Assembly (NCBI RefSeq): GCF_039535785.1
Contig: NZ_BAAAXV010000001.1
Coordinates: 3,100,001 to 3,164,000 of the forward strand
Reading direction: 5' to 3'
Source of the DNA: Nonomuraea helvata
GTDB lineage: Bacteria; Actinomycetota; Actinomycetes; Streptosporangiales; Streptosporangiaceae
DNA: 64,000 nucleotides
Shown: positions 1 to 64,000 of the stretch, piece by piece
Layout of the letters: every line of letters begins with the position of its first letter
Numbering within the stretch: the stretch's first letter is position 1
The notes under the pieces: generated by a model
Databases searched by the model: none
What the model saw: the letters and a program-made list of their open reading frames with translations, nothing else
What the model was told of the DNA's origin: nothing
Translations under genes and position numbers: made by a program

Positions 1-78
1 GGCCACCGGATCGGCCACGAGGTGGTCTGGACGGTTCCGTACACCGAGTTCGTTCTGGAGAGTCATGCGGCCCTATGA
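1..78 (+). CDS. C-terminal end of an STM4013-like hydrolase (partial)
   Basis: Frame 1 is open from the window edge and ends at a TGA at 76-78, giving a 25-residue C-terminus that begins GHRIGHEVVWTVPYTEF. It overlaps the next gene by 14 bp, as expected for a translationally coupled operon. In genomes carrying STM4012/STM4011-type radical SAM genes the preceding gene is usually an STM4013/SEN3800-family hydrolase. That identity rests on position, since too little sequence is present to show a domain. Confidence 0.5.
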   Translation, partial: GHRIGHEVVWTVPYTEFVLESHAAL

Positions 79-1360
79 GGGTTACGTCTACGCCTATCCG
101 CACAAGACCGCCTATCGGCCGCTCGATCCGCGACCGCGGCTGAAGGAGGTCTGGGCCGGAGAACGGCCGGGAGCGCTGTACGTGCACATCCCGTTCTGCG
201 AGATGCGCTGCGGCTTCTGCAACCTCTTCACCCGCACCGGCGCCCCGGAGGAGCTGGTCACGGCCTACCTGGACGCCCTGGAGCGGCAGGCACTCCAGGT
301 GCGGGACGCGCTGGAGGAGACCGGGTTCGCCACGGCCGGGTTCGCCACGGCCGGGTTCGCCACGGCCGCGTTCGGTGGCGGGACGCCGACGTACCTCGAC
401 GCACGCGAGCTGACCCGGCTGTTCGACCTGACGGAGCGGACGATGGGGGTGGATCTCGCCCGGATCCCGCTGTCGGTGGAGACCTCCCCCGCCACCGCCA
501 CGCCCGACCGCCTGTCCGTCCTGGCCGAGCGTGGCGCGTCCCGGGTCTCGATCGGCGTGCAGAGCTTCGTCGACGCCGAGGCCCGCTCCGCCGTACGCCC
601 GCAGAAGCGCGCGGAGGTGGACGCGGCACTCGACGCGATCAGGGCCTCGGGGGTGCCGGTGCTCAACATCGACCTGATCTACGGCATTGACGGGCAGACG
701 CCGCAGTCGTGGCTGTACTCGCTGGACACCGCGCTCGGGTGGCGGCCTGAGGAGCTGTACCTGTACCCGCTCTACGTCCGGCCGCTGACGGGCCTCGGCA
801 AACAGGGGCGGGCGTGGGACGACCAGCGGCTCGAGCTGTACTGGGTGGGGCGCGAGCGCCTGCTGGCCGCCGGGTACGAGCAGGTTTCGATGCGGATGTT
901 CCGGCTGCCGGGCACGGGTTCGTCCACGGAGTACTGCTGCCAGACCGACGGGATGGTCGGGCTGGGGTGCGGGGCGCGGTCGTACACGAGCGAGCTGCAC
1001 TACTCGTTCGAGTACGCCGTCGGAGCCCGGCACGTGCGCTCGATCATCGACGACTACGTGCGGCGGGACGAGTTCGACGTGGCCAACGTGGGCTTCCCGC
1101 TGTCGCTCGAGGAGCGCAAGCGGCGGCACCTCATCCAGTCGCTGCTCCAGGGGGAAGGGCTCTCGCGGCGGCTCTACGCGGACCTGTTCGGCACCGACGT
1201 GTTGGCCGACTTCGCCCTGGACGAGTTCGGTGACTGGCTGCTGGCGGACCCGGCGACGATCCGGCTCACGGCGGAGGGGCTGGCCTATTCCGACGCGATC
1301 GGGCCCGCGCTGTTCTCACCGGAGGTCAAACGGCTCATGGAGGAGTACGCGGCATGCTGA
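65..1360 (+). CDS. STM4012-family radical SAM protein
   Basis: This 431-aa protein carries the radical SAM cluster motif CX3CX2C at C45, C49 and C52 (PFCEMRCGFCN), followed by the FGGGTPTY glycine motif near residue 105. It has the HemN/coproporphyrinogen-oxidase-like layout typical of the STM4012 family, whose reaction is unknown. The start at 65 follows a GGAGAG ribosome-binding site inside the preceding gene. The stop overlaps the STM4011 gene by 7 bp, so the two radical SAM enzymes are co-translated. An in-frame triple repeat (GFATA) sits directly before the glycine motif. Family assignment is firm; the substrate is unknown. Confidence 0.85.
   Translation: MRPYEGYVYAYPHKTAYRPLDPRPRLKEVWAGERPGALYVHIPFCEMRCGFCNLFTRTGAPEELVTAYLDALERQALQVRDALEETGFATAGFATAGFATAAFGGGTPTYLDARELTRLFDLTERTMGVDLARIPLSVETSPATATPDRLSVLAERGASRVSIGVQSFVDAEARSAVRPQKRAEVDAALDAIRASGVPVLNIDLIYGIDGQTPQSWLYSLDTALGWRPEELYLYPLYVRPLTGLGKQGRAWDDQRLELYWVGRERLLAAGYEQVSMRMFRLPGTGSSTEYCCQTDGMVGLGCGARSYTSELHYSFEYAVGARHVRSIIDDYVRRDEFDVANVGFPLSLEERKRRHLIQSLLQGEGLSRRLYADLFGTDVLADFALDEFGDWLLADPATIRLTAEGLAYSDAIGPALFSPEVKRLMEEYAAC
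323..367 (+). repeat. Three exact tandem copies of a 15-bp unit inside the STM4012 gene
   Basis: The unit gggttcgccacggcc occurs three times end to end and encodes (GFATA)x3, just before the AFGGGTPTY motif. It is in frame, so it lengthens the loop before the SAM-binding glycine motif without breaking the gene. It looks like replication slippage. Confidence 0.9.
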
Positions 1361-2211
1361 CCATCCTCTATCGCGGGCCCCTGGCGAGCTGCGACTACGA
1401 CTGCGCGTACTGCCCGTTCGCCAAGCGGCGCGACACCCCCGAGCAGCTGCGGGCGGACCGGGAGGCGCTGTCGCGGTTCGCGGGCTGGGTGGGCGAGCAG
1501 CCGTTCGAGGTGTCGATCCTGTTCACGCCGTGGGGTGAGGGCCTGGTCAGGTCGTGGTACCGCCAGGCCCTCGTGGAGCTCTCCTGGCTGCCCAACGTCA
1601 CCAAGGTCGCCATCCAGACGAACCTGAGCTGCCGCACCGACTGGCTCGCCGAAGCGTCGGACCGGGCCGCGCTGTGGGTGACGTACCACCCGACGCAGGT
1701 CGCCTACGACCGCTTCCTCGGCAAGATCCGCTCACTGCCGGTGCGCCACAGCGTCGGCATCGTCGGCGATCCCGCGCACCTGCCGGACGCGCGGCGGCTG
1801 AGGTCGGATCTGCCCGCGGAGACGTACCTATGGGTCAACGCCGAGGAGGGGCGCCTCTACACCGACGATGAGGCGGCCGAATGGTCGGCGATCGACCCGC
1901 TCTTCCACGTCAGCCGCCTCCCGCACCGGAGCGCCGGGGCGCCGTGCCGCACGGGCGACAGCGTGATCTCGGTGAACGGCGACGGCACGGTGCGCCGCTG
2001 CCACTTCGTCCCGGAGGTGCTGGGCAACCTGTACGACGGCTCCTACCGGGCGGCGCTGCGCCCCCGCAGCTGCCCCGCCACGGCCTGCGACTGCCACATC
2101 GGCTATGTCCACCTCGAACCGCTCGGTCTCTACGACGTCTTCGCCGGCGGCATCCTGGAACGCATCCCCGCGGCCTGGCCCTCAGCTCACGTCTCGCGCT
2201 CGGGGCGGTAG
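1354..2211 (+). CDS. STM4011-family radical SAM protein
   Basis: This 285-aa protein begins MLTILYRGPLASCDYDCAYC; C13, C17 and C20 form the CX3CX2C radical SAM motif. A C-terminal cysteine cluster (CRTGD, RRCHF, then CPATACDCH) looks like an auxiliary iron-sulphur region, but I cannot assign a SPASM domain. STM4011 and STM4012 proteins normally occur together with an STM4013-type hydrolase in operons of unknown function, and the spacing here agrees. The last 25 bp overlap the convergent DUF6745 gene. The substrate is unknown. Confidence 0.85.
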   Translation: MLTILYRGPLASCDYDCAYCPFAKRRDTPEQLRADREALSRFAGWVGEQPFEVSILFTPWGEGLVRSWYRQALVELSWLPNVTKVAIQTNLSCRTDWLAEASDRAALWVTYHPTQVAYDRFLGKIRSLPVRHSVGIVGDPAHLPDARRLRSDLPAETYLWVNAEEGRLYTDDEAAEWSAIDPLFHVSRLPHRSAGAPCRTGDSVISVNGDGTVRRCHFVPEVLGNLYDGSYRAALRPRSCPATACDCHIGYVHLEPLGLYDVFAGGILERIPAAWPSAHVSRSGR

Positions 2212-3311
2212 TCCTCTTCGGCGACTCCGAACGTCCACGCGACCCCCTCCCGCGCCCGCCGCACCCACGGCGGCACCCGCAGGAAGTAGGTCCGGCTGGT
2301 GCCGTCGGGCTCGGGCGTGGAGTTGACGACCTCCACCATGGCCAGCGGCTCGTCGTCAGGCAGCTCGACCCGCCACAGGACACCCGTCTCGTCGGAGTGC
2401 ACCGGCTTGGCCCCCGACTCGGCCAGGTAGCGGTCGAGGCCGAAGTGCTCCAGCATGGCCCGGCGCAGCTCCGCGTTCGCCTCTTCGCGGATCCGCTCGA
2501 CGGTGAGGTCGCTCATCGCGGCCCCGAAATCGGCGGGGACGGGCATGCCGTGCCAGGCGTGCAGGGTGAAGCCGTCGGAGTAGGACATGGCCGGGCCGTC
2601 GGCCCGGTGCAGCCGCCCCAGGTCATCGAGGTGCAGCTCGACGGGCCGCTCGGTGATGATCGCCAGCCGCTCGAACGGCCACCACCAGCCCGCGCGCTCG
2701 GCCGTCCGCTTGAGCCCGTCGAGCCCCTCGAACGCCGACAGCCAGGGGGCGTCGTGCTGCCCCAGCACCGCGTCGAGAGTCGCCTGCCGCAGCTCCTCGC
2801 CGCCGAGCTCGGCGATCTCCCGGCGGATGTCGTTGACCAGCCGGTTGACCTGCGGCCAGAGCCGCCCGCCGGTCTCGTCCCACAGCGCCGCCCAGCCGAC
2901 GGGGCCGAGCTCGGCATAGGCCGCCGACCTGGCCCGCTCCCACGGCACCGTGCGGACCGCGTCTCGCACCGACCGCCCGGGATCCCCGAGCGCCTCCCAC
3001 GACCTGAGCGCCGCGCCCACCGACCGGCGCAACGCGGCCGCGCCCTGGTCACGCGACTCCTGCGAGGCAGCCGCGCCCTGGTCATCCGGCTCCGGCGAGG
3101 CTCCGAGGCCCGCCTCCTCCAGTGCCCGCCGCACTGTGTCGCCGCCCGTCAGCCAGGCCGCCGCGACGGCTCCGGCCGCCGGCGAGGGCAGCACGAGGAC
3201 ATTGTCGGGCTCGGCCAGCCCCGTCTCGCGGTACGCCTGCCGGACGGCGGCCTCCGGGTCCTCGCCCGGCCCGGTGGCCATGGCCACCCGCTCCCACGTC
3301 AGGGTCGCCAT
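2187..3311 (-). CDS. DUF6745 domain protein
   Basis: A 374-aa soluble protein with no signal peptide or membrane segment. The C-terminal two thirds contain the tryptophan-rich and HxxDGPA-type features I associate with DUF6745 (RLHRADGPAMSYSDGFTLHAWHG near residues 230-255), a family of unknown function. Its ATG at 3309-3311 overlaps the stop of the small upstream gene (TGATG), so the two are co-translated. This upstream partner plus DUF6745 recurs in actinomycetes. A 33-bp imperfect tandem duplication lies near residues 70-92. I cannot propose a reaction. Confidence 0.75.
   Translation of the reverse strand: MATLTWERVAMATGPGEDPEAAVRQAYRETGLAEPDNVLVLPSPAAGAVAAAWLTGGDTVRRALEEAGLGASPEPDDQGAAASQESRDQGAAALRRSVGAALRSWEALGDPGRSVRDAVRTVPWERARSAAYAELGPVGWAALWDETGGRLWPQVNRLVNDIRREIAELGGEELRQATLDAVLGQHDAPWLSAFEGLDGLKRTAERAGWWWPFERLAIITERPVELHLDDLGRLHRADGPAMSYSDGFTLHAWHGMPVPADFGAAMSDLTVERIREEANAELRRAMLEHFGLDRYLAESGAKPVHSDETGVLWRVELPDDEPLAMVEVVNSTPEPDGTSRTYFLRVPPWVRRAREGVAWTFGVAEEDYRPERET
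3037..3102 (-). repeat. 33-bp imperfect tandem duplication in the DUF6745 gene
   Basis: Two 33-bp units starting gccgcgccctggtca lie side by side and encode two copies of a DQGAAA-containing segment. They are in frame and differ at several positions, so the event is older than the exact repeat at 323-367. Confidence 0.75.
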
Positions 3312-3607
3312 CAGTCAGCCACCACCCGGTGGGAGCCCGGCACGTACTCGCGCTGCCGGATCACGCGGTACCAGCCCTTCGGCAGCGAGATCGCGGCGTG
3401 CTCCTCGTGCACGAGCCGCCCGCCTTCGGGCAGGTGCAGGAAGCCACCGGAGAGCGTGCCGGGGCCGGGGATCGCGTGGCAGTGGCCGGTGGCCTCGCCA
3501 TGGGCCAGGATCAGCCGCCCGCGAGCGTCACGCGGCTCGGGCCGCAGCGTGCGCGGCGCGGACTCCTCCGGCACGGGCATGATCAGGATGTCGCCCTGTC
3601 GGTACAT
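3311..3607 (-). CDS. Small hypothetical protein, DUF6745 partner
   Basis: A 98-aa protein starting MYRQGDILIMPVPEE. The start at 3607 is chosen because a GATGGAGG ribosome-binding site precedes it; the longer upstream frame is arginine/proline-rich and looks non-coding. It contains a conserved-looking GEATGHCHAI segment and ends YRVIRQREYVPGSHRVVAD. The stop overlaps the DUF6745 start by one base. Similar small proteins preceding DUF6745 genes are known to me, but no function is. The HCH segment could bind metal; that is a guess. Confidence 0.75.
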   Translation of the reverse strand: MYRQGDILIMPVPEESAPRTLRPEPRDARGRLILAHGEATGHCHAIPGPGTLSGGFLHLPEGGRLVHEEHAAISLPKGWYRVIRQREYVPGSHRVVAD

Positions 3608-3717
3608 CGACCAACCTCCATCATCGGGGGGATGATCGGAAGCTATCGGCCGCGACCGACAATTCCCGGGGGCCGGTGGTTTCACCGCCGTGGCACGGCA
3701 AGCGCCGTCCGGAAGCG

Positions 3718-4278
3718 TCAGCGGTGGCGGGCTCGGGAGGCGGCGGCGTGGGCGCGGTTGGCGCAGCGGGTCGAGCAGAACTGGCGCCGGCCCGGACGGC
3801 TGCGATCCACGAACGCGTCCTTGCACGGGCCGGCCGCGCAGAGCCGCAGCCGTTCCCAGTCGCCTGAGGCGGCGATGTCCAGCAGCTCGACGACGGATCG
3901 CACGGCGAGCCGTTCGGCCAGGGTGACCCCTTCAGGCGCGGCGAGCCGTTGCCGCGGCATGCCGCCCACCCCTTCCACGACGACCCGTATCGGCAGCTCG
4001 CCGGCCCATCGCGCCAGAGCGCGGGTCCGGTCGGGCGGCTCGCAGGCCAGCACGGCGCGCAACCGTTCCCGCATGGCACGCACCGCCCGCAGGTCGTCAT
4101 CGCCGGGGCCGGCGCCCTCCCCTAGCTCGTCATCACCGGGGCCGGCGCCCTCCCCCAGCTCGTGGCAGAACTGGCGCAAGGCCGCCACGTCCGGCAGGCG
4201 CTCGGGCTCCGCCAGGTACTCGTCCCACGTGTTGGCGAGATCGAGCGCCACGAGCCCCGTCTCGACGAACTGGCGCAT
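3718..4278 (-). CDS. CGNR zinc-finger transcriptional regulator (ABATE type)
   Basis: A 186-aa protein beginning MRQFVETGLVALDLANTWDEYL. The N-terminal stress-response (ABATE) domain is followed by a C-terminal CGNR-type zinc finger near residues 145-186: LCAAGPC then FCSTRCANR, where the usual CGNR is CANR. The start at 4278 begins at the family's usual N-terminus; the longer frame runs into the arginase promoter. It is divergent from the arginase-family gene with 28 bp between starts, so it may regulate that gene and itself. A 33-bp tandem duplication repeats ELGEGAGPGDD. Confidence 0.8.
   Translation of the reverse strand: MRQFVETGLVALDLANTWDEYLAEPERLPDVAALRQFCHELGEGAGPGDDELGEGAGPGDDDLRAVRAMRERLRAVLACEPPDRTRALARWAGELPIRVVVEGVGGMPRQRLAAPEGVTLAERLAVRSVVELLDIAASGDWERLRLCAAGPCKDAFVDRSRPGRRQFCSTRCANRAHAAASRARHR
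4094..4159 (-). repeat. 33-bp tandem duplication in the CGNR regulator gene
   Basis: Two 33-bp units, differing at two positions, encode ELGEGAGPGDD twice between the N-terminal domain and the zinc finger. The array is in frame. Confidence 0.85.
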
Positions 4279-4306
4279 CCGCCACCCCCCTGTTACCGTC
4301 ACGACT

Positions 4307-5188
4307 ATGAACACAATAACCCCTGACAGAGATCTGGTCATCCTCGACGCACCCTCCAATCTCGGCCTGCGCCCACCCGCCCCCGACACCGTCCCCGGCT
4401 GTTACAAAGCACCGTGGGCGCTGCGGAACGCCGGCCTCGTCCAGCGGCTCGGCGCGGCCGACGCGGGCGCGCTCGTCCCGCCCCGTTACGTGGCCACGTG
4501 GACGCCGGGAAGCGGGGTGCGCAACGGGCCCGCCATCGCCGCCTACGCCCGCAGGCTGGCCGACCGGGTGAGCGCGATCAGAGGGGAGGGCGGCTTCCCC
4601 GTCCTGCTCGGCGGCGACTGCTCGATCCTGCTCGGGCCCGCGCTCGCCCTGCGCAGGAGCGGCCGGTACGGGGTGGCGTACCTGGACGCGCACTCCGACT
4701 TCCGGCACCTCGGCAACTCCCCCCATGTCGGGGCGGCGGCCGGGGAGGACCTGGCCCTGGCCACCGGGCGCGGTGACGACTACCTGGCGGACATCGACGG
4801 GCTGCGGCCGTACGTCAGGGACGAGGACGTGATCGTTCTGGGCGTGCGGGACGAGGAGGATCTTGGCGACTTCGCCGACGCCGGCATCGCCTACGTCCCC
4901 GGCAGCGACATCTCCCTCGACGACGCGCGGAAGGTGCTCGTCCGTGACGAGCTCGACGGGTTCTGGATCCACGTGGACGCCGACGTGCTCGACCCGTCCG
5001 TCGTGTCCGCTGTCGACTCCCCCACGCCGGGCGGGCTCGGCGCCGCGCAATTCGCGGAGCTGCTCGGCGGGCTGGTAAGCCTGCCGGGGGCCGCCGGGCT
5101 GGAGGTGACGATCTTCGATCCCGACCTGGACGAGGACGGCAGCCAGGCCGCCCAGCTCGCCGACATCCTCGTGTCGGCGCTGAGCTAA
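4307..5188 (+). CDS. Arginase-family (ureohydrolase-like) protein
   Basis: A 293-aa protein with the arginase fold motifs in order: GGDCSILLG (about residue 101), YLDAHSDFR (about 125) and HVDADVLDPS (about 226), then a SPTPGG segment. The family motif is GGDHS, where His is a manganese ligand; here it is Cys. The other Asp/His ligands are present. Possible substrates include arginine, agmatine, guanidino acids and formimidoylglutamate; nothing nearby decides. The ATG at 4307 sits 28 bp from the divergent CGNR regulator. Its 3' end overlaps the convergent DUF4434 gene by 4 bp. Confidence 0.8.
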   Translation: MNTITPDRDLVILDAPSNLGLRPPAPDTVPGCYKAPWALRNAGLVQRLGAADAGALVPPRYVATWTPGSGVRNGPAIAAYARRLADRVSAIRGEGGFPVLLGGDCSILLGPALALRRSGRYGVAYLDAHSDFRHLGNSPHVGAAAGEDLALATGRGDDYLADIDGLRPYVRDEDVIVLGVRDEEDLGDFADAGIAYVPGSDISLDDARKVLVRDELDGFWIHVDADVLDPSVVSAVDSPTPGGLGAAQFAELLGGLVSLPGAAGLEVTIFDPDLDEDGSQAAQLADILVSALS

Positions 5189-6753
5189 CGGATCACGTAG
5201 CCGGTGGAGCTGGACCGGCCGGCGTCGTTCGTGGCCGTGATCGAGGTCCAGGGGCCCGAGGGGACGTACGGGGCCCACGCCGACTCCAGCCGCCCCTTCC
5301 CGTACCGCTCCTGCTTGACCACCACCCCCTGCGGGTCGAAGCGGAGCGTGCCGCCGCGCAGGTTGTAGCCCTCGACGAGGATGCCGGGCCGCCCGTTCAT
5401 CTCCTTGCGAGAAGCGCCGACGATGATCGGCTGCTGCCACCCGTTCACGATGTCGTCGGCCAGCGAGGGCGTGTCGTAGCGGGCCTGGCAGGTGAAGAAG
5501 GGATCCCAGCCGTAAGAGATGATTTTTCCGGCGAATGTCCCGGCCGCCATCACCTGCTGGTCGATCCGGCTCTTCGTGGTCCGCCCGCGCAACGGCAGCG
5601 GCTCGACCCTCCCGCACTCCCCGTCCACCGGCGTCGGCTCGAACCCCTCGACGTTCACCCACAGCTCCACCCCGGGCGGCACCCGCCGCGCCGCCGCCTC
5701 GATGTAGTCGCGGGTGGCCCCGTAGTACGCCTGCGTGTTGCTCACGTCCCCGACGACCGGCATGAGGCGCGGCGCCACCTTGGCCTCCGCCTCGTTGACC
5801 CCGTAGACGGGCACCTTGCCCGTCCCACGCCCGTCCTGCACGGCGACGGCCATGGGCGCTCCCGCCCGGGTCGCGGCGATGGCCGCGAACCCCGCCGCCA
5901 CCTGCCCGGGCGGGAACCCGCGCCCCCTCCGGGCGTCGATGTACGGGCTGACCAGGATCTTCTTCCTGGGCAAGGCGGCGGCGACGGCCGCGTGCTGGGC
6001 CGCGTACAGCGCGATGATCGGATCCTGGGCCGCCCGCGTCCGCATGGCCAGCTCGAACGACTGGTAGACCCCGCCGAACGCGGAAGACCTCCCGAACCGC
6101 TCCCGGTAGTCGGCGAGCACCCGCGTGGTGAAGGCGGTCAGCGCGGCGGTGTGCGCGGAGTCGGGCTCCCACGGCTTGCCCGCGAGCTGCGGCGCGGCGG
6201 GCAGCCCCGGGAAGACCGTCATCCCGTACGCGGCCGCCTCGGCCATCAGGTTGCCGAGCCCGTCGCCGTCCGTGGAGACGAGCACGAGATCCTGTACGGG
6301 GTCCTGGCAGGACGCGGCCAGCGAGACCCGGTAGAAGATCCGGCCCCGGCTCTCGATCCGCCGGTCCAGCCCCGGGCACCGCAGCAGCCCTTTCCCGAAC
6401 TCCTCGCTGGTCACGTAGGTGTAGACCCGGCGGACGCCGGGGACCTCGGCGCACGGCCGCCCGTCCACGAGGCAGTCGGCGAACTCGGGGTCCTCGCCGG
6501 CGCTGAACCTCGGGCCGAACGTGATCAGCGTGTCGCCGCCGATCGCGTGGATCGCCTCGACCATGCGCCGCGTCACGCATGGATCGGCCCGGGGCATGAC
6601 CCAGTAGCCGGTGACGGCGTACGGGGCGACGACGCGGGTGTCACGCGACTGGCACGCCTGGACCTCGGGACTGTCGGGCACGACCAGGCTCGCCATGAAG
6701 GCGGCCGCCACGACCAGCCACAGGATGATCCGGTGCACCCACGCCCCTTCCAC
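5185..6753 (-). CDS. Secreted DUF4434 (TIM-barrel, glycoside-hydrolase-like) protein
   Basis: A 522-aa protein with an N-terminal hydrophobic signal segment (HRIILWLVVAAAFMASLVV) and no further membrane segment, so it is probably exported. The middle has the pattern of a DUF4434 barrel: YAVTGYWVMPRADPC, then GGDTLITFGPRF, with several cysteines. DUF4434 proteins resemble glycoside hydrolases by fold; activity is undemonstrated. A GTG a few codons downstream is an alternative start. It converges with the arginase gene. Confidence 0.7.
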   Translation of the reverse strand: MEGAWVHRIILWLVVAAAFMASLVVPDSPEVQACQSRDTRVVAPYAVTGYWVMPRADPCVTRRMVEAIHAIGGDTLITFGPRFSAGEDPEFADCLVDGRPCAEVPGVRRVYTYVTSEEFGKGLLRCPGLDRRIESRGRIFYRVSLAASCQDPVQDLVLVSTDGDGLGNLMAEAAAYGMTVFPGLPAAPQLAGKPWEPDSAHTAALTAFTTRVLADYRERFGRSSAFGGVYQSFELAMRTRAAQDPIIALYAAQHAAVAAALPRKKILVSPYIDARRGRGFPPGQVAAGFAAIAATRAGAPMAVAVQDGRGTGKVPVYGVNEAEAKVAPRLMPVVGDVSNTQAYYGATRDYIEAAARRVPPGVELWVNVEGFEPTPVDGECGRVEPLPLRGRTTKSRIDQQVMAAGTFAGKIISYGWDPFFTCQARYDTPSLADDIVNGWQQPIIVGASRKEMNGRPGILVEGYNLRGGTLRFDPQGVVVKQERYGKGRLESAWAPYVPSGPWTSITATNDAGRSSSTGYVIR

Positions 6754-6883
6754 GCCACCACCAGCCTACGCAGGAGTCCGCGGGTCCACGAGACACGCGG
6801 GCCGAGCGCCACCCCCGACGCGAGCCTCCGCGCACCGACCACGGAGAATGGCGGGCAGGGGGTAGACGGGAGGCGTAGACATC

Positions 6884-7666
6884 GTGCGTATCGATCTCAG
6901 CGGCAGGACCGCGCTGGTCACCGGGTCGACTCAGGGCATCGGGGCGGCCATCGCCGAAGGGCTGGCGCTCGCGGGGGCCCACGTCGGGATCAACGGCCGC
7001 AGCGAGAGCTCCGTCGCGATGGCCGTCGAGCAGATAGAGGTCGGCGACCTGATCCCGGCGCCCGGCGACGTGACCACGGAAGAGGGCTGCGCGGCGGTGC
7101 TGCGCGCGCTGCCCCAGGTGGACATCCTCGTCAACAACCTGGGCATCTTCGGCGCCACGCCCGCGCTCGAGATCACCGACGACGAGTGGCGGCGCTACTT
7201 CGAGGTCAACGTGCTGGCCGCGGTCCGGCTCACGCGTGCCTACCTGCCCGGCATGATCGAGCGCGACTGGGGCCGGATCCAGTACATCGCCAGCGACTCC
7301 GCCGTGGCCATCCCCATCGAGATGATCCATTACGGCATGACGAAGACCGCGCTGCTGGCCGTGTCCAGGGGGTTCGCCAAGGAGGCGGCGGGCAGCGGGG
7401 TGACGGTCAACTCTGTGATCGCGGGGCCGACGCACACCGGGGGCGTGGAGAAGTTCGTGTACGACCTCATGGGCAAGGACCTGCCGTGGGAGGAGGCGCA
7501 GCGGGCGTTCATGATCCAGCACCGTTCGCAGTCGCTGTTGCAGCGCCTGATCGAGCCCGAGGAGATCGCGAACATGGTCGTCTACCTCAGCTCGCCCTTC
7601 GCCTCCGCGACCACGGGCGCCGCGGTGCGGGTCGACGGCGGGTATGTGGACTCCATCCTCCCCTGA
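6884..7666 (+). CDS. SDR-family NAD(P)-dependent oxidoreductase
   Basis: A 260-aa classical short-chain dehydrogenase: TGSTQGIG cofactor motif (residues 14-21), NNLG in the core, and a YGMTK catalytic pair with the upstream IASDSA serine. A GTG start follows GGGAGGC. The C-terminal VDGGYVDS segment is typical of FabG-like SDRs. The substrate cannot be inferred. It stands alone between a divergent DUF4434 gene and a co-directional peptidase. Confidence 0.85.
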   Translation: MRIDLSGRTALVTGSTQGIGAAIAEGLALAGAHVGINGRSESSVAMAVEQIEVGDLIPAPGDVTTEEGCAAVLRALPQVDILVNNLGIFGATPALEITDDEWRRYFEVNVLAAVRLTRAYLPGMIERDWGRIQYIASDSAVAIPIEMIHYGMTKTALLAVSRGFAKEAAGSGVTVNSVIAGPTHTGGVEKFVYDLMGKDLPWEEAQRAFMIQHRSQSLLQRLIEPEEIANMVVYLSSPFASATTGAAVRVDGGYVDSILP

Positions 7667-7732
7667 AGGAGAGCCGGCGGCTCCCCCGATCGGGTGATGT
7701 GACCGGACCGGGCCGGAGCGAGCCTGAGGGGC

Positions 7733-9292
7733 ATGATCTTACGGACTCTGCTCACGCTCGGCCTGCTGGCCGCGCCCGCACCCGCGGCCACACTCGCATC
7801 CGCGGCCGCCGAGCGGCCCGCCATCGCCTGGCAGGAATGCCCGGCCTACTCCGACGACGTGCTGCACTGGATGGGCCTCGACGACCAGCGGCTCCCCGAG
7901 TTCAGGAAGCTGTTCGGCAGGACGGAGTGCGGCACGCTCACCGTCCCCCAGAACTACGCCGACCCCGGTGGAAAGCAGATCACCATCGCCCTGACCAGGC
8001 TCAAGGCCGCCGACCAGGAACACCGCCTGGGCAGCCTGGCGGTCAACCCGGGAGGCCCGGGCGGCAGCGGCTACCTGATGCCGATCGAGCTCACCATGAC
8101 CGAAGCGAAGCTGAACGCCCGCTACGACCTGATCGGCTTCGACCCCCGCGGAGTCGGTTACAGCACGAAGGTCAGGTGCGCCGGCGGCAAGCAGGGGCCG
8201 GAGCCGGCGGGGCCCGTCAGCGAGGAGCTGGCCAGGAAGGTCTACGACCAGGTGGTCAAGGACAACCAGGCCTGCGGCCAGTCGGACCCCGGCTTCATCG
8301 GCCAGCTCACGACCGCCAACGTGGCCCGCGACATAGACCGCGTCCGCGCCGCGCTCGGTGAATCGAAGATCAGCTTCCTCGGCGTCTCGTGGGGGACCTG
8401 GCTCGGCACGGTCCTGCGCAGCCTGTTCCCCACCAAGGTGCACCGCATGTGGCTGGACAGCGTGGCGCTGCCCGTGCCCAAGATGGACGTCTTCACGGAG
8501 GTCCGCGCGATGGCGACCGACCGCGACTTCCAGCGGATGGCCAAGTGGATCGCCGACCGGGACGACGTGTACGGGTTCGGCACGACGAAGGCCCAGGTGG
8601 TGTCGGCGCTGACCGAGCTGCGCAAGGCGTACGACGCCAAGCCCGTGACCTTCACGGACATCGACCTCACGGTGACCGGCCGGATGATCGCGGAGGCGGC
8701 GGGCCAGCCGAGCCCTGGCTGGCCGGAGGTCGCCCAGGTGCTGAAGGAGCTGGTGGGCGCCACCGGCCCCACCGCGCCTCCGACGATCAAGAGGCTCTTC
8801 GGTGACCGGCCGCCGCCCACGCCCGCCGGCGTGCCCGAGCGGCACAACCAGACGGCCAATGGCGCGTTCTTCTGCAACGAGGACCAGGGCGCGCGTACGT
8901 TCGACTCGGCCTGGAACGCCTACCGCGAGCGCCTCGCGCGCTACCCGGTGACCGGCGAGGCCACCGCGTTCTTCCCCGCGTGCGCCGGATGGCCGCTGCC
9001 CGTGCAGACCACGCGTCTGCGGTCCGGCGGCTCGCTGGTGCTGTCGGGGCACCTGCACGAGAGCCCGTCACCGTACGAGTGGACACTGGAGACGAGGAAG
9101 GCCGTCGGCGGGCACGTGGTGACCGTCGACGACGACGTGCACGGCTCCGCCCTCAGGGTGCCGGGCTGCCTGGCGAAGGTGGTCGGCTACTTCGAGACCG
9201 GACGGGTCACCGCCACCTGCCCCGGTGTGCCGGTGCCGACCTCGACCGAGCTGCCCGACCGTGCTGAGCTCAGTATGACTGCACCTCGATGA
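7733..9292 (+). CDS. Secreted alpha/beta-hydrolase, S33/tripeptidyl aminopeptidase type
   Basis: A 519-aa protein with a Sec signal peptide (MILRTLLTLGLLAAPAPAATLASA). The hydrolase core shows the oxyanion strand NPGGPGGSGY, FDPRGVGYST and the nucleophile elbow GVSWGTWLG. A TAP-like C-terminal domain carries the acid/His region (SGHLHESPSPYEWT, then VHGSALRVPGC). It probably trims N-terminal peptides outside the cell. Its last 23 bp overlap the convergent VOC gene. A decayed relative lies at 53936-54223. Confidence 0.85.
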   Translation: MILRTLLTLGLLAAPAPAATLASAAAERPAIAWQECPAYSDDVLHWMGLDDQRLPEFRKLFGRTECGTLTVPQNYADPGGKQITIALTRLKAADQEHRLGSLAVNPGGPGGSGYLMPIELTMTEAKLNARYDLIGFDPRGVGYSTKVRCAGGKQGPEPAGPVSEELARKVYDQVVKDNQACGQSDPGFIGQLTTANVARDIDRVRAALGESKISFLGVSWGTWLGTVLRSLFPTKVHRMWLDSVALPVPKMDVFTEVRAMATDRDFQRMAKWIADRDDVYGFGTTKAQVVSALTELRKAYDAKPVTFTDIDLTVTGRMIAEAAGQPSPGWPEVAQVLKELVGATGPTAPPTIKRLFGDRPPPTPAGVPERHNQTANGAFFCNEDQGARTFDSAWNAYRERLARYPVTGEATAFFPACAGWPLPVQTTRLRSGGSLVLSGHLHESPSPYEWTLETRKAVGGHVVTVDDDVHGSALRVPGCLAKVVGYFETGRVTATCPGVPVPTSTELPDRAELSMTAPR

Positions 9293-9662
9293 GGTTGCCC
9301 TCCGGGTCACGGAGGTGCGCGGTGCGCAGGGTCGGCGCCCAGTCCGGACGGTCCTGGGGCGGGGCGGCGACCGTGGCGCCGTGACGGGCGAGGCAGTCGG
9401 CCGCCTTGTCCACGTCGTCCACCTTCATGACCAGCATTGCCGTGACCTGAGCGGCCTGGGGCAGGTCCGCAGTGCCGACGGCCTCGGCGATCCTGTCCCG
9501 GGCGAACAGGGCCAGCCCGGTCTGCCCCTCGATGTCCCAGCTGGCGTAGCCGGGCAGGACCCGCACCGGCTCTACGCCGAGCAGTTCACGGAGCACGGCC
9601 TGGTAGAACGCGGAACAGGCGGGGAAGTCGCGCACCAGCAGGCGGGGGTAGAGGGCGTCCAT
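9270..9662 (-). CDS. VOC-family (glyoxalase/bleomycin-resistance-like) protein
   Basis: A 130-aa single-domain VOC protein: VRDFPACSAFYQ at the N-terminus and LRDPEGNLIEVQSY at the C-terminus with the metal-ligand Glu. Likely a metal-dependent lyase/isomerase or a small-molecule binding protein. It is transcribed divergently from a MarR gene across a palindromic operator, so it is probably repressed by that MarR protein. Confidence 0.85.
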   Translation of the reverse strand: MDALYPRLLVRDFPACSAFYQAVLRELLGVEPVRVLPGYASWDIEGQTGLALFARDRIAEAVGTADLPQAAQVTAMLVMKVDDVDKAADCLARHGATVAAPPQDRPDWAPTLRTAHLRDPEGNLIEVQSY

Positions 9663-9688
9663 CGGGATTCTCCTCGAGAATTAGTGGG

Positions 9689-9710
9689 TGACTACCAATG
9701 ATTGGTGTCA
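9689..9710. promoter_or_regulatory. Palindromic operator between VOC and MarR genes
   Basis: A 13-bp perfect palindrome ACCAATGATTGGT (9694-9706) lies inside a wider imperfect one, TGACTACCAAT/ATTGGTGTCA. It sits between the divergent starts, the usual place for a MarR autoregulatory site. Its position also argues for the downstream MarR start at 9728. Confidence 0.7.
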
Positions 9711-9727
9711 ACCTACACTTACCAGGC

Positions 9728-10156
9728 ATGGACCTGCCACCCACCCTCCTCGCCACCACCACCTTCGTGCTGCACAAGGTCGGAGTCGGCAGCCGCCGCG
9801 CCATCGGGGCCCGGCTGGCGGACGAGACCGGGCTCAGCCTGTGGGAGTTCGCCGTGCTGGCCACGCTGGCCGACTTCGGGGCCGCCGCCCAGCGCGAGCT
9901 GGGCGGCCGGCTCGGGCTCGACCCGAGCGACATGGTGCGCCTGATGGACGACCTGATGGACGAGGGGCTGGCCGAGCGTGACCGCGACCCGGCCGACCGG
10001 CGGCGCTACCGGATCTCGCTGACGCCCGCGGGGCGCGACGCACTGGACCGCGCACTGGCCGTGATCGAGCGCGTGGAGCGGGAGACGCTGGCGCCGCTGA
10101 CGGCGGACGAGCGGAAGCAGCTGCACGAGCTGGTGGCGAAGGTCTTCACAAACTAA
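9728..10156 (+). CDS. MarR-family transcriptional regulator
   Basis: A 142-aa winged-helix protein: recognition region LGGRLGLDPSDMVRLMDDLMDEGLAERD followed by the wing DPADRRRYRISLT. The start at 9728 (MDLPPTLL) is preferred over an in-frame ATG at 9698 because 9698 falls inside the operator palindrome. It probably represses itself and the divergent VOC gene in response to a small molecule. Confidence 0.8.
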   Translation: MDLPPTLLATTTFVLHKVGVGSRRAIGARLADETGLSLWEFAVLATLADFGAAAQRELGGRLGLDPSDMVRLMDDLMDEGLAERDRDPADRRRYRISLTPAGRDALDRALAVIERVERETLAPLTADERKQLHELVAKVFTN

Positions 10157-10214
10157 CAAAAGTTGTCATTAACCCAGCCGTCACATTGTTCACTTCTACC
10201 CCACATACCCTCTT

Positions 10215-10228
10215 TGCACACAGTTGCA
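10215..10228. promoter_or_regulatory. LacI-type operator candidate upstream of the glycerol-type ABC operon
   Basis: TGCACACAGTTGCA. Its reverse complement TGCAACTGTGTGCA differs at one of 14 positions from the site at 23044-23057 in front of the sugar-acid operon. It lies 40 bp before the GTG of the first transporter gene. Confidence 0.5.
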
Positions 10229-10267
10229 GATCATGTTAGATGGAGGCGAGCAGAGAGGACCGGCACA

Positions 10268-11351
10268 GTGACGCTGATTCTCGATGGCGTCTTCGTACGG
10301 CGGCGCGGGGAGACCTGGCTTGACGACGTTCGCCTGGAATTATCCAATGGAATGACCACTCTGATCGGCCCGATGACCGCCGGAAAGACGACATTGATGC
10401 GCGTCGTCGCCGGATTGTTACCCCCGGATTCGGGCCGCGTCCTGGTCGACGGAAAAGACGTCACCGCCATTTCGGTGCGAAAACGCTCGGTCGCCTTCGT
10501 CTACCAGCAATTCATCAATTACCCATCACTGACCGTCTACGAGAACATCGCCTCTCCCCTCCGCCTCGACCCGAGGTTCCGCCGTGACGGGATCGACCGG
10601 CGGGTGCGCGAGGTGGCCGAGCTCATGGGCATCGCGGCGTTCCTCGACCGCAGGCCCGCCGAGCTGTCAGGCGGCCAGCAGCAGCGCACCGCCATCGCCC
10701 GGGCGCTGGCCCGTCCCGTGGACGTGCTGCTGCTCGACGAGCCCCTCGCCAACCTCGACTTCAAGCTCCGCGAGCAGTTACGCGCCGACCTGAAGAGCAT
10801 GTTCGCGAGCTCCCCCGGCGTCGTCCTCTACTCCACCGCCGACCCGAACGAGGCGCTCACGTTCGCCGCGCCGACCGTGGTCCTGGGCGAGGGCCGGGTC
10901 CAGCACGTCGGCGACGTGGCCGAGATGTACGCCCACCCGCCCACGCTGGCCGTCGCGGCGACGCTCAGCGACCCGCCGCTCAACCTGCTGCCCGGCGTCG
11001 TACGCGACGGCAGGATCGACTGCCTCGGCACCTCCTTCCCCGCACCCCACGCGCACGCGTCCGGGCGCAACGTCGTGCTCGGCGTACGCCCCCACCAGGT
11101 GAGCCTCGAACGGGGCGGCCCCGGCGCGCTGGAGCTGCCCGCCGAGATCAGGCTGGCCGAGGTGACGGGCAGCGCGACGTTCCTGCACCTGCTCCTGCAA
11201 GGGCAGGTCCACCTGGTCGCCCACCTGCCGGGCGCCCAGCTCTTCACCCCGGGAGAGAGCACGGTCACGTACGTGAACCCGGCACACGTCCTGGTCTTCG
11301 ACGAGGACGGCGGCCGCCTGCTCGCCACCAGCGCCGCGGAGGTCGACCTGC

Positions 11352-11359
<8 letters not shown>
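10268..11359 (+). CDS. ABC transporter ATP-binding protein 1 (GlpS-like)
   Basis: A 363-aa CUT1-type ATPase. The Walker A region is degenerate: GPMTAGKTT replaces the common GPSGCGKTT. The signature SGGQQQR and Walker B LLLDEPLANLD are present, and a C-terminal TOBE-like regulatory domain follows. A GTG start at 10268 is chosen over the longer frame because the ATPase fold starts there, after AGAGGA. The next ATPase gene overlaps by 8 bp. Two distinct ATPases plus a DUF2160 protein match the rhizobial glycerol importer GlpSTPQUV. Confidence 0.85.
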
Positions 11360-13336
<1,977 letters not shown>

Positions 13337-13340
13337 CCTG

Positions 13341-14171
<831 letters not shown>

Positions 14172-14173
14172 GG

Positions 14174-14449
14174 ATGCTCGAGTGGATGGTCTGGACCGTC
14201 CCCACGGCCCTCGTCTTCGCCGGAGTGGCCCTGCTGCTGGTCGTGATGGCGGTCTGGGCACGCGTCTCCCCTCCCGTGGCCAGGCGGGGTTTCCTGCGCA
14301 TCGAGACCGATCGCGGCGACCGGCTCTACATCGGCCTGATCAGCGCCGCCGTCGTGCTGGCGGGCTGGATAGCTGTCACCGACCTGTCCATGTGGCTCGC
14401 GCTCGGCTGCGCGCTGCTGGTGGCGGTCGTGATCGGGATATGGGGCTAA
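14174..14449 (+). CDS. DUF2160 small membrane protein (GlpU-like)
   Basis: A 91-aa protein with two or three membrane segments (VPTALVFAGVALLLVVMAVW, then LYIGLISAAVVLAGWI and a C-terminal one) and a charged loop RRGFLRIETDRGDRLYIG. This is the DUF2160 family, found almost only inside glycerol-type ABC operons; its role there is unknown. The ATG follows the permease stop by 2 bp. Confidence 0.8.
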   Translation: MLEWMVWTVPTALVFAGVALLLVVMAVWARVSPPVARRGFLRIETDRGDRLYIGLISAAVVLAGWIAVTDLSMWLALGCALLVAVVIGIWG

Positions 14450-14467
14450 CAGATAAGGAGCCAACCG

Positions 14468-16237
14468 ATGAGGCATCGGGCAGGCAGGTCCGCGGCGGTA
14501 GGTCTGGCCGCGCTCGTCCTGATAGTGGCCGGCTGCACGCAGGGCGAGAAGAAGCCCACGAGCGATTTCAAGGAGTCCGACGGCAAGGCCGCGGCGCAGC
14601 GGTGGGTGACGGAGGAGTTCACGCCGAGCACCCTGTCCAAGGACCAGCAGTTGGCGGAGATGGACTGGTTCATCAAGGCCGCGGCGCCCTACCGGGGCAT
14701 GCAGATCAACGTGGTCTCCGAGACGATCACCACCCACGAGTACGAGTCCCAGACGCTGGCCAAGGCGTTCACCGAGATCACCGGGATCAAGATCAAGCAT
14801 GATCTGATCCAGGAGGGTGACGTCATCGAGAAGCTCCAGACCCAGATCCAGGGCAACCAGAACATCTACGACGCGTACGTCAACGACTCCGACCTCATCG
14901 GCACCCACTCCCGCGGCAACTACGTCTTCCCGCTGTCCGACTACATGGCGGGCGAGGGCAAGAACGTCACCTCCCCCACGCTCGACCTGGACGACTTCAT
15001 CGGCATCAGCTTCACCACCGGGCCCGACAAGAAGATCTACCAGCTCCCCGACCAGCAGTTCGCGAACCTGTACTGGTTCCGCTACGACTGGTTCACCGAT
15101 CCGAAGATCAAGAAGCAGTTCAAGGACGCGTACGGGTACGACCTGGGCGTCCCGGTCAACTGGGCGGCGTACGAGGACATCGCCGACTTCTTCACCAACA
15201 AGGTCAACGGCAACGGGACCATGGACGGCAAGAAGGTCTACGGCCACATGGACTACGGCAGGAAGGACCCGTCGCTGGGCTGGCGCTTCACCGACGCCTG
15301 GCTGTCCATGGCGGGCAACGGCGACCCCGGCATCCCCAACGGCCTGCCGGTGGACGAATGGGGCATCAGGGTCGAGAACTGCCGCCCGGTCGGCTCGTCG
15401 GTCACCCGCGGCGGCGACGTCAACGGCCCCGCGTCGGTCTACGCGCTCCAGAAGTACGTGGACTGGCTCAAGAAGTACGCCCCGAGGGAGGCCGCGGGCA
15501 TGAACTTCAGCGAGGCGGGCCCGGTGCCGGCACAGGGCAACATCGCCCAGCAGATCTTCTGGTACACCTCGTTCACGGCCGACATGACCAAGCCGGGGCT
15601 GCCGGTCGTCAACAGCGACGGCACGCCCAAGTGGCGCATCGCACCGAGCCCGCACGGCGCGTACTGGAAGCAGGGCAACAAGCTCGGCTACCAGGACGCC
15701 GGCTCGTGGACGCTGCTGCGGAACACGCCGCAGGACCGCAGGGCGGCGGCCTGGCTGTACGCGCAGTTCGTCACCTCGAAGTCGGTGTCGCTGAAGAAGT
15801 CGATCAAGGGCCTGACGTTCATCCGCGACTCCGACATCAGGAGCGACTACTTCTCGGACAACTCCAAGAAGTACGGCGGGCTCATCGAGTTCTACGCCTC
15901 GCCGGCCCGCAAGCAGTGGACCCCGACCGGGACCAACGTGCCCGACTATCCCAAGCTCGCCCAGCTCTGGTGGCAGAACGTGGCCACCGCGGTGACCGGC
16001 GAGACGACGGCCCAGCAGTCCATGGACAACCTGGCCAAGCAGCAGGACGAGATCCTGGCCCGGCTGGAGCGGCGCGGTTACGGCGGCAACTGCGCGCCGA
16101 AGCTGAACCCCGAGCGCCCCGCCCAGTACTGGTTCGACCAGCCGGGCGCGCCCGCGCCGAAGCTGGCCGACGAGCGCGGCAAGCCCGAGACGCTCGACTA
16201 CGACAAACTGATCGCCACGTGGAAGTCGGGTAACTGA
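14468..16237 (+). CDS. Substrate-binding lipoprotein of the glycerol-type importer (GlpV-like)
   Basis: A 589-aa lipoprotein: signal peptide with lipobox LIVAGC at residues 19-24 and AAGGAG before the ATG. It is larger than common CUT1 binding proteins, as in the rhizobial GlpV group. It should deliver a small polyol such as glycerol or glycerol 3-phosphate to the permeases. No glycerol kinase or dehydrogenase is nearby, so the substrate is inferred from operon composition only. A strong hairpin follows the stop. Confidence 0.8.
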   Translation: MRHRAGRSAAVGLAALVLIVAGCTQGEKKPTSDFKESDGKAAAQRWVTEEFTPSTLSKDQQLAEMDWFIKAAAPYRGMQINVVSETITTHEYESQTLAKAFTEITGIKIKHDLIQEGDVIEKLQTQIQGNQNIYDAYVNDSDLIGTHSRGNYVFPLSDYMAGEGKNVTSPTLDLDDFIGISFTTGPDKKIYQLPDQQFANLYWFRYDWFTDPKIKKQFKDAYGYDLGVPVNWAAYEDIADFFTNKVNGNGTMDGKKVYGHMDYGRKDPSLGWRFTDAWLSMAGNGDPGIPNGLPVDEWGIRVENCRPVGSSVTRGGDVNGPASVYALQKYVDWLKKYAPREAAGMNFSEAGPVPAQGNIAQQIFWYTSFTADMTKPGLPVVNSDGTPKWRIAPSPHGAYWKQGNKLGYQDAGSWTLLRNTPQDRRAAAWLYAQFVTSKSVSLKKSIKGLTFIRDSDIRSDYFSDNSKKYGGLIEFYASPARKQWTPTGTNVPDYPKLAQLWWQNVATAVTGETTAQQSMDNLAKQQDEILARLERRGYGGNCAPKLNPERPAQYWFDQPGAPAPKLADERGKPETLDYDKLIATWKSGN

Positions 16238-16249
16238 CCTTCTAAAAGC

Positions 16250-16280
16250 GCCGCCGCCCGGGGCAGGACCGGGCGGCGGC
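16250..16280. terminator. Bidirectional terminator after the glycerol-type ABC operon
   Basis: A perfect 12-bp stem (gccgccgcccgg/ccgggcggcggc) with a 7-nt loop lies between two converging genes. There is no U-tract, which is common for actinomycete terminators. Confidence 0.8.
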
Positions 16281-16288
16281 CGTCTCTC

Positions 16289-17314
16289 CTAGTCCTTCAG
16301 TTGACGGGCCAGCCAGTCGAAGGCCCGCTCCTGCATGGGCACGCCGAAGCTGTGCGGCACGTCTGCCCACACCGCCTCGTAGGCGTCGGGAGCCTCCCGG
16401 TACCGCTCCCCGATCATGGCGCTCGCCCGGCGCATGCCCGGCTCGGGGAACAGGTGGTCGCGCAGGGCGTACTGCACCATGAGCGGCTCGGGCGCGCGGG
16501 CGGCCACCAGGTCGGGCCAGTCGCCGAGGCGCGGCAGCCCCGACGGCCAGAGCATCCACGTGTGCTTCTCGACGTACCCGTCGAGCATGTCGCGGAAGGA
16601 CGAGACCATCGCGGCGACGACCACGGCCCGCATGTCCGGGTCGAACGCGCCCAGGAGCGCGGCCCGCAGGCCGCCTCCCGAGAGCCCGACGCACCCGACG
16701 GGGCCCACGTCGGGCCTCGACCGGAGGTAGGCCGCCGCTGCCAGGTCCTCGCCCGCCGCCACGCCCGCGAAGGACGTGCCGAGCGCGGCGCAGTGCTTGG
16801 CGACCACGTGCTCGTGCTCCTTGGCCGCCGCGTCGTAAGGGCCCGGCTCGTCCACGCCGAGGGGGAAGCGGCGGCTGCCCCAGGTGAGCACGTCGGGGAC
16901 CAGCACCGCGAAGCCGCGCCGGGCCAGCTCGTTCGCGTACGCGCGGCCGCCGTAGATCTGGTCGCGGACCCACTGGATCTCGGGGGAAGGGCCGGAGGGA
17001 CCGTCGGCGATCTTCTCCTTGCCGAACCACTTCATCCCGCCGTGGCAGTGCAGCGCCACCACCCCCGGCAGCGGTCCGGCCGCGTCCCGAGGGCGCAGCA
17101 GGTACGCGTGGGTACGCGGCCCGAACCCCACCGACCAGGAGAGCTCCTCCCCGTCGAGGTCGCCGTCCGTCCAGGAGCGCTCGACCCGCACCTCCTGGGC
17201 GGCCAGGTCGAGCACCCCTATGGCGGCACGCGCGGCCTGGCGCAGCTCGGGCCCCGGCAGAGACGGGTAGACCCCGAGCTGAGCGGCGGTGATGCCGGCC
17301 AGCTCAGCGAACAC
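16289..17314 (-). CDS. Alpha/beta-hydrolase (dienelactone hydrolase/acetyl-xylan-esterase-like)
   Basis: A 341-aa cytoplasmic hydrolase: oxyanion segment VALHCHGGMKWFGKEK, nucleophile elbow GLSGGGLRAA, acid LRDHLFPEPG and catalytic His in DVPHSFGVPM. Last gene of the leftward sugar operon, overlapping the Gfo/Idh gene by 11 bp. It may remove an ester or open a lactone on the imported sugar; that is inference from context. Confidence 0.75.
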   Translation of the reverse strand: MFAELAGITAAQLGVYPSLPGPELRQAARAAIGVLDLAAQEVRVERSWTDGDLDGEELSWSVGFGPRTHAYLLRPRDAAGPLPGVVALHCHGGMKWFGKEKIADGPSGPSPEIQWVRDQIYGGRAYANELARRGFAVLVPDVLTWGSRRFPLGVDEPGPYDAAAKEHEHVVAKHCAALGTSFAGVAAGEDLAAAAYLRSRPDVGPVGCVGLSGGGLRAALLGAFDPDMRAVVVAAMVSSFRDMLDGYVEKHTWMLWPSGLPRLGDWPDLVAARAPEPLMVQYALRDHLFPEPGMRRASAMIGERYREAPDAYEAVWADVPHSFGVPMQERAFDWLARQLKD

Positions 17315-18584
17315 GCGTGCCTTCGTCCACGAGGTGCACGGGCTCGCCGGTGGCGGCCGAGACGTTGGCCGAGTGGCCCGTCAGCACGCTGCGGATCCCG
17401 TCGCGGTAGCCGGCCTGCCGCTTCAGCGGGTCGTCGCCGGGCCCGCGGAAGACATCGTTCAGCAGCAGGCGGTCGCCGCCGCCGTGCCCGCCGGCCCCGG
17501 TCTCGATCGGGACCTCCTCCGGCTCGCTCCAGTGGCGGTGCAGGGTGAGCTTCTCCCACGCGTCGGCCTTGTGCTGCTTGGAGGCGGCGCTCGGGTCGAC
17601 GGCCGCGTGCGGCGGGGTCCACGCCCGCTCGACCACCTCCAGCTCCAGCCGCCCGGCCGTGCCGTTGAACGCCACCCGGTAGCCCTCGAAGGGGGCGTAG
17701 GCGTTGAGCGCGTAGGTGAGCACGGCGCCGTTGGTGTAGCGGACCATCACCGACATGGTGTCGTCGATGGTGATCCCGTCGCCGAAGACGTCCTGGTCGC
17801 GGATGTAGCCGTCCTCGTGCTCGGCGTCCAGGTAGAGCCGCTTGAGCCGGGGGTCCTTGGAGATGTCCAGGATGAACGGGTCCGTACCGAGGCCCGGGGC
17901 GCCCTGGCCGCGCGTGGGACGGTCGGTCACGCCGCGCTCGCGGGCGTTCTCCGAGCCGTAGAAGCGCAGGTCGGCCTGGGCGAAGACGGTCTGCGGGGCG
18001 GCGGCGAGCCACCAGTTGACCAGGTCGAAGTGGTGGGTGGACTTGTGGACGAGCAGCCCGCCCGAGTTGACCCGCTCGCGGTGCCAGCGGCGGAAGTAGT
18101 CGGCGCCGTGGATGGTGTCGAGCGTCCACTCGAAGTGCACGGACGTCACCCGGCCGATCGCGCCCTCCTGCAGCAGGCGGCGCACGGCCGAGTTGCGCGG
18201 TGAGTACCGGTAGTTGAAGGTGACGATCAGCTTGCCGGTGCTGCGCTCGGCCGCCTCCGCGATGGCCGCGCAGCCCTCGGCGTCGACGGTGAGCGGCTTC
18301 TCCACGATGACGTCCCGTCCCGCGTCGAGCGCCGCGCACACGTACCGGGCGTGGGTGGCGTCGACGGTGGTGACGATGACCGCGTCGGCGAGCTCGAGCA
18401 CTTTGTCGAACTCATCTGGCGTGAAGCGCGGCACCTCGTCACCGATCCGCTCGACGTAGTAGTCCATGCGGGTCCGGTTCGTGTCGCACAGGGCGACGAT
18501 GGTGCCGGCGTCGCGCCACTCCCCGAGCAGCGCGTCGACGTACATCTGCGCGCGGTGCCCGAGCCCGACGAACGCGTACTTCAT
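17304..18584 (-). CDS. Gfo/Idh/MocA-family oxidoreductase
   Basis: A 426-aa protein: N-terminal NAD(P)-binding fold (YAFVGLGHRAQMY), the EKPLTVD motif with the catalytic-region lysine near residue 96, and a C-terminal domain with an HKSTHHFD segment. It probably oxidises or reduces a hydroxyl of an imported sugar. It follows the binding-protein gene by 10 bp in the same operon. Confidence 0.85.
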   Translation of the reverse strand: MKYAFVGLGHRAQMYVDALLGEWRDAGTIVALCDTNRTRMDYYVERIGDEVPRFTPDEFDKVLELADAVIVTTVDATHARYVCAALDAGRDVIVEKPLTVDAEGCAAIAEAAERSTGKLIVTFNYRYSPRNSAVRRLLQEGAIGRVTSVHFEWTLDTIHGADYFRRWHRERVNSGGLLVHKSTHHFDLVNWWLAAAPQTVFAQADLRFYGSENARERGVTDRPTRGQGAPGLGTDPFILDISKDPRLKRLYLDAEHEDGYIRDQDVFGDGITIDDTMSVMVRYTNGAVLTYALNAYAPFEGYRVAFNGTAGRLELEVVERAWTPPHAAVDPSAASKQHKADAWEKLTLHRHWSEPEEVPIETGAGGHGGGDRLLLNDVFRGPGDDPLKRQAGYRDGIRSVLTGHSANVSAATGEPVHLVDEGTRVR

Positions 18585-18594
18585 CTCTCTCCTT

Positions 18595-19878
18595 TTAACC
18601 TGCGATCGAGGCGTTGGCCTCGGTGATGAACTTCTGCGCGGCGACGTCGGGGGTCATCCTGCCGAACAGGACCTCCTCCGAGTACCGCGTGAGGATGTCC
18701 TCCATGGCGCTGGCGCCCTTCGGCGGAGCGGCCGGCGGGTCGGCCAGCTCACCCTTGACCTTGTCGAGGAAGTCCAGCGTCTTCTTGTCCGTGGGAGGCA
18801 GCTTGTCCTTGACCGCCGCCAGCACCTTCGAGCTGGCCGGCAGGCCGCGGTCGCTGAGGATGATCCCGCCCACCTCGGGGTCGTTGATCATGAAGTCGAT
18901 GAACTTGGCGGCCTCGGCCGCGTGCTCGGACTTCGACGAGGCGGTGTAGAACATCGCCGGCTGCAGGAACATGCCGCCGGTGGTGGCTCCAGGAAGCTTC
19001 GGCATCCGCAGCAGGTCCACGTCCTTGCCCGACTTCTTGGCGATGCCGCCGAGCTGGTTGCTCCACCACATGCCCATCCCGCCGGTGCCGGTGGCCAGCA
19101 GCGACTGGTCCACGCTCTGGGCGCCGATCTCGGCGGTCTTGGCGGCGTCAGGCGAGCCCTTGGTCTTGATCAGGTTCTGGGCGGTGGCCCACCAGGCCTT
19201 GATCGTCTCGGGGGAGACGCCGATCTTGTTGCCGTTGTAGAAGGGCTCGCCCTTCTGCGCGGCGAAGATCTGCAGGTAGGCCGGGTTGAAGCTCTGCTGC
19301 GTGCCGTAGATCTTGCCGCCGCTCTTCTCGGTGATCTTCGAGGCCAGGGTGACGTAGTCGTCCCAGGTCCACTTGGTGTCGTCCGGGAGCTTCTGCCCCG
19401 CGGCCTCCACCTCGGCCGGGCTGACGACCAGGGAGAAGGCGTTGACACCGGTGGGGATGGCGTACTGCTTGCCGTCGATGGCCCCGGTGGTCAGCACCTT
19501 GGCGTCGATGTCGGCGGTGTTGACCTTGCTGGCCAGGTCGGCCAGCGTGCCGCGGTCGGCGTACTCGCGCAGGCCGCGGATCTCGAGGGTGATGATGTCG
19601 GGCGCGTCGTTGGCCGCGACCTTGGTGGACAGCGACTCGTAGTAGGCGGCGAAGTCGGAGAACTCGCCCTCGACGTCGATGTTCGGGTTCTTCTCCTCGA
19701 ACTTCTTGATCGCCGCTTCGGTCATCTGCTGCCGTGCCGCGCTGCCCCAATAGGAGAAGCGCAGCTTGATCTTGCCATCAGCGCTTTCGCCGCCGCTGCC
19801 GCTGCCGCAGGCCGCGGTGACCGCCAGCACGGCAGTGGCCAGCAGGGCCGCCGACCACATCTTCTTGCCAGAGCTCAC
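18595..19878 (-). CDS. Extracellular sugar-binding lipoprotein of an ABC importer
   Basis: A 427-aa family-1 solute-binding lipoprotein, lipobox VTAAC, starting with GTG after AGGAGGT. The mature protein begins with KIKLRFSYWGSAARQQ, typical of sugar-binding proteins. It works with the two permeases just upstream. No ATPase is encoded here, so a shared MsiK-type ATPase elsewhere is likely, as usual for actinomycete sugar importers. Confidence 0.85.
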   Translation of the reverse strand: MSSGKKMWSAALLATAVLAVTAACGSGSGGESADGKIKLRFSYWGSAARQQMTEAAIKKFEEKNPNIDVEGEFSDFAAYYESLSTKVAANDAPDIITLEIRGLREYADRGTLADLASKVNTADIDAKVLTTGAIDGKQYAIPTGVNAFSLVVSPAEVEAAGQKLPDDTKWTWDDYVTLASKITEKSGGKIYGTQQSFNPAYLQIFAAQKGEPFYNGNKIGVSPETIKAWWATAQNLIKTKGSPDAAKTAEIGAQSVDQSLLATGTGGMGMWWSNQLGGIAKKSGKDVDLLRMPKLPGATTGGMFLQPAMFYTASSKSEHAAEAAKFIDFMINDPEVGGIILSDRGLPASSKVLAAVKDKLPPTDKKTLDFLDKVKGELADPPAAPPKGASAMEDILTRYSEEVLFGRMTPDVAAQKFITEANASIAG

Positions 19879-19920
19879 GGCTCTACCTCCTATGGGTCTT
19901 CTTGTCGGGGGGTGGAGGAA

Positions 19921-20787
19921 CTACTTCAGTCCCGTGGTGGCCACACCACGGATCAGGTATTTCTGACCGGCCAGGAAAAAGCCGAAGATAGGACCGAGCG
20001 CGATGATCGACATGGCGAACATGGGTCCCCATTGCGAGTCGCTGCTGGCGTCCAGGAAGGTGCGAAGCGCGACCGGGACAGTGAAGTTGTCCGGGTTGTT
20101 GAGGTAAAGGAGCTGGCTGAGGAAGTCGTTCCACGTCCAGATGAACGTGAAGATCGCGGTGGTGGCCAGCGCGGGCAGGCAGAGCGGCATGACCACTCTG
20201 ATGAAGATGCGCCAATACCCCGCCCCGTCGATCTCGGCCGCTTCGTCCAGCTCCCTGGGCAGCGTACGGATGAACTGCACCATAAGGAAGACGAAGAACG
20301 CGTCTGTCGCCAGCACCTTAGGCATCACCAGTGGCCAGATGGTGTTGATCAGGTCAAGCTTCGAGAACATGATGTACTGCGGCACGATCACCACGTGGTG
20401 CGGCAGCATGATCGTGCCCAGCATGATGGCGAACCAGAGCTTCTTCAGCGGGAAGTTCAGCCGGGCGAAGGCGTAGGCCGCCAGCGAGCAGGCCACCAGG
20501 TTGGCCACCACCGAGATCGCCGTGACCACCGCGGAGTTCCACAGGTAGTAGCCGAAGGGGTGCTTCAGCGCGTTCCAGCCCTCGCTGTAGTTCTTGAGGG
20601 TGACCTGGCTGGGCCACAGTCCCGGCTCACGGAAGATCAGCTCTTCCGGCTTGAGCGAGCTGGAGATCATCCAGAGCAGCGGATAGAGCATGACCAGGCC
20701 GAAGCCGATCAGCAGGATGTGCTTGACCACCGGCCCGCCCCTGAGGGGGCGGAACAGCACCGGGACCGGCCTACTTGGTGTCGCCAT
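19921..20787 (-). CDS. Carbohydrate ABC transporter permease (MalG type)
   Basis: A 288-aa permease with six membrane segments; EAA loop ELDEAAEIDGAGYWRIFIRVVMP. Start ATG overlaps the upstream permease by 17 bp. Partner of the MalF-type permease and of the binding protein encoded 42 bp downstream. Confidence 0.85.
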   Translation of the reverse strand: MATPSRPVPVLFRPLRGGPVVKHILLIGFGLVMLYPLLWMISSSLKPEELIFREPGLWPSQVTLKNYSEGWNALKHPFGYYLWNSAVVTAISVVANLVACSLAAYAFARLNFPLKKLWFAIMLGTIMLPHHVVIVPQYIMFSKLDLINTIWPLVMPKVLATDAFFVFLMVQFIRTLPRELDEAAEIDGAGYWRIFIRVVMPLCLPALATTAIFTFIWTWNDFLSQLLYLNNPDNFTVPVALRTFLDASSDSQWGPMFAMSIIALGPIFGFFLAGQKYLIRGVATTGLK

Positions 20788-21742
20788 AGAAGACCCAATA
20801 CTTAGACGCGAGGAAGTTCACTCCGGTCAGGGCGGCGATGATGAGCAGCAGGACCCACGCCATCGCCGCCGCGTAGCCCATGTCGTAGCTCTTGAACCCC
20901 TTCAGGTAGAGGTAAAGCGTGTAGAAGAGGGTGGAGTCGGCCGGGCCGCCCTTGCCGTTGCTCACGATGAACGCCTGCGTGAACGACTGGAACGACTTGA
21001 TGACCTCGAGCACGAGGTTGAAGAAGATGATCGGCGTCAGCAGCGGCAGCGTGATCGAGCGGAACTGTCGGAGTGTTCCGGCGCCGTCCACGGCCGCCGC
21101 CTCGTAGTAGCTGGCGGGGATCTGGCGCAACCCGGCGAGGAAGATGATCATCGGGGCGCCGAACGTCCACACGTGCAGGAGTATCAGCGTCCCGAGCGCG
21201 GTGTCCGGGTCGCCGACCCAGCCTGGACCCTGGATCCCGAAGATCGACAGCACCGCGTTGACCAGACCGTCGGCGCCGAAGACCTTGCGCCAGAGGATCG
21301 CGATCGCGACGCTGCCACCCAGCAGCGAGGGCAGGTAGAAGATCGAGCGGTAGAACGACAGCCCGCGCAGCCCCCGGTCGAGCACCAGGGCCAACCCCAG
21401 AGCGAAGGCCAACTGGAGCGGGACCGACACGACCACGTAGACCGTGGTGACCTTCAGCGAGGCGAGGAATCTCTCGTCCTGGGTGAACATCTTGACGTAG
21501 TTGTCGAGCCCGACCCACTTGGCCTCCTTGAGGAGGCTGTAGTCGGTGAAGGACAGATAGAGCGAGGCGACGATCGGGCCGATCGTGATGACGAGCAGGC
21601 CGACGAACCAGGGCGCCAGGAACAGGTAGGCGGCCCGGGCCTCGCGGCGGGCACGTAGCGAGGTGCGGCGTCCGCCTTGCGGGGGCTGGATGGCCGTCTC
21701 ACGGGTCTTCACCGCCACCGAGTCAGCCATGACGGAACTCAT
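20771..21742 (-). CDS. Sugar ABC transporter permease (MalF type)
   Basis: A 323-aa permease with a cytoplasmic arginine-rich N-terminus and six membrane segments; EAA loop YYEAAAVDGAGTLRQFRSITLP. An in-frame ATG at 21730 is an alternative start; neither has a strong ribosome-binding site. First gene of the leftward operon behind a LacI-type operator and a TTGACG promoter. Confidence 0.85.
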   Translation of the reverse strand: MSSVMADSVAVKTRETAIQPPQGGRRTSLRARREARAAYLFLAPWFVGLLVITIGPIVASLYLSFTDYSLLKEAKWVGLDNYVKMFTQDERFLASLKVTTVYVVVSVPLQLAFALGLALVLDRGLRGLSFYRSIFYLPSLLGGSVAIAILWRKVFGADGLVNAVLSIFGIQGPGWVGDPDTALGTLILLHVWTFGAPMIIFLAGLRQIPASYYEAAAVDGAGTLRQFRSITLPLLTPIIFFNLVLEVIKSFQSFTQAFIVSNGKGGPADSTLFYTLYLYLKGFKSYDMGYAAAMAWVLLLIIAALTGVNFLASKYWVFYGDTK

Positions 21743-21776
21743 TCGTCATTCACGGACCTTCCGGCGAGATCTGAAT

Positions 21777-21816
21777 GGATAGCGCTTTCCTATAGCTGGC
21801 AGGAAAGTTACGTCAA
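21777..21816 (-). promoter_or_regulatory. Promoter with overlapping LacI-type operator for the leftward sugar ABC operon
   Basis: On the minus strand TTGACG (21811-21816) and TATAGG (21789-21794) are 16 bp apart. The palindrome GGAAAGCGCTATCC (21777-21790) overlaps the -10 box and probable start site, a position where bound repressor would block transcription. Confidence 0.65.
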
Positions 21817-21921
21817 CCCTTTGCAGGCGTTACATAGACGTTACCGATATATCGTTACGGCGTTTGCCCAGCTAGAGCGCCTGCCTGCTGAAGAAGTCAG
21901 ATGAATCCGATGCGTGCTTAA

Positions 21922-21935
21922 TACAACCGGTTGCA
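21922..21935. promoter_or_regulatory. LacI-type operator between lacI and the ABC operon
   Basis: TACAACCGGTTGCA, with a perfect CAACCGGTTG core, lies 10 bp past the stop of the LacI gene and about 180 bp before the permease start. It could be an auxiliary site for looping. Confidence 0.6.
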
Positions 21936-21944
21936 GCAGGCGGG

Positions 21945-22898
21945 CTATCGTGGTGGCGCGGTGGAGTCCCTGATGACCAGGTGTGTCTCCAGCGAGGTGG
22001 TGGCCGTGACCTCCTGGATCAGGAGGTCCACCGCGAGCCTGCCCGCCGCGGCGGTCGGCATGGCGACCGTGGTGAGCTTGGGGCGGTTCAGCCGTCCAGA
22101 GACGATGTCGTCGATCCCCACCACGCTGACGTCCTCCGGCACGCCCAGCCCGAGCTCACCGAGGCCCTCGATGAGCCCGATCGCCACCAGGTCGTTGTAG
22201 GCGAGCACGCCGGTGGCCCCGGAGTCCCGCACCTGAGCCGCGGCGGCGAACCCGCCCCGCTCAGTGGGCGCGTTGGGGCCGATGACGACCAGCTCGACGC
22301 CGAGCACCTGTTCGGCGGCCGTACGGATCTCCGAGCTCGTCCACGAGCCGGCCGGCCCCGACACCAGCGCCACACGGCGGTGCCCGAGCCCGGCCAGGTG
22401 CTCGACGGCCAGCCTGGCGCCGTTGCCGACGTCCATCAGCACCGTGGCGGCGCCGCGCAACCGCCGGTTGATCACCACGAACGGCACCCGCTCGGCCAGC
22501 CGTTCGAGCACCTTGTTGGACGCCCTGGGGCTGCAGAGCACCAGGCCGTCCACCTGTTTGGAGAACGCCTGCACCAGCTCCTCCTCGGCGGCCGGCTCCT
22601 CGTCGGTGTCGGCCACGAACAGGTGGTAGTCGCGCTGCCTGGCCGCCGCGTGAGCCGCCTTGATCAACGGAGGGAAGAACGGGTTGGCGATGTCGGCCAC
22701 GATCAGGCCGAGGTTGTGGGTGCGGCCGGTCGTGAGCGCCCTGGCCGCCCGGTTGGGGCGGTATCCCAGCTCCTCGGCCACCGTCAGCACCCTGGTGCGG
22801 GTGGCCGCGTTCACCATGTGCGGCGCGGAGAACGTCCGCGACACGGTCGATACATGCACCCCGGAGGCCCGGGCCACATCACGAATCGTCACTGTCAC
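21945..22898 (-). CDS. LacI-family transcriptional regulator of the sugar-acid locus
   Basis: A 317-aa regulator: N-terminal helix-turn-helix TIRDVARASGVHVSTVSRTFS, hinge YRPNRAARALTTGRT, then a periplasmic-binding-protein-like effector domain. It lies between the leftward transporter operon and the rightward catabolic operon. Five palindromes resembling the LacI consensus TGCAANCGNTTGCA or TGAAAGCGCTTTCA surround it. It probably represses both operons and itself until a sugar ligand binds. Confidence 0.9.
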   Translation of the reverse strand: MTVTIRDVARASGVHVSTVSRTFSAPHMVNAATRTRVLTVAEELGYRPNRAARALTTGRTHNLGLIVADIANPFFPPLIKAAHAAARQRDYHLFVADTDEEPAAEEELVQAFSKQVDGLVLCSPRASNKVLERLAERVPFVVINRRLRGAATVLMDVGNGARLAVEHLAGLGHRRVALVSGPAGSWTSSEIRTAAEQVLGVELVVIGPNAPTERGGFAAAAQVRDSGATGVLAYNDLVAIGLIEGLGELGLGVPEDVSVVGIDDIVSGRLNRPKLTTVAMPTAAAGRLAVDLLIQEVTATTSLETHLVIRDSTAPPR

Positions 22899-22913
22899 AG
22901 TCGCTCACCCTAA

Positions 22914-22957
22914 CGCAACCGCTTGCAGAATCCCTGAGTACCATGAAAGCGCTTGCC
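22914..22957. promoter_or_regulatory. Pair of LacI-type operators upstream of lacI
   Basis: CGCAACCGCTTGCA (22914-22927) and TGAAAGCGCTTGCC (22944-22957) are both centred on CG and 30 bp apart, about three helical turns. They precede the lacI start by 16 and 46 bp, suggesting autoregulation. Confidence 0.6.
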
Positions 22958-23009
22958 GAGCGATTGCAGCGGGAAAACCCTGCTCCAGCCGGGGCTACGA
23001 AATCACCAC

Positions 23010-23057
23010 TTGACGCCTCGGCCTCGGTGACACAAAGGTTTAGTGCAACTGTTTGCA
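23010..23057 (+). promoter_or_regulatory. Promoter and operator of the rightward sugar-acid operon
   Basis: TTGACG (23010-23015) is followed after 18 bp by AAAGGT, a weak -10. Just downstream lies TGCAACTGTTTGCA (23044-23057), a near-perfect LacI-type palindrome. The ribosome-binding site GAAGGAGC and the GTG at 23079 follow it. Confidence 0.55.
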
Positions 23058-23078
23058 GTCTTGAAGGAGCCCCCCACG

Positions 23079-23984
23079 GTGAGCAGAGTCCTCGTCACCG
23101 GAAGCGCAGGACGTCTCGGCCGCAGCGTGGTCAGCACGCTGGCGGCGGCCGGACACGAGGTCATCGGCGTGGACCGGGCGCCCGGCACGCCGTCCGAGGC
23201 CGCGGCCGTCCTACCGGCCGACCTCACGGACACGGGCGAGGCGTTCGAGGCGATCGCCAGGTTCCGGCCCGAGTCCGTGATCCACCTGGCCGCCATCGCG
23301 ACGCCGTTCAGCTACCCGGAATCCGTGATCTACAAGGTCAACACGCAGCTCGCGTTCAACGTCTGCGAGGCGTCCGTGGCGCTGGGCGTGCGCGGCGTGG
23401 TGGTAGCCAGCAGCCCGACGGTCATCGGGTACGGCGCCCCGGGCGGCTGGGCCCCCACCTACCTGCCGATCGACGAAGAGCACCCGGTACGCCCGTGGAA
23501 CGCGTACAACCTGTCCAAGGTCGTCGCCGAGCAGACCATGAAGGCGTTCGCGCTCGCCGGGACCACGCAGATGGCCGCGGTGCGGCCGTGCTTCGTCATC
23601 CCGCCCGAGGAGTGGGCCGGCGCGCCCACGCAGTCGGGGCACACCGTGAAGGAACGGCTGGACCGGCCCGAGCTGGGCGGTGTCTCGCTGTTCAACTACA
23701 TCGACTCTCGCGACGCCGCCGAGCTGATCGCCGTGCTGGCCGAGGCGCTGCCCGAGCTGCCGAACGGCGAGGTGTTCTTCGCCGGCGCCGCGGACGCGCT
23801 GGCCAGGAAGCCGCTCGCCGACCTGCTGCCCCAGGTCGTGCCCGGCACCGAGCCGTTCGCGGCCGGGCTCACCGGCACCTCCCCCGCTTTCTCGACGACC
23901 AAGGCACAGCGCCTGCTCGGCTGGCAGCCCAAGCGGAGCTGGCGCCATGAGCTCAAGGAAACCGAGTTTAAGGAAAGCGAATGA
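23079..23984 (+). CDS. NAD(P)-dependent epimerase/dehydrogenase, uronate-dehydrogenase-like
   Basis: A 301-aa extended SDR: VLVTGSAGRLGRSVV cofactor motif, HLAAIATPFSYP, SSPTVIGYG and the YNLSK catalytic Tyr/Lys. The GTG at 23079 is chosen because the longer frame starts inside the operator and GAAGGAGC sits 8 bp ahead. Uronate dehydrogenases belong to this superfamily. The next genes (KdgD-like and enolase-type dehydratase) make oxidation of a hexuronate to aldarate a reasonable role, but the substrate is inferred. Confidence 0.75.
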   Translation: MSRVLVTGSAGRLGRSVVSTLAAAGHEVIGVDRAPGTPSEAAAVLPADLTDTGEAFEAIARFRPESVIHLAAIATPFSYPESVIYKVNTQLAFNVCEASVALGVRGVVVASSPTVIGYGAPGGWAPTYLPIDEEHPVRPWNAYNLSKVVAEQTMKAFALAGTTQMAAVRPCFVIPPEEWAGAPTQSGHTVKERLDRPELGGVSLFNYIDSRDAAELIAVLAEALPELPNGEVFFAGAADALARKPLADLLPQVVPGTEPFAAGLTGTSPAFSTTKAQRLLGWQPKRSWRHELKETEFKESE

Positions 23985-24853
23985 ATCTGAGCGGTGTGCT
24001 GTTCTTCCCCGTGACCCCCTTCGACGCCGACGGCGGGCTCGCCGAGGAGGTGCTGGCCGAGCACATCCGGCAGGGCATGGAGCACGGTCCCGGCGGCGTG
24101 TTCGTGGCGTGCGGCACCGGCGAGTTCTCCGCGCTGTCGGAGGCCGAGCACGCGCGGGCGGTGCGGGTGGCGGCCGAGGTCGTGGGCGGGCGGGTGCCGG
24201 TGTTCGCGGGCGCGGGCGGCCCGCTCGGCACGGCGCTCACCCAGGCGCGGGCCGCGCGCGAGGCGGGCGCCGACGGGCTGCTGCTCATGCCGCCGTACCT
24301 GGCGCAGGGTCCCGGGCACGGCTTCGCCGCCTACGTGGCGGCGGTGGCCGCGGAGCTGCCGGTGATCGTCTACCAGCGGGGCTCGGTGGTGCTGGAGCCG
24401 GAGGCCGTGGTCGAGCTGGCCGGGCTCCCCGGGGTGATCGGGCTCAAGGACGGCGTGGGCGACATCGACCGGATGCAGCGGATCGTTCTGGCGGTGCGGG
24501 AGACGTACCCGGACTTCCTGTTCTTCAACGGGCTGCCGACGGCCGAGCTGACCATGCCCGCCTACCGGGGCATCGGCGTGGAGCTGTACTCCAGCGCGGT
24601 CTTCGCGTTCGCGCCGGAGATCGCGCTGGCCTATCTGAACGGTGACGAGCGGCTGCTCACCGGGTTCTACGCCCCGCTCGTACGGCTGCGCGGCAAGGTA
24701 CCCGGCTACCCGGTCGCCCTGGTCAAGGCCGGGGTACGGCTGCGCGGCCTGGACGTGGGCGCCGTCCGCCCGCCGCTGGTCGAGCCGACCGAGGAGCACC
24801 TGGCGGAGCTGGAGCAGCTGATCAAGACGGGGCTGGAGCTGGCGGCGTCATGA
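23981..24853 (+). CDS. DapA-family lyase, probable 5-dehydro-4-deoxyglucarate dehydratase (KdgD-like)
   Basis: A 290-aa TIM barrel of the dihydrodipicolinate synthase family: Schiff-base lysine in GLKDGVGDID (about residue 153), tyrosine in VIVYQRG, and GTGEFSALS near the N-terminus, as in KdgD rather than DapA. KdgD converts 5-keto-4-deoxyglucarate to 2-oxoglutarate semialdehyde. The start overlaps the preceding stop by 4 bp (ATGA). Confidence 0.8.
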   Translation: MNLSGVLFFPVTPFDADGGLAEEVLAEHIRQGMEHGPGGVFVACGTGEFSALSEAEHARAVRVAAEVVGGRVPVFAGAGGPLGTALTQARAAREAGADGLLLMPPYLAQGPGHGFAAYVAAVAAELPVIVYQRGSVVLEPEAVVELAGLPGVIGLKDGVGDIDRMQRIVLAVRETYPDFLFFNGLPTAELTMPAYRGIGVELYSSAVFAFAPEIALAYLNGDERLLTGFYAPLVRLRGKVPGYPVALVKAGVRLRGLDVGAVRPPLVEPTEEHLAELEQLIKTGLELAAS

Positions 24854-25905
24854 CGATCGCCGACCTGCGTACCTCGCTGCGAACGGTCCCGCTGCCGCGA
24901 CCCTGGGGCGCCGACGTGCCCGCCAACCACGTGGTCGTGTGCGAGGTCACGCTGAAGGACGGGCGGAGCGGGACGGGGTTCTCGTGGACGCCGCAGATCG
25001 GGGCGCACGCCGTACAGGCCCTGCTCGACCACGACCTGCGTGAGGCGCTGATCGGGCTGCCCGCGCACCCCGAGGTGGTGTGGGACCGGCTCTGGCGGCA
25101 CCTGCGCGAGGCGGGGCCCGGCGGGATCACCACGATCGCGCTGGCCGGGATCGACCTGGCGCTGTGGGACCTGCGCTGCGGCGAGCGCGGGCTGGCCGAC
25201 GTGCTGGGGCGGCGGCGCGACGAGGTGCCCGTCTACGGCAGCGGCGTCAACCTGCACTACTCGCTGGGGGAGCTGGTGGCGCAGGTCCGGCGCTGGGTGG
25301 CGGCCGGGTACCGGGGCGTCAAGATCAAGGTGGGCCGGCCCGACCTGGCGGAGGACGTGGCCCGGGTGGCCGCCGTCCGCGAGGTGATCGGGCCCGACCG
25401 GCTGCTGATGATCGACGCGAACCAGCGGTGGGACCTGCATCGGGCCAGGCGGGCCATTTCCGCGCTGCGGGAGTTCGGGCTGCACTGGATCGAGGAGCCG
25501 CTGCCCGCCGACGACGTGGCCGCGCACGTGGAGCTGCGGCGCTCCATCGACGTTCCGGTGGCGGTGGGCGAGAACGTCTACACCACGTACGGGTTCCGCG
25601 ACCTGCTGGCCGCGGGCGCGTGCGACGTCGTCCAGCCGAACGTGGTGCGGGTCGGCGGGATCACGCCGTTCCTGCGGATCGTGGAGCTGGCCAGGACGTA
25701 CGATGTACCGGTCTATCCGCACCTGCTGAGCGACGTGTCCGGCCAGCTCGCGCTGGCCCTGCCGCTGCCGGTCATGGCGGAGGACGTGGAGGACGCGTCG
25801 TTCGCGGCGCTCGGGCTGCTGGAGGAGCCGTACCCGGTGAACGTGTCCGACGGGGTGCTGCGGGCGAGCGAGCACGCGGGGCTGGGACTGAGGTGGTCCC
25901 GATGA
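24850..25905 (+). CDS. Enolase-superfamily sugar-acid dehydratase (mandelate racemase group)
   Basis: A 351-aa protein: KIKVG (the KxK base motif, about residue 160), then acidic metal ligands in DANQRWD, EEPLP and GEN, and a histidine in YPHLLSD. These are the marks of the mandelate racemase/acid-sugar dehydratase group. In context it would make the keto-deoxy sugar acid used by the KdgD-like enzyme. Substrate specificity (glucarate, galactarate or another aldonate) cannot be read from sequence. Confidence 0.8.
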   Translation: MTIADLRTSLRTVPLPRPWGADVPANHVVVCEVTLKDGRSGTGFSWTPQIGAHAVQALLDHDLREALIGLPAHPEVVWDRLWRHLREAGPGGITTIALAGIDLALWDLRCGERGLADVLGRRRDEVPVYGSGVNLHYSLGELVAQVRRWVAAGYRGVKIKVGRPDLAEDVARVAAVREVIGPDRLLMIDANQRWDLHRARRAISALREFGLHWIEEPLPADDVAAHVELRRSIDVPVAVGENVYTTYGFRDLLAAGACDVVQPNVVRVGGITPFLRIVELARTYDVPVYPHLLSDVSGQLALALPLPVMAEDVEDASFAALGLLEEPYPVNVSDGVLRASEHAGLGLRWSR

Positions 25906-25940
25906 ACGGCCCAATGAACGGCCCAGTGAACGGCCCCGTG
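25902..25940 (+). repeat. 12-bp tandem repeat carrying four in-frame start codons
   Basis: The unit ATGAACGGCCCA is repeated with ATG at 25902 and 25914 and GTG at 25926 and 25938, giving MNGPMNGPVNGPV before the oxidoreductase fold. Spacing from GAGGTGG (25890-25896) favours the first ATG. Confidence 0.85.
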
Positions 25941-27854
25941 AAGGTCGTACTCGCCGGCGCGCACGGGCACGGGCGGCACCATCTCGGCAACCTGCGCAGG
26001 CTGACCCATCTGGGGCAGATCGAGCTGGCCGGGATCTGCGACGTGCGGCCCGCCGAGGTGGACTTCGCCTCGCCGCTGCAGTCGCCCGACCTGGGCGAGC
26101 TCCTCGCGAAGACCGGCGCGGACATCACGGTCATCTGCACGCCGATCCACACGCACGCCGACCTCGCGGTCACCGCCCTGCGTGCCGGGTCGAACGTGCT
26201 GCTGGAGAAGCCGCCCGCCGCCAGCCCCTCCGAGCACGCGCGGATCGCCGCGGCGGTGGCGGAGACGGGGCTCGCCTGCCAGGTGGGCTTCCAGTCCCTG
26301 GGCTCGGCGGCGATCCCGGCGCTCCGCTCGCTGATCGCCGACGGCGCCATCGGGCGCGTGCGCGGCATCGGCGGCGCGGGCGCCTGGGAGCGGCCCTCGT
26401 CGTACTTCACCAGGTCCACCTGGGCGGGCAAGCGCCGGCTCGACGGCGTGGACGTGGTGGACGGCGCGCTGACGAACCCGTTCGCGCACGCCGTCGCGAC
26501 CGCCCTGGCCCTGGTGGACGGCCCGATCGCGGAGATCGAGACCGAGCTCTACCACGCGAATCCGATCGAGTCGGACGACACGTCCTGCCTGCGGATCCGG
26601 CTCGACGACGGTCTCGTGATCACGATCGCGGTGACGCTCTGCGCGACCGGCAGGAGCGAGCCGTACCTGATCGTGCACGGCGACGCGGGCCGCGCCACGC
26701 TCGTCTACACGCAGGACCAGCTCAAGGTCGAGCTCCCGGACGGCTCGGTCACGACGACCGTGTACGAGCGTACGGACCTGCTGGAGAACCTCATCGACCA
26801 CCTCCGCACGGGCGCGGACCTGCTGGTGCCGCTCGCCGCCACGGAGTCGTTCACGCAGGTGCTGGACGCGGTCCGGCTGGCCCCCGAGCCGTCGCCGATC
26901 CCGGAGCGGCACCAGGTCGTCGAGCGGGATCCCGAGTCCGGCGAGGTCACGCAGCGGTTCCTGCCGGGCGTCGCCGAGCTGACCGCGCGCAGCGCCGAGG
27001 AGCTGGCGCTGTACTCGGAGCTGGACGTGCCGTGGACGACGGTGGAGCTGCGCGTCGCCGACACGGCGGTGGCCTCCTACGAATGGCGGCCCGACCTGCC
27101 GGTCACCGACTCGCCCCGGCCCTACCTGCACCCGGTGCGCACGCTCGGCGGCGTGGAGGTCACCCAGCTGCGTCCCGAGGACCACGTGCACCACCTCGGG
27201 GTCGGAGTCGCGATCTCCGACCTGGGCGGCGCGAACTTCTGGGGCGGGCGCACCTACGTCAAGGACCAGGGTCCGACCTGGCTGGACGATCACGGCGTGC
27301 AGCGGCACCTGGCGTTCCCGCGGCTGGACGACGACGGCTTCGCCGAGCAGCTGGAGTGGGTGGGCCCCGGCGGGCGGCTGATGGCGCGCGAGGAGCGTAC
27401 GGTGCTCGCCCGGCCCATCGACGGGGCGTGGGCGCTGGAGTTCTCCTTCACGCTGACGAACCTCGCCGGCGCGCCCATAGAGATCCACAGCTCGGCGACC
27501 AAGGGCCGGGAGGGCGCGGGCTACGGCGGGTTCTTCTGGCGCGCGCCGGGAACCTCCACCGGCCGGGTCACCCTCCCCGGGGACGAGCACGCGGTGCACG
27601 GCAGCCGTTCCCCGTGGGTGGCCATGGCGGGCACCGCGCCCGAGGGCCGCGACTGGACGCTGGTCTTCGCCCAGACGGCCGACGATCCGTGGTTCGTACG
27701 GGTGGAGCACTATCCGGGAGTGGGCCAGGCCCTGGCGTGGGACCGGCCGCTGGTGCTGGAGAGCACGCTGACGAGGCGGGTCGTCACCGCCGTGATCGAC
27801 GGGCGGCTGGACCCGGCCTCGGCCTCCGCCGTCGCCCGCGACCTGCTGCGATGA
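25902..27854 (+). CDS. Fusion of a Gfo/Idh/MocA oxidoreductase with a DUF6807 (PmoA-like) domain
   Basis: A 650-aa two-domain protein. Residues 1-340 form a Gfo/Idh oxidoreductase (VVLAGAHGHGRHHLGNL, EKPPAASPSEH); residues 355-650 form DUF6807 (YLHPVRTLGG, HVHHLGVGVA, SSATKGREGAGYGGFFWR). Both occur elsewhere as separate proteins. The ATG at 25902 overlaps the preceding stop and has GAGGTGG 5 bp ahead; three further in-frame starts follow in a repeat. The fusion suggests sequential action on one sugar derivative. The DUF6807 reaction is unknown to me. Confidence 0.8.
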   Translation: MNGPMNGPVNGPVKVVLAGAHGHGRHHLGNLRRLTHLGQIELAGICDVRPAEVDFASPLQSPDLGELLAKTGADITVICTPIHTHADLAVTALRAGSNVLLEKPPAASPSEHARIAAAVAETGLACQVGFQSLGSAAIPALRSLIADGAIGRVRGIGGAGAWERPSSYFTRSTWAGKRRLDGVDVVDGALTNPFAHAVATALALVDGPIAEIETELYHANPIESDDTSCLRIRLDDGLVITIAVTLCATGRSEPYLIVHGDAGRATLVYTQDQLKVELPDGSVTTTVYERTDLLENLIDHLRTGADLLVPLAATESFTQVLDAVRLAPEPSPIPERHQVVERDPESGEVTQRFLPGVAELTARSAEELALYSELDVPWTTVELRVADTAVASYEWRPDLPVTDSPRPYLHPVRTLGGVEVTQLRPEDHVHHLGVGVAISDLGGANFWGGRTYVKDQGPTWLDDHGVQRHLAFPRLDDDGFAEQLEWVGPGGRLMAREERTVLARPIDGAWALEFSFTLTNLAGAPIEIHSSATKGREGAGYGGFFWRAPGTSTGRVTLPGDEHAVHGSRSPWVAMAGTAPEGRDWTLVFAQTADDPWFVRVEHYPGVGQALAWDRPLVLESTLTRRVVTAVIDGRLDPASASAVARDLLR

Positions 27855-27857
27855 CGG

Positions 27858-27890
27858 GGTGGTGGCGGCTCGAGCCGAGCCGCCACCACC
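27858..27890. terminator. Bidirectional terminator between the sugar-acid operon and aroF
   Basis: A perfect 15-bp stem (ggtggtggcggctcg and its complement) with a 3-nt loop lies in the 43-bp gap between two convergent genes. Confidence 0.85.
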
Positions 27891-27897
27891 GCGTGGC

Positions 27898-28959
27898 TCA
27901 GCTCTTGGACGCCCTGCGGGAGCGCGCGGCGGCCGCGAGGACGTCGAGCAGGCGCTCCGTCTCGTCCCAGCCGACGCAGGAGTCGGTGATGCTCTGCCCG
28001 TACGTCAGGCCCTCGCGGGGGCCGGGCTCCTGCCGGCCGGGGACGATGAAGCTCTCCACCATCAGACCGGCGATCCCTTCCTCGCCCTCCGCGATGCGGG
28101 CGGCGAGCTCCCTGACCACGGCCGCCTGACGTACGTGGTCCTTGCCGCTGTTGCCGTGGCTGGCGTCCACGATCAGACGCTCCGGCCGCTGGGCCTTCCG
28201 CAGCAGCGCGAGGGCGTCGCCCACGGAGTCCACGTCGTAATTGGGGCCGCCACGGCCGCCGCGGAGAATGATGTGGCAGTCCGGATTGCCCTTCGTGCTC
28301 ACCACCGCGGCCCGCCCCTCGTCGTCGATGCCGAAGAAGACCTGCGGGTGGGCGGCGGCGTGCACGCCGTCGATGGCCACCTGCACGTCGCCGTCCGTGG
28401 CGTTCTTGAAGCCGACGGGCATGGACAGGCCGGAGGTGAGCTGCCGGTGTACCTGGCTCTCGGGTGTACGCGCGCCGATCGCCCCCCACGTGACGGCGTC
28501 GGCGATGTACTGCGGGCTGGTGGGCTCCAGGAACTCGCAGCCGACGGGCAGTCCCGTGCCGAGCACGTCGAGGAGCACGGTGCGGGCGAGGTGCAGACCT
28601 CGTCGCACGTCATGGCCGCCGTCGATGTCCGGGTCGTTGATCAGCCCTTTCCAGCCGATGGTCGTCCGCGGCTTCTCGAAGTAGACGCGCATGACCACGC
28701 ACAGGGCATCCTCCATGCCGCGGGTGGCCGCGGCCAGACGGCGGGCGTAGTCAAGTGCCGCCTCCGGGTCGTGTACGGAGCACGGTCCGATGACGAGCAG
28801 CAGCCGATCGTCGTCACCGGCGAGAATGTCGCGGACGGCACGACGGCTCGCCGCGACGAACTCCTCTTTCTCCTCCCCCAACGGGAGTTCCGCGCGAAGC
28901 TCCGCGGGTGCGGACAGGGCTTCGAACGAGGTGATGCGTAGATCCCTGGTCACAGTCAT
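27898..28959 (-). CDS. aroF: 3-deoxy-7-phosphoheptulonate (DAHP) synthase, class I
   Basis: A 353-aa enzyme that condenses phosphoenolpyruvate with erythrose 4-phosphate, the first step of the shikimate pathway. Motifs of class I (AroF/G/H) enzymes: VIGPCSVHDPEAAL, VYFEKPRTTIGWKGLI, GARTPESQVHRQL and DASHGNSGK. The start at 28959 (MTVTRDLRI) is taken because the longer frame runs into the leader structure. It is monocistronic and preceded by a 200-nt leader with a short peptide and terminator hairpin. Confidence 0.92.
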   Translation of the reverse strand: MTVTRDLRITSFEALSAPAELRAELPLGEEKEEFVAASRRAVRDILAGDDDRLLLVIGPCSVHDPEAALDYARRLAAATRGMEDALCVVMRVYFEKPRTTIGWKGLINDPDIDGGHDVRRGLHLARTVLLDVLGTGLPVGCEFLEPTSPQYIADAVTWGAIGARTPESQVHRQLTSGLSMPVGFKNATDGDVQVAIDGVHAAAHPQVFFGIDDEGRAAVVSTKGNPDCHIILRGGRGGPNYDVDSVGDALALLRKAQRPERLIVDASHGNSGKDHVRQAAVVRELAARIAEGEEGIAGLMVESFIVPGRQEPGPREGLTYGQSITDSCVGWDETERLLDVLAAAARSRRASKS

Positions 28960-29013
28960 GAGGTGGGCCTGCTCTCTAGCGCTCGGGCGGCGATACGGCC
29001 CACGCCCGAAGGT

Positions 29014-29121
29014 CCGGAGCCGACCGCCTAAATGACGAAAAGGCAGGAGACGAGTCTCTCTGCCTTTGGCTCCGGATGAACAGTTGATCAGCGCATGTGA
29101 TCCTGGGCCCCACCCGGAGCC
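29014..29121 (-). promoter_or_regulatory. Candidate transcription attenuator in the aroF leader
   Basis: On the minus strand three 8-nt segments compete: GGCTCCGG inside the leader peptide gene (29114-29121), CCGGAGCC just past it (29068-29075), and GGCTCCGG again downstream (29014-29021). The middle copy can pair with either. Between the second and third lies a hairpin (29038-29067): AAAGGCAG pairs with CTGCCTTT, an inner GAGAC/GTCTC extends it, and a run of four T follows. Confidence 0.7.
29038..29067 (-). terminator. Intrinsic terminator hairpin within the aroF leader
   Basis: Stem AAAGGCAG/CTGCCTTT with an inner GAGAC/GTCTC stem and a TTTT tract on the minus strand, 79 nt before the aroF ATG. 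It is one of few U-tract hairpins in this GC-rich window. Confidence 0.75.
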
Positions 29122-29156
29122 TGCACATAGCGCGAAAATCGACTGATCAGCGGCAT
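29088..29156 (-). CDS. Putative aroF leader peptide (22 aa)
   Basis: A 22-codon reading frame, beginning MPLISRFSRYVQAP and ending DHMR, starts 7 nt after a TACGGT -10 box, so its mRNA may be nearly leaderless. It contains one Phe (residue 7) and one Tyr (residue 10) and stops just before the competing stem and terminator. In Corynebacterium glutamicum a leader peptide with aromatic codons controls aroF by ribosome-mediated attenuation; this has the same layout but is too short to prove homology. Confidence 0.6.
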   Translation of the reverse strand: MPLISRFSRYVQAPGGAQDHMR

Positions 29157-29163
29157 GTTGTGA

Positions 29164-29193
29164 ACCGTACCAGCCGAGACGACCACGACTCAA
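29164..29193 (-). promoter_or_regulatory. aroF promoter
   Basis: On the minus strand TTGAGT (29188-29193) and TACGGT (29164-29169) are separated by 18 bp, a good match to a vegetative actinomycete promoter. The expected start site is at or within a few bases of the leader ATG at 29156. Confidence 0.65.
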
Positions 29194-29280
29194 GTCGGCC
29201 GCCAGGACATCGACCCTTCCGCAACCCCTCACTCCCCGTTTGCCGGCGGTTACTGGGGCGGTGGCTAAGGTTCGTGACCT

Positions 29281-30276
29281 GTGAAAAGCGCAGCCGTCAC
29301 CGCGGAGCCCGTCACCGTCAGGGACCCGTTCTTCGACAACGCCAAATACCTGGCGATCCTGCTGGTCGTGTGCGGTCACCTCATCGAGGACCAGCGGGAC
29401 GCGGCCGTCCCGCACGCGCTCTACTTCTACGTCTACGTCTTCCACATGCCGCTGTTCATCGTGCTGAGCGGCTACCTGTCGCGCCGGTTCACGTTCTCGG
29501 CGGGGAAGGCGCGCAAGCTCATCTCGACGCTGGCGGTGCCGTACCTGATCTTCGAGTTCGCGTACTCGCTGCCCCGGCTGATCCTGTACGGGAAGTTCGA
29601 GCTGAGCCTGCTGGACCCGTACTACCTGACCTGGTTCCTGCTCTCGCTGTTCCTGTGGCGGCTGTCGACGCCGGTGTGGCAGCAGCTCAGGTGGCCGCTG
29701 GCGATCGCGGTCGCGCTGTCGCTGCTGACCGGGACGAGCGCGCTGCCCGACGAGCTGGCCATGAACCGGACGTTCGGCCTGCTGCCCTTCTACGTGCTGG
29801 GGCTGATGCTCAAGCCGGAGCACTTCGCGTGGCTGCGCAGACCGTCCATGCGGCTGACCGGGGCGTGCGTGCTCGGCCTGGGGCTGGCGGCGGCGCTGCT
29901 CGTGCACGACCGGGTGCCGACGGAGTGGATCAGGTGGCGCCTGCCCAACTCGGCGCTGCACGTGGACGACCTGACCGGCACGGCCGTCCGGCTGGGGCTG
30001 CTGGTGGCCGGGGCGGTGCTGGTGGCGGCGTTCCTCGCGGTGACGCCGGCGCGGCGCACGTGGTTCAGCGGGCCGGGCGCGGCCACCATGTACGCGTACC
30101 TGCTCCACGGTTTCGTGGTCAAGGTCGCCGAGCGGTTCGAGCTCGGCGTCCCGCTGTCGATCCTGCTCGGCGTGGCCGCCGCCACGCTGCTCTGCACCCC
30201 GCCGGTTCGCCGGATCTTCCACTGGGCGGTCGAGCCGCGCATGTCCTGGGCCTTCACCCCGCTCCGCCGACCATGA
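29281..30276 (+). CDS. Membrane acyltransferase (acyltransferase 3 family)
   Basis: A 331-aa integral membrane protein with about ten hydrophobic segments. The N-terminus has the family pattern FFDNAKYLAILLVVCGHLIE, with the catalytic-type His in CGHL, then VFHMPLFIVLSGYLSRR. Such enzymes O-acylate extracellular sugars, glycans or antibiotics. GTG start, divergent from aroF. The acceptor is unknown. Confidence 0.8.
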   Translation: MKSAAVTAEPVTVRDPFFDNAKYLAILLVVCGHLIEDQRDAAVPHALYFYVYVFHMPLFIVLSGYLSRRFTFSAGKARKLISTLAVPYLIFEFAYSLPRLILYGKFELSLLDPYYLTWFLLSLFLWRLSTPVWQQLRWPLAIAVALSLLTGTSALPDELAMNRTFGLLPFYVLGLMLKPEHFAWLRRPSMRLTGACVLGLGLAAALLVHDRVPTEWIRWRLPNSALHVDDLTGTAVRLGLLVAGAVLVAAFLAVTPARRTWFSGPGAATMYAYLLHGFVVKVAERFELGVPLSILLGVAAATLLCTPPVRRIFHWAVEPRMSWAFTPLRRP

Positions 30277-30289
30277 CACGGTGTCGGGT

Positions 30290-31513
30290 ATGGCCATCGA
30301 CTTCACCCTCGCTCCCGAGCACGAGGAGATCCGCCGGCGGGTCCGCACCTTCATCCAGGACACCGTCATCCCCGCCGTGGAGGAGGTGAAGGAGGCCGGC
30401 CGGGACGCGTACCTCCGGACCATCTTCCAGCTCCGGGCCCAGGCCAAGGCGGAAGGGCTGTGGCTGCCCCACATGCCGAAGGAGTGGGGCGGCATGGGGC
30501 TGGGCCACGTGGAGCTGGCCATGGTGCAGTCCGAGGCGGCCAAGACCCGCATCGGCCCGTGGGTCCTGAACTGCATGGCGCCCGACGAGGGCAACACGCA
30601 CACGCTCCTGCACTGGGCGACGGACGAGCAGAAGGAGAAGTACCTCCGCCCTCTCCTGGAGGGAACGCAGATGTCCTGCTTCGCCATGACCGAGCCGGAG
30701 GTGGCGGGCTCCGATCCGACCCTGATCCGGACCTCGGCCGTGCGCGACGGCGACGAATGGCTCGTCAACGGCCACAAATGGTTCATCTCCAATGCACGCC
30801 GGGCCAACTTCGCCATCCTCATCGCCCGTACGGAGGATGACGTGCCGGAGGGCTCGCGCGGCGCCAACACCGCCTTCCTCGTGGACCTGCCCCAGCCGGG
30901 CTGGAACGACGTACGCGAGGTGGAGACGATGCACGGCTCCACGGGCCACAGCGAGATCGTCATCGAGGACCTGCGCCTGCCCGACAGCCAGATCCTCGGC
31001 GGGCGCGGCAACGGCCACCGCCTCGGCCAGTATCGCCTCGGGCCGGCCCGGCTCGCCCACTGCATGCGGTGGATCTCCGAGGCGGAGACGGCCCTGGACA
31101 TGATGGTCGACCGGGCGCTCAACCGCTACAGCCACGGCTCACTGCTGGCCGAGAAGCAGGGCATCCAGTGGATGATCGCCGACTCGGCCATGGAGCTGTA
31201 CCAGTGCAAGCTGATGGTCCTCCACGCCGCCTCCAAGATCGACAAGGGCGAGGACTTCCGCACGGAGGTGTCGATGGCCAAGCACTTCGTCGCGGGCAGC
31301 CTCAACCGGATCGTGGACCGCGCGATCCAGGTGCACGGGGCGCTCGGCTACTCGACGGACACGCCGCTCGCGCACATGTTCCAGCACGCCCGCTGGGCGC
31401 GCTTCGCCGACGGCGCCGACGAGATCCACCAGATGCGCATCGCCGAACGCACGATAGCCGCCTACCAGGCGACCGGCTCGACCAGCTCGGCCACCGGCGG
31501 CCTCCCCCTGTGA
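30290..31513 (+). CDS. Acyl-CoA dehydrogenase family protein
   Basis: A 407-aa flavoprotein: FAMTEPEVAGSDPT (FAD/substrate loop), WFISNARRANF, and C-terminal IQVHGALGYSTDTPLAHMFQHARWARFADGADE, matching the larger ACAD10/11-like dehydrogenases. The ATG at 30290 is preferred over GTG 30281 for family N-terminus. It is probably a fatty-acyl or branched acyl-CoA dehydrogenase. A TetR gene lies just downstream on the other strand. Confidence 0.85.
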   Translation: MAIDFTLAPEHEEIRRRVRTFIQDTVIPAVEEVKEAGRDAYLRTIFQLRAQAKAEGLWLPHMPKEWGGMGLGHVELAMVQSEAAKTRIGPWVLNCMAPDEGNTHTLLHWATDEQKEKYLRPLLEGTQMSCFAMTEPEVAGSDPTLIRTSAVRDGDEWLVNGHKWFISNARRANFAILIARTEDDVPEGSRGANTAFLVDLPQPGWNDVREVETMHGSTGHSEIVIEDLRLPDSQILGGRGNGHRLGQYRLGPARLAHCMRWISEAETALDMMVDRALNRYSHGSLLAEKQGIQWMIADSAMELYQCKLMVLHAASKIDKGEDFRTEVSMAKHFVAGSLNRIVDRAIQVHGALGYSTDTPLAHMFQHARWARFADGADEIHQMRIAERTIAAYQATGSTSSATGGLPL

Positions 31514-31628
31514 ACTCGGCTGCGGCGGGGGGCGGCCGGTACCTCGCTGCTCCGCTCCCACGCCAGGCCAGAGGCGGCTACGGCGGACTGGGACCAAGAA
31601 CCACGGGAGCCTCTGCCCGACGACATAT

Positions 31629-32307
31629 TTACACCATAGAGGGGCCTCGCCCCGTAAAGGAGGGCCGATCGAGATCCGACTGGTCCCTCAACTGGGCGGC
31701 GAACATCGGCTCCAGGGCGTTCAGCATGAGCGTCCTGGCTCGCTCCGTTCCGCCGGCGATCCTGCCCGCCATCGCCAGTGACACGCAGCCGTGCAGGAAT
31801 GCCCAGATCGTGTCGACCGCACCGGGAGGATCGGCCAGCTCGGCCCCCCCGCGTCTGCGCGATGTCCTGCAACGCGCCGCGGAAGACGCGGAAGGCGTTC
31901 CTGGCCTCCAGCGGCGTCTCAGCCGTGCCGAACGGCACCCCGTCCATGCCGTTCATCGCCTGGTAGAGCTCCGGCGAGGCGAACGCGAACGCCCAGTACG
32001 CCTCGGCCATCGCGACCAGCCGCCCCTCAGGGGCGCCCTCCGCCGCCAGGCTCAGCCGCTCGGACAGCTCGGCGAAGCCGAGCGTCATCAGCTCGACGAG
32101 CAGATCCTCCTTGCTGGAGAAGTGCTGGTAGAGGATCGGCGCGCTGTATTCGAGCTTGCCGGCGATGCGGCGGATCGTGACCGCGTTCCAGCCCTCTTCG
32201 GAGGCGATGACCCGGGCCGCCTCCAGCAGCCGGACGCGCATCTCCTGCCGCTCCCGCTCGCGCCGCTTCTTGCTGGCGCTCGGCTCGGGCTGGGCCTTCG
32301 TCGTCAC
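31629..32307 (-). pseudogene. TetR-family regulator with a frameshift in a G7 tract
   Basis: The N-terminal TetR domain is intact (VRLLEAARVIASEEGWNAVTIRRIAGKLEYSAPILYQHF) from a GTG at 32307 preceded by GAGAGGA. After about residue 153 the frame turns to arginine-rich nonsense. Removing one G from the seven at 31844-31850 restores a normal TetR C-terminus (AELADPPGAVDTIWAFLHG, then ALEPMFAAQL) ending in TAA at 31629-31631. It is either a true inactivating or phase-type slippage, or an assembly error in a homopolymer. Confidence 0.8.
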
Positions 32308-32394
32308 GATGCGTCCTCTCTCTTGACGCCGACATCCTATCGCCGGTCTAATTCCTAACATTGATAGATTTATGAACGACGTTAGGAGCGCATC

Positions 32395-33285
32395 GTGATC
32401 GTCGTGTTCGGCGGGACAGGCAGGGTCGGGCGTCAGATCGTGGAGGCACTCCGCCAGGAGGGAAAGGCGGTGCGCGTCGTCACCCGCGATCCCACCTCGG
32501 CGCACACGGTCCAGGGCGTCGAGGTTGTCGAAGGCGACGTCCACGACCGGCGCACGCTGGTCCGGGCCGCGGTCGGGGCGCGGGCGATCGTCTGCACCGT
32601 CCAGGGCGGCGACGGCAAAGGGAAGAACGGCCCCAAGGGCATCGAGGGCGCGGGGATCCCGAGCCTCATCGGCGTCGCGCGTGACACCGGGATCGAGAAC
32701 TTCGTCTACGTCTCCTCCGCCAGCGCCCGCGCCGACAGCCCCGTGGAGTTCTTCCGGCTCAAGTTCGAGGTCGAGCGGGCACTGCGCACCAGCGGCCTGC
32801 CGTACTCGATCCTCCGGCCCACCCACCTGATGGACACCTGGGTGGAGCTGCTCGCCGAGTCGATCGGCAAGAAGGGCAAGGCCACCATATTCGGCTCAGG
32901 CGCCGGCCCCGTCTCATGGGTGGCCGGCAGGGACGTCGCCCGGGTCGCGGCCGCGCTCGCCGTCCGCCCCGGCGAGGGCTGGTCCGCCGACCTCGGCGGC
33001 CCAGAGCCGCTGACGCTCAGGCAGGTCAACGCGCTCATCGCGGCCTCGCTGGGCCTGCCGATCAAGGGCGAGAACAGGATGCCGGTCGGGATGCTCCGGG
33101 CGATGAGCCCCCTGACCAGGCCGTTCAACGAGGTACTCGCGCGGCGGATGCAGATGGGGGCGCTGCTGGACACCCAGCCGCAGATCGTCGACTCCGGCGC
33201 GGTCTGGGCCCGGTTCGGCGAGCCGCTGTCCCTGCCGGCCTGGCTGGAGATCAACCGCTCGAGCACCGGGGCGGCCGCGGCTTAG
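32395..33285 (+). CDS. NAD(P)H-binding SDR-like (NmrA-type) protein
   Basis: A 296-aa atypical SDR: VVFGGTGRVGRQIVEAL cofactor motif and VYVSSASARADSP core, with no YxxxK pair, as in NmrA-like proteins. GTG start after TTAGGAG. It is divergent from the frameshifted TetR gene and is the most likely target of that regulator. Confidence 0.8.
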   Translation: MIVVFGGTGRVGRQIVEALRQEGKAVRVVTRDPTSAHTVQGVEVVEGDVHDRRTLVRAAVGARAIVCTVQGGDGKGKNGPKGIEGAGIPSLIGVARDTGIENFVYVSSASARADSPVEFFRLKFEVERALRTSGLPYSILRPTHLMDTWVELLAESIGKKGKATIFGSGAGPVSWVAGRDVARVAAALAVRPGEGWSADLGGPEPLTLRQVNALIAASLGLPIKGENRMPVGMLRAMSPLTRPFNEVLARRMQMGALLDTQPQIVDSGAVWARFGEPLSLPAWLEINRSSTGAAAA

Positions 33286-33950
33286 GCGACGTCGAGCAGG
33301 ATCTCCAGCAGCTCCTGAGGAGCGTCGCGCATGAGGTTGTGCGCGCTGTCCACAGCGTGTGTGGTCCATGCAGGATCCTGACGCAGCCGCTCGTAGACGG
33401 GGGTGAACGGCGACTCGCCGTCCCATCCGGCCGCGTACACGTAGTCTCTGCGGCGGATGTGCGCGAGGTCGCCGGTGAGCCGGAGTGGCTGGAGCACCGA
33501 CGCGAGCGGGTGGGCCGTGGCCCGCGGGTCGAAGAACGGCATCGGCCGGGTCGCGTAACCGCTCTCCTCCACGTCCACGTACCACCGCCGCTCCTGCTCG
33601 GAGACCAGGCTCCAGCAGGAGTCGCCGTGCCCGGGCACCACGGCGTCCAGGTACACCAGGCCGCGCACCCGCTCGGGCGCGCGGTCGGCGGCTCCGGTGA
33701 TCACCATCCCGCCGTAGCTGTGGCCGATCAGAACGGCGTCCGTGATGTTCCCGGCCGCCAGCACTCCGATCACGTCCTGGATGTGCGTGTCGAGGTTCAC
33801 GCCGCCGTGGAGCAGGTGGCCGCGCTCGCCGACCCCGGTCAGCGTCAGCGGGTACGCACGGTGCCCGTGGCTTCGCAGCCGCTCGGCGAGCTCGTCGAAG
33901 CACCAGCCGCCATGACACATACCGGGGATCAGGACAAATGTCGTCACCAT
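33282..33950 (-). CDS. Alpha/beta-fold hydrolase
   Basis: A 222-aa hydrolase: FVLIPGMCHGGWCFDELAERL, nucleophile elbow IGHSYGGMV, acid region and C-terminal DSAHNLMRDAPQ with the catalytic His. This N-terminal pattern is typical of the salicylate-esterase/MenH-like group. Start MVTTFVLIPG at 33950 is chosen; an in-frame ATG at 33986 adds an unlikely extension. It converges on the NmrA-type gene with a 4-bp overlap. Confidence 0.8.
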   Translation of the reverse strand: MVTTFVLIPGMCHGGWCFDELAERLRSHGHRAYPLTLTGVGERGHLLHGGVNLDTHIQDVIGVLAAGNITDAVLIGHSYGGMVITGAADRAPERVRGLVYLDAVVPGHGDSCWSLVSEQERRWYVDVEESGYATRPMPFFDPRATAHPLASVLQPLRLTGDLAHIRRRDYVYAAGWDGESPFTPVYERLRQDPAWTTHAVDSAHNLMRDAPQELLEILLDVA

Positions 33951-34068
33951 CCGGATGCTAGCAGGGATCGAACCGATCGGTACCATCTGTGCTGATCCAG
34001 GACCGACTGCTGGCGCTTGACGTGTTCGGCGAGTGCTCAGTAGCTGCCGGCCAAGGGGGCAGGTTTCC

Positions 34069-35025
34069 CTAGGAGACCGTGAGTTTCGCGTGGTCGGTGT
34101 CGGGGAGCCAGTCGCGCTCGGGTGTGTAGTCCAGCCAGCGGCGGGTGCGGCCCGTTTCGGTGAAGCAGCGGAGCAGGGTGTCGAGGAACGGGTGGCGGTG
34201 CGATTCGCGCCAGGCCAGTGACCAGGCGTACAGCGGGGTCGGCTCGACGAGGGGGATCGAGCGCAGGCCCGAGTGGTCGGACAGCGGCGCGTCGGCAGGG
34301 AACAGCGTGAAGCACGAGGTGTCGGCGCGGATGTGCTGGACGAGGTGGTCCAAGCCCAGGTTGGGACCGTCCTGCCGCCGCGTGATCTGGAACTGGGTGG
34401 CGAAGCGGCGCAGGAAGTCCAGGCGGGTCAGCTCGGCCGGGCACCACAGGGTGCTGTCGCGTAGGTCGGCCGGGCGCAGTTCGTGGGCGCGGGCCAGCGG
34501 GTGGGACGTGCTGACTACCGCGTCGACGGGTTCCAGCCGCACCAGCCGCTGAGTGAGGCCCGCGTCGCGGCCGCCCGGCAGCGGGTGCACCCGGCCGAAG
34601 CCCAGGTCGGTGTCGCCGCGCAGCAGCGCCGCCGCGACCGATGGCCAGTCGCGTCCCGGGCCTGGTTCCAACCGCACCGTACCGAGCGCCTGCACCGCTT
34701 GGGCGACGGTGCGCATCGGCGCGTACAGGTGGCCCCACGTGTCGATCCGTACGGCCGGCCCGGTGCCCGTCACCGCCGTGACCGCGCGTTCCCCCGCCGC
34801 CAGCGCCTCACGCGCGGCCGGCAGGAACCGCTCGCCCGCCTCGGTCAGCCGGGTGCCGCCCTCGCGTTCGAACAGCCGGACCGCCAGCACCGTCTCCAGT
34901 CGCGCGATGCGCTTGGACAGTGCCTGCTGGCTGGTGTTCAGGTGTTCGGCGGCGCGCCCGAAGTGCAGCGTCTCGGCGGTCACGGCGAACGCTCGGACCA
35001 GGGCCAGGTCGAGATCCACGCCCAT
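34069..35025 (-). CDS. LysR-family transcriptional regulator
   Basis: A 318-aa regulator: N-terminal helix-turn-helix LVRAFAVTAETLHFGRAAEHLNTSQQALSKRIARLE, then a substrate-binding domain. An ATG two codons upstream (35031) is equally possible. It is divergent from the quinone-oxidoreductase-like gene and probably controls that gene and the SnoaL-like gene behind it. Confidence 0.85.
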   Translation of the reverse strand: MGVDLDLALVRAFAVTAETLHFGRAAEHLNTSQQALSKRIARLETVLAVRLFEREGGTRLTEAGERFLPAAREALAAGERAVTAVTGTGPAVRIDTWGHLYAPMRTVAQAVQALGTVRLEPGPGRDWPSVAAALLRGDTDLGFGRVHPLPGGRDAGLTQRLVRLEPVDAVVSTSHPLARAHELRPADLRDSTLWCPAELTRLDFLRRFATQFQITRRQDGPNLGLDHLVQHIRADTSCFTLFPADAPLSDHSGLRSIPLVEPTPLYAWSLAWRESHRHPFLDTLLRCFTETGRTRRWLDYTPERDWLPDTDHAKLTVS

Positions 35026-35133
35026 GACCATATGCGACAACCGTGCGTTGTCGGCTGAGCGGTCGCGTTGTTGGCCCGGCCACCGCCTCACCCGGTGAAG
35101 TGGTCGCAGACGCCACCGAGGGAGGTAACAACA

Positions 35134-36054
35134 ATGAAGGCACTCATCCCAACCGGGGATCCCGCCGAACCGGTCGTGCTCGCCGATGTCCCCGAGCCGA
35201 CGCCGCGCCCGGACGAGGTGCTGGTGAAGGTCGAAGCGTTCTCGATCAACCGGGGCGAGACGTTCAAGCTGGAGAATCCCGCGCCCGGTGACCGGCCCGG
35301 CAAGGACATCGCGGGGCTGGTGGTGCAGCCGGCCGCCGATGGCAGCGGGCCGGCCGGCATCACGCGGGTCGTCGGCCACCCCATGACGGGCGGCTGGGCG
35401 GAGTACGTCGCGGTGCCGACCGACGCGCTCGCGGAGCTGCCGGACACCGTCTCCGCGGCGCAGGGCGCGGCGCTGCCGCTGGCCGGGCTCACCGCGCTGC
35501 GGCTGCTGCGCACCGCCGGGGCCCTGCTGGGGCGGCGCGTACTGTTGACCGGCGCGTCGGGAGGTGTGGGGCACTATGTGACCGAGCTGGCCGCCGCGGC
35601 CGGGGCCGAGATCACCGCCGTGACCCGGGACGCCGAACGCGGGGCGCGGCTCAGCGAACTCGGCGCGGCCGAGATCGTCCATGACGTGGCCGACGCGCGC
35701 GGACCCTACGACATCGTGCTGGAGTCGACCGGCGGCCAGGCCCTGCCCCTCGCGCTGGCGCGGCTGGCCAGGCGCGGCACGCTCATCTGGTTCGGGCAGG
35801 CCGGCCGGACCCCGGCGACGCTCGACTTCTTCGACTTCTTCGCCGGGCCCGAGTCGGCCGTCATCCGCCACTTCCACTACCTCGACGCCGACACCGGCCT
35901 CGGCGACGACCTCGCGACGCTCGTCCGGCTGACCTCCCACGGCCGCCTGCACCCCGAGATCGGTCGTGTCGCCGACTGGGCCGACACCGCGACCACCCTC
36001 ACCGACCTGCGCGACCGCCGCATCCGAGGCAAGGCCGTCCTCACCCTCTCCTGA
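35134..36054 (+). CDS. Zinc-type alcohol dehydrogenase/quinone oxidoreductase family protein
   Basis: A 306-aa MDR protein: N-terminal GroES-like fold (MKALIPTGDPAEPVVLADVPEPTP), VLLTGASGGVGHYVTELA nucleotide motif, and no structural zinc cysteines, so it is of the quinone-reductase type. GGAGG lies 8 bp before the ATG. It heads a two-gene operon with a SnoaL-like protein. Confidence 0.85.
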   Translation: MKALIPTGDPAEPVVLADVPEPTPRPDEVLVKVEAFSINRGETFKLENPAPGDRPGKDIAGLVVQPAADGSGPAGITRVVGHPMTGGWAEYVAVPTDALAELPDTVSAAQGAALPLAGLTALRLLRTAGALLGRRVLLTGASGGVGHYVTELAAAAGAEITAVTRDAERGARLSELGAAEIVHDVADARGPYDIVLESTGGQALPLALARLARRGTLIWFGQAGRTPATLDFFDFFAGPESAVIRHFHYLDADTGLGDDLATLVRLTSHGRLHPEIGRVADWADTATTLTDLRDRRIRGKAVLTLS

Positions 36055-36100
36055 ACCGCCGCATCCCGGAACGACCGGAAACCACCGAAGGAGTACGACC

Positions 36101-36538
36101 ATGACCACCACCACCGACCCGCGGACCGTCGTCATCCGCTACATCGAGGCCGTCCGCGACGGCGACGCCGAGATCATCCACGACAGCTTCGCCGAGGACG
36201 CGACCTGGCACTACCCGGGCGACCTGCCCATCTCCAATGTGTGGCAGGGCCGCGACGCGATCATCAACGACTTCCTGGGCGGCATGGGACCGGTTCTGGT
36301 CCCCGGAACACTGGAGATCGAGCTGGTCAGCACGATCGCCGAGGGCGACCGCGTGGTCGCCGAATGGACGTCCAAGGCCAGGACCGTCTACGGCGGCACC
36401 TACGACAACCGCTGCATCGGCATCTACACCGTCCGCGACAGCCGCATCGCCTCTGTCATCGAGTACGCCGACACCCGGCACGTGGCCGCCGCCCTCTTCC
36501 CGGCCCACCACACCCCCCGGCCCACCGGTACCGAGTGA
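36101..36538 (+). CDS. SnoaL-like/nuclear transport factor 2 fold protein
   Basis: A 145-aa single-domain protein starting MTTTTDPRTVVIRYIEAVRDGDAEIIHDSFAEDATW, the usual N-terminus of NTF2-fold ketosteroid-isomerase-like proteins. GAAGGAG precedes the ATG. It follows the oxidoreductase by 46 bp and may bind or isomerise the same substrate. A large palindrome follows the stop directly. Confidence 0.8.
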   Translation: MTTTTDPRTVVIRYIEAVRDGDAEIIHDSFAEDATWHYPGDLPISNVWQGRDAIINDFLGGMGPVLVPGTLEIELVSTIAEGDRVVAEWTSKARTVYGGTYDNRCIGIYTVRDSRIASVIEYADTRHVAAALFPAHHTPRPTGTE

Positions 36539-36581
36539 GCCGCCCGGCGGGGTCCGGTCGGACCGGACCCCGCCGGGCGGC
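36539..36581. terminator. 43-nt near-perfect palindrome, bidirectional terminator
   Basis: Two 21-nt arms beginning gccgcccggcggggtccg are exact reverse complements around a single G. The palindrome begins one base after the SnoaL-like stop codon and ends 10 bp from the stop of the convergent sialidase-like gene. Confidence 0.85.
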
Positions 36582-36591
36582 GCACAAGGGC

Positions 36592-38049
36592 TCAGCCGGA
36601 GAAGAGCGCGCTGTGAACGTCCACAGGGTTGGCGGCATCGCCGGTGGCCACGCCGTACACGGCCGTGAAGGCGTTCCCGCCGACCGAGACCAGGCCGGTG
36701 TAGTCCCCGACCAGGCGTCCCACGCTCGTCGCCGGCACCTTACGCGCGTCGAACGGCCCCTCGATGTGCTGCTCGCTCCACGCCCCGGACCGCGTGCAGT
36801 CGGTCGCGCAGGTGACGGCCCACACATCGGTGGGCAGCGTGGCGGGATCCGGGGTGTTGTTACGGAAGTCGTAGTAGGTGACCGCCACGGTGCCCGTCCG
36901 GGACGCGGCGACGACCGGTACGGCGGCGGAACCGGTGGGCGTCTTGTCCACGCGGACCGGGCTGGACCACGTCTTCCCGCCGTTCGTCGACCGCGAGTAG
37001 GCCACGTGGAAGGTGCCGTCGGAGTCCTGGCTCTGCCAGACCGCGTTCACCACCTGCGTGCCGGGCTGGGCGGCCAGCAGCGGCAAGGAGGCGTTGCGGA
37101 GCGGGTCACCCGAGTTGTCCGGGTCCGGGATGCGAGGGCCCACCGCGAGCGGGGCCGGAACGTTCAGCGTCGGCGCCGACCAGGTCCGGCCGCCGTCGGT
37201 CGAGCGGATGACCTGGGTGGCACCGTCGGTGTCCGTCTCGTGGTGCATGCCGATCAGCAGCGTCCCGTCCGCGAGCGGCACCAGCTGGGTGCCGATGACG
37301 CCGCTGTTGGCGGGTACGTCGTACACCTTGCTCGTGGTCCAGGTGCGCCCGTCGTCGGTCGACTTCGCCAGGTAGATCGGCTGTACCCAGCTTTCCTCCG
37401 TGCTGTCGATGCGGTCCCAGACCGCGTAGACCACGCCCGGGTGATAGGGATCAGCGGTCACCGACGGGCGATCGTTGAAGAAGCGCGGATTGTCGTCCCG
37501 TTGCAGGGTGACCGGCGCGTCCCAGTGCCGGCCGCCGTCAGCGGACCGGGACACCAGAATGGCGGTCACCTCGCCGGTGCGGGACAGCGAGAACGACGCG
37601 GCCACCGCCGCACCCGACGGTGTGACCGTGACCCAGTTGTCGGTCGTGACGTCGTAGTCTCCGCCGTTGGCGGCCGTGCCGCCGTTGCACCGGGAGAAGG
37701 CGGGCAGGTTCTCGGACCGCCGCCAGGTCTTGCCGTAGTCGTCCGACACGGCGGTGACCGCGCCGTTGCTGCCGTACCGGTTCCAGCGGTCCTGCTGGAA
37801 CACCGTGACGAGGTGCCACGGACGGTTCGGGTCCCGCGCCAGCATGGGCAGGACCTCGGCGTTGGGGTTCAGGGTGTAGCCGTCGGCCGGGGGAAGCCCG
37901 CAGCCTGCGGGCAGCGGGCTGGTGCCCGAGACCGGCCGCACGATGGCAGGTCCGGAACGTGAGGCATCATCCGCGGCGGCGGGCTGCGCGACGGCGCAGG
38001 CCAACAGGATGGCCGCTGCGGGTAACAATGCCCTGGAGCGTCGGATCAC
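36592..38049 (-). CDS. Secreted sialidase-like/BNR-repeat protein
   Basis: A 485-aa exported protein with a Sec signal (RALLPAAAILLACAVAQPAAA). Five Asp-box-like repeats are visible: SDDYGKTW, SADGGRHW, STDDGRTW, STDGGRTW and STNGGKTW, indicating a beta-propeller of the sialidase superfamily. The arginine triad of true exo-sialidases is not obvious, so it may be a propeller glycoside hydrolase or binding protein. Confidence 0.75.
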   Translation of the reverse strand: MIRRSRALLPAAAILLACAVAQPAAADDASRSGPAIVRPVSGTSPLPAGCGLPPADGYTLNPNAEVLPMLARDPNRPWHLVTVFQQDRWNRYGSNGAVTAVSDDYGKTWRRSENLPAFSRCNGGTAANGGDYDVTTDNWVTVTPSGAAVAASFSLSRTGEVTAILVSRSADGGRHWDAPVTLQRDDNPRFFNDRPSVTADPYHPGVVYAVWDRIDSTEESWVQPIYLAKSTDDGRTWTTSKVYDVPANSGVIGTQLVPLADGTLLIGMHHETDTDGATQVIRSTDGGRTWSAPTLNVPAPLAVGPRIPDPDNSGDPLRNASLPLLAAQPGTQVVNAVWQSQDSDGTFHVAYSRSTNGGKTWSSPVRVDKTPTGSAAVPVVAASRTGTVAVTYYDFRNNTPDPATLPTDVWAVTCATDCTRSGAWSEQHIEGPFDARKVPATSVGRLVGDYTGLVSVGGNAFTAVYGVATGDAANPVDVHSALFSG

Positions 38050-38238
38050 GAGCCTTCCTCATCTTTGTTGATGGGGTGTCCATTGGGAGCGTTGCCGCCC
38101 CGTCGGGGAATCTGGCGTGCCCGGGGAGCCAGCAAACGATCAAGGGCAGATTACTGCGACATGATCAGTTTCGTCCGCGATTGTCCGAAGGACAGTCCAG
38201 GTCGCTGTCTCAGGCTGGTCCGGCTCGACGACCAGGGC

Positions 38239-39354
38239 TCAGCGGGCGAGGACGCGGGCCAGGGCGTGCAGGGTCTCCAGGGGCGTGCCGGGTGGCGGGG
38301 AGACGCGGAGCACGGGTTCGCGCAGGTCCAGCGGCGCCCGGGCGGTCGGCACGACGCTGACCAGCAGGGCTGACTCGGCCGCCCGGACGGCGGCGGCCTC
38401 GGCCGTGTCACCGGGCGGGGGCCTGAGCGTGACGAGTGCGGACGGCTCGTCGAGCGGCTCGGCCACGCGCCACCCGCCGGCCCCGTCGAGCACGCCGCGT
38501 GCCGTGCGGCCGAGGTCGGCCAGGTGCGCGTGGACGGCGGGCGGGCCGAGCGCGTGGTGTTCGAGCACGGCCACGCCGAGCCCCGCCCGTGCCGCGACCG
38601 CTGACTCCGCACTCTCGTACCGCACCGCGCCGGGAACCGGGTCACCGGCCTGCGATGTCCAGAGGTGGCCGCGCAGGCTCGGGGTCGCGGCGTCCATGGC
38701 CGGTGTGAGGCCGGGGACGATCAGGAAGCCGACGCCGCGCGGGCCGGCGAGCCACTTGCGGGAGGTGCCCACGTACGCGGTCGCGCCCGCCCCGCGTACG
38801 TCCACGTGCCCGAGCGACTGGCAGACGTCGAGCACGAGCAGCACCCCGGCCGCACGGCACCGCGCCCCGATCTCCCCCACCGGCTGCACGACGCCGCGAT
38901 GGGAGGCGACGTGCGAGACGATCACCAGGTCGAGTCCCGCGCCCAGCTCCGAGGGGTCCAGGCGGCCGTCGTCGTCCACCGGCAGTTCGACCGGTTTCCA
39001 GCCGCGCTGGGCGGCCAGGCGGTGCAGCAGCATCAGCGTGCTGCCGTACTCGGTGCGCGGGTAACCGACGCGGCTGCCCGGCTCCAGCCGCCACCCGCCC
39101 AGGAGAGCCGCCATCGCCGCCGTGCCGCTCTCCAGGAACGCCACATCCTCCGGAGCGGCTCCCACCAGCGCGGCCAGGGCCGCCTTCGCCGGGGTGAGGT
39201 CCGGTACGGCCGCGTAGCCGCCGCGTTCGCGTTCCAGCCGCAGGTGCGCCACGACGGCGTCGAGCACCCGATCGCTGGGCACGTTGCACCCGGCCGCGTC
39301 GAGATGCCCGGGCGGCATCACGCTGCGCGCGGCCCGCCAGGTTCCGGCGATCAC
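38239..39354 (-). CDS. egtE: Ergothioneine biosynthesis PLP-dependent enzyme EgtE
   Basis: A 371-aa aminotransferase class V-like C-S lyase that releases ergothioneine from the hercynylcysteine sulfoxide. PLP lysine in GTSRKWLAGPRGVGF (about residue 208), the aspartate in LLVLDVCQSLGHVD, and the N-terminal cap DAAGCNVPSDRV. Last gene of the egt operon; its start overlaps egtD by 4 bp. Assignment is supported by the complete operon. Confidence 0.88.
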   Translation of the reverse strand: MIAGTWRAARSVMPPGHLDAAGCNVPSDRVLDAVVAHLRLERERGGYAAVPDLTPAKAALAALVGAAPEDVAFLESGTAAMAALLGGWRLEPGSRVGYPRTEYGSTLMLLHRLAAQRGWKPVELPVDDDGRLDPSELGAGLDLVIVSHVASHRGVVQPVGEIGARCRAAGVLLVLDVCQSLGHVDVRGAGATAYVGTSRKWLAGPRGVGFLIVPGLTPAMDAATPSLRGHLWTSQAGDPVPGAVRYESAESAVAARAGLGVAVLEHHALGPPAVHAHLADLGRTARGVLDGAGGWRVAEPLDEPSALVTLRPPPGDTAEAAAVRAAESALLVSVVPTARAPLDLREPVLRVSPPPGTPLETLHALARVLAR

Positions 39355-40331
39355 GCCTGCGCCAGGACCAGGGTGAAGTCGCCTGCCAGGTCGGTGTAGC
39401 CACGGCGGACCTGGAACCCCGCCGCCACCAGCTCCTGCCGCAGCCCCTCCGGCCGGAACTTGGCGCTGATCTCGGTACGCATCTCCTCCCCTTCTGCGAA
39501 GTCCACCGCCATCCCGAGGTCCTCGATCCGCACCCGCATGTCACGGGCGGCCCGCAGCCGCATCTCGATCCAGTCGTGCCGTTCGTCGTACAGGGCCACG
39601 TGCTCGAACGCCTCCGGCTCGAAGTCCGCCCGCAGCTCCCTGTTGATCACCCGCAGCACGTTGCGGTTGAAGGCGGCCGTCACCCCCGCCGCGTCGTCAT
39701 AGGCGGCCACCAGCCGCCCGGTGTCCTTCACCAGGTCGGCCCCGAGCAGGAACGTGTCCCCGCGCCGGAGCGTGGCCCGCACCTCCTTCAAGAACACCCT
39801 GCGGGCGGCGGGGTCCAGGTTCCCTATCGTGCCGCCGAGGAAGGCCACCATCCGCCGCCCGGTACGCGGCAGCAACCCCAGATGCCGCTCGAAGTCGGCG
39901 CACACCGCCTGCACCTCCAGCCCGGCGAAACGCCCGGCCAGCCGCCGCGCCGCCGCCTCCAGGGTGACGGCGTCCACGTCCACCGGCGTGTACGTGCGCA
40001 AGGTGCCCGCCGCGGCGAGCGCCTCCAGCAGCAGCTCCGTCTTCTCGCTGGTGCCCGACCCCAGCTCCACCAGCGTGTCCGCGCGGGAGGCCGCCGCCAG
40101 GTCGGCGGCCCGCGCCCGCAGGATCGCCAGCTCCCGCCGGGTCGGGTAGTACTCGGGCAGGCGCGTGATGCGGGAGAACAGGTCGCTGCCCGCGGCGTCG
40201 TAGAACCACTTGGGCGGCAGCCACTTGGGCGACGCGGTCAGGCCGGTCCTGACGTCGCGTTCGAGTGCCTGCCGCAGATAGTCGCGGTCAAGATGGCTGA
40301 TCACATGCACGATGGACTGGCTGACGGCCAT
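39351..40331 (-). CDS. egtD: L-histidine N-alpha-methyltransferase EgtD
   Basis: A 326-aa SAM-dependent enzyme that trimethylates histidine to hercynine. Motifs: LVELGSGTSEKTELLL (SAM site), FLGGTIGNLDP, LLGADLVKD. The start at 40331 (MAVSQSIVHV) is set by AAGGAGG 6 bp ahead; the longer frame has no such site. Fourth gene of the operon. Confidence 0.92.
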   Translation of the reverse strand: MAVSQSIVHVISHLDRDYLRQALERDVRTGLTASPKWLPPKWFYDAAGSDLFSRITRLPEYYPTRRELAILRARAADLAAASRADTLVELGSGTSEKTELLLEALAAAGTLRTYTPVDVDAVTLEAAARRLAGRFAGLEVQAVCADFERHLGLLPRTGRRMVAFLGGTIGNLDPAARRVFLKEVRATLRRGDTFLLGADLVKDTGRLVAAYDDAAGVTAAFNRNVLRVINRELRADFEPEAFEHVALYDERHDWIEMRLRAARDMRVRIEDLGMAVDFAEGEEMRTEISAKFRPEGLRQELVAAGFQVRRGYTDLAGDFTLVLAQA

Positions 40332-40345
40332 GAGGCCTCCTTGGA

Positions 40346-41065
40346 TCACAACGGCTGCAGGCTCACGCGGTCGCGGGTGACGGTCAACAGGCTGCGTTCG
40401 GGGACGGCCTGCCAGCCCGGCAGGTCGTCGAGCGGCTCACTGGCCACGAGCACGCCGTCGTCGTGCTGCCGGTAGAAGAGCGTGTCGCCCCAGACGGTCG
40501 CGGCGACCGACGCGCCGTCGCAGGCGAGCAGGTTGAGGCGGGCGGCGGGGTCCTTCTCCCCGGCGTGGACGACGACCTCGGCCAGCGCCGCGCCCAGGCC
40601 GAGCCCGGTGCGGCGGCGCAGGAACACGGCGGCCGCGACCCAGGCGGCGTCGCAGGCGCTCTCCGCGCTGTCGGCCAGGTCGTCGGCGAGGTCGCGGAGC
40701 GCGTCCCTGCTGACGCGCCCGTTGTGGCTGAGCAGCCACCCGCCGTCGGTGAACGGCGCGGTGGCGCTCTCCTCGATCGGCATGCCCGTGGTGGCCGAGC
40801 GCACGGCCGCGAGCAGACAGGTCGAGCGGGCGACCTGCGCGAGCGCGGGCAGGTTGGCGTCGGCCCAGATGGGCACGGTACGGCGGTAGCGCACGGGCTC
40901 GGCCCGCGCGGCGTCGTACCAGCCCATGCCGTAGCCGTCGGCGTTGATCAGGCCCTGGCGCTGGCGCCGTGGCGCGTACGACTGTTGGAGCAGGCCGTGC
41001 TCGGGCTCGTGGATGAGCCAGGTGAGCGGGCGGGGAGCGCCGAGCCAGGCCGCGTGCCTGCACAC
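40346..41065 (-). CDS. egtC: Ergothioneine biosynthesis amidase EgtC
   Basis: A 239-aa class II glutamine-amidotransferase-type amidohydrolase. The catalytic nucleophile is Cys2 (MCRHAAWLG), followed by INADGYGMGWY and LLSHNGRVS. EgtC removes the gamma-glutamyl group from the hercynyl-gamma-glutamyl-cysteine sulfoxide. GTG start directly after the egtB stop (1-bp gap). Confidence 0.92.
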   Translation of the reverse strand: MCRHAAWLGAPRPLTWLIHEPEHGLLQQSYAPRRQRQGLINADGYGMGWYDAARAEPVRYRRTVPIWADANLPALAQVARSTCLLAAVRSATTGMPIEESATAPFTDGGWLLSHNGRVSRDALRDLADDLADSAESACDAAWVAAAVFLRRRTGLGLGAALAEVVVHAGEKDPAARLNLLACDGASVAATVWGDTLFYRQHDDGVLVASEPLDDLPGWQAVPERSLLTVTRDRVSLQPL

Positions 41066-41066
41066 C

Positions 41067-42359
41067 TCAGACCAGCTCCGAGCGCGCGCACCGGAACCCG
41101 GTGAAGATCTGGCGGCGGATCGGATAGTCCCAGTTCCTGAACGTCGTGCGCACCGCCGCCGGGTCGGCCGCCCAGGAGCCGCCGCGCAGCACCCGGTATT
41201 CCTGGCCGAAGAACACCTCGCTGTACTCCTTGTACGGGAAACTGCGGAAGCCCGGGTAGGGCTGGAACCAGGAGTCGGTCCACTCCCAGACGTCTCCCAC
41301 CATCTGCTCGGCCCCGTACGCGCTGGCCCCGGCCGGATAGGCGCCGAGCGGCGCGGGGTGGGCGGCGCGGTGGCCGAGGTTCGCCCGGTCGGGGCCCGGG
41401 TCGTCCTCGCCCCATGGGTACCGGCGTGCCCGCCGGGCCTCCGGGTCCCATCCGCAGGCCTTCTCCCACTCGGCCTCGGTGGGCAGCCGCTTGCCGGCCC
41501 AGCGGGCGTAGGCGTCGGCCTCGTACCAGCTCACATGCTGGACCGGCTCGTCCATCGGGACGGGCTCGGTGCGGCCGAAGCGGGTGCGCCACCAGGTGTC
41601 GCCGTCCCTGACCCAGAACAGCGGGGCGGAGACGCCGCTGCGCTGCCGCCACTGCCATCCCTCCGCGCTCCACCAGCGCGGGTCGTCGTAGCCGCCGTCC
41701 TCGACGAACGCCAGGTAGGCGCGGTTGCCGACGGGGAGCCGGTCGATCCGGTAGGCGGGGAGCTCGACCTGGTGGGCGGGGCGCTCGTTGTCGTAGGCCC
41801 AGGGCAGCGTGTCGGTGCCCATGAGGAAGGGGCCGGCGGGCACGTACACCTCCTCGGGGCCGCCGCTCCGGCCGGGCGGCAGCTCGCCCTCGCGCACCAG
41901 GCCGGGCTGGCCGGACAGCTGCAGGGTGGCCAGCATGGTCTCGTCGTGCTGGTGCTCGTGCTGGATCACCAGGCCGAACACGAAACCGTCGCGGTGCAGC
42001 GGCGTGGGGCCGTCGAGGTCGATCGCGTCGAGGACGTCGAGCACGCGCCCGCGTACGCCCTCGATGTAGCGGCGAGCCTCGGCCGGGCCCAGGAGCGGCA
42101 GGGTGGGACGGTCTTTGCGCGGGTGCTTGAACGCGTCGTAGATGTCGTCGATCTCGGGGCGGAGCGGGTCGATGCCGCCGGCCTCGCGCAGCACCCAGAG
42201 CTCCTCGTAGTTGCCCACGTGCGCGAGGTCCCACACCAGCGGCGACATCAGCGGCGAGTGCTGGCGTACCAGCAGGTCGTCGTCCGCCGCCGTGTAGGCG
42301 AGCGACCGGTCGCGCACCGCCAGGAGCTCGGCCGCGATGCGTTCCTTGAAGTCGTTCAT
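41067..42359 (-). CDS. egtB: Sulfoxide synthase EgtB
   Basis: A 430-aa iron-dependent enzyme that joins hercynine to gamma-glutamylcysteine with oxygen. N-terminal DinB-like domain with iron ligands in LAHVGNYEEL and IQHEHQHDETML, then a formylglycine-generating-enzyme-like domain (VSWYEADAYARWAGKRLPTEAEWEKAC, GNVWEW-like GDVWEWTDSWF, VLRGGSWA). The ATG at 42359 overlaps the egtA stop (ATGA). Confidence 0.93.
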   Translation of the reverse strand: MNDFKERIAAELLAVRDRSLAYTAADDDLLVRQHSPLMSPLVWDLAHVGNYEELWVLREAGGIDPLRPEIDDIYDAFKHPRKDRPTLPLLGPAEARRYIEGVRGRVLDVLDAIDLDGPTPLHRDGFVFGLVIQHEHQHDETMLATLQLSGQPGLVREGELPPGRSGGPEEVYVPAGPFLMGTDTLPWAYDNERPAHQVELPAYRIDRLPVGNRAYLAFVEDGGYDDPRWWSAEGWQWRQRSGVSAPLFWVRDGDTWWRTRFGRTEPVPMDEPVQHVSWYEADAYARWAGKRLPTEAEWEKACGWDPEARRARRYPWGEDDPGPDRANLGHRAAHPAPLGAYPAGASAYGAEQMVGDVWEWTDSWFQPYPGFRSFPYKEYSEVFFGQEYRVLRGGSWAADPAAVRTTFRNWDYPIRRQIFTGFRCARSELV

Positions 42360-43585
42360 TGCCGTCCTTCCCCGTCGAGCCAGGCCGGGACGCGCCGTCC
42401 CGGCACCGCATCCATCAGGTCGGCCGCCGGCGAGCGGCCCGTGGTCACATGCCGGTCGGCGAACGCCGCAACCTCGCCGACCAGGCCGGGGGACGCGCCG
42501 AGGCGGGGCAGCGCCTCCAGTGCGGCGCGGAAGCACGCCTCGGCGGCCCGGCTCAGTCGCGGGTCGGCCAGCCCGCACCGCGCCGCCGTCTCCCACCACG
42601 TCCGGTACGGCTCCACGGCGGCGAGCGCGGCGTCGGCGGCCCGGTGGTCGGTGACGAGGGCGTGGGTCACGGCCGCGCACACCGGCCACGCCGCCGGGTG
42701 CTGGGCGTCGAGATAGCGGATCTCCAGCCAGCCACGGGCGCGCACCGGAGGGAAGACCGTCGTGGCGTGGTACGCCAGGTCGTCGGCGGTGGGCCGGCGC
42801 TCGCCGCCGCCGTTCAGCCAGTCGCGGAACGTCGAGCCGTCGCGGACCGGCCGGCAGCGCTCCTCGCCCTCGCGGATCAGCATGAGCCGGGCGTCCAGCA
42901 GGTACTCGGCCCAGTCGGCGACGGGGTCCGCCGAGGCGGGCACGGGTGAGGTGCGGGTGCGGTCGAGGTGCTCCCACACGGCCTGGCGGCCCGACATCCA
43001 GCCGCACGGACGGCCACCGCTCAGCGGTGAATTGGCGAAGGCCGCCGTCAGCACGGGGCCGAGCGCGTGCGCCCGCTCCCAGCGCGCCGCCGGCCGCTCT
43101 CCGAGGTCCAGGTTGACCTGGACGGACGCGGTCGAGCACATCATCAGCGGCCCGTACGGCTCGCCGAGGAACTCGGCCATGGCCTCATAGCGCGGCAGGC
43201 GCAGCTGACGGCGGGGCGACCGCACCGGGTCGAGGCCCAGCCCGGCCAGGACCAGCCCCTCCTCACGCAGGGCGGCGCGTACGGCCGCCACGTCGGCGGC
43301 CAGGCAGGCGATCGCGTCCGGCAGCGGGGCCGCCGGGCCGGACAGCTCGAGCTGGCCGCCCGGCTCGAAGGTCACCCGGCTGCCGCCTGGCAGGGCGGGG
43401 AGCGCCCGCTCCACCCTGGCCAGCGGGACGTACGCGGCCTCGGTCGCACGGTCGAAGACCAGGAACTCCAGCTCGACGCCCACCCGGTCCGCGACGTCCA
43501 GGCCCGGCTGGAAGCAGCGGCGCGCGAACTCCGCCACCTCGGAGGCATCCCGCAGCGGCGTGCCCTCGGACGTCAGGCCGATCAT
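42356..43585 (-). CDS. egtA: Glutamate-cysteine ligase EgtA
   Basis: A 409-aa ligase supplying gamma-glutamylcysteine for EgtB. GCS2-type features: VGVELEFLVFD, FEPGGQLELSGP, and MMCSTASVQVNLDL. First gene of egtABCDE; 104 bp separate it from the anti-sigma gene upstream, so an own promoter is possible, though none is convincing. Confidence 0.9.
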   Translation of the reverse strand: MIGLTSEGTPLRDASEVAEFARRCFQPGLDVADRVGVELEFLVFDRATEAAYVPLARVERALPALPGGSRVTFEPGGQLELSGPAAPLPDAIACLAADVAAVRAALREEGLVLAGLGLDPVRSPRRQLRLPRYEAMAEFLGEPYGPLMMCSTASVQVNLDLGERPAARWERAHALGPVLTAAFANSPLSGGRPCGWMSGRQAVWEHLDRTRTSPVPASADPVADWAEYLLDARLMLIREGEERCRPVRDGSTFRDWLNGGGERRPTADDLAYHATTVFPPVRARGWLEIRYLDAQHPAAWPVCAAVTHALVTDHRAADAALAAVEPYRTWWETAARCGLADPRLSRAAEACFRAALEALPRLGASPGLVGEVAAFADRHVTTGRSPAADLMDAVPGRRVPAWLDGEGRQ

Positions 43586-43689
43586 CGTCTACCCTTCGCG
43601 TGGCGCACGGGTATACAGACCCGCGAAACTCGCCAGCGTTACAGGTAATTTCTCGGCAAAAGCGTCGGGCCGGGCTCACCGGCCGCCGG

Positions 43690-43929
43690 TCATAACCTCC
43701 GCCGCTCGCGGAAGGCCGACAGGAGCCGCGCGCGCACGTCGGCGGGCAGCTTCTCCGGCGGCGGGTCGCCGAGGGCGCCGATGGTCACCCGGAACTGCTC
43801 GAAGTAGCGCTCGCACCCCTCGCAGCAGGCCAGGTGCGCTCGCACGCCGTCGCGTGCCGGCCGGTCGAGGGCGTCCTCGAGGTAGGCGGTGAGGTGCTCC
43901 GCCAGTTCGTCGCAGGTGAACCGCTTCAC
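43690..43929 (-). CDS. Zinc-binding (ZAS-type) anti-sigma factor
   Basis: A 79-aa soluble protein with the zinc anti-sigma pattern: Cys6 and an N-terminal His, then HLACCEGC giving H-x3-C-x2-C (H32, C36, C39). There is no membrane segment. RsrA-like ZAS proteins release their sigma factor when thiols are oxidised. It sits 79 bp downstream of an ECF sigma gene and directly upstream of egtABCDE. GTG start. Confidence 0.8.
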   Translation of the reverse strand: MKRFTCDELAEHLTAYLEDALDRPARDGVRAHLACCEGCERYFEQFRVTIGALGDPPPEKLPADVRARLLSAFRERRRL

Positions 43930-43969
43930 GACGTCGACCGCCCTTTTCTCTGGATATGAACCGCTTCAC
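43917..43969 (-). repeat. 13-bp direct repeat at and upstream of the anti-sigma start
   Basis: tgaaccgcttcac occurs at 43917-43929, covering the anti-sigma start codon, and again at 43957-43969. The upstream copy has its own GTG in a different frame. It may be chance, a local duplication, or a regulatory repeat. Confidence 0.6.
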
Positions 43970-44008
43970 TAATTGTGCCGCCACCTTAGCCGGAAGGAGC
44001 CTGCGAGC

Positions 44009-44659
44009 TTATTCCGGCTGCTTCACCGACTCGAAGTAGTCGGCGAGCCAGCCCCGCACGGCCGTGCGGGCGCGATGCAGCAGCACCCGCTGGTTGGCCG
44101 CCGAGATCTCCAGGATCTCGCACACCTCCTCCGAAGTGCATCCCTCCACGTCACGCAGGGTGATCACGGTGCGCTGCCGAGGCGGCAGCCTGGCCAGCCC
44201 CTCGGCGATCAGCCCACGAACCTCCGAGGCGAGCGCCTCGCTCTCGGGCGTCGGCCACGCCTCGGCGAACGCCTTCCATGGCACCCCGTCGAGATCTCTG
44301 CCCGCCGCCCTGTCCTGCTCGAAGGAGCTCCACGGCAGCGTGCGGCTCTCGCGGACGCCCCGCTTCTTCGCGGTGTTGACCAGGATGCGATAGATCCACG
44401 TCTTGACCGACGAGCGGCTCTCGAAGGCGTCGATCCCGCCGATCACCGCCAGCCACGTGTCCTGGACGACCTCCTCCGCGGAGTGGTCGGTGGACACGTA
44501 GGACCTGGCCACCCGCAGCATGCCCCCGGACCAGGTGTCGAGCAGCGCCGCGAACATCGCCTCGTCCCCGGCGCGCAGGGCCGTGACGACGACGTCGTCA
44601 GGGGGCAGCTCACCGCCCGCGACAGACCCCACGATCGCCCCCTCCGGTCGAACGCTCAT
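44009..44659 (-). CDS. ECF-type RNA polymerase sigma factor
   Basis: A 216-aa group IV sigma factor: region 2 (YVSTDHSAEEVVQDTWLAVIGGIDAFESRSSVKTWIYRILVNTAK) and region 4 (LPPRQRTVITLRDVEGCTSEEVCEILEISAANQRVLLHRARTAVRGWL). The adjacent ZAS protein is its probable anti-sigma factor. A GGGAAT-N16-GTT promoter upstream suggests autoregulation, as for SigR-type factors. Confidence 0.88.
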   Translation of the reverse strand: MSVRPEGAIVGSVAGGELPPDDVVVTALRAGDEAMFAALLDTWSGGMLRVARSYVSTDHSAEEVVQDTWLAVIGGIDAFESRSSVKTWIYRILVNTAKKRGVRESRTLPWSSFEQDRAAGRDLDGVPWKAFAEAWPTPESEALASEVRGLIAEGLARLPPRQRTVITLRDVEGCTSEEVCEILEISAANQRVLLHRARTAVRGWLADYFESVKQPE

Positions 44660-44697
44660 GGCCTCGGAACCGAGCCTCGGCCCCCATGCCTGGGACT

Positions 44698-44722
44698 AAC
44701 CCGCTCCACGCTAATCATTCCC
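44698..44722 (-). promoter_or_regulatory. Putative ECF promoter of the sigma/anti-sigma operon
   Basis: On the minus strand GGGAAT (44717-44722) is followed after 16 bp by GTT (44698-44700), 39 bp before the sigma start. SigR/SigH-type promoters have GGAAT or GGAAC and GTT, usually with 16-19 bp between. No equal motif was found before egtA. Confidence 0.5.
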
Positions 44723-44737
44723 ACTGACGTTCTTCCG

Positions 44738-44774
44738 TCCCGGCGGTGTCCTAGCGCTGAAGACACCGCCGGGA
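44738..44774 (-). terminator. Terminator hairpin after the hydrolase gene
   Basis: A perfect 13-bp stem (tcccggcggtgtc/gacaccgccggga) with an 11-nt loop starts 4 bp past the hydrolase stop and ends before the ECF promoter. No U-tract. Confidence 0.75.
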
Positions 44775-44777
44775 AAA

Positions 44778-45599
44778 TCAGGGAGCGCCGAGAACTTCGA
44801 TCAGCTGCTTGGCGAAATCGTCAGGAGCGTCCGTGAAACCGCTGTGCGCACCCGGGAACTCGACCAGCTCGGTCCCGAGCCGCTCGGCCAGCACGGCGGC
44901 GGGCCGGTACGGCAGATGCCCCCTGGTCTCACGCCCGGCCGCGAGGACCAGCCGGTCGGAGACCTGGCCGAGAGCGGCCAGGTCAGGCACGTAGGAGGTG
45001 AACTGCCGCAACTCGTGCTCCATCATGATCGGAGCGTTGTCCATCAGCCTCGTGATCATCTCGGCGGCGCGAGGCGGCAACGAGGCAGGGTCCGGCATGG
45101 CCTTCATGGTGCCGCCGATGCCCGCCACGAACCGGGCGGACGCGGCCGCGAGCCCTTGCGTGCGGAAGAGCTCGTACACCTCCTCGACGAAGGCCAGCTG
45201 CGCGGCGGCGTCGGGCAGCAGGGCGAAGCACGGCGGCTCGTGGGCGACCAGGCGACGCACCCGGGAAGGATGCCGGGCGAGCAGGTCAAGACCGACGATG
45301 GCGCCGCTGCTGCCACCGAAGAGGTAGGCGGGCCGGTCGGGGCTCACCACGTCGAGCAACCGGCGGGCGTCGTCGCTCTGCACGTCCACCCGCTGGTCCA
45401 CGGGGACCGGGCTGTCCAGGCGGCTGCGCGAGTACCCGCGCGGGTCGAGGGTGACGAGGGTGAAGTGCTCGGCGAGCGGGCCGGCCACCACGTCGAAGAC
45501 GGCCGCGTCACCGCCACCGCCCGGCAGCATGAGGAGCACCGGGCCGCCGCCGCTGACCTCGTAATAGAGGCGGGCACCGGATACGGACAGCATGGTCAT
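44778..45599 (-). CDS. Alpha/beta-hydrolase
   Basis: A 273-aa hydrolase: LLMLPGGGGDAAVFDVVA, TLDPRGYSRSRLD, nucleophile elbow FGGSSGAIVGLDL and C-terminal PGAHSGFTDAPDDF with the catalytic His. Start at 45599 is set by AAAGGA 5 bp ahead; ATGs at 45593 and 45605 are alternatives. The substrate is unknown. It is divergent from the histidine kinase gene with a strong palindrome between. Confidence 0.8.
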   Translation of the reverse strand: MTMLSVSGARLYYEVSGGGPVLLMLPGGGGDAAVFDVVAGPLAEHFTLVTLDPRGYSRSRLDSPVPVDQRVDVQSDDARRLLDVVSPDRPAYLFGGSSGAIVGLDLLARHPSRVRRLVAHEPPCFALLPDAAAQLAFVEEVYELFRTQGLAAASARFVAGIGGTMKAMPDPASLPPRAAEMITRLMDNAPIMMEHELRQFTSYVPDLAALGQVSDRLVLAAGRETRGHLPYRPAAVLAERLGTELVEFPGAHSGFTDAPDDFAKQLIEVLGAP

Positions 45600-45628
45600 G
45601 ATCATCCTTTCGTCGTTCACCGGATGTG

Positions 45629-45668
45629 TTCCTAGGTACTCTAGCTTAATTCCTAGGCATCCTAGGAA
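45629..45668. promoter_or_regulatory. Triple TTCCTAGG operator between hydrolase and histidine kinase genes
   Basis: TTCCTAGG-cat-CCTAGGAA is a perfect 19-bp palindrome at 45650-45668. A further copy of TTCCTAGG stands at 45629-45636, two helical turns away. It lies in the promoter region of the hydrolase; no adjacent one-component regulator is an obvious owner. Confidence 0.6.
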
Positions 45669-45715
45669 AGCCGGGTGGGCTAGTCTCGCGGTCGTGGAGT
45701 GGCTCGGGAGCACGC

Positions 45716-47539
45716 GTGGCCGCCGAAGCTGAAGATCTCCCGCCCAGGGTGGCGCGCTGGATGATGTGGGCGGCGCTCGCCCTCCTCATCCTCGTCCGGC
45801 TGGTGTCCGGGGTCTCCGAGGGTGTCCCGTGGACGCACCTGCTGATCACGGCGGCCCCGTACCCGGCGATCGTCGTGATCCTGGCGCGACCCCACCACGG
45901 CGCGCGGGCCCGCTTCGGGCTGCTGGCCGCCGTGGCCGTGCTCTACGCGCTGCCGTTCCTCCTCGTCGGGACGGAGTGGTCCTGGCTGCCGTGGCCGCTC
46001 GCCGTGGCGGTGCTCTGCCTGCTGCCCGGCCGGGCCGCCTGGCCGCTGTTCGGCCTGATCGTGCTCGCCGCGGGGGCGGGGGTCTGGCTCTCCGGCGACG
46101 GGCCGTTACGGGCTCTGCAGCCGGCGACGGCCACGGCCACCGACGGGCTGATCCTGTTCAGCCTGTACGCCCTGAGCGACACGATCAGCAGGCTGCACGC
46201 CACCCGGGAGGGGTTGGCCAGGCTGGCGGCGGCACGCGAGCGCTCACGCCTCGGCGGCGAGCTCCGCGAGACCGTGGGCCGCCGGCTCCGGGTCATCGCG
46301 GACCGCCTGGAGCAGGGCGACGTCCGTGACGCGGTGGAGATCGCCAGACGCACGCTGGCCGACATCCGGGCCACGGCCGGCGAGTACCGCACGGCCGAGT
46401 CCGAGAAGGCGCGGCCGGTCGAGTCGCCGAGGCTCCCCGCCCTTGTCCTGCTCGCCGTCCTCGTCATCCAGTCGGTCAAGGTGCTGGCGTCGGGCATGCA
46501 CAACTACGGCGATCCGCTGCTGCTGATCCTCGGCGTCCCGCTGGTGTCCGCCATGATCACCCTGCAGATGGCCCAGCTGAGGCGGCCCACCCGCGCCAAA
46601 CTGGCCCTGATCGCCCTGACGATCGTGCCTGTCGCCCTGCCCGCGAGCTACCTCGCCCCATCGCTGTGCACGTTCATGTCCTTGTGGGGGTTCTGCACCG
46701 GCGCTGTGCTGGCTGGGGTGCGGCCGCCGCGCTCGTGGGCTCTGGCCCTGCTGCTGTTCGCGGGATACTGCTCGCTCTTCTTCTACCCGCCGCCGGTGCC
46801 GTCCGTCCCGGGGATTCTCGCCGACACGGTCTCCCACGTCATCCTGGCCTGGCTGGTCTACAGCCTGACCCGCCTGGCCGGCCTGGTGGTGCTGCTCAAG
46901 CGGGCCCAGCACGACCTCGCACGGGCCGCGGCCGCCGCCGAACGCGTACGCATCGCGCGCGACCTGCATGACGTGCTCGGCTTCACCCTGTCGGCCGTGG
47001 CGCTCAGGGGCGAGCTCGCCATGCAGGAGCCCGAGCGCGCGGAGACCGAGCAGGCCTCCCTCGCCACCCTCGTCCGGCAGGCGCTGGCCGAGTTCCGCTC
47101 GATCACCGGCGGCCGGGTCCGGCTGCGGCCGCGCGACGAGATCGCCGCGGCCCGCCAGATGCTGGAGACCGCGGGGATCCGGGCCGACATCACCGTCGAC
47201 GAGGGCCCGCTCCCCGACGCCCTCGCCGCGGTCGTGCGCGAGAGCGTCACCAACGTGCTGCGCCACAGCACGGCACGCTTCTGCGCCATCACCGTCACGG
47301 TGTCCGGCGACGCCGTACGGCTGCGCGTCGTCAACGACGGCGTCGCCACGCCGGGTCGGCTCGACGGCGGGTCGGGCCTGGCGGGGCTGGCCGAGCGCGC
47401 GGGAGGGCGGCTGAGCGCCGGTCACCTGCCAGACGGCAGGTTCGAGGTCGTCGCGGAGTTCCGGTCAGATCCAGCCTGCCTCGGAGGCGATGCGGATGGC
47501 GTCGATCCTGTTCCGCGCGCCCAGCTTGGTGACGGCTGA
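45716..47539 (+). CDS. NarL/DesK-type sensor histidine kinase with duplicated sensor-transmitter layout
   Basis: A 607-aa membrane kinase, GTG start. A first block (residues 10-215) has about five membrane segments followed by a helix resembling HisKA_3 in which the phospho-acceptor position is Arg184 (GELRETVGRRL). A second block has five or six membrane segments (about 245-390) and an intact HisKA_3 (RIARDLHDVLGF, His418), then an HATPase region with NVLRHS near 520 and GLAGLAERAGG near 565. It probably phosphorylates the response regulator converging on its 3' end. Confidence 0.8.
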   Translation: MAAEAEDLPPRVARWMMWAALALLILVRLVSGVSEGVPWTHLLITAAPYPAIVVILARPHHGARARFGLLAAVAVLYALPFLLVGTEWSWLPWPLAVAVLCLLPGRAAWPLFGLIVLAAGAGVWLSGDGPLRALQPATATATDGLILFSLYALSDTISRLHATREGLARLAAARERSRLGGELRETVGRRLRVIADRLEQGDVRDAVEIARRTLADIRATAGEYRTAESEKARPVESPRLPALVLLAVLVIQSVKVLASGMHNYGDPLLLILGVPLVSAMITLQMAQLRRPTRAKLALIALTIVPVALPASYLAPSLCTFMSLWGFCTGAVLAGVRPPRSWALALLLFAGYCSLFFYPPPVPSVPGILADTVSHVILAWLVYSLTRLAGLVVLLKRAQHDLARAAAAAERVRIARDLHDVLGFTLSAVALRGELAMQEPERAETEQASLATLVRQALAEFRSITGGRVRLRPRDEIAAARQMLETAGIRADITVDEGPLPDALAAVVRESVTNVLRHSTARFCAITVTVSGDAVRLRVVNDGVATPGRLDGGSGLAGLAERAGGRLSAGHLPDGRFEVVAEFRSDPACLGGDADGVDPVPRAQLGDG

Positions 47540-48070
47540 GGTCAGGTAGTTGCGCACCGTCCCGTAGGTGAGGAAAAGCCGCTCGGCGATCTCCAGCGGC
47601 TGGGCGCCGGTCGCCGACAGCCGGAGCACCTCGGTCTCCCGCTGGGTGAGCGGGCTCTCCGGCGCCCGCAGGGCGGTCATGGCCAGGGCCGGATCCACCA
47701 CCTTCCCTCCGGCGGCGACCGTACGGATGGCTGCGACGAGCTCGTCGGGCCTGATGTCCTTGGGGACGAACCCGGCAACCTGCGCATTCAACGCACGGCG
47801 CAGCTCGCCCGGCCTGCTCAAGGCGGTCAGGATCAGCACCCGGCACTCAGGCAGCCGCTCGCCCAGCTCGGCGGCGGCTGCGATGCCGTCCATCCCGGGC
47901 AGGTCGATGTCGATCACGGCGACGTCGGGCCGGTGGAGCTCCGCCGCGGCCACGATCTCCAGGCCGCTCGCGACCTGGGCCACCACGTCGATGCCGTCGT
48001 CGAGGCGGAGCAGCCCCACCAGCGCCTCGCGCAGCAGAACCATGTCCTCCGCGATGAGAACTCGGACCAC
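47465..48070 (-). CDS. NarL/LuxR-type response regulator
   Basis: A 201-aa protein: receiver with phospho-acceptor Asp in VAVIDIDLPGMDG (about residue 54) and conserved Lys in GFVPKDI, then a LuxR helix-turn-helix SPLTQRETEVLRLSATGAQPLEIAERLFLTYGTVRNYLTSAVTKLGARNRIDAI. Its last 75 bp overlap the convergent histidine kinase gene, the likely partner. Confidence 0.88.
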   Translation of the reverse strand: MVRVLIAEDMVLLREALVGLLRLDDGIDVVAQVASGLEIVAAAELHRPDVAVIDIDLPGMDGIAAAAELGERLPECRVLILTALSRPGELRRALNAQVAGFVPKDIRPDELVAAIRTVAAGGKVVDPALAMTALRAPESPLTQRETEVLRLSATGAQPLEIAERLFLTYGTVRNYLTSAVTKLGARNRIDAIRIASEAGWI

Positions 48071-48192
48071 GCCACCCCTTCATGTGCGAAATGCAGACCG
48101 GGTCGGTGACTACGGCACTGTGCCGGGTCTGACCTGCTACGCGAGCATTCTTGCCCATCCGGCATTCAAGGAGGAAGGAGGGTGCCGTGCGG

Positions 48193-49174
48193 ATGACCTC
48201 CTCAACCCCGGCGCTGCTCGCGCAAGCGGGCCCTGCTGCTCGGACTCGGCCTGATGATCGTCGGCGGTCTCGTCGGAGCGCTCGCGCCGGGCTTCGCCGC
48301 GCTGACGGTGGCCCGGGTGGTGGCCGGGCTGGGCGCAGCCGTCTTCGGCCCGGCCGCGTCCACAGCGGGATCCATGATCGTCCCGGCGGAGCACCGGCCC
48401 CGCGCCCTGGCCACGGTGTTCGCGGGGATGACCGCGGCCACCGTGCTCGGCGTGCCGCTGTCGGCGTCAGTGGGCGATGCGATCGGCTGGCGCTGGACGT
48501 TCGCGGGTGTGGCGGTGCTCACCGCGTGCTCGGCGGGTCTGATCGCGCTGTTCCTGCCGTCCCTCGAGCCGGGGCCCGCGCCCACCGCACGGGTCTTCGC
48601 CGAGGTGCTGCGCGCCCCCGGAACGCTGCCCATGGTGACGACCACGCTGCTGGTGCTGGCGGCCCAGTTCATCGTGTACGGCGTGGCGGGCGCGTACCTC
48701 CAGGCCCGCTTCGCCGCTCCGCAGTCCGTGATCTCGCTGGTCCTGCTGGCCTTCGGCGTCGTGGGCATCATCGGCAACGCGGCCGCCGCCAGGATCTACG
48801 GGCGGCTCGGCGGCGCGCGGACGATCGCCGTCCCGCTGGCCGGCCTGGCGATCGGGTTCGTGGCACTGACCGCGGCTCCCCCATCGATCCCCGTCGCAGT
48901 GGCAGTGTTCGCGTTCTGGGCGTTCTTCAACGGGCTCTTCATGGCGCCGCAGCAGGCCCGGCTGGTCGAACTGCTGCCCGAGCAGCGCGGCATGCTGCTG
49001 GCCGCGAACGCCTCCGCGCTCTACCTCGGTATGAGCCTGGGCAGCCTGCTCGGCAGCCGCCTGCTGCCCTCGCTCGGCGCCGGGCCGCTGCCGGCCCTGG
49101 CCCTGCTCCCCCTCGCCCTCGCGACGGCCGCGCACGTCGCCTCCACCCGTACTCCGGCACTCGTCCGTAACTGA
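48193..49174 (+). pseudogene. MFS drug-efflux-type transporter lacking its N-terminus
   Basis: An ATG at 48193 with AAGGAGGAAGGAGG ahead begins MTSSTPALLAQ in one frame. From about 48215 the MFS sequence continues in another frame as SRKRALLLGLGLMIVGGLVGALAPGF, with an in-frame TGA just before. The motif-A loop and membrane helices 3-12 are present, but helices 1-2 (about 60 residues) are missing. A frameshifting deletion explains this. A shorter protein from 48254 (306 aa) could still be made. Confidence 0.75.
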
Positions 49175-49197
49175 ACCCGCAACCGAAAGGAAGAATG

Positions 49198-49560
49198 ATG
49201 TCCACGTTGATCCGTGACTACGTCGAGCTCGTCTGGAACCAGGGCCGCACCGACCTGGCCGGCCGGTTCCTCACCGAGGACCTCGTCCAGCACAACCCGA
49301 ACCTGCCCGACGGCCGCAAGCCCCTGGTGGACTTCATCGACGGTTTCCGCCGGCAACTGCCGCAGGCACGTTTCGAGATCCGCCGGCTCGCCGCCCAGGA
49401 CGACCTGGTCTTCGTCCACAGCCTGTTCACCGCCGAGCCCGGGCACCGCGGCGTCGCCGTGGTGGACGTGTTCCGGCTGGCCGGCGGGCTCATCGCCGAG
49501 CACTGGGACCTGCGCGAGGACGTCCCCGAGACCACAGTGAGCGGCCACGCCATCGTCTGA
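49198..49560 (+). CDS. SnoaL-like polyketide-cyclase/NTF2-fold protein
   Basis: A 120-aa protein: LIRDYVELVWNQGRTDLAGRFLTEDLVQHNP and a C-terminal HWDLREDVPE, the usual ends of small SnoaL-like proteins. AAAGGA lies 7 bp before the ATG at 49198 (ATG 49195 is also possible). It follows the broken MFS gene and may have formed an operon with it. Confidence 0.8.
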   Translation: MSTLIRDYVELVWNQGRTDLAGRFLTEDLVQHNPNLPDGRKPLVDFIDGFRRQLPQARFEIRRLAAQDDLVFVHSLFTAEPGHRGVAVVDVFRLAGGLIAEHWDLREDVPETTVSGHAIV

Positions 49561-49683
49561 CGGCGGCGGGCTTCGTCCGCGGCTAGGGCGTCCAGCGCAT
49601 GGCGAGGAGGAGGGTGTCGTCGCTGTGCAGCACCCTGCGGTGCATCACGCGGACGAGCGTCCCCGTCCTGCTGATGCGCAACG

Positions 49684-49722
49684 TTGACTTGCTCCCCGGC
49701 CTAAGTCCGAGGATTCCCGTGC
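49684..49722 (-). ncRNA. IS605-type right-end hairpin, putative 3' end of the TnpB guide RNA
   Basis: On the minus strand GGAATCCTCGG, ACTTAGG, CCGGGGAGCAAGTCAA follow the tnpB stop. This resembles the conserved GC-rich stem and terminal TCAA at IS605 right ends. In such elements the RNA over the tnpB 3' end carries the scaffold and uses flanking DNA as guide; here that would start CGTTGCGCATCAGCAGGACG. Confidence 0.55.
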
Positions 49723-49725
49723 CGC

Positions 49726-51081
49726 TCATGCGGCAGTTCGCGGCGCGTCACCCGCGCCGAGAACTGTGGTACGGGGTGCTTGACGCTTCACCGACCCGGT
49801 CGGGTCTCCACGCCCTGACACGACCAGCCCGGCCGCCTGTCTTCTGGCTTTGATGTTCTTGGCAGCGTTCACGTCGGCATGCTCGACATACCCGCAGGAA
49901 GTGCATCGGAAGGCCGCTTGGCTCTCGCGAGACTTGCGATCCACCCGCCCACAGGCCGAGTTCGAGCATGTTTGTGACGTGTACGCGGGATCGACAATGC
50001 GAATGTCGGTCCCGGTGTAGCGAGCCTTGGACCGCAACGCGGTCTCCAGCCCGTACCAGCCCTTATCCAAAATCGATCGGTTCAGTCCGGCCTTCGCCGC
50101 GCGCCCGTTGGCCAGGTACGCGCCCGGCGTGCCAGGGACGGGTTTCGGCGCGACCGACGCGGTCATCGCCCGGACGTTCAGCCTCTCCAGCGTGACCATC
50201 GCGTAGTCACGGGTGAGCCGATGCGCGGCCTGGGCATTGAAGTCCGCACGCCGCCACCGCACCCGCCGCATCAGATCCCCCATCGCCCGGACCACCTGCT
50301 TACGCCGGTTCGACCCCTTCTTCGAACGGGCGAGCCGCCGCTGCAGCCGCACATACCGCCTCGCCTCACCCGCCGTGAGGAACCCCGTATCGCCGAGATC
50401 ACCGGGATCGTCGCCGGTAGCATCCGGCGGCGGCACCATGGACGACACACCGTTCACGCCGGCGTGACGGCGATCGAAGAACTCCCCGTCACTGGTGACC
50501 GCGCCGGTGACCACCCCCCGGTCCACCCCGGCATGCCGGCCAGGACGAGCATGTTCGCTCACCTCGGCAAGACCATCGTCCACCAGGAAGCTGATGAACC
50601 AGTGCGCGCCGTCGCGGGCCACGGTCGCCGACTTCACCTTCCCGCCCAAGGGGCGAGACAGGCGGAACTTCACCCACCCGAACTTCGGCAGGAACACCCG
50701 CCCCCACCTGCGGCTGACCCGCTCGACGGGAATCTGCTGGGCGGTAGGGAACCGAAACGACGGCCTCCACCTCGCCCGCACCTTCCACCGCACCTTCCAC
50801 GTGCCGTGCTTGCGGCACGCCTCGTCCAGATCCTTCAGCGTCTGCTGGATGACCTGCGCGGGCGCCTCGGCCAACCAGGCACAGTCCGGGTCGTTCTTGG
50901 CCTCGGCGAGCTGGCGGCACTGCTCCGCGTAGCCGATGAACGCACCCCGGCGCCGATAGGCGCGGCGCTGCTCCAGCCCGGTGTTCCACACGCTGCGGCA
51001 GATCCCGCCCAGCCGTTCAGCGAACAGCCGCTGACCGAAGTCGAACTCCAACCGGTACCTCCGGCCCGCCAGCACGCGCAA
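49726..51081 (-). CDS. tnpB: TnpB-family RNA-guided endonuclease
   Basis: A 451-aa protein with all three RuvC catalytic acids: Asp in HAGVDRGVVTGAV, Glu in VTLERLNVRAM and Asp in EHADVNAAKNI. A zinc ribbon sits between the last two (CSNSACG, then CTSCGY). The N-terminus RVLAGRRYRLEF with TTG start at 51081 after GGGGGAGG fits the family; GTG at 51111 or 51075 are alternatives. About 30 residues around VSSMVPPPDATGDDPGDLGD look like an insertion after RuvC-I. Probably still able to cut DNA if its RNA is made. Confidence 0.85.
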   Translation of the reverse strand: MRVLAGRRYRLEFDFGQRLFAERLGGICRSVWNTGLEQRRAYRRRGAFIGYAEQCRQLAEAKNDPDCAWLAEAPAQVIQQTLKDLDEACRKHGTWKVRWKVRARWRPSFRFPTAQQIPVERVSRRWGRVFLPKFGWVKFRLSRPLGGKVKSATVARDGAHWFISFLVDDGLAEVSEHARPGRHAGVDRGVVTGAVTSDGEFFDRRHAGVNGVSSMVPPPDATGDDPGDLGDTGFLTAGEARRYVRLQRRLARSKKGSNRRKQVVRAMGDLMRRVRWRRADFNAQAAHRLTRDYAMVTLERLNVRAMTASVAPKPVPGTPGAYLANGRAAKAGLNRSILDKGWYGLETALRSKARYTGTDIRIVDPAYTSQTCSNSACGRVDRKSRESQAAFRCTSCGYVEHADVNAAKNIKARRQAAGLVVSGRGDPTGSVKRQAPRTTVLGAGDAPRTAA

Positions 51082-51140
51082 AACACCTCCCCCAACAACC
51101 TCGAACGCCACACCAGTTCGAACATACTATCGCCTCGCCT

Positions 51141-51614
51141 ATGAGTCAGGGGGCGGAATACCGGCGCGGCAGACATGTGGTCTCCGCGACGCATCTCCGT
51201 CTGGTCTTCGTCACCACATTCCGCAGAAACGTCTTCGATGAAGAGATGCTGTGCCAGCAGGAGACCATCAAGCTGGGCAGGCTGGCCGCCGCCCTGGGCG
51301 CGGTCCCCTCGTCCGCCAGCCGCCTCTGCGACCGCCTGGAGGCGGCCGGGCTGGTCAGGCGCTCGCACTGCGAGGAGGACAAGCGCGAGCTGACGCTCTC
51401 GCTCACGCCCTCGGGCCGCTCCCTGGTCGAGGAGCTGCAGCAGCGCAGGCGCGCGGACCTCGCGCGCGTGCTGAGCGAGATGCCGCCGGCCGGGCGCATC
51501 GCGCTGCTGCGCGGCCTGCAGGCCTTCGCCGGGGCCGCCGACAGCATCATGGAACGCCAGGCCGAGGAGCCCGAGGACGACTGGACGCGCATCGCCGCGC
51601 GCCTCCTCGCCTGA
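51141..51614 (+). CDS. Chimeric protein: TnpA N-terminus fused to MarR C-terminal domain
   Basis: A 157-aa uninterrupted frame. Residues 1-40 (EYRRGRHVVSATHLRLVFVT, then TFRRNVFDEEML) match the start of IS200/IS605 TnpA. From about residue 46 it is a MarR winged helix: LGRLAAALGAVPSSASRLCDRL, EAAGLVRRSHCEEDKRELTL, then the C-terminal helices. The TnpA HUH motif and catalytic Tyr are gone, and so are the first MarR dimerisation helices. The recognition helix and wing are complete. It is a remnant or a new regulator. Confidence 0.75.
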   Translation: MSQGAEYRRGRHVVSATHLRLVFVTTFRRNVFDEEMLCQQETIKLGRLAAALGAVPSSASRLCDRLEAAGLVRRSHCEEDKRELTLSLTPSGRSLVEELQQRRRADLARVLSEMPPAGRIALLRGLQAFAGAADSIMERQAEEPEDDWTRIAARLLA

Positions 51615-51637
51615 ACGACCTGTATCACCCGGCACAC

Positions 51638-52699
51638 TCATCGGGCAGGCTCGGGGGCCAGCGGCGGACCCTCAGGGAGGCCGGCGGGGTCGCACCAGCC
51701 GGCCAGGAACTCGTCCGCCGCGGCGCAGGAACCGGCGTACGGGCCGCCGGGATGCTCCAGCGCCGCGGCCGTCAGCCGGCTGATCCCCTCATCGACCAGG
51801 AGCCGCATCGACGCGGCGTCGGCCGCCCGCCCGGCCAGATCGGCGAGGTATCCGATGGTGGCGCCGGCGCCGCAGACGAAGTCCGCCAGCGGCACGACGC
51901 CCCGTTCCCGCAGCGTATGGAGCCCGGCCGGGGTGTAGGGGACGTTGGCCGCCGGAGCGACCACGCGGGCATGCACCGTGGCGGCGCGTCCGGCGTTCAG
52001 CGTCCCGGTTCTGGCGCCCGGCACCAGAACGTCCGCGACCGCCTCGTACAGGGACTCGGCCGGGAGCACGGGCAGCCCGAGCCGGGTGACGCAGGCGTCC
52101 CCGTGCTCGGCGCGCAGCTCCAGCAGCGTGGCCACGTCCAGCCCCGCCTCGTCCACCACGCAGCCGTGCACGGTGGACAGGGCGACGACGCGCGCCTGCC
52201 TGCGCGCCGCCTCCCGCACCACGGCGCTGCCCACCTTGCCGAACCCCTCGACGGCCAGCGTCCGCCCGGCCAGGCCGCCCAGCGCGGCGTCGGCGGCGGC
52301 GACCACGCCCAGACCGGTCACCACCGTGTCCACCAGCTCGCCGTCGGCTTCCTGATGCATGACCGAGTCCGTCCGGTAGTCGGGCAGCGTGGCGAAGTCC
52401 TGCGTCCTGGTGCCCAGGTCGGAGGAGGTGAGGAAGACGCCGCTCGTGACCAGCGGGGTGATCTCCCGGCAGTACCGTGCCACCGTCTCGGCCCGTTCCT
52501 CCGCCGTGGCCCGTAGCACGGCCTTGGCCCCGCCGATCCGCTCTCCGAGCACGGCGAACTTGTAGGTCATCGCCCGCGCCAGCAGCTCGGCCTCACGGCG
52601 GGTGACATCCGGGGCGAGGCGGGTTCCTCCCGCGCTCAACGGGCAGTCCAGATCGAAGGCGACGTACCCGTCGACGGAGGTCAGTTCCACGATCTTCAT
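51638..52699 (-). CDS. Glu/Leu/Phe/Val dehydrogenase family protein
   Basis: A 353-aa amino-acid dehydrogenase: AMTYKFAVLGERIGGAKAVLR (substrate lysines), TVVTGLGVVAAADAALGG, and the NAD site VEGFGKVGSAVVREAA. Start at 52699 (MKIVELTSVDG) gives the family N-terminus. It could deaminate a branched or aromatic amino acid; specificity is not evident. The 293 bp upstream to the next gene show no clear feature. Confidence 0.8.
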   Translation of the reverse strand: MKIVELTSVDGYVAFDLDCPLSAGGTRLAPDVTRREAELLARAMTYKFAVLGERIGGAKAVLRATAEERAETVARYCREITPLVTSGVFLTSSDLGTRTQDFATLPDYRTDSVMHQEADGELVDTVVTGLGVVAAADAALGGLAGRTLAVEGFGKVGSAVVREAARRQARVVALSTVHGCVVDEAGLDVATLLELRAEHGDACVTRLGLPVLPAESLYEAVADVLVPGARTGTLNAGRAATVHARVVAPAANVPYTPAGLHTLRERGVVPLADFVCGAGATIGYLADLAGRAADAASMRLLVDEGISRLTAAALEHPGGPYAGSCAAADEFLAGWCDPAGLPEGPPLAPEPAR

Positions 52700-52992
52700 A
52701 TGCTCTTCTTTACCCCTGGACGGCATCGAGGTCGATGAGGAATCGTGCTCCGGCGATCCGGCGACCGATCTCGCGCGCGAGGGTGGGCCGTCCTGCGGAG
52801 CGTCTCCGTCATCGGCATCGGCTAGGCCTGGGAACGCGGCCTGCCCGGCGGGCAGCCGACATGGGGGCTCGCGGGCCGGCCGGCGCCCGAGCGCGTTCCC
52901 GCACCCCGCTGATCAGGGTGCGTACGTGCCGCGACGCCATCACCGGCCCGATGCCGTCGCTCGCCGGTACATATCGGTGCCGGGACGGAAAC

Positions 52993-53742
52993 TCATCGGA
53001 CGGCTCGTGCTCCGGCGGTGTGGAGGTAGCCGGCCCCGGCGGCGAGCAGCGACGCTCCCCAGGCCAGGAAGACCAGGTAGGTCGCGGAGAATCCCCAGCT
53101 GCCGTCGAGGATCTCGGCGCCGCCGCCCGGCGCACACGTACGGGTGACGCCGAACGCCAGGCACGTCGTCATCATCGTTCCGTACTGGCCGACCAGCAGC
53201 CCGACCACCACCACCGGGACCACGGCGACGGCCCGGGGCACTGGCCGGCCTCCCGCCCACGGCACCCAGCCCGGCACCGTCTGCCCCCACCGGCTGATCA
53301 GCCCCAGCGTGAGCGCGGCCCCCGCGACGGGCCCGGCGACGAGCAGCCCCCAGAAGACCGCCGACCCGCCCAGATCCGCCAGGCCGGCACCGGACGCCAC
53401 TCCCAACGGCACGCCCAGCCCCCACAACAGGTGCGGAACCGAGAAGCCCAGCACCGGCACGCCCGCCGCCACCCAGGTCACGGCCCGCACCCAGAGCGCG
53501 GGCCGGACCGTCCCGTCGGCCCGGCGCTCGGGCATGCGCGGGCGGCCGCGCTCGCCGTAGCGGAGAGCGGCCAGGGCGAGCAGCAGCCCGAGCGCGCACA
53601 TCAGGACCTGCCGGACGAGCGCGGGGTCGTCCAGCTTGCCGAACGCCAGCCGCATGACCAGGTTGCCGGGCGCCACCAGCGCAAGGGCGGCCGCTCCTGT
53701 CCAACCGGCGGCCAGCAGCACCAGCCGTGCACGTGATCTCAT
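52993..53742 (-). CDS. Six-helix membrane protein of unknown function
   Basis: A 249-aa protein with six hydrophobic segments (LVLLAAGWTGAAALALVA, VLMCALGLLLALAAL, VPVLGFSVPHLLWGLGVPLG, VFWGLLVAGPVAGAALTLG, AVAVVPVVVVGLLVG, TYLVFLAWGASLLAAGAG). Helix 3 ends near a PHLLWGLG motif that I have seen in other actinomycete membrane proteins. Start at 53742 gives the shortest protein with helix 1 intact. Function not recognised. Confidence 0.65.
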   Translation of the reverse strand: MRSRARLVLLAAGWTGAAALALVAPGNLVMRLAFGKLDDPALVRQVLMCALGLLLALAALRYGERGRPRMPERRADGTVRPALWVRAVTWVAAGVPVLGFSVPHLLWGLGVPLGVASGAGLADLGGSAVFWGLLVAGPVAGAALTLGLISRWGQTVPGWVPWAGGRPVPRAVAVVPVVVVGLLVGQYGTMMTTCLAFGVTRTCAPGGGAEILDGSWGFSATYLVFLAWGASLLAAGAGYLHTAGARAVR

Positions 53743-53865
53743 GCCGGCCCACCGTAATGCCGGGCCTCTTCTGCGGGTTCGCTCCCGGAGGGGAGAAGCC
53801 TCCCCCGTGCCGGGGAGCTGTGGCGACGGAAGGGAGACCGGTGGACCAGTATCGATATGGGCACC

Positions 53866-53888
53866 GCTATCGGTTCGCGAGCGATAGC
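53866..53888. promoter_or_regulatory. Inverted repeat GCTATCG/CGATAGC
   Basis: Seven-bp arms with a 9-bp spacer, flanked on both sides by further ATCG-type half repeats. It lies upstream of the membrane protein gene (minus strand) and before the peptidase remnant (plus strand). It resembles a TetR-type site but no owner is adjacent. Confidence 0.4.
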
Positions 53889-53935
53889 AATATCGGACGC
53901 CCCATGATCGGCTCTGGTCTCTTGGACGGCATGTT

Positions 53936-54223
53936 TTGGCGACCACGGCGTTCCTGCCGCTGGCGGGACACGCGAGCACGGAGTTCTGGGACATGACGAC
54001 CGGCTGCCTGGGCCGGCCGATCCCGCCGACCAACCCGCAGCGCCCCCTGGACGTCGGCGGCGTCCCGCCGGTGCTGGTGGTCGGCAACACCCACGGCCCC
54101 GCCACTCTCCTGCGCTGGGCCCGCAGCCTGGCATCCCACATCCGAGGCCCCTGTGCGACCGGCCGTATCGACGACTATCTGGTCTCCGGCGCCCTTCCCC
54201 CGGCCGGAACCGTCTGTCGATAG
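53936..54223 (+). pseudogene. Remnant of an S33/TAP-like peptidase C-terminus
   Basis: About 95 codons match the C-terminal TAP-like domain: NPQRPLDVGGVPPVLVVGNTHGPATLLRWARSLASHI and PCATGRIDDYLVSGALPPAGTVC. The acidic residue of the usual HDPAT is Gly (THGPAT). The GDGHTS segment with the catalytic His is deleted between SHIRG and PCATG, and the whole hydrolase core is missing. It is a dead fragment; an intact relative is at 7733-9292. Confidence 0.75.
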
Positions 54224-54237
54224 CCAGGAGGCCTAGG

Positions 54238-54561
54238 TCACTGCTTGACGAGCTTCGTGCATTTCTCGGCGTCGGCCTCGGCCTCCTTGTCGTTCTGGCC
54301 CAGACCCTTGACCTCGTCCACCTTCTTGATTTTGCCGTCCATATAGGACTGCAGGTCGTCCTTGTCGCCGTACTTCATCGCCAGGTCGGCCATGCATTCC
54401 ATGACGTTGGCGGGGAGCCCCTTGAAGTCCTCGTCAGCGCTCAGCTTGGTGACCAGACCGGCCTTGTCGACGCCGCCGCCTCCGCAGGCCGAGGCGGTCA
54501 GGGTCAGGCCGACCGCTGCGACGCCGACGACAACGAAACGGACAAACAGCGAGTAATTCAT
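54238..54561 (-). CDS. Small secreted lipoprotein
   Basis: A 107-aa protein with a signal peptide and lipobox LTASAC, a glycine spacer, then a charged helical domain with two cysteines (VMECMADL and AEKCTKLV) that may form a disulfide. AAGGGAAG precedes the ATG. No family recognised. It stands alone between the peptidase remnant and a DMT transporter. Confidence 0.75.
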   Translation of the reverse strand: MNYSLFVRFVVVGVAAVGLTLTASACGGGGVDKAGLVTKLSADEDFKGLPANVMECMADLAMKYGDKDDLQSYMDGKIKKVDEVKGLGQNDKEAEADAEKCTKLVKQ

Positions 54562-54595
54562 ATTATCTTCCCTTTCAGGGGATCACATTGAACAA

Positions 54596-54619
54596 TGCCC
54601 GGCATTCGAATGCCGGGCA
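54596..54619. terminator. 24-bp perfect palindrome upstream of the lipoprotein gene
   Basis: Two 12-nt arms (tgcccggcattc and its complement) meet without a loop. It could end transcripts of the DMT transporter read from the left-going strand, or be an operator 35 bp before the lipoprotein start. No U-tract. Confidence 0.5.
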
Positions 54620-54770
54620 GCCCGAGAAAAAGGGACGTTACTACGCCGTTCTTCCGTTCCTCTTCCGTTCATTGAGGCAAGCGGTGAATGCTGCGCTCTG
54701 GCCAACGCGGCCACCGCATGATCTTCAGTTCCATCACACTCGAATGATCACAACGGTGGCCGCCCGTCTT

Positions 54771-55715
54771 TCACCCCGACCCCGAGTCCGCGTCGTCCGT
54801 CTGGTTCGTCGCCGGTGCGCGGATGCCGGCCACGCACGCACCCGCCAGGATGAGCGCGCAACCGGCCAGCTGCGGCACGGTAGGCCTCTCTCCCAGCACC
54901 AACGCGCCCAGCGCCACAGATCCGACCGGCGTGAGCAGGAGCAGGATCGCCCCCAGGTAGCTGGGCAGCCGCGGCGACCAGACCGCCACCAGCAGCCATC
55001 CCAGCACCTGCCCGAACAGGGCCACCCCGGCCAGCCATCCCACCGTGGCCCACCCGGGAGCCCATTCGACCCCCTGCCACGCCACCCCCGCCGCCAGCGA
55101 GACGATCGCCGCCCAGACGGTCACCTCCAGATAGGACTGGACCGCCCGCCCCTCATGCCCGCTGCGCCGCAGCAGGAAGAGGAAGCCCGAGTAGCACACG
55201 GCGGCCAGCACCGCGTGAATCGTGCCCCACAGCGGATCGCTGCCTTGGGAGCCGCCGAACAACCCACCCGTCAGCACCACCCCCGCCACGACCACGGGCA
55301 GGATCAGCACGAACCGGCGGGTCACCTTCTCCCGGTCGATCATCAGCGCCAGCCGCGGCACGAGGATGACCTGCACGTTGACCAGCACTGTCGACAGGCC
55401 CGCGCCGACCTCGGCGATCGCCTGGGTCCACAGGAGCATGTCCCCGGCGAACAACGCCCCGGCCACCGCCGCCACGACGTGCTGCCCGCGCGCGGGAACG
55501 CCCTCACGGCGGCGCTCCGCGAGCGCCATCGGCACCAGGAACGGCAGCGCCAGCACGCACCGATAGAACGACGCCGTCCCGGGGGTGGTCCGAGCCAGGT
55601 CGATCAGCACCGACGACGCCGACACGCACAGCGCCCCGATGGCCACGGCCACCGCCGGATACCCGTCCAACCATCCCGTCGAGGACTGCAGAGTCTCCGT
55701 CAGACGAGAAGCCAC
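54771..55715 (-). CDS. DMT-superfamily (EamA) transporter
   Basis: A 314-aa protein with ten membrane helices in two EamA repeats: the first holds RCVLALPFLVPMALAERR, the second ends LLLLTPVGSVALGALVLGERPTVPQLAGCALILAGACVAG. Probable exporter of amino acids or small metabolites; substrate unknown. The C-terminal tail is acidic and hydrophilic. Confidence 0.85.
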   Translation of the reverse strand: MASRLTETLQSSTGWLDGYPAVAVAIGALCVSASSVLIDLARTTPGTASFYRCVLALPFLVPMALAERRREGVPARGQHVVAAVAGALFAGDMLLWTQAIAEVGAGLSTVLVNVQVILVPRLALMIDREKVTRRFVLILPVVVAGVVLTGGLFGGSQGSDPLWGTIHAVLAAVCYSGFLFLLRRSGHEGRAVQSYLEVTVWAAIVSLAAGVAWQGVEWAPGWATVGWLAGVALFGQVLGWLLVAVWSPRLPSYLGAILLLLTPVGSVALGALVLGERPTVPQLAGCALILAGACVAGIRAPATNQTDDADSGSG

Positions 55716-55865
55716 GTCCGCTCACTCCCACTTCGAGATCATGGGTGAGGTGGACGGCTACCCCGCGAGCGGGACGGTACGCGTCACCATGCCCTGGCGC
55801 CGCGGTTCAACAGTTAGGGCCCCTCGCCCGGTCTATAGAGAGACGGACGAGGAAAGGTTTGGACA

Positions 55866-56366
55866 TTGGAGGAAGACTCCCGCTTCGAGAGCTTCGTCGC
55901 GGATCGAGTCGATGCCTTGCTGCGCTACGGCTACGTGCTCAGCGGCAACGCGCATGATGCGGCCGACCTCACCCAGGAAGCGCTGATCCGATTGCATCGT
56001 GCCTGGCCACGCGTACAGCGGAAGGAGAATCCCGAAGCGTACACCCGTACGATCATGGCCAGGCTGCACATGAGCGCCTGGCGGCGGCGTCGGCGGGAGC
56101 ACCTGATCTGGGACCTGCCGGACGGCGACCACTACGACCCGCTGCCCTCCGACGTGGAGCAACGGCTGTGGCGGGCGCTCGACGGGCTGCCGCGCAAGCA
56201 GCGCGCCGTGCTCGTCCTGCGGTACTACGAGGACCTGCCGGACGAGGAGATCGCCAAGGTGCTCGGCATCTCACGCGGAACCGTACGCAGCCACGCCTCT
56301 CTGGGCCTGAGCAGGCTCCGCTCGACTCTTCCTGAATTCGCGGCCGCCGAGGAGGGCCAGTCATGA
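55866..56366 (+). CDS. SigE-family RNA polymerase sigma factor
   Basis: A 166-aa sigma factor of the actinomycete SigE-like type: FESFVADRVDALLRYGYVLSGNAHDAADLTQEALIRLHRAWPRV (region 2) and LPRKQRAVLVLRYYEDLPDEEIAKVLGISRGTVRSHASLGLSRLR (region 4). TTG start after GAGGAAAGG. The stop overlaps the next gene, which probably encodes its regulator. Confidence 0.88.
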   Translation: MEEDSRFESFVADRVDALLRYGYVLSGNAHDAADLTQEALIRLHRAWPRVQRKENPEAYTRTIMARLHMSAWRRRRREHLIWDLPDGDHYDPLPSDVEQRLWRALDGLPRKQRAVLVLRYYEDLPDEEIAKVLGISRGTVRSHASLGLSRLRSTLPEFAAAEEGQS

Positions 56367-57478
56367 CCGACGACCTGGAGACGTACCTGCGCAGCACCCT
56401 CGGACACGCCTCCGATCACGCCCCGCACGCGCCCGCCGGGATCCACGGCCGGATCGTCGCCCGATCGCGGCGACGCCGGTTGCGCCTGCACGCCGTGGTC
56501 GCGGGCGTGGCCGCGGCAGCGATCGTCGTGCCGCTCACCATGATCCAGACCGGCGGTGACGTGAGCACCGGCACGATCGACCGCGAACGGCGTTACGAGC
56601 GGAACCTGGAGAAGCAGCCCCCGATCGGCGAGCGGCTGGTCACCGCCAACGCCTCCGAAGGCAGGCCGATCGAGCTCTGGTTCACCCGGGCGGCAGGCGG
56701 GGACGTTCGCTTCTGCGTGCACACGCTGAGCCGCGCGGGCGGAGGGAGCTCCTTCTGCGGCGATGACCCGGTGACCGGGCCCGCCTCTCTGGAGGGTTCC
56801 ACGGCGTCCTGGCCGCCGCCGGATTCGGTGCTGTACTACGGCACCTCCGGCGACGAAGTGAGCGCGGTCGCGGCCGTGATCGGGCGGGGCGTCAAGCTGG
56901 ATGGGAGGATCCAGCGTCCGGCCGGCGCTCCCCGGTCCATCTGGACGGTGACGGTCCCGTCCACGACCGAGGTGTCCGCCTTCGAGTTCACCGACGCCCG
57001 GGGCAAGGTGCTGACCTCGGTGAAGAACAAGCGCTTCACCGTGCCGGAGGCGACGGCCAAGCCCGTCGGCAAGGAGCTGAGGCTGGGCGGCCTGAGCGCC
57101 AATGTGTACGAGACTCCCGACAAGACGCTGGTCTGGAAGCTGGACGGCAAACCGGTCGGCATGCACCTCGTCCGGGAGAAGGATCTGATGACGGACCTGG
57201 GAGGCGACAAGTACCCGGTCGAGCTGAGAGAGCGGGACCACCGGTGGTTCGGCATCGCCAGTGCCGGGACCGCCGAAGTCCAGCTGGTCTTCGCCGACGG
57301 ACGCACCGTCTCCGCCGCCGCACGCCGTGACCCCTGGGGCATCGGCTTCCGCCTGTTCGCCGGCACCCACGATCGGGACGGCGACATGTACCAGGAGGGA
57401 TTCCAGATCGTCGGCTACGACGTCGCGGGAAAGGAGATCTGGCGCGAGCCGCACCCGTCTCAGAACACCGGCGGCTGA
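56363..57478 (+). CDS. Membrane-anchored protein, probable anti-sigma partner
   Basis: A 371-aa protein with a cytoplasmic N-terminus of about 45 residues, one membrane helix (HAVVAGVAAAAIVVPLTM, residues 43-60) and a large extracytoplasmic domain. This layout and the 4-bp overlap with a SigE-family gene suggest an anti-sigma factor. No zinc motif and no recognised outer domain. Two cysteines (RFCVHT, SFCGDD) may form a disulfide. Confidence 0.65.
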   Translation: MTDDLETYLRSTLGHASDHAPHAPAGIHGRIVARSRRRRLRLHAVVAGVAAAAIVVPLTMIQTGGDVSTGTIDRERRYERNLEKQPPIGERLVTANASEGRPIELWFTRAAGGDVRFCVHTLSRAGGGSSFCGDDPVTGPASLEGSTASWPPPDSVLYYGTSGDEVSAVAAVIGRGVKLDGRIQRPAGAPRSIWTVTVPSTTEVSAFEFTDARGKVLTSVKNKRFTVPEATAKPVGKELRLGGLSANVYETPDKTLVWKLDGKPVGMHLVREKDLMTDLGGDKYPVELRERDHRWFGIASAGTAEVQLVFADGRTVSAAARRDPWGIGFRLFAGTHDRDGDMYQEGFQIVGYDVAGKEIWREPHPSQNTGG

Positions 57479-57494
57479 CGGGCTCCCATCCTCT

Positions 57495-58391
57495 TCAGAA
57501 GCGGTTGTGCAGCGTGCCGAGGTCGGCGACGACCCGGGCGAAGGCCCGGATGAGGTCGTTCTCCATCTCCGTACGCCACACCAGGCCGAAGGCCAGCGGC
57601 GACAGGTCGGTGATGGGAAGCCAGCTGATGTCGGGACGGGCGAAGTAGCGCGGCATGTGCCCGGCCATGAGGTTGACGGTCTCCCCGACGCTGACGAGGT
57701 GGAAGAGCTCGTCGTTGTTCGTCACCAGCGGGCCCCGTTCGATCGTGTGGCCGCGCGAGGTGTGGAAGGGGACGAAGCTCTCCTCCCAGTAACGCGGAAA
57801 GGATCTGGGGAGCCCGGAGTGCCGGAAGTAGGAGATGTCCTCCAATGAGACCGACGGTCGTTCGGCCAGTTCGTGGTCGGCGGCGACGGCCAGCAGCCGA
57901 GGGTCCCGGAACACGGTCGGGCCGACCGTGAGATCGGGCTCCTCGACGGGCAGCCAGGTGAGCAGGATGTCGACCTCGCCGCGCCGCAGCCTGCCGAAGG
58001 GGTCGACGAAGGGGTTGTGGCGGAGCTGCAGGTCGCAGTGCGGGTGGTGGGTGCGGAAGGCCGCCCAGTAGGGACGCAGGTCGTGGCCGTTGGCCGGGAT
58101 CAGGCCGATCCGGAGCTGGGCGGTCTTGCCCTGGGCGGCGATTTTCGCCCGTTGCACGCTGTCGTGCAGCCCTGCGTACAGGGGCCAGAGGTCATTGCGC
58201 AACTGTTCGCCGATCGGCGTCAGGCGTACCGTGCGGCTGGTCCGCTCGAACAGCAGGGCGCCGATCTGGCGTTCCTGCTTCTTGATGGCCTGAGTGACCC
58301 GGGCGGGGGTCAGGCGCAGCCGCTCGGCGGTGCGGCCGAAGTGCAGCTCGTCGGCCAGCGTCAGGAAGATCTCGATCTCGCGGAGCTCCAT
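57495..58391 (-). CDS. LysR-family transcriptional regulator
   Basis: A 298-aa regulator: MELREIEIFLTLADELHFGRTAERLRLTPARVTQAIKKQERQIGALLFERTSRTVRLT at the N-terminus, then an effector-binding domain. It is divergent from the erythromycin-esterase-like gene and may control it. It converges on the sigma/anti-sigma operon with a 16-bp gap. Confidence 0.85.
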   Translation of the reverse strand: MELREIEIFLTLADELHFGRTAERLRLTPARVTQAIKKQERQIGALLFERTSRTVRLTPIGEQLRNDLWPLYAGLHDSVQRAKIAAQGKTAQLRIGLIPANGHDLRPYWAAFRTHHPHCDLQLRHNPFVDPFGRLRRGEVDILLTWLPVEEPDLTVGPTVFRDPRLLAVAADHELAERPSVSLEDISYFRHSGLPRSFPRYWEESFVPFHTSRGHTIERGPLVTNNDELFHLVSVGETVNLMAGHMPRYFARPDISWLPITDLSPLAFGLVWRTEMENDLIRAFARVVADLGTLHNRF

Positions 58392-58477
58392 GACCCTCCC
58401 TCACGTTGCGAGCCTGCTGCCCACGCCGATCCTAGGTGCCGGACAGACCCGGATCATCGTGGCGCACGAGCATACGC

Positions 58478-58503
58478 CTGACACCCCGCGGGGGCGTTGT
58501 CAG
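58478..58503. promoter_or_regulatory. Inverted repeat CTGACA/TGTCAG between LysR and esterase genes
   Basis: Six-bp arms with a 14-bp GC-rich spacer, about 90 bp from each divergent start. It could be a LysR-type site, but it lacks the typical T-N11-A core. Confidence 0.3.
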
Positions 58504-58582
58504 CGGCCTGTCGCCAGGCCGTCAGCGCCTCCCGCGACTCTTTCCTCATCCACAACGTCACTCGTGCAGAGGAACATCGATC

Positions 58583-59947
58583 GTGAACCCCAAGATCTAC
58601 GGCGGCGCTCTGGCGCTCGGCCTGGCCTTGACCGCCGCGACCACCTCCACCGCGGTCGCCGACACCGGCGACGCGGCAGTCGTGGCCGCGCTCAACAGCG
58701 CGGCCAAGCCTCTCGCCTCCACCTCGCCCGCGGCCGGCCTCCGCGACCTGGACGCGTTCGGCGCGATGGTCGCAGGGGCGCAGGTGGTCGGCGTGGGCGA
58801 GGCCACGCACAGCACCGCGGAGTTCTACACCCTCAACCACCGGCTGTTCCGCTCCCTGGTGACCGAGAAGGGCTTCACCACGTTCGCCCGGGAGCTCAGC
58901 TGGAGCACCGGTGTGCGGCTGAACGACTACGTCCTCAACGGCAAGGGCGACCCGCGCGAGATCATGCACGACGAGGTCAAGGGCCCGTACGACCTGTTCG
59001 ACAACCGCGAGTTCCTCGACCTGCTCACGTGGATGCGCTCCTACAACGCCGCCCACGGCAAGAAGGTCCAGTTCATGGGCGCCGACCTGCTCTACCCGGG
59101 CGACGTCCTGTTCGACAAGGTCCTCGCCTACGTCAAGGAGCACCACGCCGATCTGCTGCCGGAGTTCACCAAGCTGTACGAGGGGCTGCGGCCCACCACC
59201 CCGAACGCCGGGGAGTACATGGGCATCGCGCTGTCCCAGCCGCTGGACAAGCGCCAGGACAACGCCCGGCGTGCCACCGAGGCCCTGAAACTGCTCCAGA
59301 AGCAGACCGCCGGGGACACCGGGGAGTACCGGTGGGCCGTGCAGCACGCCAGGGCCCTGTCGCAGACCTTCACCGACTTCGCCTTCGACCAGGCCACCGC
59401 CGAGGGACGCAAGCAGGCGCAGGTCTACCGCGACACCGCGCTGGCCGACAACCTCGTCTGGTGGAACCGGACGACCGGCCACAAGATCCAGATGTCCGGC
59501 CTGAACGCGCACATCAGCTACACGCCGATCGACACCATGTTCGTGCCCGCTCCCATGGGCGGCGTCCTGCGTGAACGCCTCGGCCGCCGCTTCGTCACCG
59601 TCGGCACCAGCTTCGACCAGGGCGGCTACAACTTCCTGATCGACAAGGGTGAGTGCCCGGCCGGGGCCGGCCCGGCCGAGCGGCCCCTGACCTGCAAGGG
59701 CTCCGTGCCGGCCGCCGGCGACGACTACAACGAGTACGTCCTGGACCAGGTCCGCTACAGCGACTTAATCCTCGACACCCGCACCGCGCCCGCGGCGGCC
59801 CGGACCTGGCTCGCGCAGAGCCGCCCCACCCGCCTGATCGGCGGCGGCTTCTGGTCACCCGAGCAGGCGACGAAGGTCGCCATCGGCAAGTCCTTCGACG
59901 TGCTGATCCACCTGCACAAGGTGAAGGCCGCCACGCTCCTGCCGTAG
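58583..59947 (+). CDS. Secreted erythromycin-esterase-family protein
   Basis: A 454-aa protein with a signal peptide (YGGALALGLALTAATTSTAVA) and the Ere-family active-site stretch VVGVGEATHSTAEFYTLNHRLFRSLV (Glu and His of GEATH), then FARELSW and NAHISYTPID. Members hydrolyse macrolide lactones or act on other esters; most are untested. GTG start after GAGGAAC. It could be a resistance or housekeeping enzyme. Confidence 0.82.
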   Translation: MNPKIYGGALALGLALTAATTSTAVADTGDAAVVAALNSAAKPLASTSPAAGLRDLDAFGAMVAGAQVVGVGEATHSTAEFYTLNHRLFRSLVTEKGFTTFARELSWSTGVRLNDYVLNGKGDPREIMHDEVKGPYDLFDNREFLDLLTWMRSYNAAHGKKVQFMGADLLYPGDVLFDKVLAYVKEHHADLLPEFTKLYEGLRPTTPNAGEYMGIALSQPLDKRQDNARRATEALKLLQKQTAGDTGEYRWAVQHARALSQTFTDFAFDQATAEGRKQAQVYRDTALADNLVWWNRTTGHKIQMSGLNAHISYTPIDTMFVPAPMGGVLRERLGRRFVTVGTSFDQGGYNFLIDKGECPAGAGPAERPLTCKGSVPAAGDDYNEYVLDQVRYSDLILDTRTAPAAARTWLAQSRPTRLIGGGFWSPEQATKVAIGKSFDVLIHLHKVKAATLLP

Positions 59948-59975
59948 GCGTCAAGACGGTCATTAGGATGGGCGG

Positions 59976-60632
59976 ATGACCTCACAACCCGCAGCCCCCG
60001 AGCGCCAGCGGGACGCCGACCGCACCAAGGCGGAGATCCTCGAGGTCGCCCAGCAGGAGTTCGCGCGCCACGGCTACGCGGGGGCGCGGGTCGACGAGAT
60101 CGCCGCCCGGATGCGCACCACCAAGCGCATGATCTACTACTACTTCGGCAGCAAGGAACGCCTCTACATCGCGGTCCTCGAGAAGGCCTACGCCGAGGTC
60201 CGCGAGATGGAGCGGACGATCGAGGTGGAGCACCTCGCGCCGGTCGAGGCCATCCGCACCCTGGCCGAGCTCACCTTCGACCACCACGACCTGCACCGCG
60301 ACTTCATCAAGCTGGTCGCCATCGAGAACATCCACCAGGCCGAGCACATCCGCAAGTCCGAGGCCCTCGCCGGCCTCGGCACGCCGGTGCTCGACCTCAT
60401 CTCGCTCATCCTGGACGCGGGGCAGGACTCCGGCGACTTCGTGACCGAGGCCGACGCGATCGACGTGCACATGCTGATCAGCTCGTTCTGCTTCTTCCGG
60501 GTGGCCAACCAGCACACGTTCGGCGCGCTGTTCGGGCGCGACATGGCCGCGCCCGAGCACCGCGACCGGCTCCGCCGGATGGTGGGGGACGCGGTCGTGG
60601 CCTACCTGCGCGGCGCGGGCGCCGCTCGCTGA
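59976..60632 (+). CDS. TetR-family transcriptional regulator
   Basis: A 218-aa regulator: AEILEVAQQEFARHGYAGARVDEIAARMRTTKRMIYYYFGSKERLYIAVLEKAYAEVREME, then a TetR C-terminal domain of the type often beside catabolic or transport genes. It precedes the MHS transporter by 100 bp. That gap contains GAACC-N9-GTTTC, a possible operator at about 60679-60697. Confidence 0.85.
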   Translation: MTSQPAAPERQRDADRTKAEILEVAQQEFARHGYAGARVDEIAARMRTTKRMIYYYFGSKERLYIAVLEKAYAEVREMERTIEVEHLAPVEAIRTLAELTFDHHDLHRDFIKLVAIENIHQAEHIRKSEALAGLGTPVLDLISLILDAGQDSGDFVTEADAIDVHMLISSFCFFRVANQHTFGALFGRDMAAPEHRDRLRRMVGDAVVAYLRGAGAAR

Positions 60633-60732
60633 TCTTCCAAGGGTAAGTGCAGCCGCCGGAAACACTCTTGTAATGTACGAACCAGTGAGTTAGTTTCCTC
60701 GCACTGCGCTTTTCCCTCGTGAGGAGCATATC

Positions 60733-62034
60733 GTGACGGTGCAGGGCAAACCTCGCAAAGCGGCCGTGGCCGCCTGGATCGGCAGCGCGCTGGAGTACTA
60801 CGACTTCTTCATCTACGGCACCGCCGCCGCCCTGGTCTTCAGCAAGATCTTCTTCCCGTCCAGCTCGCCCGCCACGGGAACGCTCCTGGCCCTGGCCACC
60901 TTCGGCGTCGGCTACCTGGCCAGGCCGGTCGGCGCCTTCGTCCTCGGCCACGTGGGCGACAAGTTCGGCCGCAAGAAGGTCCTCGTCGCCACGCTGGTGA
61001 TGATGGGCGCCTCGACGTTCCTGGTGGGCTGCCTGCCCACGTACCACGACATGGGCCTCCTCGCGCCCGTCCTGCTGGTCGTGCTGCGGCTGATGCAGGG
61101 CTTCTCGGTGTCCGGCGAGCAGGCGGGCGCCAACTCCATGACCCTGGAGCACGCCCCCGCGAACCGCCGGGCCTACTACACCAGCTTCACCCTCAACGGC
61201 ACCCAGGCCGGGCAGATCATCGCCACCGCCATCTTCCTGCCGATCGCCGCGCTGCCCGAGGAGCAGCTGCTGAGCTGGGGCTGGCGGGTGCCGTTCTGGC
61301 TGAGCATCGTGGTGGCCGCGGTCGGGCTGGTCATCCGGCGCACGCTGGAGGAGACGCCCGCCTTCGAGCAGGAGGTCGCCACCAACACCGTGGCGCGGAT
61401 GCCGCTGGCGGTGCTCTTCCGCGAGCAGTGGCGCGACGTGCTGCGGGTGGTCGTGGCGGCCGTCATCGCCTCAGTGAGCACGATCTTCACCGTCCACGCC
61501 CTGTCGTACGCCGTCAACACCATGGGGTTGGAACGCGGCCCGATGCTCTGGGTGGGCGTGCTGGCCAACGTCGCCGCACTGATCTCGATCCCGCTCTGGG
61601 GCTCGCTGTCGGACCGGATCGGCCGCAAGCCCGTCTTCGTCGGCGGCTCGCTCGGCTGCGCGGTGCTGATGTTCGCCTACCTCTGGTCGATCTCCATCGG
61701 CAACTACGCGCTGATCTTCATCGTGGGGATCCTGATGTTCGGCGTCGTGCACAGCGCCACCAGCGGCGTCTGGCCGTCCTTCTACGGCGAGATGTTCACC
61801 ACCCGGGTCCGGCTGTCGGGCATGGCGATCGGCACCCAGATCGGCTTCGCCATCGCCGGCTTCGCGCCGACCGTGGCCACGGCGCTGGCGGGCACCGGCC
61901 CGGAGAGCTGGCTCGGCGTCTCGCTCATCACAGCCGCGCTGTGCCTGGTCAACGTGGCGGCCGTGGCGACGGCCCGGGAGACCTACCGGGTCCCGACCGA
62001 GGAACTCGGTCTTGATCGCAGGCTGGCGGTTTGA
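60733..62034 (+). CDS. MFS transporter, metabolite:H+ symporter (MHS) type
   Basis: A 433-aa, 12-helix transporter: AWIGSALEYYDFFIYGTAAALVF at helix 1, GHVGDKFGRKKVLV (motif A) and FSVSGEQAGANSMTLEHAP, typical of the MHS family (shikimate, citrate, proline/betaine carriers). GTG start after GTGAGGAGC. The substrate is unknown. The stop overlaps the start of the metallo-hydrolase gene (TTGA), indicating a shared substrate pathway. Confidence 0.85.
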   Translation: MTVQGKPRKAAVAAWIGSALEYYDFFIYGTAAALVFSKIFFPSSSPATGTLLALATFGVGYLARPVGAFVLGHVGDKFGRKKVLVATLVMMGASTFLVGCLPTYHDMGLLAPVLLVVLRLMQGFSVSGEQAGANSMTLEHAPANRRAYYTSFTLNGTQAGQIIATAIFLPIAALPEEQLLSWGWRVPFWLSIVVAAVGLVIRRTLEETPAFEQEVATNTVARMPLAVLFREQWRDVLRVVVAAVIASVSTIFTVHALSYAVNTMGLERGPMLWVGVLANVAALISIPLWGSLSDRIGRKPVFVGGSLGCAVLMFAYLWSISIGNYALIFIVGILMFGVVHSATSGVWPSFYGEMFTTRVRLSGMAIGTQIGFAIAGFAPTVATALAGTGPESWLGVSLITAALCLVNVAAVATARETYRVPTEELGLDRRLAV

Positions 62035-62807
62035 ACGACTTCCGCGTCTACGCCATCCGCTACGCCGAGCGCGACGCCAGGCGCGGCGAGCACTTCCACG
62101 GCTACGAATCGCGCGGCGAGCGGCCCCATCCGACCTCGTACTATGTCTGGCTCGCGGTCAACGACGAACACACCGTCGTGATCGACACCGGCATCGGCCC
62201 TCAGCGTGCCGCCCTCGTGAAAGGGCTGGACTACCGCCGCTCGCCCGTGGACGCCGTGGCCGCGCTCGGGGTGCCCGCCGACGCGGTCGGGCACGTGGTG
62301 CTGACCCACCTGCACTACGACCACACCGGCACGGCCCACGAGTTCGGCTCCGCCCGGTACGTCGTGCAGCAGGCGGAGCTCGACTACTGGAGCGGCCCGT
62401 GGGCCGAGCGCATCACGCGGGAGCGCTGGCTGCTGAACGACGACGACCTCGCCCATCTGGTCCGGGCACGCAAGGAGGGCCGCGCGTCGGTCGTCGACGG
62501 CGACGCCTTCGTCGTACCGGGACTGAGCGTCCACCTGGTGGGCGGCCACACCGCCGGCATGCAGGTGGTCCGCGTCCGGACCGCGCGCGGCCACGTGGTG
62601 CTGGCCTCGGACGCGAGCCACTTCTACGAGAATATCGAGGACGACCGCCCGTTCCCGATCCTGCACAGCATGCCCGGCATGTACGGCGCCTTCGACCGGA
62701 TCAGGGAGCTGGCCGACGGCCCGGAGCTCGTGGTCGCCGGCCACGATCCGCTGGTCCTGGAGCGGTTCCCGCTGCTGGAGCCCGACGTGGCGGTGATCGG
62801 CCCATGA
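62031..62807 (+). CDS. Metallo-beta-lactamase-fold hydrolase (N-acyl-homoserine-lactonase-like)
   Basis: A 258-aa MBL-fold protein with the two-metal motif THLHYDHTG (HxHxDH, about residues 93-98), later His in GGHTAGMQ, Asp in LASDASHFYEN and His in VAGHDP. This set matches AHL-lactonase-like enzymes, but in actinomycetes such proteins often act on other lactones. TTG start overlapping the transporter stop. It probably opens a lactone taken up by the MHS carrier. Confidence 0.82.
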   Translation: MNDFRVYAIRYAERDARRGEHFHGYESRGERPHPTSYYVWLAVNDEHTVVIDTGIGPQRAALVKGLDYRRSPVDAVAALGVPADAVGHVVLTHLHYDHTGTAHEFGSARYVVQQAELDYWSGPWAERITRERWLLNDDDLAHLVRARKEGRASVVDGDAFVVPGLSVHLVGGHTAGMQVVRVRTARGHVVLASDASHFYENIEDDRPFPILHSMPGMYGAFDRIRELADGPELVVAGHDPLVLERFPLLEPDVAVIGP

Positions 62808-62834
62808 CGTGTCACCGGCCGGGGAAGACATGCG

Positions 62835-63269
62835 CTACGGATTCACGTAATGGTGCAGCAGAGCGGGCTCGCCGGCTGCGTTGATCCACTTGGCGCGGCT
62901 GCTGCCGACCCTGCGCCAGCCGGATCGCTCGTAGAGCGCGATGGCCGCCTTGCCCTCGGAGGAGACCTCCAGCTTCAGCGGCCCGCGCACAGCGGCGCGA
63001 ACGGAGTCGAGCAGGTGAGCGGCCAGACTGCGCCCGCGTGCTGCCGGAGTCACGAACAGGCGGACGATCTCCGCGTCCCGGGTGATGCCCACGTGGCCGA
63101 GCACGGCGCCTGCCTCGGTCGCTATCCAGGCTGACGTCAGATCGGCGGGGGTCAGCCAGCCTCGAGGATCGTCCGGCCAGTCCACGGGATAGCGGTCGGC
63201 GGCATGGACCTGGGCGAGCGCCTCGACGCAGGCGTCCATGTCCTCGGGGGTTCTGAGGCGGACCTTCAT
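62835..63269 (-). CDS. GNAT-family N-acetyltransferase
   Basis: A 144-aa acetyltransferase: MKVRLRTPEDMDACVEALAQVH, acetyl-CoA site VRLFVTPAARGRSLAAHLLDSV (R/QxxGxA-like), and LEVSSEGKAAIALYERSGWRRVG. The start at 63269 overlaps the DUF998 stop by 4 bp. The acceptor is unknown. Confidence 0.85.
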   Translation of the reverse strand: MKVRLRTPEDMDACVEALAQVHAADRYPVDWPDDPRGWLTPADLTSAWIATEAGAVLGHVGITRDAEIVRLFVTPAARGRSLAAHLLDSVRAAVRGPLKLEVSSEGKAAIALYERSGWRRVGSSRAKWINAAGEPALLHHYVNP

Positions 63270-63919
63270 GCGGGCAAGCGTAAGACTCTGAGCCGCGTCG
63301 AGAGGATCTGGGTGTTCAGTACGAGGATCCAGACGGCGTACGTCAAGAACAGGAAGCGTGGTGGCCAACCCTCCGGCGGTACGACGAAGGACACCAGCCA
63401 GTGCAGCACCAGCCCGGACAGCGGGAGCCAGGCCGTCCACCGCAGGACGGATGCCGCCCCGGTGACCGTGCGGGCCAGATCGCGGGTGATGAGCAGTGCC
63501 GCGAACGGCAGGAGGACAAGTGCGGCGAGCCCGGAGACGGCGTGCACGGTGCCGCGCGTCGTCAGGTGGGACAGCGGCGTGTCCACCGGATCGGCCACGA
63601 ACACCCCAACCCCGATCGTGCCGATCACGCACGCGGCGAGGATGACGAGCCCGATCCGGCCTGACCAGCCTCTCACCAGCGGCCGGACCGCGACAAGGAG
63701 GCAGCCGTAGCTCAACGCCGCCATGAGGAACGCCAGCACCATCACCCAGCCGTGATGCCCGATCGCGTACTCGCTCACGGGCTTGTGGGTCGGGTCGACC
63801 TCCGGCTTGATGAAAATCGCCGCCAGCAGCAGTATCTGGTACGCGAGGATGGCCGCACTCGACAGTCTGGCTGTCACCACGGAGGACCGCGGCACGGTGG
63901 CGGAGGGGGTGACGGTCAT
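63266..63919 (-). CDS. DUF998 membrane protein
   Basis: A 217-aa protein with six membrane helices and the DUF998 pattern: PVSEYAIGHHGWVMVLAFLMAALSYGC after helix 1 and HAVSGLAALVLLPFAALLI later. Function unknown. It is co-translated with the downstream GNAT gene. About 80 bp to the window end hold no further feature I can support. Confidence 0.82.
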   Translation of the reverse strand: MTVTPSATVPRSSVVTARLSSAAILAYQILLLAAIFIKPEVDPTHKPVSEYAIGHHGWVMVLAFLMAALSYGCLLVAVRPLVRGWSGRIGLVILAACVIGTIGVGVFVADPVDTPLSHLTTRGTVHAVSGLAALVLLPFAALLITRDLARTVTGAASVLRWTAWLPLSGLVLHWLVSFVVPPEGWPPRFLFLTYAVWILVLNTQILSTRLRVLRLPA

Positions 63920-64000
63920 TGTCTGCTCTCAGGTTCGAGGATTTCCACGGATCTTCGCCTGAGACGTCGGACCGGCCGCGCGCCAACGGACACCCCTCGT

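Follow-up and report, generated by a model that had tools for sequence, protein, structure and literature searches.

The window analyzed here is a 64,000-nucleotide stretch of the Nonomuraea helvata genome. On its minus strand lies aroF, preceded by a leader in which the following features were located. Each is listed with what it was assigned from, where applicable.

29164 to 29193, minus strand: promoter, TTGAGT (29193-29188), an 18-nt spacer, and a TACGGT -10 box (29169-29164).
29088 to 29156, minus strand: leader peptide frame of 22 codons, MPLISRFSRYVQAPGGAQDHMR followed by a stop codon; frame conserved in the genus.
29111 to 29121, minus strand: segment A, GGCTCCGGGTG (that is, GGCTCCGG followed by GTG); A:B covariation and fixed spacing.
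29106 to 29111, minus strand: segment A' (GGGGCC); sequence, MFE fold, and covariation in relatives by eye.
29086 to 29102, minus strand: stop-codon hairpin region (GATCA CATGCGC TGATC); sequence.
29068 to 29078, minus strand: segment B, CATCCGGAGCC (CAT followed by CCGGAGCC), whose partner is A or C.
29038 to 29067, minus strand: P2, a terminator-like hairpin, AAAGGCAG.GAGAC/GTCTC.CTGCCTTTT, between B and C.
29025 to 29037, minus strand: small hairpin P3 (CGTC ATTTA GGCG); sequence and compensatory variants by eye.
29014 to 29021, minus strand: segment C, GGCTCCGG; B:C duplex energies against foreign and shuffled C.
28963 to 29003, minus strand: possible hairpin, GTGGGCC (29003-28997) with GGCCCAC (28969-28963); fold.
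27928 to 28959, minus strand: aroF, type I DAHP synthase (TIGR00034, 478 bits).

The leader ATG (29156) follows the -10 box after 7 nt, and the frame contains two rare control codons, TTT (Phe7) and TAT (Tyr10). Segment A starts 8 nt past the initial base of TAT, the last aromatic codon; its alternative partner, A', forms the 3' arm of an A:A' hairpin within the leader frame. Segment B starts 12 nt past the initial base of the stop codon, the stop-codon hairpin sits within the A:B loop, and P2 lies directly 3' of B, with the tail TTTTCGTC. C paired with B would enclose P2 and P3, the latter found in only part of the family. The possible hairpin adjoining the aroF start codon was retained by eye in five of seven genus sequences, and its predicted access was the same whatever the ribosome position. 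None of 200 dinucleotide shuffles of the window leader folded as stably as the leader itself (z = −3.5). The original prediction had placed a promoter, a 22-codon frame with Phe7 and Tyr10, and three 8-mers, the last two separated by a hairpin, on the minus strand before aroF, and its coordinates proved right.

Consensus scans of the window called neither a promoter nor a terminator at the aroF leader, because its U-tract consists only of TTTTCGTC and its -10 box is of the actinobacterial TAnnnT type. The U-tract terminator hairpin of the original prediction thus stands as a conserved, covarying stem (see below) with a short U-tract and a negative consensus scan. Elsewhere in the window the P2 tail was no more frequent than expected by chance, and it was not used to support P2 as a local terminator type. 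Searches with Rfam covariance models, those for riboswitches and T-boxes included, gave zero matches at the gathering threshold and none at E values up to 10 either.

Distribution of the leader and a second target gene

Type I aroF of the window kind is present in 7 of 55 genomes of the genus (window genome included), and the other six genes are 81 to 92% identical to the window aroF. The leader precedes all seven of these close aroF genes and is absent from two more distant paralogues (L117 and L118). This conservation, together with that across the class described below, establishes that the leader is not a product of chance. The peptide consensus in the genus is ...SRF[WS]RY..AP[GD]GA..HMR; Trp8 is replaced by Ser in the window species and its nearest relative, and the other relatives keep F-W-R-Y or W-Y-W-R-F. 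Judged from this consensus, the single Phe and Tyr codons, which are present and had been regarded as an oddity, are the remnant of a Phe-Trp-Arg-Tyr cluster.

Beyond the genus, leaders with aromatic clusters (W-Y-W-R-F, Y-W-R-F, Y-F-W-F, or similar) were found in Streptomyces, Glycomyces, Mycobacterium, Gordonia, and Rhodococcus and likewise in Amycolatopsis, Kribbella, Micromonospora, Isoptericola, and others, with APGG coming after the aromatic cluster in most. When 395 genomes of the class were searched with a covariance model built from 21 leaders, 81 gave matches with E values up to 0.1, a count in which some of the weakest matches are plain terminators. The weak matches L246 to L252 were excluded as members; they have no leader frame and resemble ordinary intergenic terminator hairpins. 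In the Mycobacteriaceae-type family, an aromatic leader with a -10 box was found in 20 of 20 sampled genomes. Short frames with dense aromatic runs (e.g., FYFWYY and SYFWYF) also precede DAHP synthase genes of Proteobacteria such as Xanthomonas and Bradyrhizobium (L072, L073, L081, L084, L088, L092, L099, and L104), where the architecture is different.

A protein tree placed the window aroF with those of Streptomyces sp. 150FB and Glycomyces (starred support), apart from most aroF genes of its own family, and the leader label required 4 changes on the aroF tree versus 13.4 with shuffled labels. The small number of genus genomes with aroF and the nearest genes in Streptomyces and Glycomyces suggest transfer with the attenuator; aroF and its attenuator thus appear to have been transferred together.

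The aroF-leader model also matched genomes without a type I aroF, as well as a second site in the window genome (G000:C1:1107365-1107504, minus strand; L233 and L266), where the leader MTCRYAFTEPALGEPVVS precedes a fusion of a DAHP-synthase-like domain with chorismate mutase. Downstream products at such sites are a DAHP-synthase-like domain plus chorismate mutase type II or a stand-alone chorismate mutase (PF00793 and PF01817). The DAHP-synthase-like part of the window-genome fusion scored 22.5 bits against a Pfam cut-off of 25.5, and that of L245 scored 58; this part may have lost catalysis in the window lineage. Across the order, a model of the chorismate-mutase form matched 124 of 201 genomes. 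This form was present in 12 of 12 genus genomes tested, and the aroF carriers have both leaders. Among the best-match loci examined (L253 to L292), a chorismate-mutase gene lay directly 3' in 39 of 40, and the remaining locus lies 82 bases from a contig end; most weaker matches also precede chorismate mutase. The element was correctly taken as an aroF leader and belongs, in addition, to a widespread actinobacterial family with chorismate mutase as its second target. In the literature we found no chorismate-mutase leader in Actinobacteria, a subject that Neshat 2014 and Lopatovskaya 2010 might cover in part. Within one family, the aroF genes of Nocardiopsis-type genomes (L005, L008, L010, L012, L016, L018, and L019) are without the leader, and in related Nocardiopsis-type genomes chorismate mutase retains it (L303 and L304).

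Control codons, pairing, and geometry of the leader

In 130 of 132 leaders, a TAnnnT box ends 6 to 8 nt 5' of the start codon of the peptide frame (background, 0.6%); the choice of start codon from the in-frame candidates had taken the box into account. This -10 position would put the transcription start at or beside the leader start codon. The nearly leaderless leader peptide, singled out as unusual in the original prediction, is instead the rule here; leader peptides of Actinobacteria are often leaderless, and this is usual in Streptomyces (PMC8079986).

Among 67 distinct aroF leader peptides, Trp occurs in 52, Phe in 66, and Tyr in all 67; of 52 distinct chorismate-mutase leader peptides, none contains Trp, all contain Phe, and 39 contain Tyr. 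The control-codon content fits the pathway branch of the downstream gene. Of the 71 Phe codons in aroF leaders, 63 are TTT, and of the 85 Tyr codons, 81 are TAT. The reference values for TTT and TAT are only 0.5% and 1.4% in the aroF coding sequences and 1.1% and 8.7% in the frames of the window. This choice suggests selection at translation, with an RNA-level preference for U as the alternative, and we infer that the leader frame is translated. The APGG(A) motif is kept across families, as it would be if the small peptide itself had a function and the pairing of the RNA were incidental. That explanation is very hard to credit, since APGG is exactly the A:A' sequence and its changes are matched in B (L023, L026, L028, and L034), and neither the C-terminal part nor the order of the aromatic residues (FWRY, WYWRF, and YFWF) is constant.

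In model-fitted alignments of 85 aroF leaders, A:B was 97% paired with two-sided changes at 8 of 11 pairs, and P2 was 98.8% paired with two-sided changes at 10 of 10 pairs. Sliding the partners in the 85-leader alignment reduced pairing over the structure from 93% to 33 to 52%. Both A:B and P2 were 98% paired in the chorismate-mutase leaders (n = 59), and the cells of the stop-codon hairpin were 52 to 69% paired in aroF leaders versus 94 to 99% in chorismate-mutase leaders. Because the alignments were fitted to the tested structure, a separate test compared each leader's own duplex with duplexes formed with foreign partners. The own A:B duplex had a mean energy of −26.0 kcal/mol versus −19.7 kcal/mol with foreign B and was better in 90 of 91 cases, and the own B:C duplex averaged −19.5 kcal/mol versus a foreign mean of −17.2 kcal/mol and was better in 72 of 91, counts that, like those of the covariation above, are inflated by relatedness of the leaders. 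Against shuffled C windows, B:C had a mean z of −2.3 in the aroF leaders and −2.0 in the other set. By these measures A:B is the core switch and B:C is secondary. The conserved short frame in seven of seven genus aroF leaders and the covarying A:B and P2 stems are what the original prediction led one to expect in relatives. Its alternative pairing of A, B, and C is upheld, with A:B strong and B:C weaker; the nested B:C pairing around the terminator exceeds controls and has the lesser role.

Spacing is tightly kept. Measured from its opening base, the last aromatic codon lies 8 nt from A in 60 of 68 leaders and the stop codon 12 to 13 nt from B in 40 of 68, and the gap from B to P2 is 1 to 6 nt in all 68 aroF leaders and 1 to 5 nt in the chorismate-mutase sister group. 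In our reading, a stalled ribosome would cover the codons and leave A just free, and a terminating ribosome would leave B just free. When the stalled ribosome was masked, A:B was predicted at 0.86 in aroF leaders, 0.74 in chorismate-mutase leaders, and 0.70 in the window; folding from the stop codon gave B:C at 0.67, 0.69, and 0.80, respectively. Prior to synthesis of C and with no ribosome, A:B was predicted at 0.64 (0.95 in the window).

Folding as the RNA grows found no upstream partner for the 5' arm of P2 in any of 132 leaders; its upstream pairing averaged at most 0.07 during growth and was 0.00 at the U-tract. A:B therefore cannot exclude P2 through pairing. An antiterminator overlapping P2 was rejected as a candidate, and the leader is not placed among the classical trp-type attenuators, in keeping with the doubt about a classical mechanism voiced in the original prediction. 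The proposed chain from aromatic supply through ribosome position to read-through is thus sustained at the sensing step, and the sequence does not show the pairing that would compete with the terminator. A terminator stem that lacks a competitor is also what would be seen if Rho or ribosome-polymerase coupling governed termination and the pairings served only to time or position the ribosome, and the short, fixed codon-to-A and B-to-P2 distances would hold a stalled ribosome beside the terminator. The strong covariation of A:B calls for a role of the duplex itself, and we regard this alternative as improbable.

The U-tracts after P2 are strong in chorismate-mutase leaders and short in the window, and the P2 arm sequence is conserved within clades. 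Five loci (L023, L025, L026, L043, and L192) lack a terminator U-tract, and their C complements the Shine-Dalgarno sequence of aroF (CUCCCG:CGGGAG and CUCGCG:CGUGAG). The complementarity suggests a translational version of the element in this group, possibly with the opposite pairing logic, and regulatory output may vary from clade to clade.

Such leaders bring up the rival explanation that the switch operates mainly after P2, on translation. Formation of A:B would then leave C available to a segment D further downstream, and C:D pairing would open the ribosome-binding site; B:C would free D to close the site. P2 would have a structural role or limit leakage constitutively. Consistent with this explanation are the excess of B:C over shuffled controls, alternatives of C:D and of D with the ribosome-binding site seen by eye in mycobacteria and in the window genus, the Shine-Dalgarno complementarity of the five loci, and the existence of other actinobacterial leaders without obvious terminators (Seliverstov 2005, PMC1262725). 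Masked folding of 68 leaders, however, found Shine-Dalgarno access indifferent to ribosome position (mean change, −0.001; 14 up and 11 down) and so left translational control by this route unsupported; moreover, C is apparently missing from two or more of the three leaders of putative Corynebacterium genomes, and the polarity of C with the Shine-Dalgarno sequence in one group is opposite to that of D in another. We consider control after P2 unlikely.

Candidate attenuation mechanism and related systems

The element before aroF is probably a ribosome-mediated attenuator that links aroF expression to aromatic amino acid supply. Sensing by the aromatic codons is well supported and, as first proposed, a ribosome-mediated leader is borne out by conservation and codon content; the coupling of the stall to the terminator would be unusual. 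With ample Phe and Tyr (in relatives also Trp), the ribosome would reach the stop codon, A would re-pair with A' behind it, B would be left free, and P2 would terminate transcription. With charged aromatic tRNA scarce, the ribosome would stall at the TTT/TAT cluster with its leading edge just before A, keeping A out of the full leader hairpin so that the A:B duplex forms. This duplex, abutting P2, would lower termination and allow aroF expression. B:C may act as a second, post-terminator layer in transcripts that read through in fed cells. We infer both termination at P2 in vivo and the manner in which A:B lowers it. A tentative explanation for the latter, which we hold as a possibility of less than even weight, is antitermination without strand competition, in which A:B, kept at a constant spacing from the stalled ribosome and a few nucleotides from P2, blocks termination sterically, in a manner common to aroF and chorismate-mutase leaders across Actinobacteria and tuned by the scarcely used codons TTT and TAT. 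Counted against the attenuator model are the lack of an upstream competitor for the 5' arm of P2, the frequent prediction of A:B without a ribosome, the short window U-tract and the failure of the scan to call P2, and the absence of a consistent shift in ribosome-binding-site access. The model also leaves the sequence conservation of P2 arms within clades unaccounted for.

In Corynebacterium glutamicum, according to PMC4046766, aroF has a Phe-Tyr-Phe leader and an attenuator transcript was seen by RNA-seq; PMC11802643 states that aroF transcription rises on Phe limitation and not with Tyr. Compared by description, this element (aroR) likewise has a leader peptide with aromatic codons before a type I aroF. 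Three putative Corynebacterium genomes of the Mycobacteriaceae-type family carry the leaders MRNWRFYFEWGSGR, MRMWRFYFSKAPEAETS, and MSVQRFYFGGAPVGADDAAASSSR, with W-R-F-Y-F or R-F-Y-F, an A-B-P2 order by eye, and a -10 box 7 nt upstream; they are partly without the APGG segment, and C is apparently absent in at least two of the three. The window form, in contrast, has one Phe, one Tyr, a stop hairpin, and C. Since these genomes carry the R-F-Y-F version, the window element very probably belongs to the aroR attenuator family, known to us by description, in architecture and probable ancestry. New relative to the known C. glutamicum case are the occurrence of the family in many other bacterial families and its position before chorismate mutase, both shown at the level of sequence.

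With trp-type attenuators (Escherichia coli trpL and the trp leaders of Streptomyces and Corynebacterium), the leader shares control codons for the end product, a terminator-like hairpin before the structural gene, and a choice, set by ribosome position, between a leader hairpin and an alternative pairing (here computed). Unlike in those systems, A:B ends a few nucleotides before the terminator and spares its 5' arm, and an extra segment lies beyond the terminator. The enterobacterial pheA and pheST leaders contain Phe codons, and pheA is an aromatic-pathway gene with chorismate mutase activity. Phe codons for an aromatic-pathway gene are thus common to both; to our knowledge, sequence and architecture are unrelated. 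The regulation of pheA and pheST is treated in PMC11802643. The LEU element of actinobacterial leuA, in which a pseudoknot joins the leucine codons to the Shine-Dalgarno box of leuA (Seliverstov 2005, PMC1262725), has in common with the present leader the end-product codons in a leader peptide and a non-classical RNA fold.

The same study found no conserved RNA structures upstream of Phe and Tyr genes in Actinobacteria (Seliverstov 2005, PMC1262725). This gap, along with the lack of an Rfam family, would be filled by one family serving two pathway genes, in which the aroF leader would read the whole pathway (W, Y, and F) and the chorismate-mutase leader only the Phe/Tyr branch. The family would offer a clean test case in which codon content sets specificity, rare-codon choice serves as a sensitivity device, and a terminator works without a pairing competitor, and it would give a handle on aromatic flux in actinomycetes that produce antibiotics.
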